From assembly GCA_016125185.1 (NCBI GenBank), contig WGMG01000009.1, positions 1-34,313 of the forward strand: 34,313 bases of DNA. The letters run 5' to 3'. A program made the translations under genes and the position numbers. This stretch comes from Armatimonadota bacterium. GTDB lineage: Bacteria > Armatimonadota > Fimbriimonadia > Fimbriimonadales > Fimbriimonadaceae. The notes below the pieces were generated by a model. It searched no databases and was not told the DNA's origin. It was given only the letters and a program-made list of their open reading frames with translations. This document shows, piece by piece, positions 1-34,313 of the stretch (positions within the stretch are counted from its first letter, which is position 1; the number at the start of each line of letters is the position of its first letter).

Positions 1-221
1 CTCTGCACTCTGCACTCTGCACTCTGCACTCTGCACTCTGCACTCTGCACTCTGCACTCTGCACTCTGCACTCTGCACTCTGCACTCTGCACTCTGCACT
101 CTGCACTCTGCACTCTGCACTCTGCACTCTGCACTCCGCACTCCGCACTCCGCACTCCGCACTCCGCACTCTGCACTCTGCACTCTGCACTCTGCACTCT
201 GCACTCTGCACTCTGCACTCT
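1..221. repeat. Heptanucleotide tandem array (CTCTGCA)n, about 31.6 copies
   Basis: The first 221 bases are an uninterrupted 7-bp tandem repeat with unit CTCTGCA, and the array may continue beyond the left edge. Five consecutive copies at 134-168 carry one shared T-to-C change (CTCCGCA). That clustering suggests local duplication of a mutated unit by slippage or unequal exchange. The unit length is not a multiple of three and no gene runs through it. It lies downstream of the leftward HIT gene. Three shorter, degenerate 7-bp-period tracts occur elsewhere in the window. Confidence 0.97.
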
Positions 222-235
222 AAGAAAAGGGTGCA

Positions 236-253
236 TCCTGACCTGCGTCAGGA
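236..253 (-). terminator. Probable intrinsic terminator of the HIT gene
   Basis: A perfect 7-bp stem (TCCTGAC / GTCAGGA) with a 4-nt loop lies about 30 bases past the HIT stop codon. Read on the minus strand it is followed, after about seven bases, by a T-rich run (CCCTTTTCTT). The T run is slightly distant, so termination efficiency is uncertain. The heptamer array begins immediately beyond it. Confidence 0.5.
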
Positions 254-283
254 GACAGGTGAGGGCCAGTCAGCTAAAGCTTA

Positions 284-616
284 TTACCCTGGCGGCCAAG
301 CCATCTGTCGCCCACCCAACAAATGCGCATGCAGATGCGGCACGCTCTGCGAGCCGTCCGATCCTTGATTGATCACCAACCGATACCCGTTCGTCAGACC
401 CTGCTGTTCAGCGATGATCTTCGCCGCGTTCAAAATCGCCAGATGATCCCCCTGCTCCGGCACGTCCGCCAACCCCGGAATCTCGCTCTTGGTAATGATA
501 ATCAGGTGAACCGGAGCCTGCGGCGCAATGTCCTTGATCGCAAAAACATGCTCGTCCTCATAGACGAAAGTAGCCGGAATCTCGCGGTTCAGAATCTTCG
601 TGAAGATCGACGCCAT
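284..616 (-). CDS. HIT family protein (histidine triad nucleotide-binding, HinT-like)
   Basis: This is a 110-residue protein, the usual size of HinT/PKCI-type histidine triad proteins. The N-terminus (SIFTKILNREIPATFVYED) is typical of the family. The C-terminal HLHAHLLGG carries the His-x-His-x-His triad that attacks the alpha-phosphate of purine nucleoside phosphoramidates and AMP-lysine-type substrates. It is a cytosolic homodimer in characterised relatives. The gene is divergent from lpxK, with about 50 bp between the starts, and a hairpin terminator follows it. The exact physiological substrate cannot be read from the sequence. Confidence 0.93.
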   Translation of the reverse strand: MASIFTKILNREIPATFVYEDEHVFAIKDIAPQAPVHLIIITKSEIPGLADVPEQGDHLAILNAAKIIAEQQGLTNGYRLVINQGSDGSQSVPHLHAHLLGGRQMAWPPG

Positions 617-668
617 CGCACTCCATGATATCCCGCAACCGCGTCTTGGGGTTCAATGACTAGGCCAG

Positions 669-1628
669 GTGACGATTCACGACGTTTGGTACGGAGATTC
701 GATGGCGGCGCGGACCGTCCGCATCCTGCTGTACCCCCTCAGCCTGCTCTATGCCGGCGGATGGCAGATTTACCTCCTCATCTATCGCCTCGGAATCAAG
801 ACCGCCCAAAAGCCACAAAAGAAAATCCTTTGCATCGGCAACCTCGTCGCCGGAGGCACCGGTAAAACCCCAACCGTCGTCTTCATTGCCAACCTCCTAC
901 AAGAGCTCGGCTACACCGTCGTCATCGGCTGTAGCGGCTACGGTTCGCCCCGAGCCGAAGACGCCTCTGCCGCTCCCGAAGGCCCCCTAGACCCCGCTGA
1001 ATGGGGCGACGAACCCGCCGAGATTCGCGAACTCTTGCCAGATATCCCGCTGATCGTCGGTCGCGCCCGCGTCATCGCAGCCAAAATCTGCGCCAAGCGC
1101 TACCCCGATGCCGTCCTCTTGATGGACGACGGCTTCCAGCATATGCCCCTCGCCAAGGACCGCTCGATCATCCTCGATCCGCCCACTTCCAATACCCTGA
1201 CCTTTCCTGCCGGGCCCTACCGCGAATCACGCGCCAGCGGACGTCGACGCGCCAGCCTCGTCGTCCCCTCCGACGAATGGCGATTCGAATTCTCGCCCAT
1301 CCGCTTCACCACCGCCGCCGGAACCGCTATTCCCGCCCCACCGAAAGCCCGAGTCCTCACCGCTGTCGGCCGACCCGATAACGTTCAGCGCAACCTCCAA
1401 TCCGCCGGGGTCGAAATCGTCGAGTTCATCGCCCTTCCCGACCACGACAAGCTGGAATTCGACCTCGCCCAGCGGCCGCAGGACGTTCCCTGGATCGTCA
1501 CTCGCAAGGATTGGGTCAAGCTTCGCTCACGTTGCACCAACGACTCAAACGTCGTCCTCGCCGAACGCCAAGCGTCCATCGAGCCGTCAGAAGAGTTGAA
1601 GAAATGGCTCAAAATAGTGTTGGGATGA
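669..1628 (+). CDS. lpxK: Tetraacyldisaccharide 4'-kinase LpxK
   Basis: LpxK phosphorylates the 4' position of the lipid A disaccharide at the inner face of the cytoplasmic membrane. The 319-residue product has a hydrophobic N-terminal segment (about residues 18-41), a P-loop (GNLVAGGTGKTP) near residue 57, the family DDGFQH motif and a conserved FPAGPYRES stretch. I chose the GTG at 669 because the first residues (DVWYGDS) align with the conserved N-terminal Trp-containing region of E. coli LpxK. An in-frame ATG at 702 has a better Shine-Dalgarno sequence (GGAG) but would delete that region. It is the first gene of an LPS operon, and its stop overlaps the next start as ATGA. Confidence 0.95.
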   Translation: MTIHDVWYGDSMAARTVRILLYPLSLLYAGGWQIYLLIYRLGIKTAQKPQKKILCIGNLVAGGTGKTPTVVFIANLLQELGYTVVIGCSGYGSPRAEDASAAPEGPLDPAEWGDEPAEIRELLPDIPLIVGRARVIAAKICAKRYPDAVLLMDDGFQHMPLAKDRSIILDPPTSNTLTFPAGPYRESRASGRRRASLVVPSDEWRFEFSPIRFTTAAGTAIPAPPKARVLTAVGRPDNVQRNLQSAGVEIVEFIALPDHDKLEFDLAQRPQDVPWIVTRKDWVKLRSRCTNDSNVVLAERQASIEPSEELKKWLKIVLG

Positions 1629-2509
1629 ATTTCAAGCCGCTGATCCACAAGCTCGGGCTCGGCGTTCTCACGCTCGGCGAAAAATGGTTTCGCATCCCCA
1701 ACGTCACCAAGGCCGAACGGCGCGGCGCATTTCTCTCACGCACCGTCTGGCGGTTCGACAAAAAGCATCGCGAGCAGACCAAAGCCAACCTCATCCTCGC
1801 CTTTCCCGAGAAATCCGATTCCGAGCGCGCCGAAATCGCCGAGGGCATGGTCAACCACTTCGGCTACGTCGTAGCCGACTTCGTGCGCGGCTCCATCCGG
1901 ACCGACGAGGAATACCTCTCTACCACCGCCGTCGAGGGCAAGGAGAACTTCGACCAAGCCATCGCCGAAGGCAAAGGCGTCCTGCTCGTTTCCGCCCACC
2001 TCGGCAACTGGGAGCGGTTCGGGCACTGGTTCGCCCTCAACAACGTCTCCGTTTCCGGCGTGGCCCGTGACGCCAACGACGACGAGATCACCCAGCGCGT
2101 CACCAAGATTCGCGGGGAACGCGGCGCGCGCATGCTCAGTCGTGGTAACGCTGCTCGAGAAATCCTCGTCCGACTCCGCAAGGGCGAGGCCATCTTCATC
2201 CTCCCCGACCAAAACGCCGACGACGCCTACATCCCCTTCTTCGGACATGTCGCAGGCACGGCCCTCGGCCCCGCCGTGCTTCATCTCAAGACGAAAGCGC
2301 CCATTCTGCCCGCTTGTATGCTCCGCACAGGCGCGGGAACGTATCGAATCGTGTTCCGAGAGCCCATGCACGCCAAAGTGGACGAGAAGGCCGAAGAATT
2401 GATGACGCGAGTCAACGCCGAAATCGAGGCGATGATCCGCATGGCCCCGGAACAGTATCTCTGGATGCACGACCGGTGGCGAAACGCCCGCCGAAAGGGT
2501 CTGCTTTGA
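1625..2509 (+). CDS. Lipid A late acyltransferase (LpxL/HtrB family)
   Basis: This 294-residue protein is a Kdo2-lipid A type lauroyl/myristoyl acyltransferase of the LpxL/LpxM (lysophospholipid acyltransferase-like) family. The catalytic H-x4-E motif is visible as HLGNWE at residues 125-130. Downstream are the conserved FILPDQNAD and PFFGHVAGTALGPAVL stretches that form the acyl/ACP-binding region. The ATG at 1625 overlaps the lpxK stop (ATGA), which supports translational coupling. An in-frame ATG at 1604 would add seven residues. It probably adds a secondary acyl chain to lipid A. Acyl chain length and whether Kdo is required cannot be decided from the sequence. Confidence 0.92.
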   Translation: MNFKPLIHKLGLGVLTLGEKWFRIPNVTKAERRGAFLSRTVWRFDKKHREQTKANLILAFPEKSDSERAEIAEGMVNHFGYVVADFVRGSIRTDEEYLSTTAVEGKENFDQAIAEGKGVLLVSAHLGNWERFGHWFALNNVSVSGVARDANDDEITQRVTKIRGERGARMLSRGNAAREILVRLRKGEAIFILPDQNADDAYIPFFGHVAGTALGPAVLHLKTKAPILPACMLRTGAGTYRIVFREPMHAKVDEKAEELMTRVNAEIEAMIRMAPEQYLWMHDRWRNARRKGLL

Positions 2510-3414
2510 AGGTCCTCCTGATCCGCTTCTCTGCCATCGGCGACTGCGTCATCGCGGGCCACGCCGTCAATGACCTTCGCTATACCTACCCCGACGCAGA
2601 GCTTTCGTGGGCCGTCGAGGACCGGTGCGCTGGCGTGATCTCCACCTCCCTGGTCCGCAAGCTGGTCCTCCCTCGTCGCAGGTGGCGCGCAAAAGGCGAC
2701 CTCAAAACCCTCTTCGAGCAATATCGCTGGCTGACCAGTTTTCGCAAATTCGGCTTCGATTACGGCTTCGACCTCCAGGGCCATAGCAAGACGGCGTGGT
2801 GCCTTCGGCTCTCTGGCGCCAAAAAACGTCTGTCGGTCCACGGCACCGACGTCGTCGCCAATCGCCTGAATCCGGTTCTCGTTGACCCGCTGCTCGAAGA
2901 AGTCCATGCCGTCGAATCGAGCCGCCGCCTCGTCAATGCCCTCCTACCTATCGAGCATGTTCGGTCCGACTTCCTTCCCGGCTCGCCCCAGGTTCGGAAC
3001 CCCCGATTAGTCACTCTCTGTATCGGCGCGGGGCACCCTCTCAAGGTGATTCCGCCCGAAACATTAGTTGCCGTGGGTCGAACGCTAGCATCCGAAGGCT
3101 TCGAGGTCGTCTATCTAGGCGGGCCGGAAGACCAACTGGACGCGCCGGCGGGTACAACCAATCTGGCGGAAAAAACGACCTTGGAGGAGTCCATCGACTG
3201 GGTGCGAAAGAGCGCGGTTCATATTGCCGGAGACACCGGCACGGGCCATATCGCCGCCGCCGTGGGCACTCCCTTGGTGTCCATTTGGGGACACATGCCG
3301 CTCGATCGCTACTATCCCTATGGCGAGGAAGTCACCGTCCTCAATGCGAATGGAATTCCCGCCGACGTTTCCGTGGCGGAAATCGTCCATGCCGCCAAGA
3401 GGTGGCTTCCCTGA
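2506..3414 (+). CDS. Glycosyltransferase family 9 (ADP-heptose:LPS heptosyltransferase-like), first copy
   Basis: This is a 302-residue GT9 protein. The N-terminus KVLLIRFSAIGDCVIAGHAV matches the conserved acceptor-side start of WaaC/WaaF heptosyltransferases. The C-terminal half holds the ADP-heptose-binding block HIAGDTGTGHIAAAVGTPLVS. The start is assigned to TTG at 2506, overlapping the acyltransferase stop as TTGA. A purine-rich GAAAGGG lies six bases upstream, and the family N-terminus begins exactly there. Longer upstream extensions lie inside the previous gene in another frame and look spurious. It should transfer heptose to the inner core of LPS, together with the next gene. Confidence 0.9.
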   Translation: MKVLLIRFSAIGDCVIAGHAVNDLRYTYPDAELSWAVEDRCAGVISTSLVRKLVLPRRRWRAKGDLKTLFEQYRWLTSFRKFGFDYGFDLQGHSKTAWCLRLSGAKKRLSVHGTDVVANRLNPVLVDPLLEEVHAVESSRRLVNALLPIEHVRSDFLPGSPQVRNPRLVTLCIGAGHPLKVIPPETLVAVGRTLASEGFEVVYLGGPEDQLDAPAGTTNLAEKTTLEESIDWVRKSAVHIAGDTGTGHIAAAVGTPLVSIWGHMPLDRYYPYGEEVTVLNANGIPADVSVAEIVHAAKRWLP

Positions 3415-4346
3415 ACATCCTCATTGCGCGCCTTTCGTCTCTAGGCGACGTCGTCTGCACGCTCCCCGTGGCCGCCAGCTTGCGAACCTCCTTTCCCGAG
3501 TGCCACATCAAGTGGGTTGTCGATCCTCGCTTTGCCGGAATCCTTGAATGCTGTCCTGCCGTCGACGAAATCGTCACCTGCAAGCCTTCGTTTTCGCCGT
3601 CCTCGTTGCCGAGCTTCAAAGAGCCATTCGATCTCGCTCTAGACATGCAGGGCCTCAGCAAAAGCGCATTGGTCGTCGGACGGGCCCGCGCAGCCCGAAA
3701 GCTTGGCTACCATTGGCAACGCGAAATCGCCCCGTTCTATTCTCAGCGCGTCTTACCCGATCCATCCTCGCTCCACGTCGTGGACCAGTACGTCGATGTG
3801 ATCCGGGCCGCTGGGGCCGAGGCGTCCAAGGCAGATTTCGGCTTGATCGCCCTCGACGACGATAGGGAGCGCATGAAAGCCCTTCTGTCCCAGCACGGTG
3901 TGACCGGTCCGTTTGTGGTCATGAATGCCGGTGCGGGCTGGGCCACCAAACGTTGGCCCCCGTCTCACTTTGCGACTCTCATCGAAATGCTCGCGTCCAA
4001 GGGCGTGCAGTCAGTGTTGATCGGAACCGACTCCGCCGCCGATGTCGCCGCCGCCTCAGAAGTCGTCGCCGCGTGCCCAACGCCGGTTGTAAATCTCCTG
4101 GGCAAAACCTCCATTCGCGAACTGGTGGCGTTGATCCACTTATCGAACGCTCACATCGGTGGAGACACCGGTAGCACTCACATCGCCGCCGCCCTCTCCG
4201 TACCCGCCATCGGCCTGTACTCCATCACCAAACCTTCCCGAACATGCCCCTATGGTCAAATCCACCGGTGCCACTACTCGGAAACGGGCCTCAGTGATAT
4301 CATGCCTGGTGACGTCTACAAGACTGTCTGGGAGGCATTTGGATGA
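3402..4346 (+). CDS. Glycosyltransferase family 9 (ADP-heptose:LPS heptosyltransferase-like), second copy
   Basis: This is a GT9 protein of about 314 residues. The start is uncertain between GTG 3402 (given here) and CTG 3411. CTG 3411 would overlap the previous stop as CTGA, has AAGAGG eight bases upstream, and begins at the family-typical NILIARLSSLGDVV. The nucleotide-sugar region reads HIGGDTGSTHIAAALSVPAIG, and MNAGAGWATKRWP is the conserved central motif. Two adjacent GT9 genes suggest sequential addition of Hep I and Hep II. Their order of action cannot be assigned here. The gene ends in an ATGA overlap with the adenylyltransferase. Confidence 0.9.
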   Translation: MASLNILIARLSSLGDVVCTLPVAASLRTSFPECHIKWVVDPRFAGILECCPAVDEIVTCKPSFSPSSLPSFKEPFDLALDMQGLSKSALVVGRARAARKLGYHWQREIAPFYSQRVLPDPSSLHVVDQYVDVIRAAGAEASKADFGLIALDDDRERMKALLSQHGVTGPFVVMNAGAGWATKRWPPSHFATLIEMLASKGVQSVLIGTDSAADVAAASEVVAACPTPVVNLLGKTSIRELVALIHLSNAHIGGDTGSTHIAAALSVPAIGLYSITKPSRTCPYGQIHRCHYSETGLSDIMPGDVYKTVWEAFG

Positions 4347-4786
4347 CCATCGAAGAGTTACAAGCCAAGCGCGGCAAATCCGTAGTAGTGTTCACTAATG
4401 GCGTCTTCGATATTCTCCATGCTGGCCACGTCGACTATCTGGAAAAAGCGCGAGCATTGGGAGATTACTTAGTAGTAGCTTTGAATACTGATAGAAGCGT
4501 TTCGAGACTTAAGGGACCAACCAGACCAATCAATCACTTGGCCGATCGCGTGCGCGTGATCGGAGCCCTGCGGTGCGTTGATTGCGTGGTGACCTTCTCC
4601 GAAGACACCCCCGAACGGATTATCGCTGCGATCCGCCCCAATATCCATGTCAAGGGAGGCGACTACACGGTGGAATCCCTCCCCGAATCAAAGATCGTCC
4701 ATAGTTACGGCGGAAAAGTCGTGATCTTTCCTCTCCTCGAGGGACGATCCTCCACCCGCGTTATCCAGAAACTAGACCGAGAATGA
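4343..4786 (+). CDS. rfaE2: D-glycero-beta-D-manno-heptose 1-phosphate adenylyltransferase (RfaE2/HldE C-terminal domain)
   Basis: This 147-residue stand-alone nucleotidyltransferase makes the ADP-heptose donor for the two preceding heptosyltransferases. The signature FTNGVFDILHAGH includes the H-x-G-H motif at residues 26-29. GRSSTRVI near the C-terminus corresponds to the family's second nucleotide-binding motif. In E. coli this activity is fused to a PfkB-type kinase (HldE). Here it is a separate protein, and no kinase (HldA/RfaE1) gene is in the window. Both ends overlap neighbours by 4 bp (ATGA), so it sits firmly inside the operon. rfaE2 is the usual symbol for the split form. Confidence 0.93.
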   Translation: MTIEELQAKRGKSVVVFTNGVFDILHAGHVDYLEKARALGDYLVVALNTDRSVSRLKGPTRPINHLADRVRVIGALRCVDCVVTFSEDTPERIIAAIRPNIHVKGGDYTVESLPESKIVHSYGGKVVIFPLLEGRSSTRVIQKLDRE

Positions 4787-5514
4787 GCGTCTTCGACTAC
4801 TCCAAGCGGCGATGGCTGTTCTGTATGACCCATCCCGACGATGAAATCTCCATCTGCCTGTGGATGAAGAAGCTGATCGACAATGGCAACGAAGTCTTCG
4901 TCTCTTGGACGCACTCCACCCCGGTGCGTGAGGCTGAATCTCGTAAGGTATCCGAACAATTAGGCATTCCTCAAGAAAACCTCTTCTTCCACCTCGCTTC
5001 TGACGGAATCATCTGCACCGAGTTTCGCGATCTCCTTCCCCGCTTCCGGGAGATCATGTCCACCGTCAAACCCGACGTCGTCGCCTGCGGCGCATTCGAG
5101 CAAGGCCATGTCGATCACGACACCACCAATGTCCTTGTGAACCTTTCTTTCGATGGACCCGTGCTCGAAATTCCCTTCTATCACACCTACGCCACGCGCT
5201 TACAGGTCATGAACGCCTTCTCAGACCCGACCGGTCAATCCGTCCTGCACCTAAGCTCCGACGAACAAAAACTCAAACGTCAAATCGCCAAGCTCTATCG
5301 TAGTCAAAACATTTGGTCGGTCCTACTTTGGTTTGAAATTTGGCAAGTCGCTCAAGGGCGGCGAATGACCCTCTCCAGCCGCGAGACCATGCGATTACAG
5401 CAGCACAAGCTATTTCGGCTCCCGAACCATCCAGCCCACGTAGCGGCACTAGTCGAGCGGTGTGACAAGTGGCACTGGTGGTGCGATCACGTCCTTCCGT
5501 ACGTGCCCGGCTAG
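4783..5514 (+). CDS. PIG-L family deacetylase (LmbE-like)
   Basis: This 243-residue protein carries the PIG-L/LmbE zinc signatures: THPDDE at residues 16-21 and GHVDHD at 108-113. Characterised relatives remove N-acetyl groups from GlcNAc-linked substrates such as GlcNAc-PI, GlcNAc-Ins, bacillithiol and mycothiol precursors, or sugars of glycans and antibiotics. It starts within the stop of the heptose adenylyltransferase, so it is probably the last gene of the LPS operon. I infer that it deacetylates an amino sugar of the LPS core or O-antigen. A role in an unrelated low-molecular-weight thiol cannot be excluded. Confidence 0.85.
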   Translation: MSVFDYSKRRWLFCMTHPDDEISICLWMKKLIDNGNEVFVSWTHSTPVREAESRKVSEQLGIPQENLFFHLASDGIICTEFRDLLPRFREIMSTVKPDVVACGAFEQGHVDHDTTNVLVNLSFDGPVLEIPFYHTYATRLQVMNAFSDPTGQSVLHLSSDEQKLKRQIAKLYRSQNIWSVLLWFEIWQVAQGRRMTLSSRETMRLQQHKLFRLPNHPAHVAALVERCDKWHWWCDHVLPYVPG

Positions 5515-5529
5515 GTACCCTTTAGCAGT

Positions 5530-6408
5530 ATGTTTCGCAAATTGATGGAGCGCGTGGACCGGATGATGGGTCGCGGCGTGATTGACGAAGAGTTTTACGA
5601 AGAACTCGAAGAAGCGCTCCTCCAGGCGGACACTAATATTCAGGTTGCCCACGAGATTCTCGAAGAGCTTCGAAAAGCCGTTCGCGAAGAGAAAATAACC
5701 GATGCGGCTGGCATGAAAGCTCGACTCCAAAAAGCCATCGGCGATCGCTTCCGCTCCCTAGAACCCGTCGGTCTCTCGGTCGCCGAAGAAGGGCCTACGG
5801 TCTACATGTTCGTTGGCGTCAACGGCGTCGGTAAAACCACCACTATCGCCAAGCTCGGGCACCTACTCGTCAATAAATTCAAGGTCAGCGTCCTCCTCGC
5901 GGCCGGTGACACCTTCCGTGCCGCCGCCATCGAACAGCTCGACACTTGGGCTAAGCGCATCGGAACCGATATCGTCAAATCCCAACCCGGAGCCGACTCT
6001 GCTACCGTCCTGTTCGACGCCATCACCGCCGCCAAAGCCCGCGGCACCCAATTCGTCCTTTGCGATACCGCTGGGCGACAGCATTCCAAATCTAACCTCA
6101 TGGCCGAGCTGCAAAAAGTTCGCAAGGTCACCAACAAGGCTCTCGGACGCGATCCCGACGAAGTGCTATTAGTCATCGATGCTAATACCGGTCAAAATGC
6201 CATTCGTCAAGCCGAGGAGTTCACCAAAATCGCTGGAGTAACTGGTTTGATCCTCACCAAACTAGACGGTACCGCCCGCGGCGGCGCCCTCATCGGTGTC
6301 TACGACCGCCTCAAAGTCCCGATCAAGTTCATCGGCATAGGCGAAAAAGTCACCGACCTCAAAGACTTCAAACCCGACGAATTCGCCGAAGGTTTGTTCG
6401 ACGACTAA
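5530..6408 (+). CDS. ftsY: Signal recognition particle receptor FtsY
   Basis: FtsY is the SRP receptor GTPase that docks SRP-ribosome complexes at the membrane and forms a GTP-dependent complex with Ffh. The 292-residue protein has the NG domain only: an N-domain helical bundle (residues about 1-85) and G-domain motifs GVNGVGKTTT, DTFRAAA, DTAGR, TKLDGTARGG and a C-terminal GIGEKVTDLKDF. The long acidic A domain of E. coli FtsY is absent, as in many other bacteria. It starts 15 bp after the PIG-L stop. No clear Shine-Dalgarno is visible before the ATG. Confidence 0.97.
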   Translation: MFRKLMERVDRMMGRGVIDEEFYEELEEALLQADTNIQVAHEILEELRKAVREEKITDAAGMKARLQKAIGDRFRSLEPVGLSVAEEGPTVYMFVGVNGVGKTTTIAKLGHLLVNKFKVSVLLAAGDTFRAAAIEQLDTWAKRIGTDIVKSQPGADSATVLFDAITAAKARGTQFVLCDTAGRQHSKSNLMAELQKVRKVTNKALGRDPDEVLLVIDANTGQNAIRQAEEFTKIAGVTGLILTKLDGTARGGALIGVYDRLKVPIKFIGIGEKVTDLKDFKPDEFAEGLFDD

Positions 6409-6537
6409 GCCCGACTTATCGCGCAGACTCGGTTGCTACCTGAACGGCTTGAGGTCCGTTGCTCGGGACTAGAACTTCGAACTGACGGACTGACTTTCGT
6501 CCCAATTAATTAGTCAAATGCTCCATCTAGGTTTCAT

Positions 6538-7359
6538 TTAGCCACTATGGTTAAGCCCTGCTTCAAATTGAGTTCTAAGTTTCAGAAATTTCCGTTCGAG
6601 AATGTCAATCTTGGCGCGGTCGCTACTAGGATCGAGTAGTGAAGTGCCTTTTGCGACTCCCAGATACTTGACCTTGTCATTGATCTGGATCTGTACCCAG
6701 GGCCAAAACTGTCGACACTCCACACTCGGCAATTCCGCAGATAGCTGAGCGTAATCTTCCATTCCATATTTGTGAGGCAAGGCTAGGTACCGCAGAGATT
6801 TGCACTTGCCAATTGGTGACAACCCGCCGGAAATTACCTTGACGTCGTTGAGATAGAGCTCCTCAAGATTGGGAAGGAACCGCAGGGGTTCCAAAGTTTC
6901 AAGAGTTATCTTATTCCACAAGCCCGCATCAATTTCTAGAACTCGCAGTGTGGTTAGAGCCGCAAGGGAATCCAGATTCCTGATCTTATTCGTGCTCTGA
7001 AGGGAAAGTACTTCAAGATTTGTGAGTTGGCCCACCGAGTCAAGGTTTGCCAACTTCGTGTTCCAAGTGATTTGAAGGCTTTTTAAGCGACCAAGTTTTT
7101 GAAGAGGCGAGAGATCTCCAATATGTATAGCCTTGAAGCGCAAGTCATCCACGTCGAGCCTTTCGCTTAGCCACTCCAAGTCGCTTTTCTTCGGGCGGTA
7201 AACAAAGGCAATACGCCCAGTGGTCTTCTTCGGAAGGTCCCTGAGCCTCATTGGATTTCCGTCCACAATGACCATGGCGTCTTCACCTGAGTCGAAGTGG
7301 ACGTGCCTAAACGGATTGGGCATTCGGAATTGTCGATACGACGGACCAGGTGCAAGCAT
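6538..7359 (-). CDS. Leucine-rich-repeat protein, function unknown
   Basis: The middle of this 273-residue protein (about 75-190) is a run of leucine-rich repeats of roughly 22-23 residues, for example LGRLKSLQITWNTKLANLDSVGQLTNLEVLSLQSTNKI followed by further LxxLxxLxL units. No signal peptide or membrane segment is visible. The ATG at 7359 is taken as the start. An ATG at 7323 (MPNPFRHVHF) is an alternative, and neither has a clear Shine-Dalgarno. The gene is AT-richer than the flanking ftsY and tyrS. It stands alone, convergent with ftsY. LRR proteins of this kind are usually protein-binding; no partner is suggested by context. Confidence 0.75.
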   Translation of the reverse strand: MLAPGPSYRQFRMPNPFRHVHFDSGEDAMVIVDGNPMRLRDLPKKTTGRIAFVYRPKKSDLEWLSERLDVDDLRFKAIHIGDLSPLQKLGRLKSLQITWNTKLANLDSVGQLTNLEVLSLQSTNKIRNLDSLAALTTLRVLEIDAGLWNKITLETLEPLRFLPNLEELYLNDVKVISGGLSPIGKCKSLRYLALPHKYGMEDYAQLSAELPSVECRQFWPWVQIQINDKVKYLGVAKGTSLLDPSSDRAKIDILERKFLKLRTQFEAGLNHSG

Positions 7360-7427
7360 TTATTGCTGTTATTCCGCAGTTCCCCAATTTAGAGGATAAG
7401 CTCGAAGAAATCCGCGCTCAAAAGCAC

Positions 7428-8618
7428 TCAGACCAACTTTCGAAACTGGTGCTTCCCTACTTTCAGAACGCACCCAACCAAGGCGTCCATCCCAATTCGC
7501 AGGTCCGAAACCTTTTCGCCATCCAAGGCAACGGCTCCCGCTCCAATTAGGGATTTAGCTTTCCCGTTAGACTCGGCCAAGCCCAAAGCCGCGATCAAAG
7601 CCGGAAGCGACACAAACCCCTCGATCACCAAATCCGCCGGAATTTCCGCCTCCTCCGCATCGGTCACAACCTTCCGCTGACTAAACGTCTCAATGAAGTA
7701 GCGCTCAGCCTCATCTGCCGCCTCAGAAGAATGGTACAAAGCCACGATCTCCTTCGCCAATCGAATTTTGGCATCCCGCGGATTCTTGCCCGGCCCCATC
7801 ATTTCAGCGACCTCAGAAAGCGGCACATCCGTACACAGCTCGAACCAATTCGCAATGGTCTCGTCGGGAATCGACATCGTCTTGCCAAACATCGTGTTCG
7901 GCTCGTCCGTAACCGAGATGTAGTTCCCCAGCGACTGCGACATCTTCTCCTTGCCGTCAGTCCCCACCAGCAACGGGCACAAAACAACCGCCTGCGGCTC
8001 CAAGCCGTATTGCTCCATCAGGGTCCGCCCGACCAGGTTATTGAACTTCTGATCGTTCCCGCCGATCTCGATGTCGCTCTTGATCTCCACCGAATCCATG
8101 CCCTGACAAAGCGGATATAGAATCTCGTGCATGGCGATCGGCTCGTGGTTCTCAAACCGCTTTGTGAAGTCGTCACGCTCCATGATGCGCGCCACTGTGT
8201 ACCGCGAGCACAAGCGAATCACATCCTCAAACGACATCTTGCCCAGCCAATCCTTGTTGTAGTAAATCTCGGTCCTTTCCGGGTCCAGAATTCGAAAGAA
8301 CTGCTTCGAAACGGCATCGACGTTGGCCTGAACCTCTTCCCGGGTAAGCTGTTTACGGGTCTTGCTTTTGCCGCTCGGGTCGCCGATCTGCGCCGTAAAA
8401 TCTCCGATGATCAGGCAGGCGATATGGCCGAGTTTCTGAAAATCGCGCAGCTTGCGGAGCACCACCGCCCAGCCAAGCGTGACGTCCTTGGCTGTCGGGT
8501 CCACACCGAGCTTGACTCGCAAGGTCCGACCAGCTTTGATGCGCTCTAAAATATCCGACTCGCCGATGATTTCGGTCGTGCCTCGCCGGATGATCTGAAG
8601 CTGTTCGTCTTGGGTCAT
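7428..8618 (-). CDS. tyrS: Tyrosyl-tRNA synthetase-like protein with altered class I signatures
   Basis: This 396-residue protein aligns by eye along its length with bacterial tyrosyl-tRNA synthetase. It has an N-terminal Rossmann domain (LGVDPTAKD, IIGDFTAQIGDPSGKSKTR), the tyrosine-binding region (YPLCQGMDSVEIKSDIEIGGNDQ) and a C-terminal S4 RNA-binding domain (about 330-396). The class I HIGH motif, normally DLHLGH in this subfamily, reads DVTLGW (residues 45-50), so both histidines are lost. The KMSKS motif is KMSQS at 225-229. The reading frame and the rest of the protein are intact. It may be the normal TyrRS of this lineage or a divergent paralogue. It is divergent from the M28 peptidase gene. 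Confidence 0.88.
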   Translation of the reverse strand: MTQDEQLQIIRRGTTEIIGESDILERIKAGRTLRVKLGVDPTAKDVTLGWAVVLRKLRDFQKLGHIACLIIGDFTAQIGDPSGKSKTRKQLTREEVQANVDAVSKQFFRILDPERTEIYYNKDWLGKMSFEDVIRLCSRYTVARIMERDDFTKRFENHEPIAMHEILYPLCQGMDSVEIKSDIEIGGNDQKFNNLVGRTLMEQYGLEPQAVVLCPLLVGTDGKEKMSQSLGNYISVTDEPNTMFGKTMSIPDETIANWFELCTDVPLSEVAEMMGPGKNPRDAKIRLAKEIVALYHSSEAADEAERYFIETFSQRKVVTDAEEAEIPADLVIEGFVSLPALIAALGLAESNGKAKSLIGAGAVALDGEKVSDLRIGMDALVGCVLKVGKHQFRKLV

Positions 8619-8671
8619 TGGATCAATTTTACCGGGAACCCAAGCACCGGGATTTCCGGTAAAGTACCGGC

Positions 8672-10183
8672 ATGAAACTCCATTATCCGATCACTCTTTT
8701 GATCGCTAGTGTGGCCTGTCTTTCCCAAGCCCAATTCTCAACCGGAATGCGAGCTGTTCCGGCTGATCTCAAGCCCGGATTCGACTCCATCATGACCCAA
8801 GATGGCAAGAATTTCCTCACCTTCCTCTCCGAAAAATGTGAAGGTCGCGGCACCGGTCAACCCGGCTTCCAAAAGGCGATGGACTACATGGCGGCCCACT
8901 TCAAAGAATATGGTCTCAAGCCGATCATGCCGGACGGAAGCTATTTCCAACTCGTAGACTTCTGGCGAACTGGCCCCGACCTCGGAGCCTCAAAACTTTC
9001 AAGCCCTCGCTACACCGCAACGACCAAGGAAATCGGCATCTCTCGCAATGGCACTTTAGATGCGTCGGGTGACGTCGTCTTCGTCTACGCAAAAGGCGAC
9101 CTTGAACGACTCACCGACGAGGTCAAAGATGCAGTCAAGGACAAGATCGTGATCGCCAAAAACGACTCCTCCTTCAAGAATCTTGAAAACTACCTAATGG
9201 GTGCCGACGCCAAAACCGTTATCAGCATCGTCGACAAACTGCCCGAGGCGAACTGGAATGCCTCGCGCAACGAACCCTCACTCAGCTCAACTCTTGCCCG
9301 ACTCGCAATCACGGAAAAGACTCTCCACAAGCTCATCGGCAAGGAAGACCTCGAAAAAATGAAAGCCATAATGTCCAGCCCGGTCCCGGCGGGCAACGTG
9401 GTCGTGACTCCGATCTCCGAGCAACTAACGGCAGGCTCCAAGTCCGTGGTCGAAAAGATCAAAGTCGGAAACGTGGTCGCCAAGCTGGAAGGTTCCGACC
9501 CCGCCCTGCGGGACGAATTCATAGGAGTCGGTGCCCACCTCGATCACCTCGGCAAACGAGGCGATGTCGTGTACCCGGGCGCGGATGACGACGGCTCCGG
9601 TACTACTGCCCTTCTGCAGATCGCAAAGGCCATGTCGATCAACCCCATCAAACCGAAACGCACGGTTATCTTTATGTCCTTCTACGGCGAAGAAATGGGC
9701 CTCCTCGGTTCGCGCACCTTCAGCGACAACCCGCCGATCGACCTGACCAAGATGATCGCCGAGTTACAAATGGACATGGTGGGCCGCAACTCGGTTGGCC
9801 CGCAAAACGGCGATCCCAACCGCGTCGATAAAGAGGAGGAAAACCGAGACACTATTCGTCTCGTCGGGTCAAAGCGCATCTCGACCGCCCTGGACAAGAT
9901 CATTCAGGATCAAAACGAGTCGATCGGCTACCGATTCAAGTACGACGCCGAGGATGTGTACACGCGAAGCGACCACTACAACTTCGCTCGCAAAGGCATC
10001 CCCATCGCGTTCTTCTTCACCGGCTTCCACCCCGACTACCACAAGCCGACCGACACGATCGAGAAGATCAATTTCGACAAGATCGCCAACACAGCCAAAC
10101 TCGTGTACCTGACGATCTTTAAGCTGGGCGACCACGAAGGCATGCTCCCGCACGACGTCGACCAAAGCGGTGGCGGTCTATAA
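8672..10183 (+). CDS. Secreted M28 family zinc aminopeptidase
   Basis: This 503-residue protein begins with a signal peptide (KLHYPITLLIASVACLSQAQ). The C-terminal half is an M28 catalytic domain with the co-catalytic zinc ligands in order: H289 and D291 (GAHLDHLG), D305 (GADDDGSG), the general base E340 and ligand E341 (GEEMGLLGS), D368 (MDMVGR) and a His in GFHPDYHKPTDT (H453 or H457). The region between about 60 and 270 is likely a PA-type inserted domain, as in many M28 exopeptidases. It probably trims peptides outside the cytoplasm. Its exact specificity is not predictable. A bidirectional hairpin follows the stop. Confidence 0.9.
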   Translation: MKLHYPITLLIASVACLSQAQFSTGMRAVPADLKPGFDSIMTQDGKNFLTFLSEKCEGRGTGQPGFQKAMDYMAAHFKEYGLKPIMPDGSYFQLVDFWRTGPDLGASKLSSPRYTATTKEIGISRNGTLDASGDVVFVYAKGDLERLTDEVKDAVKDKIVIAKNDSSFKNLENYLMGADAKTVISIVDKLPEANWNASRNEPSLSSTLARLAITEKTLHKLIGKEDLEKMKAIMSSPVPAGNVVVTPISEQLTAGSKSVVEKIKVGNVVAKLEGSDPALRDEFIGVGAHLDHLGKRGDVVYPGADDDGSGTTALLQIAKAMSINPIKPKRTVIFMSFYGEEMGLLGSRTFSDNPPIDLTKMIAELQMDMVGRNSVGPQNGDPNRVDKEEENRDTIRLVGSKRISTALDKIIQDQNESIGYRFKYDAEDVYTRSDHYNFARKGIPIAFFFTGFHPDYHKPTDTIEKINFDKIANTAKLVYLTIFKLGDHEGMLPHDVDQSGGGL

Positions 10184-10187
10184 AAGA

Positions 10188-10219
10188 AAACGGCCCGGAG
10201 CATTTGCTCCGGGCCGTTT
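10188..10219. terminator. Strong hairpin terminator between convergent M28 peptidase and gap
   Basis: An 11-bp GC-rich stem (CGGCCCGGAGC / GCTCCGGGCCG), extended by A-T pairs, closes on an ATTT loop. On the minus strand the stem is followed by TTTTCTTTTA, a good intrinsic terminator for gap. On the plus strand the T run is short (TTTC), so termination of the peptidase transcript may be weaker. Confidence 0.9.
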
Positions 10220-10228
10220 CAGGCCAAG

Positions 10229-11239
10229 TTACAATCCGGCCTTAGCGACGAAATCGACGATGTCGGCGATTCGACAGCTATAGCCCCACTCGTTGTCGTA
10301 CCAGCTCACGACCTTGGCCATGTTGCCAATCGTGATGGTGTCCAGCGCACTGAAGATCGAACTGTGCGTGTTGCCGCGCAGGTCGGTGGAAACCAGCGGC
10401 TCCTCCGTGTACTGCAAAATGCCTTTCATCGCACCTTCGGCGTACTCCTTCATGGCGGCGTTGATCTCGGCAACCGAGGCTTCCTTGTTCAGAACCGCGG
10501 TAAAGTCCACGACCGAGACGGTTGGAACCGGCACGCGGAAAGCCATACCCGTGAACTTGCCCACAAGCTCGGGAATGACCAGCCCAACCGCTCGCGCCGC
10601 GCCGGTCGAGGAAGGAACGATGTTCTGCGAAGCCGCGCGCGCATCGCGCAGGTCCTTCGAAGCCGTGTCCTGCGTTCTCTGCGAGTTGGTAAAAGCGTGA
10701 ACGGTGGTGAGAAGCCCCTTGTCGATGCCGAACTTCTCATGAAGCACCTTGGCGACCGGAGCCAGGCCGTTGGTCGTACACGACGCATTCGAGATCACGT
10801 GGTGCTTGCTCGGATCGTACATTCCGTCGTTAACGCCCAGCACAACCGTGATGTCCTCGTTCTTCGCCGGAGCCGAGATGATGACCTTCTTGACGCCATG
10901 CTTGCGGTGATCGACCGCCTTCGTCGCGTCGGTGAAGAAACCGGTCGATTCGATGACGAGATCGACGCCTTCGCTGTCCCACGGAATCGAGCCCGGATCG
11001 CGCTCGGCGAAAACCTTGATGGACTTGCCGTTTACCGTGAACGAGCTATCGTCGTGGGAGACTTCGCCGTTGAAATTGCCGTAGGTCGAATCGTATTTCA
11101 GAAGGTGAGCATTGGTCTTGGTGTCGGTCAGGTCGTTGACTGCAACCACCTCGATCGAATCCGGGTGTCGTTCCAGGATCGTTCGTAGGGAGAGTCTTCC
11201 AATCCTTCCAAAACCGTTAATGCCGACGCGAACTGCCAT
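10229..11239 (-). CDS. gap: Glyceraldehyde-3-phosphate dehydrogenase, type I
   Basis: This is a 336-residue glycolytic GAPDH that converts glyceraldehyde 3-phosphate to 1,3-bisphosphoglycerate with NAD. The Rossmann start GINGFGRIGRL, the catalytic cysteine block SNASCTTNGLAPVAK, the phosphate-binding SSTGAARAV and the C-terminal SWYDNEWGYS are all present. Length is normal. It begins 9 bp after the MFS transporter gene on the same strand, so the two are probably co-transcribed. A strong terminator follows. Confidence 0.98.
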   Translation of the reverse strand: MAVRVGINGFGRIGRLSLRTILERHPDSIEVVAVNDLTDTKTNAHLLKYDSTYGNFNGEVSHDDSSFTVNGKSIKVFAERDPGSIPWDSEGVDLVIESTGFFTDATKAVDHRKHGVKKVIISAPAKNEDITVVLGVNDGMYDPSKHHVISNASCTTNGLAPVAKVLHEKFGIDKGLLTTVHAFTNSQRTQDTASKDLRDARAASQNIVPSSTGAARAVGLVIPELVGKFTGMAFRVPVPTVSVVDFTAVLNKEASVAEINAAMKEYAEGAMKGILQYTEEPLVSTDLRGNTHSSIFSALDTITIGNMAKVVSWYDNEWGYSCRIADIVDFVAKAGL

Positions 11240-11248
11240 GCGTGCAGT

Positions 11249-12688
11249 TTACTGCGTCGGAGAGTCGAGAGTCTCGTCGTTCCTCGTTTGCACCGTTTCT
11301 TCATACGGAATGATCGGCGAATCAAGTTCGGGCTCTGGTGGAGCCGTGGGCTCCTCTTCGTACGCCACCGCCACAGTATCGATCACCTCGGCGTCCGCGT
11401 CAGCCTCATACTCGTTGGGCAACGCCTCGCTGGACTTCGGCTCGTGCAGGATTTTCAAGCTTAGGGCCAGCCCGCCCAGCACACAAAGCGCGCAGCCCAC
11501 AAACGGCGAGTAACGACCGAACGACGCTCCGAGACCAATCTGCTGACCGAGCGGCTGAAGCTTTTCGTACATCGTTGCACCGATGGGCGCGCCGATCATA
11601 GCCCCCACACCCTGAGCCGTCATGACCGCGCCAATGTTTGTGGCCCGCTTCTCGGGATTGATGTCGCTGACGCTCGCCATCCAGGCCGGAATCGTCAACA
11701 GGAACCCAATACCGATGGGCAGCCCGCCCAGCGCCAAAAACCACGGCGAACGCAGGAACGGTAGAAAGGCTCCGAGCGCAATCACACAGGTTCCCGCCGA
11801 ACAAAGCGAGAGCCCGATGTGAACGGCCTTGACCTTGCCGAGCCGCTCGCCAACCTTGGCCATCGTCCCGCTCAGGCCTGCCATCGCTAACGCGCCAGGA
11901 AGGATCATGAAGCCGATCAGCGACTCGCTCATGTGGAATTCCTCGACCGGAAACAGCTTGAAAATCGTCAGCGGGAAGCCGATGCCCATGAAGGTCACGA
12001 CGGCAAGAATCAGATACTCGGGAATCTGCTTCAGCGAGTCGACGAAGTCTTGGAATCCGCTCGAATGCTCGTCTTTGACCGGCGGCGTCTGATGCGCCAC
12101 GCGTTGGCTGGCAAAAGCCGCTCCCGCAAACAGGACCGAGGCAAGGATAATGCCCGCGTAGCGCTTGCCGGAAAGGTCATTGACGATGCCCCCGAGCGGA
12201 TAGGCGAGGGCAATCCCGATCATGTAGCAGGCGTTGAGGTAGCTCATCGCGTGCTGGCGTTCGTTGTCCTCGACCACGTCGTTCATCTGCGCGAAGGCCG
12301 CCGGCCACAGCATCGCCACCGCGATGCCGTCGAAGGCGCGCAGGACAATAAAGGCCAGCGTCTCGACTGGCGCGCCGTCCAAATGCGGCAAAAAGATACT
12401 GATGAGCGAGGTGAAGATGCTGATCGTCGGACCAAAAATCATCAGCTTTCGGGTGCCGAATTTGTCGGCGATGTGGCCAGTGATCGACTTGAAGACGGCC
12501 TCAAACAAGAGGAACGTCACCATGACCAAGCCGATGACCGAGGTTCCGAAATGCCGGTCCTCGGCAAGGTAGATCGGCATCGTCGATAGGTTCAGCGTCG
12601 CATATCCGATCTCGGCGAAGAGGGCGATGATGAGGATGTTTTGGACTGGCCTTTTCTGCCAGCACGGTTGCGTTTGAACCTGACTCAT
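11249..12688 (-). CDS. Major facilitator superfamily transporter with acidic C-terminal tail
   Basis: The 479-residue membrane protein has about twelve hydrophobic segments in the MFS pattern. The loop 2-3 signature reads GHIADKFGTRKLM, and a related GTMAKVGERLGK follows segment 8. About 60 C-terminal residues form a cytoplasmic acidic, proline-containing tail (from LHEPKSS to the end). The start is ATG 12688, with GGAGGGAAG directly upstream. Upstream in-frame extension is low-complexity and probably untranslated. The substrate is unknown. Its position just before gap suggests, weakly, a link to carbon metabolism. The upstream gene is the divergent GH172 protein. Confidence 0.88.
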   Translation of the reverse strand: MSQVQTQPCWQKRPVQNILIIALFAEIGYATLNLSTMPIYLAEDRHFGTSVIGLVMVTFLLFEAVFKSITGHIADKFGTRKLMIFGPTISIFTSLISIFLPHLDGAPVETLAFIVLRAFDGIAVAMLWPAAFAQMNDVVEDNERQHAMSYLNACYMIGIALAYPLGGIVNDLSGKRYAGIILASVLFAGAAFASQRVAHQTPPVKDEHSSGFQDFVDSLKQIPEYLILAVVTFMGIGFPLTIFKLFPVEEFHMSESLIGFMILPGALAMAGLSGTMAKVGERLGKVKAVHIGLSLCSAGTCVIALGAFLPFLRSPWFLALGGLPIGIGFLLTIPAWMASVSDINPEKRATNIGAVMTAQGVGAMIGAPIGATMYEKLQPLGQQIGLGASFGRYSPFVGCALCVLGGLALSLKILHEPKSSEALPNEYEADADAEVIDTVAVAYEEEPTAPPEPELDSPIIPYEETVQTRNDETLDSPTQ

Positions 12689-12772
12689 CTTCCCTCCTTC
12701 TTCATAGTCCTCTAATGATACTTGTACGGCGGGAATTCCGTTTTGTGGCCCACTCTGATATGCTTTGGGCGT

Positions 12773-14674
12773 ATGTTGTCGAGCCTCATCGTCGAGCTTT
12801 TTTTCAACCCGCAGGACACCCCGATCACCACGAAGTCCCTCATTGAAAATCGATTCGACCTCACTCACGAGCCGTCTCCGCGCTTTACCATGCGGCAGTC
12901 GAGTAGCTATTCCCCAATCTCCAAGACGCCGGGGAACGAGGACTGGTTCGCCAACGACGACTACGGCCACTACCTGCGGCAAGAGGGTAACGAGTACGTG
13001 ATGGCCGACCTAAAAGGCCCGGGCGCGGTGGTGCGAATGTGGTCGGCAAACCCGATGGGAACCCTGCGAATGTACTTCGACGGCGAATCACAGCCTCGCG
13101 TGAAGGTCAACATGCGCGACTGGGTGCAGAACCTCCAGCAGCAGATGGGCCCGATCGGCTCCGAATTCGCTTTTTGGGCCGGTCCGGGTTGGGACGTTTA
13201 TGTGCCGATGCCTTACGAGAAGGGCGTCAAGATCACGATGGAGCCAGGTCCGAAGGATAACCCGAAGGGCCTTTACTACCACGTGGGGTACCGAACCTAT
13301 GCCCCGGCAACGCAGGTCAAGACTTTCCAGCCGAGCGACCTCGACGCCAATTTGATGGCTCGACCTGAGCCCTCCGCGAACCTGCATCAAGCCGTCACAC
13401 TGACACCTGGCTCGAAGTCGACGACGGTTCAGTTCGATGGCCCAGGCAAGATCGAAGACATCCATTTGAACTGGAACTACGGCGCCAAGGACCTGCACAA
13501 GACGCTTCGCTCGATTTGGGTGACCGGCACCTTCGATGGCGAGCAAACCATCAGCGCACCGCTCGGCGACTTTCTCGCCGCACCGTTTGGGCATGGATCG
13601 AAGGACTCGATGGAGGTCCATCTGCGGTTCGATATGCCGTTCAAGAAATCGGCTTCCTTTACCTTTGAGCGCAACACCGCGTTCGGCGGCGACTCGGTTC
13701 TCGTCGAGTTCTCGGGCGAGTCCGTGCGATACGCAGGCAACGAGGTCATCAACCTGTTCCACTGCGACTTCAGCCGCGACCGGGGCCGAACGCGACCGAT
13801 GCGAGACATGCACTGGCTGGACGCCAAGGGAACCGGCTACCTGGTCGGGTGCAACCTACTGATGCAGAACCCGCGGCGCGAATGGTGGGGCGAGGGCGAC
13901 GAAAAGATCTTCGTTGATGGCGAGACGTTCCCGTCGTTCTTCGGCACCGGTAGCGAGGACTTCCTCAACTACGCCTGGGGTTCAGCCACGCCTTTCTGGA
14001 CGCCGTGCGGATCGCAAAACTACACGACGACGACCGCCAACAGCTTCGGCTACTGCAACATCTCTCGCCTGATGACCCTCGACCCGATTCCATTCACGAA
14101 GTCGATCAAGTTCGACGTCGAGATGTGGCACTGGGCCGACTGCGTCGCGACCTGGGACCGCGTGGTGTATTGGTACGCCCAGCCGGGCGCGACGGTGGTT
14201 CGGCAAGCAAGGCCGAGTTGGAAGGACCTGGAACTTCCCGATGTGGAAGACATCGTCCACATTCCCGGCGCGATCGAGGGCGAAGACCTGAAGTACTCGG
14301 CGACCGGCGGGTCGTCCGAGGTGCAGGGCGCATTCGGCGACATGTCGGGTCGCGGACAGATTTGGTGGATGGACGCGCCGGACGGCGCTAAGCTGAACGT
14401 CGAGGTCCCGGCCGCCGATGGCGAATACGAACTAACCCTTGGCGCATGCTTCGCCCGCGACTACGGCATTCATCAGCTTTATTGGAATGGAATGAAGCTG
14501 GGCCAACCGGTCGACTTCTATGACGACAATCTGCAATGGAAGCAGGTGAAGCTCGGAAAGGTGAAGGTGACGGGCGGCAAGGCCGTGTTCACCGCCGAGT
14601 GTGTGGGCGCCAACCCGAAGGCCGAGCCGAGGAAGATGTTCGCCGTGGATTACCTGCTTTTGAAGAAACTATAA
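12773..14674 (+). CDS. GH172-family (DUF2961) glycoside hydrolase-like protein
   Basis: This 633-residue protein matches the DUF2961/GH172 pattern: DLKGPGAVVRMWSANP near the N-terminus and GTGSEDFLNYAWG with Glu at about residue 395. Characterised GH172 enzymes include difructose-anhydride synthase/hydrolases and an alpha-D-fructofuranosidase or arabinofuranosidase, so a furanose-glycan substrate is plausible. Residues about 490-633 form a C-terminal beta-rich domain that may bind carbohydrate. No convincing signal peptide is seen. Start ATG 12773 was preferred to the longer frame from 12722, which runs through the intergenic region. Its 3' end overlaps the convergent gene by 6 bp. Confidence 0.82.
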   Translation: MLSSLIVELFFNPQDTPITTKSLIENRFDLTHEPSPRFTMRQSSSYSPISKTPGNEDWFANDDYGHYLRQEGNEYVMADLKGPGAVVRMWSANPMGTLRMYFDGESQPRVKVNMRDWVQNLQQQMGPIGSEFAFWAGPGWDVYVPMPYEKGVKITMEPGPKDNPKGLYYHVGYRTYAPATQVKTFQPSDLDANLMARPEPSANLHQAVTLTPGSKSTTVQFDGPGKIEDIHLNWNYGAKDLHKTLRSIWVTGTFDGEQTISAPLGDFLAAPFGHGSKDSMEVHLRFDMPFKKSASFTFERNTAFGGDSVLVEFSGESVRYAGNEVINLFHCDFSRDRGRTRPMRDMHWLDAKGTGYLVGCNLLMQNPRREWWGEGDEKIFVDGETFPSFFGTGSEDFLNYAWGSATPFWTPCGSQNYTTTTANSFGYCNISRLMTLDPIPFTKSIKFDVEMWHWADCVATWDRVVYWYAQPGATVVRQARPSWKDLELPDVEDIVHIPGAIEGEDLKYSATGGSSEVQGAFGDMSGRGQIWWMDAPDGAKLNVEVPAADGEYELTLGACFARDYGIHQLYWNGMKLGQPVDFYDDNLQWKQVKLGKVKVTGGKAVFTAECVGANPKAEPRKMFAVDYLLLKKL

Positions 14675-15730
14675 TGCCGGACTACGCTTATTGATGAACG
14701 GACCGATCTTGCGAGCGATCCCGATAGGGAGCAAGCTTGAGATTAGCGCCATTAAGAAGGTCAATATACTCCCTCGCACGTCGTCAAGAATCATCGTAAT
14801 CGCTCGGGGTGCTCGGATTTTTGATGTCCGATCAAACTCTGCTTCAGATCCTTTTCGAAGAATAGGTATCGCTTTGAGGAGATCATCCGAAGAACGCCAA
14901 GCCTTTTGCGCAACTTCAAATGAATCGGTCGAACCGAAGTTTAGGAAATTGAGGTTATCGTCGCGCAGGGGGAACACCGTAATGTTTAGTTTTCGGACTT
15001 CATCGGTTTTGAGTGGATAAATCCATTTTCCATCCGCCTTACCGAGAATAACAACTCCACGATCTTGCGGCCGTTTGATCGTCGTCGAGAGCTTGCTCAT
15101 TGCCTGTTCGGATTCCTGCTGACTCCCTGAGATGCTGGCAACATACATTTCGTAGCGCTCAGTCATGATCGGTCGATACGTCAAAGCGTACTGGTGCCAA
15201 GAATCCTCAAAGTCCTTCATCTTCGCGTCATATACGCCAAATGAATGAAAATCTCCCAACAGAACAGCGGTAAATCCCAGCGAGATCATCGCAACCGCAA
15301 GGCCAAACGCCGTGACGGATACCCGCCCGGCACGAATGATTCCTAAGACTGCAAGGAAACCGGCCAAATAGACGACGATCAGTCCAATCGGTAGCATTGC
15401 ACCGGATATTCTCCCGTGAAGGCGAATTGAAGCAAATTTGATGAGAAACGCCCCAACTAACCACAGCGATGCCGCGAGCCATTGCAGCCGTAAAGCAATC
15501 GATTTGGTTGAAGCGGAAATAATTCGCGATGCGATCTCGTCAATTGTCCCGATGCGACCATCTGCCAGACGCTTGGACTCAACATCCGATTTTCCGGCAA
15601 GCAGACCTTCTTCGTAAAGATCTTCATAGTGCTCGACTATTTCACGGATCTCGTCCGAATAATCCTTGCGAGTCCGACGACGAACTGCTCCGCGCAGTAC
15701 GCTTTCGAAATCCCCGACAGCGCTATGCAT
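14669..15730 (-). CDS. HAAS-type N-terminal domain membrane protein, PadR partner
   Basis: This 353-residue protein starts with a helical domain (about 1-75, YSDEIREIVEHYEDLYEEGLLAG...) like the HAAS/DUF1700 domains encoded next to PadR regulators. About four hydrophobic segments follow between residues 80 and 165. Then come a soluble region of about 150 residues that I do not recognise, and a last membrane segment (LTFLMALISSLLPIGIA) near the C-terminus. The start codon overlaps the PadR stop by 8 bp. In related pairs the membrane protein is thought to be controlled by, or to signal with, PadR. The extracytoplasmic domain could sense an envelope signal (inference). Confidence 0.7.
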   Translation of the reverse strand: MHSAVGDFESVLRGAVRRRTRKDYSDEIREIVEHYEDLYEEGLLAGKSDVESKRLADGRIGTIDEIASRIISASTKSIALRLQWLAASLWLVGAFLIKFASIRLHGRISGAMLPIGLIVVYLAGFLAVLGIIRAGRVSVTAFGLAVAMISLGFTAVLLGDFHSFGVYDAKMKDFEDSWHQYALTYRPIMTERYEMYVASISGSQQESEQAMSKLSTTIKRPQDRGVVILGKADGKWIYPLKTDEVRKLNITVFPLRDDNLNFLNFGSTDSFEVAQKAWRSSDDLLKAIPILRKGSEAEFDRTSKIRAPRAITMILDDVRGSILTFLMALISSLLPIGIARKIGPFINKRSPAL

Positions 15731-16061
15731 GGCCCACCGCCCACGCTTTCGCCGGCTTCATCACCGCGTTCACTTTGTCGACAAACTTCTCAAACTCCTG
15801 TTGCCGCTCGCGAAGAAAGCGAGAGCCGTCTTCGGTGATCGAATAAACTCGCCGATTCGGCTTGCCTTCCTGCACGACCCACTCGGCGGTGACATAGCCG
15901 TTCTCTTCCAATTTGCGCAGGGCCGGATACAGTTGGGCCTCGCCGTACTTAAACAAATCTTCGCTCAGTTCGCGGATGCGCTTAGCGATCTCATATCCAT
16001 AGCCGGGCTGGTCTTGGAGAACACCCAAAACCATCGCCTCGACATCACTTCTAAAGTCCAT
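15723..16061 (-). CDS. PadR family transcriptional regulator
   Basis: This 112-residue winged-helix protein has the PadR layout. LGVLQDQPGYGYEIAKRI forms the first helices, QLYPALRKLEENGYVTAEW is the recognition helix and wing, and GKPNRRVYSITEDG is the wing hairpin. A C-terminal dimerisation helix follows. It overlaps the downstream membrane protein gene by 8 bp, so the two form an operon. An ATACAT/ATATGT inverted pair around its promoter (16072-16094) may be its own operator. Confidence 0.93.
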   Translation of the reverse strand: MDFRSDVEAMVLGVLQDQPGYGYEIAKRIRELSEDLFKYGEAQLYPALRKLEENGYVTAEWVVQEGKPNRRVYSITEDGSRFLRERQQEFEKFVDKVNAVMKPAKAWAVGHA

Positions 16062-16071
16062 ACAAAGGACT

Positions 16072-16112
16072 ATACATCAAAACTTTATATATGTTCACAA
16101 ATTATTTGACAA
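16072..16112 (-). promoter_or_regulatory. Putative padR promoter and operator
   Basis: On the minus strand TTGTCA (16112-16107) and TATAAA (16089-16084) are separated by 17 bp, a good sigma-70-like pair just before padR. An ACAT (16074-16077) and ATGT (16091-16094) inverted pair spans the -10 region, the kind of ATGT/ACAT half-sites PadR proteins often bind. The -35 lies within the last codons of the upstream methyltransferase gene. Confidence 0.42.
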
Positions 16113-16755
16113 TCGCCATGCTGATGCCATCGCCGATGGGCAGAAGCACTACGTCTACGCGATCGTCTTGGATCAGCTTCTCGTTGTAGGCGCGAAGCAC
16201 ATTCGTATTCTCTTCCTGGTTCTCGGGGTCGATGATGCGCCCAGCCCAGAGCACGTTGTCGCTGAGGATCAGCCCGCCTTTGCGCACCAGCTTAAGGCAC
16301 CGTTCAAAGTAGTTCGGCATGTTCGGCTTGTCGGGATCGATAAACGCGATATCGAACGGCGCAACCCCTTCGGCAATGAGTGAATCGAGCGTATCGAGAG
16401 CCGGACCAAGGCGAAGTTCGATATTGTCGCCGTAACCCGCCTTGCTCCAATACCGCTTCGCCACGTTGGTGAACTCCTCATTGATATCGCAAGCGACGAC
16501 TTTAGAATCCGGTCCCATCGCTTGGGCCACCACCAACGAACTGTAGCCGGTGAAGACGCCAATTTCGAGGTATCGCTTTGCCCCCGTCGCCTTGGCCAGC
16601 CAACCCATAAACAACCCTTGATCCGGACTGATTTGGTACCCGGCATCCGGCATTTGGGCGGTCTCTTCGCGCAGTTCGCGCAGGATGTCGGCTTCCTTCA
16701 GAGTGACCGATTCAATGTAGGTCTGCAGGGCAGGGTCGATAAAGCTCTTGGCCAT
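16102..16755 (-). CDS. Class I SAM-dependent O-methyltransferase (caffeoyl-CoA OMT/COMT-like family 3)
   Basis: This 217-residue protein has the family layout: an N-terminal helical cap with ISPDQGLFMGWLAK, then SAM motif I (YLEIGVFTGYSSLVVAQAM), the acidic VVACDINEE, the metal/substrate motif AFIDPDKPNMPNYFE, ILSDNVLWAGRI, and the typical C-terminal LPIGDGISMAIVK. Members methylate catechol-type hydroxyls using a divalent metal. The natural substrate is unknown. It is divergent from the ArsR-SRPBCC gene, so the palindrome at 16801-16820 may also affect it. Confidence 0.9.
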   Translation of the reverse strand: MAKSFIDPALQTYIESVTLKEADILRELREETAQMPDAGYQISPDQGLFMGWLAKATGAKRYLEIGVFTGYSSLVVAQAMGPDSKVVACDINEEFTNVAKRYWSKAGYGDNIELRLGPALDTLDSLIAEGVAPFDIAFIDPDKPNMPNYFERCLKLVRKGGLILSDNVLWAGRIIDPENQEENTNVLRAYNEKLIQDDRVDVVLLPIGDGISMAIVK

Positions 16756-16800
16756 TTCACTAGGTTATCCGTTTCAAGTGCAAAATACTTCTCACAAAAC

Positions 16801-16820
16801 ATGTTACTATTGAGTAACAT
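16801..16820. promoter_or_regulatory. Perfect palindromic operator abutting the ArsR-SRPBCC start codon
   Basis: ATGTTACT (16801-16808) and AGTAACAT (16813-16820) form a perfect 8-bp inverted repeat with a 4-nt spacer. It ends at the base before the ATG at 16821. Within it TGTTACTAT fits an extended -10 element (TGn-TACTAT), which would place the transcription start at or next to the ATG. This suggests a leaderless mRNA and an autoregulatory ArsR-type operator overlapping the promoter. Confidence 0.7.
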
Positions 16821-17618
16821 ATGAATATGGAAGACACCGCGGTTTGGAAAGCGCTCGCCGACGAAACGCGACGAGGTCTGCTCGATAGCTTGAAAAATCG
16901 GCCGGCGACCACCGGCGAGCTCTGCGAAGAGTTCGCTCACTTGGATCGCTGTACGATCATGAAGCACCTCTGTGTGCTTGAGCATTCGAACCTCATCACG
17001 TTTCGGCGCGAAGGCCGAAACCGCATGAACTTCCTAAACCCGGTTCAACTCCAAAAGATACATACGCGGTGGCTGACCAGCTACACCGCGCAACGGGCCC
17101 AGAGCCTGCTGAATTTGAAGGAGCGAGCCGAGGGGGTTGCGCCCGCTATGCCAATGGAAAACACCACAACACTCGAAACACGCGCGGCAAAGTACGCGTT
17201 CGACGTCGACATCAAAGCGCCAAAGGAGAAGGTCTGGAACCTTCTCACCAACGACTCGTCCTGGTTTCCCGACGCCTACAACTCCAATCCGCGCACCAAA
17301 GGGTTCGTGATGGAGCAGAAGGTCGGGGGCATCTTTTACGAGGATTACGGTGACGGAAACGGGAAGATGATGGGAATGGTCGTCGGCCTCGACGTGCCAA
17401 ATCGCGTCCAGGTCCAGGGTCCGGTCACCACCGACTTCGGCGGTCCCGCCACCCACATGTTCACCATGGAACTGGTCGAGACCGCCGACGGCTGTACCTT
17501 CAAGTTCGACGACGCTCTGTTCGGCGTCTTCCCGGACGAGCTTCTTCAGGGTCGCCAAGGCGCCTTTAGGGACTTGTTCGGAACCCATCTGAAGGCGGCA
17601 GCCGAGAAGGCTCTTTAG
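16821..17618 (+). CDS. ArsR-type HTH fused to an SRPBCC (AHSA1-like) domain
   Basis: The 265-residue protein joins an ArsR-like winged helix (about 1-95: WKALADETRRGLLDSLKNRPATTGELCEEF... RCTIMKHLCVLE... FRREGRNRMNFLN) to an SRPBCC/AHSA1 ligand-binding domain (about 120-265: YAFDVDIKAPKEKVWNLLTND ... CTFKFDDALFG). No ArsR metal-binding cysteine cluster is evident. The likely signal is therefore a hydrophobic ligand bound in the SRPBCC cavity (inference). The palindrome directly before the ATG, and the absence of a Shine-Dalgarno, point to autoregulation and leaderless translation. ATG 16827 is an alternative start. Confidence 0.85.
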   Translation: MNMEDTAVWKALADETRRGLLDSLKNRPATTGELCEEFAHLDRCTIMKHLCVLEHSNLITFRREGRNRMNFLNPVQLQKIHTRWLTSYTAQRAQSLLNLKERAEGVAPAMPMENTTTLETRAAKYAFDVDIKAPKEKVWNLLTNDSSWFPDAYNSNPRTKGFVMEQKVGGIFYEDYGDGNGKMMGMVVGLDVPNRVQVQGPVTTDFGGPATHMFTMELVETADGCTFKFDDALFGVFPDELLQGRQGAFRDLFGTHLKAAAEKAL

Positions 17619-17627
17619 CCTCCGACC

Positions 17628-18245
17628 TTACTGGGCGATGATGTTGTCCTTCAGGCAGGACATCTGAACCGCAAACTCTTCGGGGGTGACCAGCTTGGTT
17701 TCGCCCTCGAAGTAGGTCACGCGCATGGGATCGTCGCCCGTGTCCTCATAGATATGAGTCCAAAACATCGGCATCGTCGGACAATTCCATGTCGAGGAAA
17801 GGGCAACATGAAACACGCCGAACCGGCTGGACGTGTTGTACGCCGAGCCCGTCATCGCCTTCCAACTGATGAAATTGTGATCGGACGGCTGGGCAACATC
17901 CGGCACCGTGTCGATATTCGACGTACACAGTTCGCTTCCCGTCGATTCGGCCAGGAGCGCGCAGGTTCCCGGATACCAGTAGTGGCTGAGGGCCAGATCG
18001 TCGGTCGGCATCTTGCGCACTGACATCAGGTAGCGGTCGTAGTCGCTAATTGAGCTCGGAAAGTGGTCGTCATTCTGTCCGGCGTAGAGACTCACCGCCC
18101 CAAACAGCTTGTGGAGCCGAGCCATCTCGTTGTCGTACTTCAGCTTGTACTTGATCTGGTTTGCTATCGGCTTTCCGATGGCGTAGGCGACAGCGATCAG
18201 CAGACAGGTCACCAACAGCTCCCCGAAAAATGTCGACCGCCTCAT
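17628..18245 (-). CDS. Pseudopilin-like secreted/membrane protein with degenerate prepilin signal
   Basis: From ATG 18245 this is a 205-residue protein. Its N-terminus (MRRSTFFGELLVTCLLIAVAYAIG) has the pilin-style basic start, a glutamate and a hydrophobic helix, but lacks the canonical G-F-T-L-I-E cleavage site. YLMSVRKM, HYWYPGTCALLAE and a YFEGETKLVTPEEF tail resemble the H-X9-DG/DUF1559 group of pilin-like proteins. An in-frame extension to 18296 is possible. It is the last gene of the 21389-17628 cluster and converges on the ArsR-SRPBCC gene. Function is unknown. Confidence 0.65.
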   Translation of the reverse strand: MRRSTFFGELLVTCLLIAVAYAIGKPIANQIKYKLKYDNEMARLHKLFGAVSLYAGQNDDHFPSSISDYDRYLMSVRKMPTDDLALSHYWYPGTCALLAESTGSELCTSNIDTVPDVAQPSDHNFISWKAMTGSAYNTSSRFGVFHVALSSTWNCPTMPMFWTHIYEDTGDDPMRVTYFEGETKLVTPEEFAVQMSCLKDNIIAQ

Positions 18246-18384
18246 ACCGATAATCCGTACTCCCGCCCAGGCCTTTAGACGCGATCGAAGCGCCAATGAT
18301 CCATCAGACGGACACCAGCAATATTATCGGCTATCGGCACGCCAAAAATGACGAAAGCCCTTTCCAATTTCGATATAAAGTAAT

Positions 18385-18843
18385 TTACGGGTGGCTCGTT
18401 CGTAAATCGTCGATAATAAGAACATTGCCGGTCCACACAGAGTCGAGTCGTGCTTGCGACCATATTTCGACATCCGAATCGTTGTCCTTAACATTTATGG
18501 AGCCATCTCTATTAGTACCTAGTACTGCGACAAAGTGTTCATTTTCCAACTCCACGATCGCACCAGAGTACTTGCTTAGCATTTGGGGACAACTAAAGTG
18601 AAAGCCGTTTAATTGGAATCCAAAGTGTTTCGCCGTGGTCTTTAACTGGTCAAAGCTGACCAATCCGTCCTTCGTTGAAATGTTAGCCATTACTTCATCG
18701 TACGAAACGGGCCTACCGCTTTTACGCAACAAGGCAGTCAAACTACTAACACCGCATTGAAGAGTATTAGTTGCATGTCCACAACCGCAAAGCAGGGCTA
18801 ATACTATTAATGATCCTTGCGCCTTCGAAAAACAACCTTCCAT
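18385..18843 (-). CDS. C39-like cysteine peptidase, probable lipoprotein
   Basis: Counted from the upstream ATG at 18849 (154 residues), a hydrophobic leader ends in a lipobox-like L-C-G-C23. The rest resembles a peptidase C39 domain: QCGVSSLTALLRKSG with candidate nucleophile C32, GLVSFDQLKTTAKHFGF, EHFVAVLG with H105, and INVKDND with D122 as the third residue. C39 domains cut after double-glycine leaders and are usually fused to ABC exporters. This one is stand-alone and apparently exported. The oxyanion Gln six residues before Cys is not evident (Ala there). The chosen ATG 18843 removes two residues. It overlaps the upstream gene's end by 37 bp. Confidence 0.72.
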   Translation of the reverse strand: MEGCFSKAQGSLIVLALLCGCGHATNTLQCGVSSLTALLRKSGRPVSYDEVMANISTKDGLVSFDQLKTTAKHFGFQLNGFHFSCPQMLSKYSGAIVELENEHFVAVLGTNRDGSINVKDNDSDVEIWSQARLDSVWTGNVLIIDDLRTSHP

Positions 18844-19841
18844 AAGCAAGCCAACAGTAGCCCCGAGCCGGAGAGCACGAAGATATTTCCCAGGGCAAGG
18901 GAACTCTTGCCTCCGCCTTTGTGTCCCGCTTCACCCCAGTATACGAGATCGCCGTTCGCAGCTACTTTATATAGTCGTCCATCATCGGACCCAATAGTGG
19001 CAGACACAGGCATTTTCGGCACATCCGAAGGCCAATCATTTCCTGAGTAGGGCCTTACATTAACCAAATCCACTTCTGATGCCGTTCCCTCAGCTAATTG
19101 ACTGCCGTTGAATACTCCACTCCAAATATTAGCGCTTTTGGCAACCCAAACTCCGCTTATACGAATAAATTCATTGATATGGTAGCCTGAACGAACATTC
19201 TTTTCACGCAGTTCAATAGCAGAAGCAAGCATACCCTTTGATCTTAAAAGTGTTATTGTAATGTCCTCTCCGCGGTATTTGCCGGTCACTTCTATGGATT
19301 CTCCGCGGTCGCTTACAACTGGGGAATCAATTTCGTCTAGATGCTTCTCTATGGTCCCTCGCACCCAAACTCGCCCGATAGCGCCACTTGCATAAGCGAC
19401 ATCCCATCTTTCATCCAAGAAACCCGTCAAAAAACTCTGGTGCCCTTTGTCTGTTTTGAACATTTCGTATTTCAAGACGCTCCCATCGTGCGGTTCATTG
19501 ATTAGTAATCTGGTACCAGGCTCAACGCCGGGTTTTGTCTCTCGCACTTGCTTTTCAACGATCCAATTGCTTCCATTCAAGAGCCACCTGTATGAGCCTT
19601 CAAAAGCAATTCCTTGCCCAACGGGATCACTCAGTTTGGGCGCTTGCACGCTAAAATACTTTGTTGTTACTGTAGCCTCACCAATAATCTGTGAGCTATT
19701 GTCTTGCGCTAGGGCAATCTGCTTTTGGATATCTTGAATGCTTAAGGCAAAGGCCAACTCCGGCAATACCAAGAGCCAGATGGCTATGGAAAATACCGGA
19801 ATTAGCCGCCGCCCTCCAATTTTCATTGGAGGGTGAATCAT
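18807..19841 (-). CDS. Exported protein with C-terminal membrane anchor, function unknown
   Basis: This 344-residue protein begins with a signal peptide (GGRRLIPVFSIAIWLLVLPELAFA) and has a soluble, beta-rich body. It ends in a hydrophobic segment (LALGNIFVLSGSGLLLACLWKVVF) followed by RRRKDH, which fits a type I membrane protein facing the periplasm or cell surface. I recognise no family; the repeated beta-strand pattern loosely recalls LolA/LolB-like lipid carriers, but without a clear motif. The start (ATG 19841) shares one base with the stop of the cysteine-rich gene (TAATG), so translation is coupled. ATG 19826 is an alternative start. Confidence 0.68.
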   Translation of the reverse strand: MIHPPMKIGGRRLIPVFSIAIWLLVLPELAFALSIQDIQKQIALAQDNSSQIIGEATVTTKYFSVQAPKLSDPVGQGIAFEGSYRWLLNGSNWIVEKQVRETKPGVEPGTRLLINEPHDGSVLKYEMFKTDKGHQSFLTGFLDERWDVAYASGAIGRVWVRGTIEKHLDEIDSPVVSDRGESIEVTGKYRGEDITITLLRSKGMLASAIELREKNVRSGYHINEFIRISGVWVAKSANIWSGVFNGSQLAEGTASEVDLVNVRPYSGNDWPSDVPKMPVSATIGSDDGRLYKVAANGDLVYWGEAGHKGGGKSSLALGNIFVLSGSGLLLACLWKVVFRRRKDH

Positions 19842-20266
19842 TAGGAACCGCCCGAGGGAGGTGTATCGATGACGCAGGTCGAGGAAGTTGTGTAATCAGT
19901 CCTCGACACGGTCGTGCAAGCGGAGTCCGCGTAATACATCACCTCATTGCACGCTACGTCCGGCAGTGCAACACAAGTGTCAGAGCCTAAAGCCCATCCG
20001 CATTCAAGGTGACTATGCCAGACCTGCTTGTAGTAGATGTTGATTCCAAATTCATCGGTCCCGTAATACGTACATGGCACGGGCTGCTCATTGCAACCAA
20101 GTCGGCACGTTGAACCCGCCCCTCTGGTCAGGTTCATTTCAGCACGTGTCAACGGCCGACTTGTTGGCGAGTTGCTTTCAGTCTGCCTTGGCATTGTCGA
20201 GTATCCTGTGGCAACTAGACAAACCAGGGGTAAAACTATCACTATGTTAGTTATATTTCTCTTCAT
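19841..20266 (-). CDS. Exported cysteine-rich protein with double-glycine-like cleavage motif
   Basis: A 141-residue protein. Residues 4-22 form a hydrophobic signal segment, followed by a Ser/Thr/Pro-rich linker (25-38). Then comes PLTRAEMNLTRGAG, which matches the double-glycine leader pattern: L39 (-12), T40 (-11), E43 (-8), M44 (-7), G49 (-2), A50 (-1). The remaining 91 residues contain eight cysteines (C54 onward), enough for four disulfides. The neighbouring C39-like peptidase and MauE-like protein would suit a protein that is cleaved and oxidised outside the cytoplasm. No family is recognised. It sits between mauE-like and the anchored exported protein, with 11 bp and 1 bp junctions. 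Confidence 0.7.
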   Translation of the reverse strand: MKRNITNIVIVLPLVCLVATGYSTMPRQTESNSPTSRPLTRAEMNLTRGAGSTCRLGCNEQPVPCTYYGTDEFGINIYYKQVWHSHLECGWALGSDTCVALPDVACNEVMYYADSACTTVSRTDYTTSSTCVIDTPPSGGS

Positions 20267-20277
20267 GTTTCCTATTC

Positions 20278-20721
20278 TCAGTTAGAGATGTGTTGAGTTA
20301 CGTGTAAATTCCTCAAGCACTGAAAGGCAAGGGCACACGTAAGAACCGCAAAAGTTGCTGACTGCCATGGCGCAAGTTTTAGAAGGGCCCCAAAGCATGA
20401 GCACGGTGCCTTCAGATCTTGCAACCACCGCCAAAGGGAGTACCCAAACAGTAGCGATGAAAAGCCAGCGTAAGTGACGAATCCAAATGAAAGCGTTTTC
20501 CTAAGCATCAGAAGTACGGAGATCAGAAGTTCAACGAAAATTACACTATAAGCGACGACCTTAACTAATAGCGGCGGAAACAGACCAGACCTATCAATAG
20601 TTGCAATGATCTCCTGAGGATGCTGAACCTTCGTAATTGCAGCGACAATCATGACACCACCTAGGAAAATTCTTGAAGCGGGAACTACCCACCTCCATTT
20701 GGATTTCAGTACGAGCGCCAC
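20278..20721 (-). CDS. MauE/DoxX-like redox-associated membrane protein
   Basis: This 147-residue membrane protein has about four transmembrane segments: RIFLGGVMIVAAITKVQHP, VKVVAYSVIFVELLISVLLML, FVTYAGFSSLLFGYSLWRW and SATFAVLTCALAFQCL. The PCSCFG motif (C107, C109) before the last helix is typical of MauE/DoxX-type proteins that pass reducing or oxidising equivalents across the membrane. It is a good candidate for helping disulfide formation in the eight-cysteine product of the next gene. Its start overlaps the prepilin-like gene by 16 bp. Confidence 0.82.
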   Translation of the reverse strand: MALVLKSKWRWVVPASRIFLGGVMIVAAITKVQHPQEIIATIDRSGLFPPLLVKVVAYSVIFVELLISVLLMLRKTLSFGFVTYAGFSSLLFGYSLWRWLQDLKAPCSCFGALLKLAPWQSATFAVLTCALAFQCLRNLHVTQHISN

Positions 20722-21389
20722 GCCACCTCTAAGCCGGAGTGAGTCAACAACTTGACATGCCCGTCGGCGAAAGCAATCTCGTACCGATAATCGAACACTT
20801 TAGCCTGAAAGTCGTCCAGGCTATCTGATGCCAGCGCAACGAGAGAAGTCCCATGCCAGTGACCAGCCAGATCGGCCAAAGTATTTACCTTCGATGGGTC
20901 CTTAAGCCCCGTGTCTTGCGCACCCACCAAACCAAGTTCTGTTCGATACTCGTAGCTGCTACCACATGCCTCATAGACAGACGGAGTAAACTCCATTTTC
21001 TCAGGAAAGGCGCTTTCTACGACATTGGTACCTGAATCTTCAGGGCAGCGAAAAGTTGCAAAGGATTTAGTGTATGGCATAAGGATGTGATGCAATAGCG
21101 GCACCGATTCAATTTGAGCCGCGGGCGGGAAGGATCCTGGACGCACCAAATCAGCGCAATCTTTTCCTCTGGGAAAGACATTGTCATTGTCGGCTGAATA
21201 TAGTAGAATTGCATTGCTTATTTGGGACAGATTTGCAGTGCATACTGTTCTTTTAGAGGCTCGTTTAGCAGAAGTAATTACTGGCATCAGGAGTCCGGTC
21301 AGGATAAGAAGCACGCTGACGACAATCATTAATTCTATCATTGTGAAACCACTCACTTCCCCTCTCTTGGTCTTACGTACAGCAGACAT
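20706..21389 (-). CDS. Prepilin-type N-terminal cleavage domain protein (DUF1559/H-X9-DG-like)
   Basis: From ATG 21389 this is a 227-residue protein with a canonical class III signal (G14-F15-T-M-I-E19 followed by LMIVVSVLLILTGLLMPVI) for prepilin peptidase. The body contains NLSQISNAILLYSADND, and the C-terminus reads AFADGHVKLL, as in the prepilin-associated H-X9-DG proteins abundant in planctomycetes and armatimonads. The His of H-X9-DG appears replaced by Phe. A longer frame to 21461 is possible. It is the first gene of the cluster. A pilus or type II-like assembly is needed for such proteins and is not encoded here. Confidence 0.85.
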   Translation of the reverse strand: MSAVRKTKRGEVSGFTMIELMIVVSVLLILTGLLMPVITSAKRASKRTVCTANLSQISNAILLYSADNDNVFPRGKDCADLVRPGSFPPAAQIESVPLLHHILMPYTKSFATFRCPEDSGTNVVESAFPEKMEFTPSVYEACGSSYEYRTELGLVGAQDTGLKDPSKVNTLADLAGHWHGTSLVALASDSLDDFQAKVFDYRYEIAFADGHVKLLTHSGLEVAWRSY

Positions 21390-21769
21390 CGCCCTATAAC
21401 TCACGCTCCAGCATTTTCGTGCCTTCTTTCTTCCTCGCACGGTACCAACAACACGGGACAAGTTGTACCCTTCAAATAGAAATCAACACGTGATTGACAT
21501 TATAACGTATTTTCCAGGAAATTATCGCAATTGCAGCATTTTTGATTCTTTGTGAATTGAACAGTCGGCAGGCGAGGTTCCATGTTACAGTCGTTGGCAA
21601 CAAGTCGCCCTGTAACACATGAGAAGGTTATCTCCAAAGTGCTTGATCTTCCCTCGGGCAACAACCAGAGTGCCTTGACCTCAAGCCAAGGACTGAAGCT
21701 CACAGATGTTAGCCGAAAGCTGAATTGAGCGACAAGTGATTTGAAGCTTCCAATGATTTTTCCTTCTGA
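21390..21769. other. AT-rich intergenic region upstream of the accessory cluster
   Basis: This 380-bp gap presumably contains the promoter of the accessory operon reading leftward, but no single -35/-10 pair stands out. A minus-strand open frame of about 100 codons (21500-21811) includes CCNC and looks beta-rich. Its only ATG lies in the rpsI hairpin and it has no Shine-Dalgarno, so I do not call it a gene. It may be a decayed fragment. Confidence 0.4.
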
Positions 21770-21813
21770 TAATGTATTACGGGCCCACACAGAAGAGGGC
21801 CCGTAATACATTA
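21770..21813. terminator. 17-bp perfect inverted repeat after rpsI
   Basis: Arms 21770-21786 and 21797-21813 are perfect reverse complements of 17 bp (core GGGCCCGTAATACATTA) around a 10-nt loop. The hairpin lies 18 bases past the rpsI stop and probably terminates or stabilises the ribosomal transcript. Neither strand has a T run next to it, so it is not a standard intrinsic terminator. Confidence 0.6.
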
Positions 21814-21831
21814 TCGAGTAGGACTGAGTTC

Positions 21832-22227
21832 TCAGCGCTTAACGAACTGGAAGCCACGTCGCGCTTTCTTGCGGCCGTACTTCTTACGTTCCTTCACTCG
21901 CGCGTCGCGGGTCATGTAACCCTGCGAGCGCAGGTCCTTCTTGAACTCTTCGTCGACGGTCACTAGGGCGCGAGAGATGCCGAGGCGGATCGCACCGGCC
22001 TGACCGGAGATACCGCCGCCTTTGGCCGTCGCCACGACGTCGTACTTCGCGTCGAGACCGAGGTGAACCAACGGGCTCTTGACGAGGATTTCGAGAACGG
22101 GACGACCCAAGTATTCCTTAAAGTCCTTTCCGTTGATGATGATATTGCCCTCGCCTGGCTTGAGCCAAACTCGCGCAACGGCGCTCTTTCGTCGCCCGGT
22201 TCCATAGTTCTGCTGTTTAGCTGCCAT
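21832..22227 (-). CDS. rpsI: 30S ribosomal protein S9
   Basis: This is a 131-residue S9 protein of the small subunit head, whose C-terminal tail reaches the P-site tRNA. The start YGTGRRKSAVARVWLKPG, the central AKGGGISGQAGAIRLGISRAL and the basic C-terminus ending FQFVKR are diagnostic. It follows rplM by 3 bp, the near-universal L13-S9 pair, and is the last gene of the ribosomal cluster. Confidence 0.98.
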   Translation of the reverse strand: MAAKQQNYGTGRRKSAVARVWLKPGEGNIIINGKDFKEYLGRPVLEILVKSPLVHLGLDAKYDVVATAKGGGISGQAGAIRLGISRALVTVDEEFKKDLRSQGYMTRDARVKERKKYGRKKARRGFQFVKR

Positions 22228-22230
22228 GCC

Positions 22231-22674
22231 TTATTTGTTCTCCTTCTTGATGCTGTAAGGTTGCGGATTCTGTGCTTCGTGCGGGTGCTCGGCACCAGCA
22301 TAGACTTTGCACTTCTTGAAAATCGCCTTGCCCAGCTTGGTCTTCGGGCACATTCCCCAGATCGCCTTTTCGACGAGCTTGACGGGGTCGTTCTCCAGCA
22401 TCTCGCCGCGGGCCACGTTCTTGAGACCGCCCGGCCAACCCGAGTGCCAGTAGATGAGCTCCTCTTTCTTGTTGCCGGTCAAAACGGCCTGAGAAGCGTT
22501 GATCACAACCACGAAGTCTCCGCAATCCTGGTTGTATTCGAAAGTAGGTTTATTCTTGCCACGAAGAAGCTGTGCGACTTGTCCAGCGAGACGACCCACG
22601 GGGACGCCGGCAGCGTCCACCACGTACCATTTTCGCTCGATCGAGCCACCCTTATTGGTGAATGTTCGATTCAT
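22231..22674 (-). CDS. rplM: 50S ribosomal protein L13
   Basis: This is a 147-residue L13, an early-assembly 50S protein. The motifs RKWYVVDAAGVPVGRLAGQVAQLLRGKNKP, GDFVVVINA and KVYAGAEHPHEAQNPQ are typical. It lies between truA and rpsI in a standard arrangement. A short A/T-rich leader (22675-22697) separates it from truA. Confidence 0.98.
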   Translation of the reverse strand: MNRTFTNKGGSIERKWYVVDAAGVPVGRLAGQVAQLLRGKNKPTFEYNQDCGDFVVVINASQAVLTGNKKEELIYWHSGWPGGLKNVARGEMLENDPVKLVEKAIWGMCPKTKLGKAIFKKCKVYAGAEHPHEAQNPQPYSIKKENK

Positions 22675-22697
22675 CTTTTTCTATCCTTATTCTTTTT

Positions 22698-23492
22698 CTA
22701 AAACGTTTCTTGATCGAAGCCGTGAGTGAGATCACGATGGTCCCTGGGATGCCTGCCGTACCGGATCCGCATTAAGCAAAGACCCTTTGCCGGAAGCACC
22801 ACTGGCCATTGGTACTTGAGCCGCTCCTCTGGTTGGAGGAGTCTACTGACCTCTACGACGTCGCGGTAGCCGCGTCCCACTTCGAGGATCGCGCCAGCCA
22901 TTCTTCGCATCATTCCGCGGAGAAAGGCGGTACCCACAACGTCCACCCACACCTCATCTCGAACTTGCCTCACCCCAACCGAGTACAGGACCCGGCGGGT
23001 GTTGGTTACCGAAGACTCCAACTCTTCGGTAAAGGCTCGAAAGTCGTGATCACCTTGCAGATAGCTTGCCGCCTTCTGCATTAGCTCCAGGTTCAGTTCG
23101 CGTCCATAGTAGTGCGCAAACCTTTCTCGCATGGGGTCGGACTTGCCAACCATGATGCGGTACCGGTAGAAGCGGTCGATAGCCGAGAACCGTGAACTGA
23201 AGTCGTCCGCCACTCGCGAGGACTTCATCACCCGGATGTCGGGTGGAAGCACCTTGTTGAGCGCGTAGGACCACTTTTCGGGTGGGACGCCTTTATCACA
23301 ATCGAAATGGCACACTTGGCCTTTCGCGTGGGCGCCGCCGTCGGTTCGGCTAGCTCCGATGATCTCGATTTCTTCGCCCGAGACACGGCGAACAGCTTCT
23401 TTCAATGTGCTTTGGACAGTTCTCTGTCCTTTGTTCCGCGACCAACCTCTAAATTCCGTCCCATCGTAGGCGACGGTGAGTTTGATTCGCAT
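22698..23492 (-). CDS. truA: tRNA pseudouridine synthase A
   Basis: TruA makes pseudouridine at positions 38-40 of tRNA anticodon arms. The 264-residue protein has the N-terminal RIKLTVAYDGTEFRGW, the catalytic aspartate block GASRTDGGAHAKGQV and FLRGMMRRMAGAILEVG. The start is ATG 23492; GTG 23495 immediately precedes it. The only Shine-Dalgarno candidate (GGTGGG, 23508-23503) is part of the right arm of the rplQ terminator hairpin. Translation may therefore be blocked when the hairpin forms. Confidence 0.95.
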   Translation of the reverse strand: MRIKLTVAYDGTEFRGWSRNKGQRTVQSTLKEAVRRVSGEEIEIIGASRTDGGAHAKGQVCHFDCDKGVPPEKWSYALNKVLPPDIRVMKSSRVADDFSSRFSAIDRFYRYRIMVGKSDPMRERFAHYYGRELNLELMQKAASYLQGDHDFRAFTEELESSVTNTRRVLYSVGVRQVRDEVWVDVVGTAFLRGMMRRMAGAILEVGRGYRDVVEVSRLLQPEERLKYQWPVVLPAKGLCLMRIRYGRHPRDHRDLTHGFDQETF

Positions 23493-23495
23493 CAC

Positions 23496-23522
23496 AAAAA
23501 ATCCCACCTTTTACGGTGGGAT
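23496..23522 (-). terminator. Intrinsic terminator after rplQ, overlapping the truA ribosome-binding site
   Basis: On the minus strand ATCCCACC-GTAAAA-GGTGGGAT forms a perfect 8-bp stem with a 6-nt loop, followed directly by TTTTTG. It lies 7 bp after the rplQ stop. The right arm supplies the only Shine-Dalgarno-like sequence for truA, whose ATG is at 23492. It is therefore both a terminator or attenuator and a possible translation control. Confidence 0.82.
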
Positions 23523-23528
23523 AAATCT

Positions 23529-23978
23529 TTAGACCAATTCGAGAACGGCGGTCTGGGCGGCGTCGCCTCGGCGGTTACCAGTCTTGGTGAGACGGGTATA
23601 GCCACCGTTGCGATCCTTGTACCGGGGACCGATGTTGTCAAAAAGGTGCTTGACGAGGTCTTCACCGGTCAGCTTGTTAAACTGGGCTTTCACCTGGGTG
23701 ACTTCCAGTTCCGTCTTGCCGGCGGTGATCTTTCCGCTGACGAGGTTGCTGGAACCGTGGCCGACGAGAATCTTTCGAGCTCGGCGTCGGGCCTCCAGGC
23801 CATCCTCCATCTTGGTCAGAGTAATGAGCTTTTCAACCATGCGCTGAAGCTCTTTGGCGCGGCCGAAGGTGGTTCGGACGTACCCATGTCGAACGAACTG
23901 ACGAGAAAGGTTCGTCAGGAGGTGCATCCGCTGATCGGACGGCAGGCCAAGTTTTCGGTGGTCTACTTTGTGTCGCAT
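23529..23978 (-). CDS. rplQ: 50S ribosomal protein L17
   Basis: This is a 149-residue L17. The start MRHKVDHRKLGLPSDQRMHLLTNL and the TFGRAKELQRMVEKLITL block are characteristic. After about residue 115 comes a conserved RYKDRNGGYTRLTKTGNRRGDAAQTAVLELV end. It directly follows rpoA, the standard order. A terminator hairpin lies just behind it. Confidence 0.98.
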   Translation of the reverse strand: MRHKVDHRKLGLPSDQRMHLLTNLSRQFVRHGYVRTTFGRAKELQRMVEKLITLTKMEDGLEARRRARKILVGHGSSNLVSGKITAGKTELEVTQVKAQFNKLTGEDLVKHLFDNIGPRYKDRNGGYTRLTKTGNRRGDAAQTAVLELV

Positions 23979-23989
23979 CGTTGTTTTCC

Positions 23990-24979
23990 TTAGAAATCGT
24001 CGTCGTCGTCGTCGAGAAGGTCGATCGAGCGGTAGCCACCCTTGGACGGCTTCAGCTCAAGACCATGCTCTTGGAGCTTGTCGCGGACCTCAAGCAACGA
24101 CTTCTTACCGAAGCCGCGGATTGCGGTGAGGTCTGCCTCGCTGACGAGAGCGAGGGCGCGCAGGTTAAGAATGCCAGCGCGGCGAAGACAGTTGAAGGTT
24201 CGCTGCGAGAAGTCGAGCTCTTCGATCTTCACGTCGGGAACGTTCTTGAGAATCTCGTCCGTGCTCTGCTCTTCGGTACCGATTTCGGCCTGGAAGCCAG
24301 CGGCGCCAAGGTCGAAGAAGAGTCGGAAGTACTTGTCAAGAATGTGAGCCGACTGCGAAAGCGCATCGTTCGGGGCGATCGCGCCGTTCGATTCGATGTC
24401 GATGACCAGTCGCTCATAGTCCGTTCGAGTTCCCACGCGGGTGGCCTCGACCAGATAGTTGACCTTTCGGATCGGCGTGAACTGTGCGCCGACCGGCAGA
24501 AGGCCGATCACGCCCTTGTAGCGATCCTGCTTGTCAGGAAGCGTGTAGCCGACGCCCCAGTTGACGAACAGCTCCATGCTGAGGGTCGACTTCGGGTCGC
24601 TGATGGTGGCGATATAAACTTCGGGGTTGACGACCTCGACGCCCTCGGGGCAGACGATGTCGGCGCCGGTGACTTTGCCCGGGCCAGTGGCTTCGATCTT
24701 GAGGACAACCTCGTCGATCGGCTCTTCGCTGGTGACCTTGACCGCCACATCCTTCAGGTTAAGGATGAGCTGGGTCGTGTCTTCCTTGATGCCGGGGATC
24801 GGAGCGAACTCGTGGAAAACCTTGTCGATGCGGATGGCGCAGATGGCGGCACCCTGGATCGAGCTAAGGAGCACCCGTCGAATCGCGTTGCCGATGGTCT
24901 GTCCGTAGCCTCGCTCGAGAGGTTCGAGGACGAACTTTCCATAGTCGTCGGTCAGTTGCAGAGTGGAAATTGCAGGCAT
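23990..24979 (-). CDS. rpoA: DNA-directed RNA polymerase subunit alpha
   Basis: This is a 329-residue alpha subunit. The N-terminal domain (dimerisation and beta/beta' binding) includes FVLEPLERGYGQTIGNAIRRVLLSS, and the C-terminal domain (about 250-315) contains FNCLRRAGILNLRAL...GFGKKSLLEVRDKL. The protein ends in a short acidic tail of six aspartates. It starts 20 bp after rpsK; rpsD, which often lies between rpsK and rpoA, is absent. Confidence 0.98.
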   Translation of the reverse strand: MPAISTLQLTDDYGKFVLEPLERGYGQTIGNAIRRVLLSSIQGAAICAIRIDKVFHEFAPIPGIKEDTTQLILNLKDVAVKVTSEEPIDEVVLKIEATGPGKVTGADIVCPEGVEVVNPEVYIATISDPKSTLSMELFVNWGVGYTLPDKQDRYKGVIGLLPVGAQFTPIRKVNYLVEATRVGTRTDYERLVIDIESNGAIAPNDALSQSAHILDKYFRLFFDLGAAGFQAEIGTEEQSTDEILKNVPDVKIEELDFSQRTFNCLRRAGILNLRALALVSEADLTAIRGFGKKSLLEVRDKLQEHGLELKPSKGGYRSIDLLDDDDDDF

Positions 24980-24999
24980 TCTGGGTCGGTTCTCCTAGG

Positions 25000-25392
25000 T
25001 TAGACTCGGCGTCGCTTCGGCGGTCGGCAGCCGTTGTGCGGGAGCGGCGTCACGTCGACGACGTGGGTGACTTCGAGACCGCTGGCGGCCAGGGCGCGCA
25101 TGGCGGTTTCTCGACCGGAGCCGGGTCCTCGGACCTGGATCGAAATCTGCTTCAGGCCGTGCTCCTGAGCCAGTCGCGAAGCCTTATCGGCTGCGACCTG
25201 CGCCGCGAACGGGGTGCCCTTTCGACTGCCTTTGAAGTTGACGTTTCCGGCGCTGGCCCAGCTGATCGTGTTGCCGTTCGCGTCGGTGATGGTCACAATG
25301 GTGTTGTTGAAAGACGCGTGAATATGCGCAACACCGATTGCGATGTTCTTCTTCTCTTTCTGCTTTCCTCTCGTGGTGGTTTTTCTTGCCAT
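25000..25392 (-). CDS. rpsK: 30S ribosomal protein S11
   Basis: This is a 130-residue S11 of the 30S platform. The blocks [54 protein letters not shown] and the C-terminus [15 protein letters not shown] are diagnostic. A stable GC-rich stem-loop separates it from rpsM. Confidence 0.98.
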
Positions 25393-25411
25393 GGGTGCCT
25401 TGGTTCAGGGT

Positions 25412-25432
25412 GTCCCGCCGCCGAGGCGGGAC
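25412..25432 (-). promoter_or_regulatory. Intercistronic stem-loop between rpsM and rpsK
   Basis: GTCCCGCC (25412-25419) and GGCGGGAC (25425-25432) form a perfect 8-bp stem with a 5-nt loop in the 48-bp gap between rpsM and rpsK. There is no T run after it on the minus strand, so it is unlikely to be a full terminator. It could attenuate transcription, stabilise mRNA ends or bind a ribosomal protein. Confidence 0.5.
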
Positions 25433-25440
25433 GATCAAAA

Positions 25441-25818
25441 TTACTTCTTCGCCTTCTTCTTTCCGGCAACGGTCTTCGGCTTACCCTTTCGAGTTCGCGC
25501 GTTGCTGCGGGTTCGCTGGCCTCGAGTCGGGAGTCCGCGCGAGTGGCGGATGCCTCGGAAGCATCGAATCTCCATCAGGCGACGGATGTTGGTTTGGACT
25601 TCGCGGCGCAGGTCACCTTCTACCTGGTAATCGGCGTCGAGGACTTCGCGGATGCGAGTGACTTCGTTCTCGTCGAGATCCTTTACTTTCTTGCGAGGGT
25701 CAATGTTTGCTTTCTCAAGCAACTCAAGGACGTTGTGCTTGCCGATTCCGTACAGGACGGGCAGGGCATACTGCACCATTTTTTCTCGCGGAAGGTCGAT
25801 ACCTGCAATACGTGCCAT
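25441..25818 (-). CDS. rpsM: 30S ribosomal protein S13
   Basis: This is a 125-residue S13 of the 30S head and the subunit bridge. The start [19 protein letters not shown], the helix-hairpin-helix [33 protein letters not shown] and a lysine-rich tail identify it. It follows rpmJ by 9 bp. Confidence 0.98.
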
Positions 25819-25827
25819 AAATTCTTA

Positions 25828-25941
25828 TTAACCTTGTCGCTGCTTATGCTTGGGGACGCTGCAAATCACGCGCACAACGCCGTTGCGCTTGATGATCTTG
25901 CACTTATCGCAGATCTTTTTAACACTAGCTCTAACTTTCAT
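25828..25941 (-). CDS. rpmJ: 50S ribosomal protein L36 (zinc-binding type)
   Basis: A 37-residue protein of 50S type, found directly in the DNA: it starts [15 protein letters not shown] and ends [10 protein letters not shown]. The zinc ligands C11, C14, C27 and H32 are present, so this is the C+ form. It is the normal first partner of rpsM in the alpha operon. A sigma-70-like promoter lies about 95 bp upstream. Confidence 0.96.
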
Positions 25942-26034
25942 GATCTGTTCTTCCTGGTCCGTCCGTCCGTAAGGTTGATCACCTTATTCTTTGGGAACGA
26001 AAGCACACGCAGTACGTCGCTGACGCAACTGAGA

Positions 26035-26064
26035 ATATTACTCAACGCGTGAATCGTTTTGCAA
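26035..26064 (-). promoter_or_regulatory. Putative promoter of the rpmJ-rpsM-rpsK-rpoA operon
   Basis: On the minus strand TTGCAA (26064-26059) and TAATAT (26040-26035) are separated by 18 bp. This leaves a leader of roughly 90 bases before rpmJ. It lies downstream of the receiver-like gene and separates that gene from the ribosomal genes. A perfect palindrome sits just upstream at 26069-26083. Confidence 0.45.
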
Positions 26065-26068
26065 CCCT

Positions 26069-26083
26069 AATTCGTCACGAATT
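26069..26083. promoter_or_regulatory. Perfect 15-bp palindrome upstream of the ribosomal promoter
   Basis: AATTCGT-C-ACGAATT is a perfect inverted repeat with 7-bp arms around one base, placed 4 bp upstream of the putative -35 of the rpmJ promoter. Size and position fit an activator or repressor site. No bound protein can be named. Confidence 0.45.
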
Positions 26084-26179
26084 GGTTTAGCCGTATAGAA
26101 CGGCGGAAACGCCTAGGACCGGGAAGCCTTTAGTGTACTTGACGGGGACCGAAGAGGTCCCGCTTTTGGGGAAAACCTG

Positions 26180-26527
26180 TCAACGCTTTCGATCCTTTCG
26201 GAACGGGTTTTGCCGAGGATCGGTATAAACGTCGGCCCGGAACGGCAAACTTTGAACATGATCGTATTGACTCGGAGAATTGACGATGAGGACCACGGAC
26301 ATCATCCTGGTCTCATCGTTGGTTCGGATGAACTCTAATAGCTCATAGCCATTCGGGTGAGACATCGTGTAGTCGACGATCGCCTGATCAAACTTCTCGG
26401 TCTGAAGCAGATGAAGACCTTCGGAACCGGTTTCGACCACCGTGACCTCTTGCCCCGAACGCTCAAGGGTCGTTTGAATGAGTCGAGCTATGTGCTTTTG
26501 GTTCTGAACTACCAGGACCCGTCTCAT
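26180..26527 (-). CDS. Degenerate receiver-domain protein (response regulator-like)
   Basis: This 115-residue protein consists only of a receiver fold: RRVLVVQNQ, the phospho-acceptor-like D52 in AIVDYTM, GYELLEFIRT and MMSVVLIVNSPS. The acidic pair before D52 is replaced by Q8-N9. The usual Thr/Ser after beta-4 is Asn, and the beta-5 lysine (KPF) is replaced (RQNPF). Mg-dependent phosphorylation is therefore doubtful, and it may be a pseudo-receiver. It lies between infA and rpmJ, an unusual place. Heptad repeats separate it from infA. Confidence 0.82.
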   Translation of the reverse strand: MRRVLVVQNQKHIARLIQTTLERSGQEVTVVETGSEGLHLLQTEKFDQAIVDYTMSHPNGYELLEFIRTNDETRMMSVVLIVNSPSQYDHVQSLPFRADVYTDPRQNPFRKDRKR

Positions 26528-26530
26528 TTA

Positions 26531-26566
26531 GCTGAATCCTGAAGCCTGGAGTCTGAAGCCTACAGG
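26531..26566. repeat. Degenerate heptad repeat, five units
   Basis: Five consecutive 7-bp units fill the gap between infA and the receiver gene: GCTGAAT, CCTGAAG, CCTGGAG, TCTGAAG, CCTACAG. On the minus strand they read as GCTTCAG/ACTCCAG-type units with an RCT core, like the other heptad tracts of this window. Confidence 0.75.
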
Positions 26567-26833
26567 TTAATTCCGATGCCGATACGTGATCCGGCCCATC
26601 GTCAGATCGTACGGACTGACCTCGACTTTCACACGATCGCCCGGCATGATTCGGATGTAGTGCATGCGCATCTTGCCGCTCACGTGGGCCAGGACCTCAA
26701 GGTCACCTTCATCGAGCTTGACGCGAAAGCGAGCGTTGGGAAGGTTTTCGATGATCGTCCCATCGAGTTCGATTCCCTGCTCTTTTCCGGATTGATCTCC
26801 AGTCTTCTGCTTGTAGTGCCTTCTTCGCGCCAT
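26567..26833 (-). CDS. infA: Translation initiation factor IF-1 with N-terminal extension
   Basis: IF-1 binds the ribosomal A site during initiation. The S1/OB-fold core matches the family: [60 protein letters not shown]. At 88 residues it is longer than the usual 71-73 because of a basic, hydrophilic N-terminal extension of about 16 residues ([19 protein letters not shown]). No internal start exists that would remove it. It is divergent from the flavoprotein gene. Confidence 0.96.
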
Positions 26834-26883
26834 GTGCCATCAGTTTACCAAGAATGGCGTTCGTCGCCATAATGGAGGGCGGA

Positions 26884-28230
26884 ATGAAGCCGGATGTGAT
26901 CGTCGTCGGGGCGGGCGCCGCCGGAATCTTTGCCGCCTGGCGGGCGGCCACCTTGGGCGCGAAAGTCGTGCTTCTGGAAAAGACCAGCCGCATCGGCACC
27001 AAGATTCTCGTGTCGGGTGGCGGCAAATGCAACATCTGCCACGACGGCCCCATCGAAGAGGTTCTCGCCAAGTTTCGCCCCAACGAGGGGCGCTTCATTC
27101 GACCAAGTGTTTACCGGTTCCCCAGCACCGCCATCGTGCCGCTCTTCGTCACCCGCGGGCTTGACGTCTACACCCGGCCGGACGGACGAATCTTCCCCGT
27201 CGATCGCACCGCCAAGGACGTAGTGGCGATCCTCAAATCGCTTTTGGACGAGGTCGGCGTGACCGTGTTCCTGGACTCTCCTGTCGAAGGACTGACCATC
27301 GAAGATGGGCGAGTTGCCGGGGTGCAAGTGGGAACCGCCGAGCGGCGGGGGAGCCATCGGACTACAGATCAGCCCCGGTACGGTGCGAAGGCTCTCCTGA
27401 CCGAAGCATTGGCCATCGAAGACGACCATTCGGTCTTTGGCGCGGGCGAGCTTCGAGCCCCGAAGGTGATCGTATGCTGTGGCGGATCGAGCTATCCCAA
27501 CTCGGGCACCACCGGCGATGGCTGGAAGTGGATGCGCGACCTGGGGCACACCATCGTCAAAACCCGCGCCGCACTGGCTCCGCTGTATCTGGAAAGCGTC
27601 GATGCCGACCTCAGCGGGGTGGCCCTGCGAGACGTAGCGCTCAAGGCTCGGGCGACCAAAGAGGTCGCGCGATGGCGGGGCGATCTGCTGTTTACTCATC
27701 AAGGAATCTCGGGGCCATGTGCACTGGGGGTCAGCCGAGTGGTCGCCGAAACGCTCGAATCGGCCGAAGTGTCTCTCGAGGTCGATTTATGTCCCGACAC
27801 GTCCGAGGACGCCCTGCGCGAGCAGGCTTTGAGCGCGGACCCGAAGCGCACCGTCGACTGGTTCCTGTCCGAACTCTTACCCGACCGCCTTCTCGAGCGT
27901 TTCTTGACTGATGGCGCGATTCCTCCCAAAACCACGTTTGCCAACCTCGACCGCAAGTCGCGCAATCGTCTGATGACGTTGATCAAGGCGTGGCCCATCG
28001 GCAAAGTTCGCCACGTCCCGCTGGAGAAAGGAGAGGTCGTCGCCGGTGGCGTTAGCTTGGACGAAGTCGATCCCAAGACGATGGCGTCGCGCTTGGTCGA
28101 TGGTCTTTATTTGTGTGGCGAGATTTTGGACGTCGCTGGGCCGGTGGGAGGCTATAACCTGCAGGCGGCTTTTGCGACCGGGTTCGTGGCGGGGGAATCG
28201 GCAGTTGTATCAGTCTCCGGTAACGCTTAA
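26884..28230 (+). CDS. NAD(P)/FAD-dependent oxidoreductase, HI0933/BaiN family
   Basis: This 448-residue flavoprotein starts with the FAD-binding GxGxxG motif (VIVVGAGAAGIFAAWRAA). The family signatures LVSGGGKCNI near residue 45, VCCGGSSYPNSGTTGDGW, LFTHQGISGPCAL and the C-terminal LYLCGEILDVAGPVGGYNLQAAFATG follow. The start ATG 26884 has GGAGGG four bases upstream; ATG 26854 is less likely. HI0933 proteins are of mostly unknown function, and one member (BaiN) reduces bile acid intermediates. A 277-bp inverted-repeat element begins 6 bp after the stop. Confidence 0.9.
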   Translation: MKPDVIVVGAGAAGIFAAWRAATLGAKVVLLEKTSRIGTKILVSGGGKCNICHDGPIEEVLAKFRPNEGRFIRPSVYRFPSTAIVPLFVTRGLDVYTRPDGRIFPVDRTAKDVVAILKSLLDEVGVTVFLDSPVEGLTIEDGRVAGVQVGTAERRGSHRTTDQPRYGAKALLTEALAIEDDHSVFGAGELRAPKVIVCCGGSSYPNSGTTGDGWKWMRDLGHTIVKTRAALAPLYLESVDADLSGVALRDVALKARATKEVARWRGDLLFTHQGISGPCALGVSRVVAETLESAEVSLEVDLCPDTSEDALREQALSADPKRTVDWFLSELLPDRLLERFLTDGAIPPKTTFANLDRKSRNRLMTLIKAWPIGKVRHVPLEKGEVVAGGVSLDEVDPKTMASRLVDGLYLCGEILDVAGPVGGYNLQAAFATGFVAGESAVVSVSGNA

Positions 28231-28235
28231 CGCAC

Positions 28236-28512
28236 TCCCCTCATCCGGTTCGTAAACTCACCGGCTTCTCCATCCGGAGAAGCATCGGATCGGCACCACG
28301 TTCCAGCGCTAGGGGAAAGCCGATCGTTTGTAAAAGTGGCGACTCTAATGCGTAAAAGTTCGGCAAGATGCTTTCGTCGATGTGCCAGCAGACCCGAGAC
28401 GGTTGAAGCCCAACGACTTTTCACCTGAAATTCCAACATTTGGCCGTCCAAAGATGCTTCTCCGGATGGAGAAGCCGGTAAGACGCCAAAGGCGACGAAC
28501 CGGATGAGGGGA
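28236..28512. mobile_element. 277-bp MITE/REP-like element with composite terminal inverted repeats
   Basis: The outer arms 28236-28252 and 28496-28512 are perfect 17-bp reverse complements (TCCCCTCATCCGGTTCG at the left). Inside them, 28260-28286 and 28453-28479 are perfect 27-bp reverse complements. Each inner arm is itself a hairpin (GCTTCTCC / GGAGAAGC around ATCC). The spacers between arms differ (7 and 16 bp). The 166-bp core has no gene but holds another inverted pair (GATCGGC / GCCGATC). No target duplication is evident. The layout resembles paired REP-like units mobilised in trans. Confidence 0.8.
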
Positions 28513-28660
28513 AATCAAGAAAGCTATGTTCAAAGTAGGTTCTTTTGCTTGCCAGTCCAGAAAATTAGGGGACTCGCCGCAGACTGTCTGAACGCGATAC
28601 CAAGTTTCACTCACTACCGAACATCTACATTTCGGACCAACAACTCTTGTAAACCATCGG
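28513..28660. other. Non-coding spacer
   Basis: About 150 bp between the inverted-repeat element and the stop of the leftward hypothetical gene. I see no gene, RNA or clear hairpin in it. Confidence 0.5.
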
Positions 28661-29275
28661 CTAGCACTCGTCTTTCCACGTTTCTTCGTAGATTGGAAGA
28701 AAGTATCGAGCCGCTCCGCCTTCCTGCCGTCTCATTTCATATTCTGCTTCAATCCAGGCGGCCTTGAATGCTACAAACCGCTTCACACATTCGACCTCAG
28801 GGTCAGTCAGAGCGGACCAGCGATCTAAGAACATCTCCCGCTCGCCTGGCCTTAGCATCAAGTCGTGGGCCAGATCGATCGAGTCTGGCTCTCTCAGCCC
28901 TCGAAGCATTGCCGCCGGAAGATAATAGCGACGACCTACGGGGTCAAGGTACAAAAAGCTACCACCCCATTCGCCAATCTTCCACGAAGGATCATCGATA
29001 AGGTCCTGCCAATGGGAATCAGAGTCCCCAAAGGCTTCAACCCGGTCAGATTCATCCCAGGTAGCACGTCGGATGACGTCAGTCCATTGCGCGTCGGTCA
29101 ATGCTGAAGGCTTCTCAGTTTGCAACAGATTTTCGACCAAGAAAACTTGGACTTCATAATTCTGCCTGCAAGACTCGCCCCAAGTTACCGTGCCGGTTCT
29201 CGTGACGCCATCGAAGACGAGCCTAATCTCCCTTTCGAGATCTTCGACTTCGCGGGCCAATTCTTCCTGATCCAT
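28661..29275 (-). CDS. Hypothetical protein, possibly DUF6714-like
   Basis: This 204-residue soluble protein has an N-terminal helical stretch (DQEELAREVEDLEREIRLVFDG), a central TDAQWTDV and DPSWKIGEWGGSFLYLDPVGRRYYLPAAMLRGL region, and an acidic helical C-terminus. No signal peptide or membrane segment is seen. The 'YYLPAAMLRGL' region loosely recalls the DUF6714 group, a weak match made by eye. It lies 10 bp downstream of hflX on the same strand and may be the last gene of that operon. Function is unknown. Confidence 0.65.
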   Translation of the reverse strand: MDQEELAREVEDLEREIRLVFDGVTRTGTVTWGESCRQNYEVQVFLVENLLQTEKPSALTDAQWTDVIRRATWDESDRVEAFGDSDSHWQDLIDDPSWKIGEWGGSFLYLDPVGRRYYLPAAMLRGLREPDSIDLAHDLMLRPGEREMFLDRWSALTDPEVECVKRFVAFKAAWIEAEYEMRRQEGGAARYFLPIYEETWKDEC

Positions 29276-29285
29276 CCGGCAAAAC

Positions 29286-30554
29286 TTACAGCGCGTACTT
29301 CGTCAACAAGCCCCGCATCTCCTTCACCAACTCCGCCTCAACATAAATCCCATCGTCCCGATAGTCGATCTTGAGCACCCGGCCAAAGTTGTAGCACTCC
29401 TGCACCAAGCCCGACTCCGAGTAAGGCACCAACGCCTTGATCGCCCCCAACAAGTCCTGGACCTGCCGCTTGATCGCATTCAGGAGATCGGGGATCCCTT
29501 CGCCGGTCGTCGCCGAAATAGCAACCGAGTTCGGAAACTCCGCGATCAACTCGCGGCGCACCGCCGGGTCCGAGATCGAGTCGATCTTGTTGAACACCGT
29601 GATGCACGGCTTGTCCTGCGCTCCCAGCAAGTCCAGGGTCTCCATGACCGCGTCGCGCTGGACGTCCCACGCCGGCGCGCTGATATCCACCAGATGGAGG
29701 ATGAAATCGCTATGCGTCACCTCCTCCAAAGTCGACTGGAACGCCGCCACCAAGTGCGTCGGCAGGTTGCGGATGAAGCCGACCGTGTCGGTGAGGAACA
29801 GCGCGTAGCCGTCGGGCAGATCGATCTTTCGCGTGGTCGGGTCGAGGGTCGCAAACGGCATCGCGTCGGCCAGCAGTTCAGTCCCTGCCAGGCGGTTCAT
29901 CAACGTGCTTTTTCCCGCGCTGGTGTAGCCCACGATCGACGCAAACGGGAACGGATGCTTGCGGCGGCTCGCCCGCTGTTGGTCGCGGACCCGCTTCACG
30001 TCCACAATCTCTTCCTTCAGCCTCGCGATCCGGTCGCGAACCATTCGCCGGTCGGTTTCCAGCTTGGTTTCACCCGGACCACGCATACCGATACCGCCCT
30101 TTTGCCGCTCAAACTTCGTGTAAACCGACATCAGCTTGGGCATCATGTAGGTCAACTGCGCCAGTTCGACCTGGAGCATGCCCTCCCGAGTTCGGGCCCG
30201 ACGAGCGAAGATATCGAGAATAAGCTGAGTGCGGTCGACGACGCGCGTTTTGAATGCCTCTTCGAGGTTACGCTGTTGCATACCGCTCACCTCTCCGTCG
30301 ATCAGTACGACGTCGGCCTTTAGGTCTTGGGCCAGCACCGCGATTTCCTCGACCTTGCCCGAGCCGATGAAGGTGCCCTTATACGGCCGATCCAGGCGCT
30401 GGCGGATGATCGTCAATGGCTCTACGCCCGCCGCCTCGCAAAGGCCCTCGAGCTCTTCTTCGACGACCATGTCGTCGGCTTCGTCCTCGTTGATCACCAC
30501 CAGAACGGCGGTTTCGACCGGGTTGTCCAGAGAGGCCAGTCGCGTTTTCGCCAT
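29286..30554 (-). CDS. hflX: Ribosome-associated GTPase HflX
   Basis: HflX binds the 50S subunit and splits stalled ribosomes under stress. The 422-residue protein has an N-terminal nucleotide-binding domain (TFIGSGKVEEIAVLA) and the family glycine-rich linker GGIGMRGPGETKLETDRR. The G domain follows with VGYTSAGKSTLMN, DTVGFIRNLP and NKID, then a C-terminal extension. ATG 30554 overlaps the creatininase stop by one base (TGATG). A 23-residue Arg-rich upstream extension in the same frame lies inside that gene and is unlikely. Confidence 0.96.
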   Translation of the reverse strand: MAKTRLASLDNPVETAVLVVINEDEADDMVVEEELEGLCEAAGVEPLTIIRQRLDRPYKGTFIGSGKVEEIAVLAQDLKADVVLIDGEVSGMQQRNLEEAFKTRVVDRTQLILDIFARRARTREGMLQVELAQLTYMMPKLMSVYTKFERQKGGIGMRGPGETKLETDRRMVRDRIARLKEEIVDVKRVRDQQRASRRKHPFPFASIVGYTSAGKSTLMNRLAGTELLADAMPFATLDPTTRKIDLPDGYALFLTDTVGFIRNLPTHLVAAFQSTLEEVTHSDFILHLVDISAPAWDVQRDAVMETLDLLGAQDKPCITVFNKIDSISDPAVRRELIAEFPNSVAISATTGEGIPDLLNAIKRQVQDLLGAIKALVPYSESGLVQECYNFGRVLKIDYRDDGIYVEAELVKEMRGLLTKYAL

Positions 30555-31300
30555 CAAAAAATCCCGACGTAAACGACGCCTTGGTGGATAGCGTTCAGTT
30601 CGTTGACGACCCCTTCGACGCACGCGTCAAAAATAATCTTCCCTTTCTCTGCTGTCGCCTTGGTGGCGTAGCCAAGCGATCCCTCTTCGCTCACCTCGTC
30701 CCACATTTTCACGAGCGAAGTCGTGGGCGGCTGGGTGCGCAGGCCGTCGTCGCGCAATAGGGCGGTGCGGACCTTGTCCGGGTGCAGGTGCATCATCAAA
30801 CTGGTTTCGGCCTCGCAGGCATGCTGGATGCCCTTATCCGGCCCTTCCAGCACTGACGCGACCGCCTTTTCGCCAAAGGCGTAGTAGCCGCGATGGGCGA
30901 GGGTCAGGTTCGGATTCTTTTCCTTGAGGGCCCGCAGAGCCACGCCGTTCGGTTCGTTGTTGCCACCGTGGCCGTTGATGACGAAGAAACGATGAAATCG
31001 ATGGCGAACCATCGACTCGATGACGGCCGTCAGCGAGGACATGTAGCTCTCCATCGTGGCCGTGCAGGTACCGGCAAAGGTCATGTGGTGGCCGCTCGCC
31101 CCGAGCCAAATCGGCGGGGTCAAAAGGACCTTTTCGGGAATCCGCTTCTCAACTGCCGCCGCCGCGCCGCCAGCCAGCAATGTGTCGGTGAGCAAGGGCA
31201 GATGAGCGCCGTGCTGTTCGAGCGATCCCGTCGGAATGAGCACGATCGTATCGCGGTCGAGCGCATCGACCTCTTTCCAAGTCATGTCCGCGAGGATCAT
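30554..31300 (-). CDS. Creatininase family amidohydrolase
   Basis: This 248-residue protein has the creatininase metal-binding signatures: EQHGAHLPLLTDT near residue 28, GASGHHMTFAGT near 67, INGHGGNNE and HACEAETS. Family members hydrolyse cyclic amides (creatinine) or formamide intermediates in flavin, riboflavin-like and mycofactocin pathways. No pathway genes lie nearby, so the substrate is unknown. It is translationally coupled to hflX (TGATG). Heptad repeats follow its start on the upstream side. Confidence 0.9.
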   Translation of the reverse strand: MILADMTWKEVDALDRDTIVLIPTGSLEQHGAHLPLLTDTLLAGGAAAAVEKRIPEKVLLTPPIWLGASGHHMTFAGTCTATMESYMSSLTAVIESMVRHRFHRFFVINGHGGNNEPNGVALRALKEKNPNLTLAHRGYYAFGEKAVASVLEGPDKGIQHACEAETSLMMHLHPDKVRTALLRDDGLRTQPPTTSLVKMWDEVSEEGSLGYATKATAEKGKIIFDACVEGVVNELNAIHQGVVYVGIF

Positions 31301-31320
31301 GCCTCCAGTATGGCTGGAGA

Positions 31321-31350
31321 GCTGCTAGCTGTTAGCTACTAGCTCTTAGC
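31321..31350. repeat. Degenerate heptad repeat, GCTnnTA units
   Basis: Four consecutive 7-bp units (GCTGCTA, GCTGTTA, GCTACTA, GCTCTTA) plus GC lie just upstream of the creatininase gene. They conserve GCT at positions 1-3 and TA at 6-7. Confidence 0.8.
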
Positions 31351-31402
31351 AAATTCCCCGCAAAGACAAATTTCGGCCGAGAAAAGCCGCGATCCTCTTC
31401 TT

Positions 31403-31437
31403 GGCTAGAAGCTAGAGGCTTGAAGCTAGAAGCTATC
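31403..31437. repeat. Degenerate heptad repeat next to the dnaA stop
   Basis: Five consecutive 7-bp units (GGCTAGA, AGCTAGA, GGCTTGA, AGCTAGA, AGCTATC) end exactly before the dnaA stop codon (minus strand). On the minus strand they read as GCTTCTA-type units, related to the tract beside infA. Confidence 0.8.
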
Positions 31438-32808
31438 TTAATGCGGATTCAAGCTCTTCAGCAGGCTCTTCACCTGCCCGAGCAGTTCCTTGTCGTGGTG
31501 CATCTGCTCGTCGATCTTCTGGTAGCCGTGCATGATCGAGGTGTGGTCTCGGTCGCCAAACTGCGAGCCGATGTGCTTCCACGAGTCGCCAGTGATGCGC
31601 CTCGTCAGGAAAATTGCAATGTGGCGAGCGTGGACGACCGGCGCCTTTCGCGACGGGCCCTTCATCTCCTCGACCGTGATATTGAACTGCGTAGAGACCA
31701 AATCGACGATCTGGTTGAACCCGGGCTTCGAGAACGAATTCTGATAGTACTGCTCAACGATCGGCTCGGCGAACTCACGGTTCAGCGCCGTGCCCTCCAG
31801 CGAGGCCATCGTCACCAGCTTGGTGATCGCACCTTCTAGGACGCGGACGTTACCCGGCACGCTCTCGGCGAGGAACATCGCGAGGTCGTGGTTCAGTTCA
31901 ACCTCCAGCATCTCTGCCTTCTTCATGATAATCGCGCATCGCGTCTCGGTATCCGGCATCTGAATGTCGGCCACCAATCCCGCCTCGAAGCGAGATCGAA
32001 GCCGTTCGTCCATCTGGTAGATGTCCTTCGGCGGTCGGTCGGAGGTCAGCACGATCTGCTTGCCCAGCGAGTGGAGGTAGTTGAACGTGTGGAAGATTTC
32101 TTCCTGTGTCTTGTCCTTTCCGGCGAGAAATTGGATGTCGTCCACCAGCCAAACCTCGACGTGCCGGTGCTGGCGGCGGAAGTTCTCGACCTTGTTGGCC
32201 TGAAGCGCGTTGATGAACTCTTCGGCAAACTGCTGGGCCGTCATGTACACGATCGACGTGGTGGGGTTGTGCGACAGCAATTCGCGGGCGATGGAGTGCA
32301 GAAGGTGCGTTTTACCAAGTCCGCTGGAACCGTAGATAAAAAGCGGATTATATTTTCTCCCTGGTTCCTTTGCGACCGCCTTCGCTCCCGCTACCGCCAA
32401 TCGGTTACTTTGTCCCACCACGAACTGGCTGAATTGGTACCGCTCGTTGGGCACAAACCGGTTCGTCGGTTCTTGCACCGGTGTATAGGCGACGGCCTTC
32501 ACCGGGGCGTTGTCCGACTTCTCTCGAGGCTTCGCGAGAACTTCAAGCTGCACACTTTGACCCAATTCATCGCTCAGATAGCTTTGAATGATGCCGGAAA
32601 ATCGCTCGCGGACCCACTCCTGGAGAAAGCGTCCGGGGGCGCAAAGCCGGACGGTATTCTCCTCGAACGAAACCGGCACCAATGGGCGAATAAAACGGGC
32701 CATGATCGGCTCCTGAACTTCACTCGAAATCCTACCGAGAACCCTCTGCCATGCGGCTTCTAAACGTATACGGGATTCGGAGTCTTCAAAGGAAAGCTGG
32801 TCTTTCAT
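31438..32808 (-). CDS. dnaA: Chromosomal replication initiator DnaA
   Basis: This is a 456-residue initiator AAA+ ATPase. Domain I (about 1-85) and a short linker precede the ATPase domain with GSSGLGKTHLLHSIA, VWLVDDIQFLAGKDKTQEEIFHTFN, LTSDRPPKDI and the arginine-finger region LRSRFEAGLVADI. The C-terminal DNA-binding domain has ARHIAIFLTRRITGDSWKHIGSQFGDRDHTSIMHG. The start ATG 32808 is followed by a typical domain I. Neither dnaN nor rpmH is adjacent, and no cluster of consensus DnaA boxes is visible nearby, so the replication origin may be elsewhere. Confidence 0.98.
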   Translation of the reverse strand: MKDQLSFEDSESRIRLEAAWQRVLGRISSEVQEPIMARFIRPLVPVSFEENTVRLCAPGRFLQEWVRERFSGIIQSYLSDELGQSVQLEVLAKPREKSDNAPVKAVAYTPVQEPTNRFVPNERYQFSQFVVGQSNRLAVAGAKAVAKEPGRKYNPLFIYGSSGLGKTHLLHSIARELLSHNPTTSIVYMTAQQFAEEFINALQANKVENFRRQHRHVEVWLVDDIQFLAGKDKTQEEIFHTFNYLHSLGKQIVLTSDRPPKDIYQMDERLRSRFEAGLVADIQMPDTETRCAIIMKKAEMLEVELNHDLAMFLAESVPGNVRVLEGAITKLVTMASLEGTALNREFAEPIVEQYYQNSFSKPGFNQIVDLVSTQFNITVEEMKGPSRKAPVVHARHIAIFLTRRITGDSWKHIGSQFGDRDHTSIMHGYQKIDEQMHHDKELLGQVKSLLKSLNPH

Positions 32809-32837
32809 GGATGTATCGGCGGGGTGCCAGGAGACGG

Positions 32838-32843
32838 AGTATA
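32838..32843 (-). promoter_or_regulatory. Candidate -10 element of dnaA
   Basis: TATACT on the minus strand lies 30 bp before the dnaA ATG and would give a leader of roughly 22 bases. No good -35 is found at 16-18 bp, only the weak TTTCTT. Runs of G and T just upstream are unusual. Confidence 0.3.
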
Positions 32844-33009
32844 CAACGGAAAAATTGTTAAGAAAGGGGGGTTTTTTGGACTTTTTTGCGCCGTTTTTTG
32901 ACCCTCGTTCGTCTTGACATTCTTATGCCTTCCTTATTTAGTTGACTACCCTCTACTGGTTTTTTTGCTAGGGTTGTTCCCGGTTGGTAGACTAACTTCC
33001 ATATCTTCT

Positions 33010-33663
33010 ATGGCGACACAAAGAGTGCTCGGAGTTTTGGGAGGAGGGCATATGTCCCCAGCCAAAATTGGAGCCTGGATTGAGTCTGCCGACCTCGTGG
33101 TTGCCGCCGACAGCGGCTTTCTGAGGGTTCTGGAGGCAGGCTATCTTCCCGACGTCGTCGTCGGCGATTTCGATTCCGTCTCGACCGATCTGATCGGCGA
33201 CGACGTAGAGGTCATCGTCGATCTCGGGCAGGACGATACCGACTGCGCGAAGCTTCTTCGGTATGTTAAGGACTGCGGTCACGAGTCTGTAACCCTGATC
33301 TGCGCCGAAGGCGACCTGACGGACCATTTTCTGGACACCATTCACAGCGCCATCCGTACCGAGTTGAACGTCACCATCGGCCTGGAGCGTGGCCATGCCC
33401 ACATCCTGGATGGCCCCGTCTTGGCGTCCTATCCCATCGAAGTCGGGCGGCGCACCTCGATGCTGCCCCTCGAGACCATCGAGAATGCCTCAATGGCGGG
33501 CGTAGAATGGCCATTCGAGCGCCAAACCCTCTCGGTCCGAGGTTTTACTAGTATTTCGAATCGAGCCACCCAGGCGAGCCTTTCCGTCGCCTTCGACAAG
33601 GGTGTTGCGTACCTCTTTATCGAGGCCGACACGCCGTTTTGGAGTGAAAAAGGGGAACCTTAG
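33010..33663 (+). CDS. Thiamine pyrophosphokinase
   Basis: This 217-residue protein resembles thiamine pyrophosphokinase, which makes TPP from thiamine and ATP. GVLGGGHMSPAK, ADSGFLRVLEAGYLPDVVVGDFDSVS and GQDDTDCAKLLRYV follow the N-terminal catalytic domain, and the C-terminal part has LPLETIENASMAGVEWP and SNRATQASLSVAF. The substrate motif usually GGRxDH reads EGDLTDH. ATG 33010 is taken as the start. The longer frame from 32914 has a hydrophobic low-complexity extension and no support. No TPP riboswitch was seen upstream. Confidence 0.83.
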   Translation: MATQRVLGVLGGGHMSPAKIGAWIESADLVVAADSGFLRVLEAGYLPDVVVGDFDSVSTDLIGDDVEVIVDLGQDDTDCAKLLRYVKDCGHESVTLICAEGDLTDHFLDTIHSAIRTELNVTIGLERGHAHILDGPVLASYPIEVGRRTSMLPLETIENASMAGVEWPFERQTLSVRGFTSISNRATQASLSVAFDKGVAYLFIEADTPFWSEKGEP

Positions 33664-33686
33664 AGCGACATTTGAATTCAGATTTG

Positions 33687-33716
33687 TTGACCTAAAGGAT
33701 CGATTAGCGGTAATTT
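33687..33716 (+). promoter_or_regulatory. Putative promoter of the FHA-domain gene
   Basis: TTGACC (33687-33692) and TAATTT (33711-33716) are 18 bp apart, about 40 bp before the ATG at 33756. A GGGAG Shine-Dalgarno lies six bases before that ATG. Confidence 0.45.
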
Positions 33717-33755
33717 TTACAGGATTTCGCCGAATAATAGATTCTGGGAGTAACC

Positions 33756-34178
33756 ATGACCGACGACACCCAAGTAGCTGAACCGATTGAAGACCTCGCC
33801 ACCGATAGCGTCGAGGCAACCGAAGACCAGGCAGCGGCCGCAGAGCCGGGCGTCCTGAAGCCGATTTTGATCGTCAAACGAAATGGCGCGGAAACCGATG
33901 AAGTGTTCATCGTGAACAACCCGTGCGTCATCGGACGCTTCGACCCGACGGTCGGACCGATCGACATCGACCTTGGTTCGATGCCGGAAGGCGTCTATGT
34001 GAGCCGCAAGCACGCAAAGATCTTCGAGGACGGCGGCGTCTGGAAGATTGCAGACCTCGGCTCCTCGAACGGCACGTTCATCCTCACCAACGACTTCGAA
34101 AAGGTCGACGAGGCGGAACTGTCCGACGGCATCGAGATCGCCCTCGGCAACGCTCGCTTCATCTTTCGACTCAGCTAA
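33756..34178 (+). CDS. FHA-domain protein
   Basis: This 140-residue protein has a Thr/Glu-rich flexible N-terminus (about 1-32) with several TEDQ/TD sites that could be phosphorylated. A forkhead-associated domain follows: CVIGRFDPTVGPIDIDL, the phosphothreonine-binding SRKHAKIFED and LGSSNGTFI. FHA domains bind phosphothreonine peptides made by Ser/Thr kinases. The layout of one regulatory tail plus one FHA domain recalls GarA/OdhI-type switches, a resemblance by length only. It converges on purM with a 3-bp gap. Confidence 0.9.
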   Translation: MTDDTQVAEPIEDLATDSVEATEDQAAAAEPGVLKPILIVKRNGAETDEVFIVNNPCVIGRFDPTVGPIDIDLGSMPEGVYVSRKHAKIFEDGGVWKIADLGSSNGTFILTNDFEKVDEAELSDGIEIALGNARFIFRLS

Positions 34179-34181
34179 CGT

Positions 34182-34313
34182 TTAGATCAACTGCACGTCG
34201 CGGGAGCCCTGCTGGACTTCCCCGATCACAGCGGCGTGCTCGCCAAACTCGTTCAGGGCATCCACGATGCCCTGGGCGGCGAACCGGTCGACCACCAGAA
34301 TCATCCCGATTCC
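34182..34313 (-). CDS. purM: Phosphoribosylformylglycinamidine cyclo-ligase, C-terminal fragment
   Basis: The last 43 codons of a minus-strand gene are visible; the rest lies beyond the right edge. The sequence GIGMILVVD ... GEHAAVIGEVQQGSRDVQLI is the characteristic end of PurM, which closes the AIR ring in purine synthesis. The stop codon TAA is at 34184-34182. Identification rests on this C-terminus alone. Confidence 0.82.
   Translation of the reverse strand, partial: GIGMILVVDRFAAQGIVDALNEFGEHAAVIGEVQQGSRDVQLI

Follow-up and report, generated by a model that had tools for sequence, protein, structure and literature searches.

A candidate cassette for extracytoplasmic maturation of a Cys-rich protein with a double-glycine leader in Armatimonadota

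We describe a five-gene cassette from a member of the Fimbriimonadaceae (Armatimonadota) that is likely to be an extracytoplasmic double-glycine maturation unit, in which a Cys-rich protein would be exported by Sec, acquire disulfides and be cleaved by a C39 peptidase. Support comes from gene linkage, conservation of the leader, the catalytic residues, natural fusions and the predicted folds of the fused relatives; cleavage, the order of the steps and an escort role for a LolA-like protein are what we infer from the sequences. The window is the whole stretch of DNA analysed, 34,313 nt of contig WGMG01000009.1 (assembly GCA_016125185.1). Genomes are given G numbers and loci L numbers. The features are:

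20706..21389, minus strand: prepilin-like protein, DUF1559-type, with an N-terminal methylation motif (SBP_bac_10/DUF1559, E=4e-5)
20278..20721, minus strand: MauE/DoxX-family redox membrane protein with CxC motif PCSCFG (PF07291, E=1.6e-19); probable disulfide supply
19841..20266, minus strand: Cys-rich pre-pro-protein with Sec-type signal, pro-region with double-glycine leader and 8-Cys mature part; proposed C39 substrate
20117..20152, minus strand: double-glycine leader LTRAEMNLTRGA, positions -12 to -1, then GSTC; 6/6 consensus positions
18807..19841, minus strand: exported protein with a C-terminal transmembrane anchor, in no family, probably LolA-like from the model of a LolA-C39 fusion in relatives
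18385..18849, minus strand: stand-alone exported C39 peptidase with N-terminal signal/anchor (PF03412, E=4.9e-13; Cys at 18754-18756, His at 18535-18537)
17628..18296, minus strand: pseudopilin-like gene, counted with the others in a preliminary description, outside the cassette by synteny and GC content
21768..21815, no strand assigned: perfect 19-nt inverted repeat 3' of rpsI, probably the ribosomal operon end

All six leftward ORFs that the preliminary description placed at 17628-21389 are present on the minus strand at about those positions, but the block is of five genes only, 17628-18296 being part of a downstream synteny block. The five are closely packed and partly overlapping, as had been said, with a 16-nt overlap (prepilin/MauE), an 11-nt gap (MauE/Cys-rich), a 1-nt overlap (Cys-rich/LolA-like) and a 43-nt overlap (LolA-like/C39). 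They are also AT-richer than their flanks, at 44-51% GC against 55-59% for rplM, rpsI and the PadR and methyltransferase genes, but this part of the description does not extend to the sixth gene, which at 56.7% GC is like the flanks and lies 88 nt beyond the others. Its only clear ortholog is in G009 (48% identity), next to the same methyltransferase, PadR and membrane-protein genes, and the C39 cluster is absent from that locus. We place the sixth gene outside the cassette because the ortholog keeps its downstream neighbours without the C39 cluster; this synteny and the GC content rule it out as the second, degenerate pseudopilin of the system. It resembles prepilins in the N-terminal segment only, lacks the GFTxxE prepilin motif and has no Pfam or NCBIfam match. 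On the other side, the inverted repeat after rpsI probably marks the ribosomal operon end and sets that operon apart from the cassette. A promoter and terminator scan gave sites no more numerous than in shuffles. Nothing above cut-off was found in Pfam or NCBIfam for the Cys-rich protein, the anchored protein or the sixth gene, and a Pfam search of the cluster's proteins revealed no ABC transporter domain or gene.

The protein described earlier as secreted with eight cysteines does have 8 Cys after its signal region and falls in no family, and to this we add a leader that had been overlooked: after the Sec-type signal the protein reads LTRAEMNLTRGA and then GSTC. The G019 relative (CAIUHP010000085.1, an uncultured Armatimonadetes assembly) reads LTLGEMKAAQGA and then GSVC. 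The recognition pattern for ComA and LahT is L-12, E-8, L-7 and V-4, then GG, GA or GS (PMC6363468). For scoring we used L at -12, E at -8, L or M at -7, a hydrophobic residue at -4, G at -2 and G, A or S at -1, a set chosen from the literature pattern and early loci, so that the scores are descriptive and not a proof. The window leader matches at 6/6 positions, Thr at -4 being admitted in the scored set (consensus from PMC6363468).

Over 40 precursors, with signal peptides judged by hydrophobicity alone, the mean score is 5.15/6 compared with 3.36 for composition-matched shuffles. The columns are L33/M3 at -12, S17/T14 at -11, E24/D6 at -8, M24/L7/I1 at -7, V14/I12/A7/L3 at -4, G36 at -2 and G21/A10/S3 at -1 (G, A or S in 34). 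As a control, the fetched loci contain 170 Sec-like ORFs, of which 11 score 6/6, and 10 of these 11 are C39 partners. There are degenerate leaders in G144/G145, G012 and G072 (PGTIDARVAIGS; LAEDEAGNIAGQ; LTKAEMNCSAGK), which score 4/6 each and taken one by one do no better than shuffles. In a comparison of eight precursors with NCBIfam, in which filters often discard short models, no curated bacteriocin-leader model was listed at E<=10, and there was one weak TIGR04149 match at E=0.27. The mature product would be a small secreted or surface protein. We considered whether these are lipoproteins, as a Cys at +1 after the GG resembles a lipobox, and rejected this as a general reading because Cys is found there in only 9/40 and in the window is at +4. 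Membership of NVEALA (PF14055, Bacteroidetes) was also rejected, with no PF14055 match in the window genome in a search that detected the Bacteroides control; we found no paper on NVEALA in the open-licence literature.

The genes are not scattered and unlinked in other genomes but stay together across the phylum. The C39 profile (A1) finds matches, ABC exporters and TPR/RHS-associated forms among them, in 101 of the 291 genomes of the phylum, and the best-scoring set was taken as the 33 top matches, down to 95.9 bits. For 31 of these 33 C39 genes there is, within about 4.5 kb, a Cys-rich precursor (in one case interrupted) that has the leader or something close to it, the usual order being precursor, LolA-like, C39. 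The exceptions are G083, with a transposase-like ORF in the precursor's position, and G206, which has a LolA-C39 gene and no Cys-rich gene visible nearby. The first dozen loci were used to define the leader motif. About half of the neighbourhoods (L082-L097) were fetched after that, by C39 profile score alone, so for these the co-occurrence is not built in.

All five genes are collinear in G144 (CP054189.1, Chthonomonadaceae) and G145, where they lie between fusA and tufA. G072, from another family, has the MauE, Cys-rich, LolA-like and C39 genes, and G019 has the last three, its contig ending upstream. In G114 the MauE, Cys-rich and LolA-like genes occur but C39 is missing, and the G073 precursor is interrupted by a stop codon in frame after the signal and before the leader. 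A profile search of genome contigs with a three-sequence alignment gave only two named relatives, and of 20 genomes of the genus, the window genome, G019 and, with a variant, G012 have the Cys-rich gene.

In the case of the peptidase the earlier assignment to C39 is upheld by a whole-domain match to PF03412 with both catalytic residues present. C32 and H105, and also a Gly, are invariant in the 14 members of alignment A1, while the catalytic Asp, though frequent, varies among relatives. Against PDB the profile finds PCAT1, LahT and ComA at 1e-19 to 1e-14, and it matches HlyB too. The window protein is a stand-alone protein of 154 aa, not fused to an ABC transporter as in PCAT/AMS proteins, and as its N terminus is hydrophobic and the cluster lacks an ABC gene its predicted localisation is of the FapD type. 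It had been described as having a lipobox: the N-terminal signal/anchor is there, but the lipobox is imperfect (LCGC), so that "exported, membrane-associated" is a safer term than lipoprotein. The G083 relative has a consensus lipobox (LTGC), and some members have one N-terminal hydrophobic anchor.

The anchored protein is probably LolA-like. Modelled alone (AlphaFold) it gave a poor model of pLDDT 55, with LolA NE2245 as best match (Z 8.4), and its relatives weakly match DUF2092 or LolA_like. C39 is fused to a LolA-like domain in L024, L068, L083 and L089, and the model of the L068 fusion (pLDDT 81) matches LolA-family structures at Z 14.8-16.5, the best for its LolA half being LolA3 of P. 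gingivalis (Z 16.5, Foldseek 3e-10), and LahT, ComA and PCAT1 at Z about 14-17 for its peptidase half. In L069 the fusion is to a DUF1573 domain (E=2.7e-16 for C39 proteins with this tail); no plasmid-borne relatives of a C39-DUF1573 protein were found.

The MauE/DoxX-like redox protein of the preliminary description is borne out by 70.9 bits against a gathering score of 27 for PF07291 and by its CxC motif, and it would be the probable disulfide supply for the cassette. MauE adjoins the Cys-rich gene in the window, G144/G145, G055, G072, G073 and G114, and at two loci (L024 and L093, in G012 and a second G144 cluster) VKOR-DsbA-type proteins are in its place, an exchange that supports a disulfide step. 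The step is not a universal one, since MauE has lost its CxC motif in G072 and G073, and at many clusters there is no adjacent redox gene.

We thus retain from the preliminary description a single pathway of export, disulfide formation and C39 cleavage, for which linkage, fusions and the C39-type leader argue, but without the sixth gene or a general role for pilins. The Cys-rich protein would cross the membrane by Sec and have its signal removed by signal peptidase, and its disulfides would form with the help of MauE or, in some relatives, of VKOR-DsbA. The exported C39 protein, with the membrane-anchored LolA-like protein in a putative escort role, would then recognise the remaining L-x3-E-M-x4-G-A leader and cut after it, freeing the mature protein on the outer side.

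There is a second class of possible substrate. Exported C39 proteins with lower profile scores, most of which have a TPR-like region at the N terminus, adjoin RHS/YD-repeat proteins. In 10 of the 10 such loci examined a Sec-like signal precedes a leader like that of the Cys-rich proteins (LSPTEMKQISGA, LTNAEMGRLMGA and LTAEELRGYKGK are examples), the leader being at one locus on a small ORF just 5' of the RHS gene. The window genome has an RHS-type locus of its own (L117, leader LSAKTMKTAQGK). We lean slightly towards the view that exported C39 is a general post-Sec maturation enzyme in Armatimonadota, with Sec-borne leaders being cut outside the cytoplasm in two or more unrelated classes of substrate, the small Cys-rich and the giant RHS/YD-repeat proteins, and a LolA-like or TPR-bearing partner replacing the ABC transporter.

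The preliminary description had prepilins and pseudopilins forming a pilus-like export machine that would push out the Cys-rich protein. The first gene does encode a prepilin-like protein, with the type IV cleavage and methylation motif GFTxxE and 20.4 bits for TIGR02532 (cut-off 16.3), Pfam N_methyl being slightly below cut-off. It is directly upstream in the window and, with 40% identity, at the same position in G144/G145, and other prepilins lie near the clusters of G055 and G083 and near the second G144 cluster. However prepilins are missing from most clusters, the sixth gene is unlinked, and genomes of the phylum have many prepilin paralogs each, which makes chance adjacency likely. The prepilin is an optional part of the cassette, display or secretion through pilin-like parts is not supported as a general role, and we regard a pilus-like machine as very improbable.

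It is also unlikely, though somewhat less so, that the C39-like protein is a non-cleaving chaperone, comparable to the C39-like domain of HlyB, which binds the leader and holds the Cys-rich protein for folding or for transfer by its LolA-like partner. Inactive C39-like domains exist in type 1 secretion (PMC5557850) and our profile extends to HlyB, but degenerate domains lose the Cys, whereas here all 14 aligned members keep both Cys and His, and most precursors keep the cleavage-type G-[GAS] end of the leader. Finally the leader could be a recurrent pro-region or second signal-peptide part with no link to C39, the adjacency being due to horizontal transfer as a block. The patchy distribution in the genus and the low GC, which suggests transfer, are in keeping with this, but unrelated RHS/YD-repeat proteins beside other exported C39 genes bear the same leader and other Sec-like ORFs almost never have the motif, and we give this explanation very little weight.

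C39 peptidases are known above all as enzymes that trim bacteriocins on the cytoplasmic face of the membrane, and in textbooks they and double-glycine leaders go with ABC exporters. The PCAT/AMS exporters (ComA, LahT, PCAT1) share with the cassette the C39 fold, the catalytic Cys and His and leader positions -12, -8, -7, -4, -2 and -1, but the window lacks an ABC transporter and its mature product is of roughly 90 residues with 8 Cys. As window peptidase and substrate both appear to be Sec-routed, cleavage would occur outside the cytoplasm, and with no ABC transporter leader processing would be uncoupled from transport. FilB, the putative C39 protein of a pilus system (NCBIfam NF050078), is likewise outside an ABC exporter and is pilus-associated, but the window C39 matches NF050078 at E=0.07 only, far below cut-off. 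The LolA/LolB lipoprotein carriers, with DUF2092 and DUF1329, resemble the anchored protein in predicted fold, most clearly in the LolA-C39 fusions, but the window protein has a C-terminal membrane anchor and is encoded alongside a peptidase and a substrate that is Cys-rich and unlike a lipoprotein. The MauE/DoxX and VKOR-DsbA systems are alike in family match and CxC motif, with VKOR-DsbA in the same place in two relatives, but here they are in a peptide cassette and not with methylamine dehydrogenase or general folding.

What appears to be new is a canonical leader on a Sec-exported partner of C39, together with a LolA-like partner, across a phylum. We found no description of the cassette, nor of the phylum-wide disulfide-rich secreted proteins to which it points, in open-licence papers. 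A Sec-exported, exporter-free C39 enzyme, which had been thought new, is not so because FapD is known: this periplasmic C39 protein of the Pseudomonas fap amyloid system is Sec-exported and needed for Fap secretion, its catalytic Cys being needed for secretion of its partner (PMC5557850, PMC6173800). In the general Pfam and NCBIfam searches the six proteins matched no FapF pore or Fap amyloid subunit family. FapD and the window enzyme are alike in having their own Sec signal and, by prediction in the case of the window enzyme, a periplasmic location, but no Cys-rich precursor or LolA-like partner has been described for FapD, the Fap proteins have no canonical C39 leader and the FapD substrate is still to be determined (PMC5557850, PMC6173800), whereas the Sec-exported partner in the window has such a leader. 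The cassette offers a candidate answer to what periplasmic C39 enzymes such as FapD cleave, and supplies a candidate substrate with a canonical site that is open to direct assay.

With regard to the redox partner, in the second cluster of the Chthonomonadaceae genome CP054189.1 (L093 4240-8481) and in one of genome G012 (L024 2492-8387) MauE is replaced by VKOR-DsbA and a DUF1573-like protein, and these clusters are a parallel cassette type. Two cassette MauE homologs (L040 8041-8562 and L043 6703-7230) have PANGFG instead of the CxC motif, and the adjoining protein is Cys-rich all the same. In genome G114 (L103 1155-3200) the MauE, Cys-rich and LolA-like genes are present, C39 is absent and the leader is degenerate (PTPNDINPGGGA), and it is possible that C39 and the intact leader were lost together.

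A second exported C39 protein adjoins an RHS/YD-repeat protein in the window's own genome (G000:C2:465000-475000), and the latter has a leader-like LSAKTMKTAQGK downstream of its signal. The same pairing is found at 9 more loci (L067, L100, L111-L116 and L118). Elsewhere the C39 domain is internal to a giant YD-repeat protein, which suggests a cis version of the pairing.

L117 4701-5723, TPR-C39 protein
L117 245-4498, RHS/YD-repeat protein
L071 7091-11296, YD-repeat protein with internal C39 domain
L072 3021-8306, YD-repeat protein with internal C39 domain

In 3 clusters C39 is immediately followed by a DUF2079-like gene, and a connection with glycosylation is possible there. Other neighbouring features are included below (DUF2079-like and ArsR-like assignments by eye).

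L065 6424-8091, DUF2079-like multi-membrane glycosyltransferase-type gene
L062 5254-6909, the same
L040 2633-5893, the same
window 16821-17618, ArsR-like regulator fused to SRPBCC-like domain, convergent to the pseudopilin-like sixth gene
window 21768-21815, perfect 19-nt inverted repeat, 10-nt loop, immediately past rpsI

The cassette follows rplM-rpsI in the window. In CP054189.1 all five genes (L039 6164-9050) are inserted into the str operon, with fusA on one side and tufA on the other.
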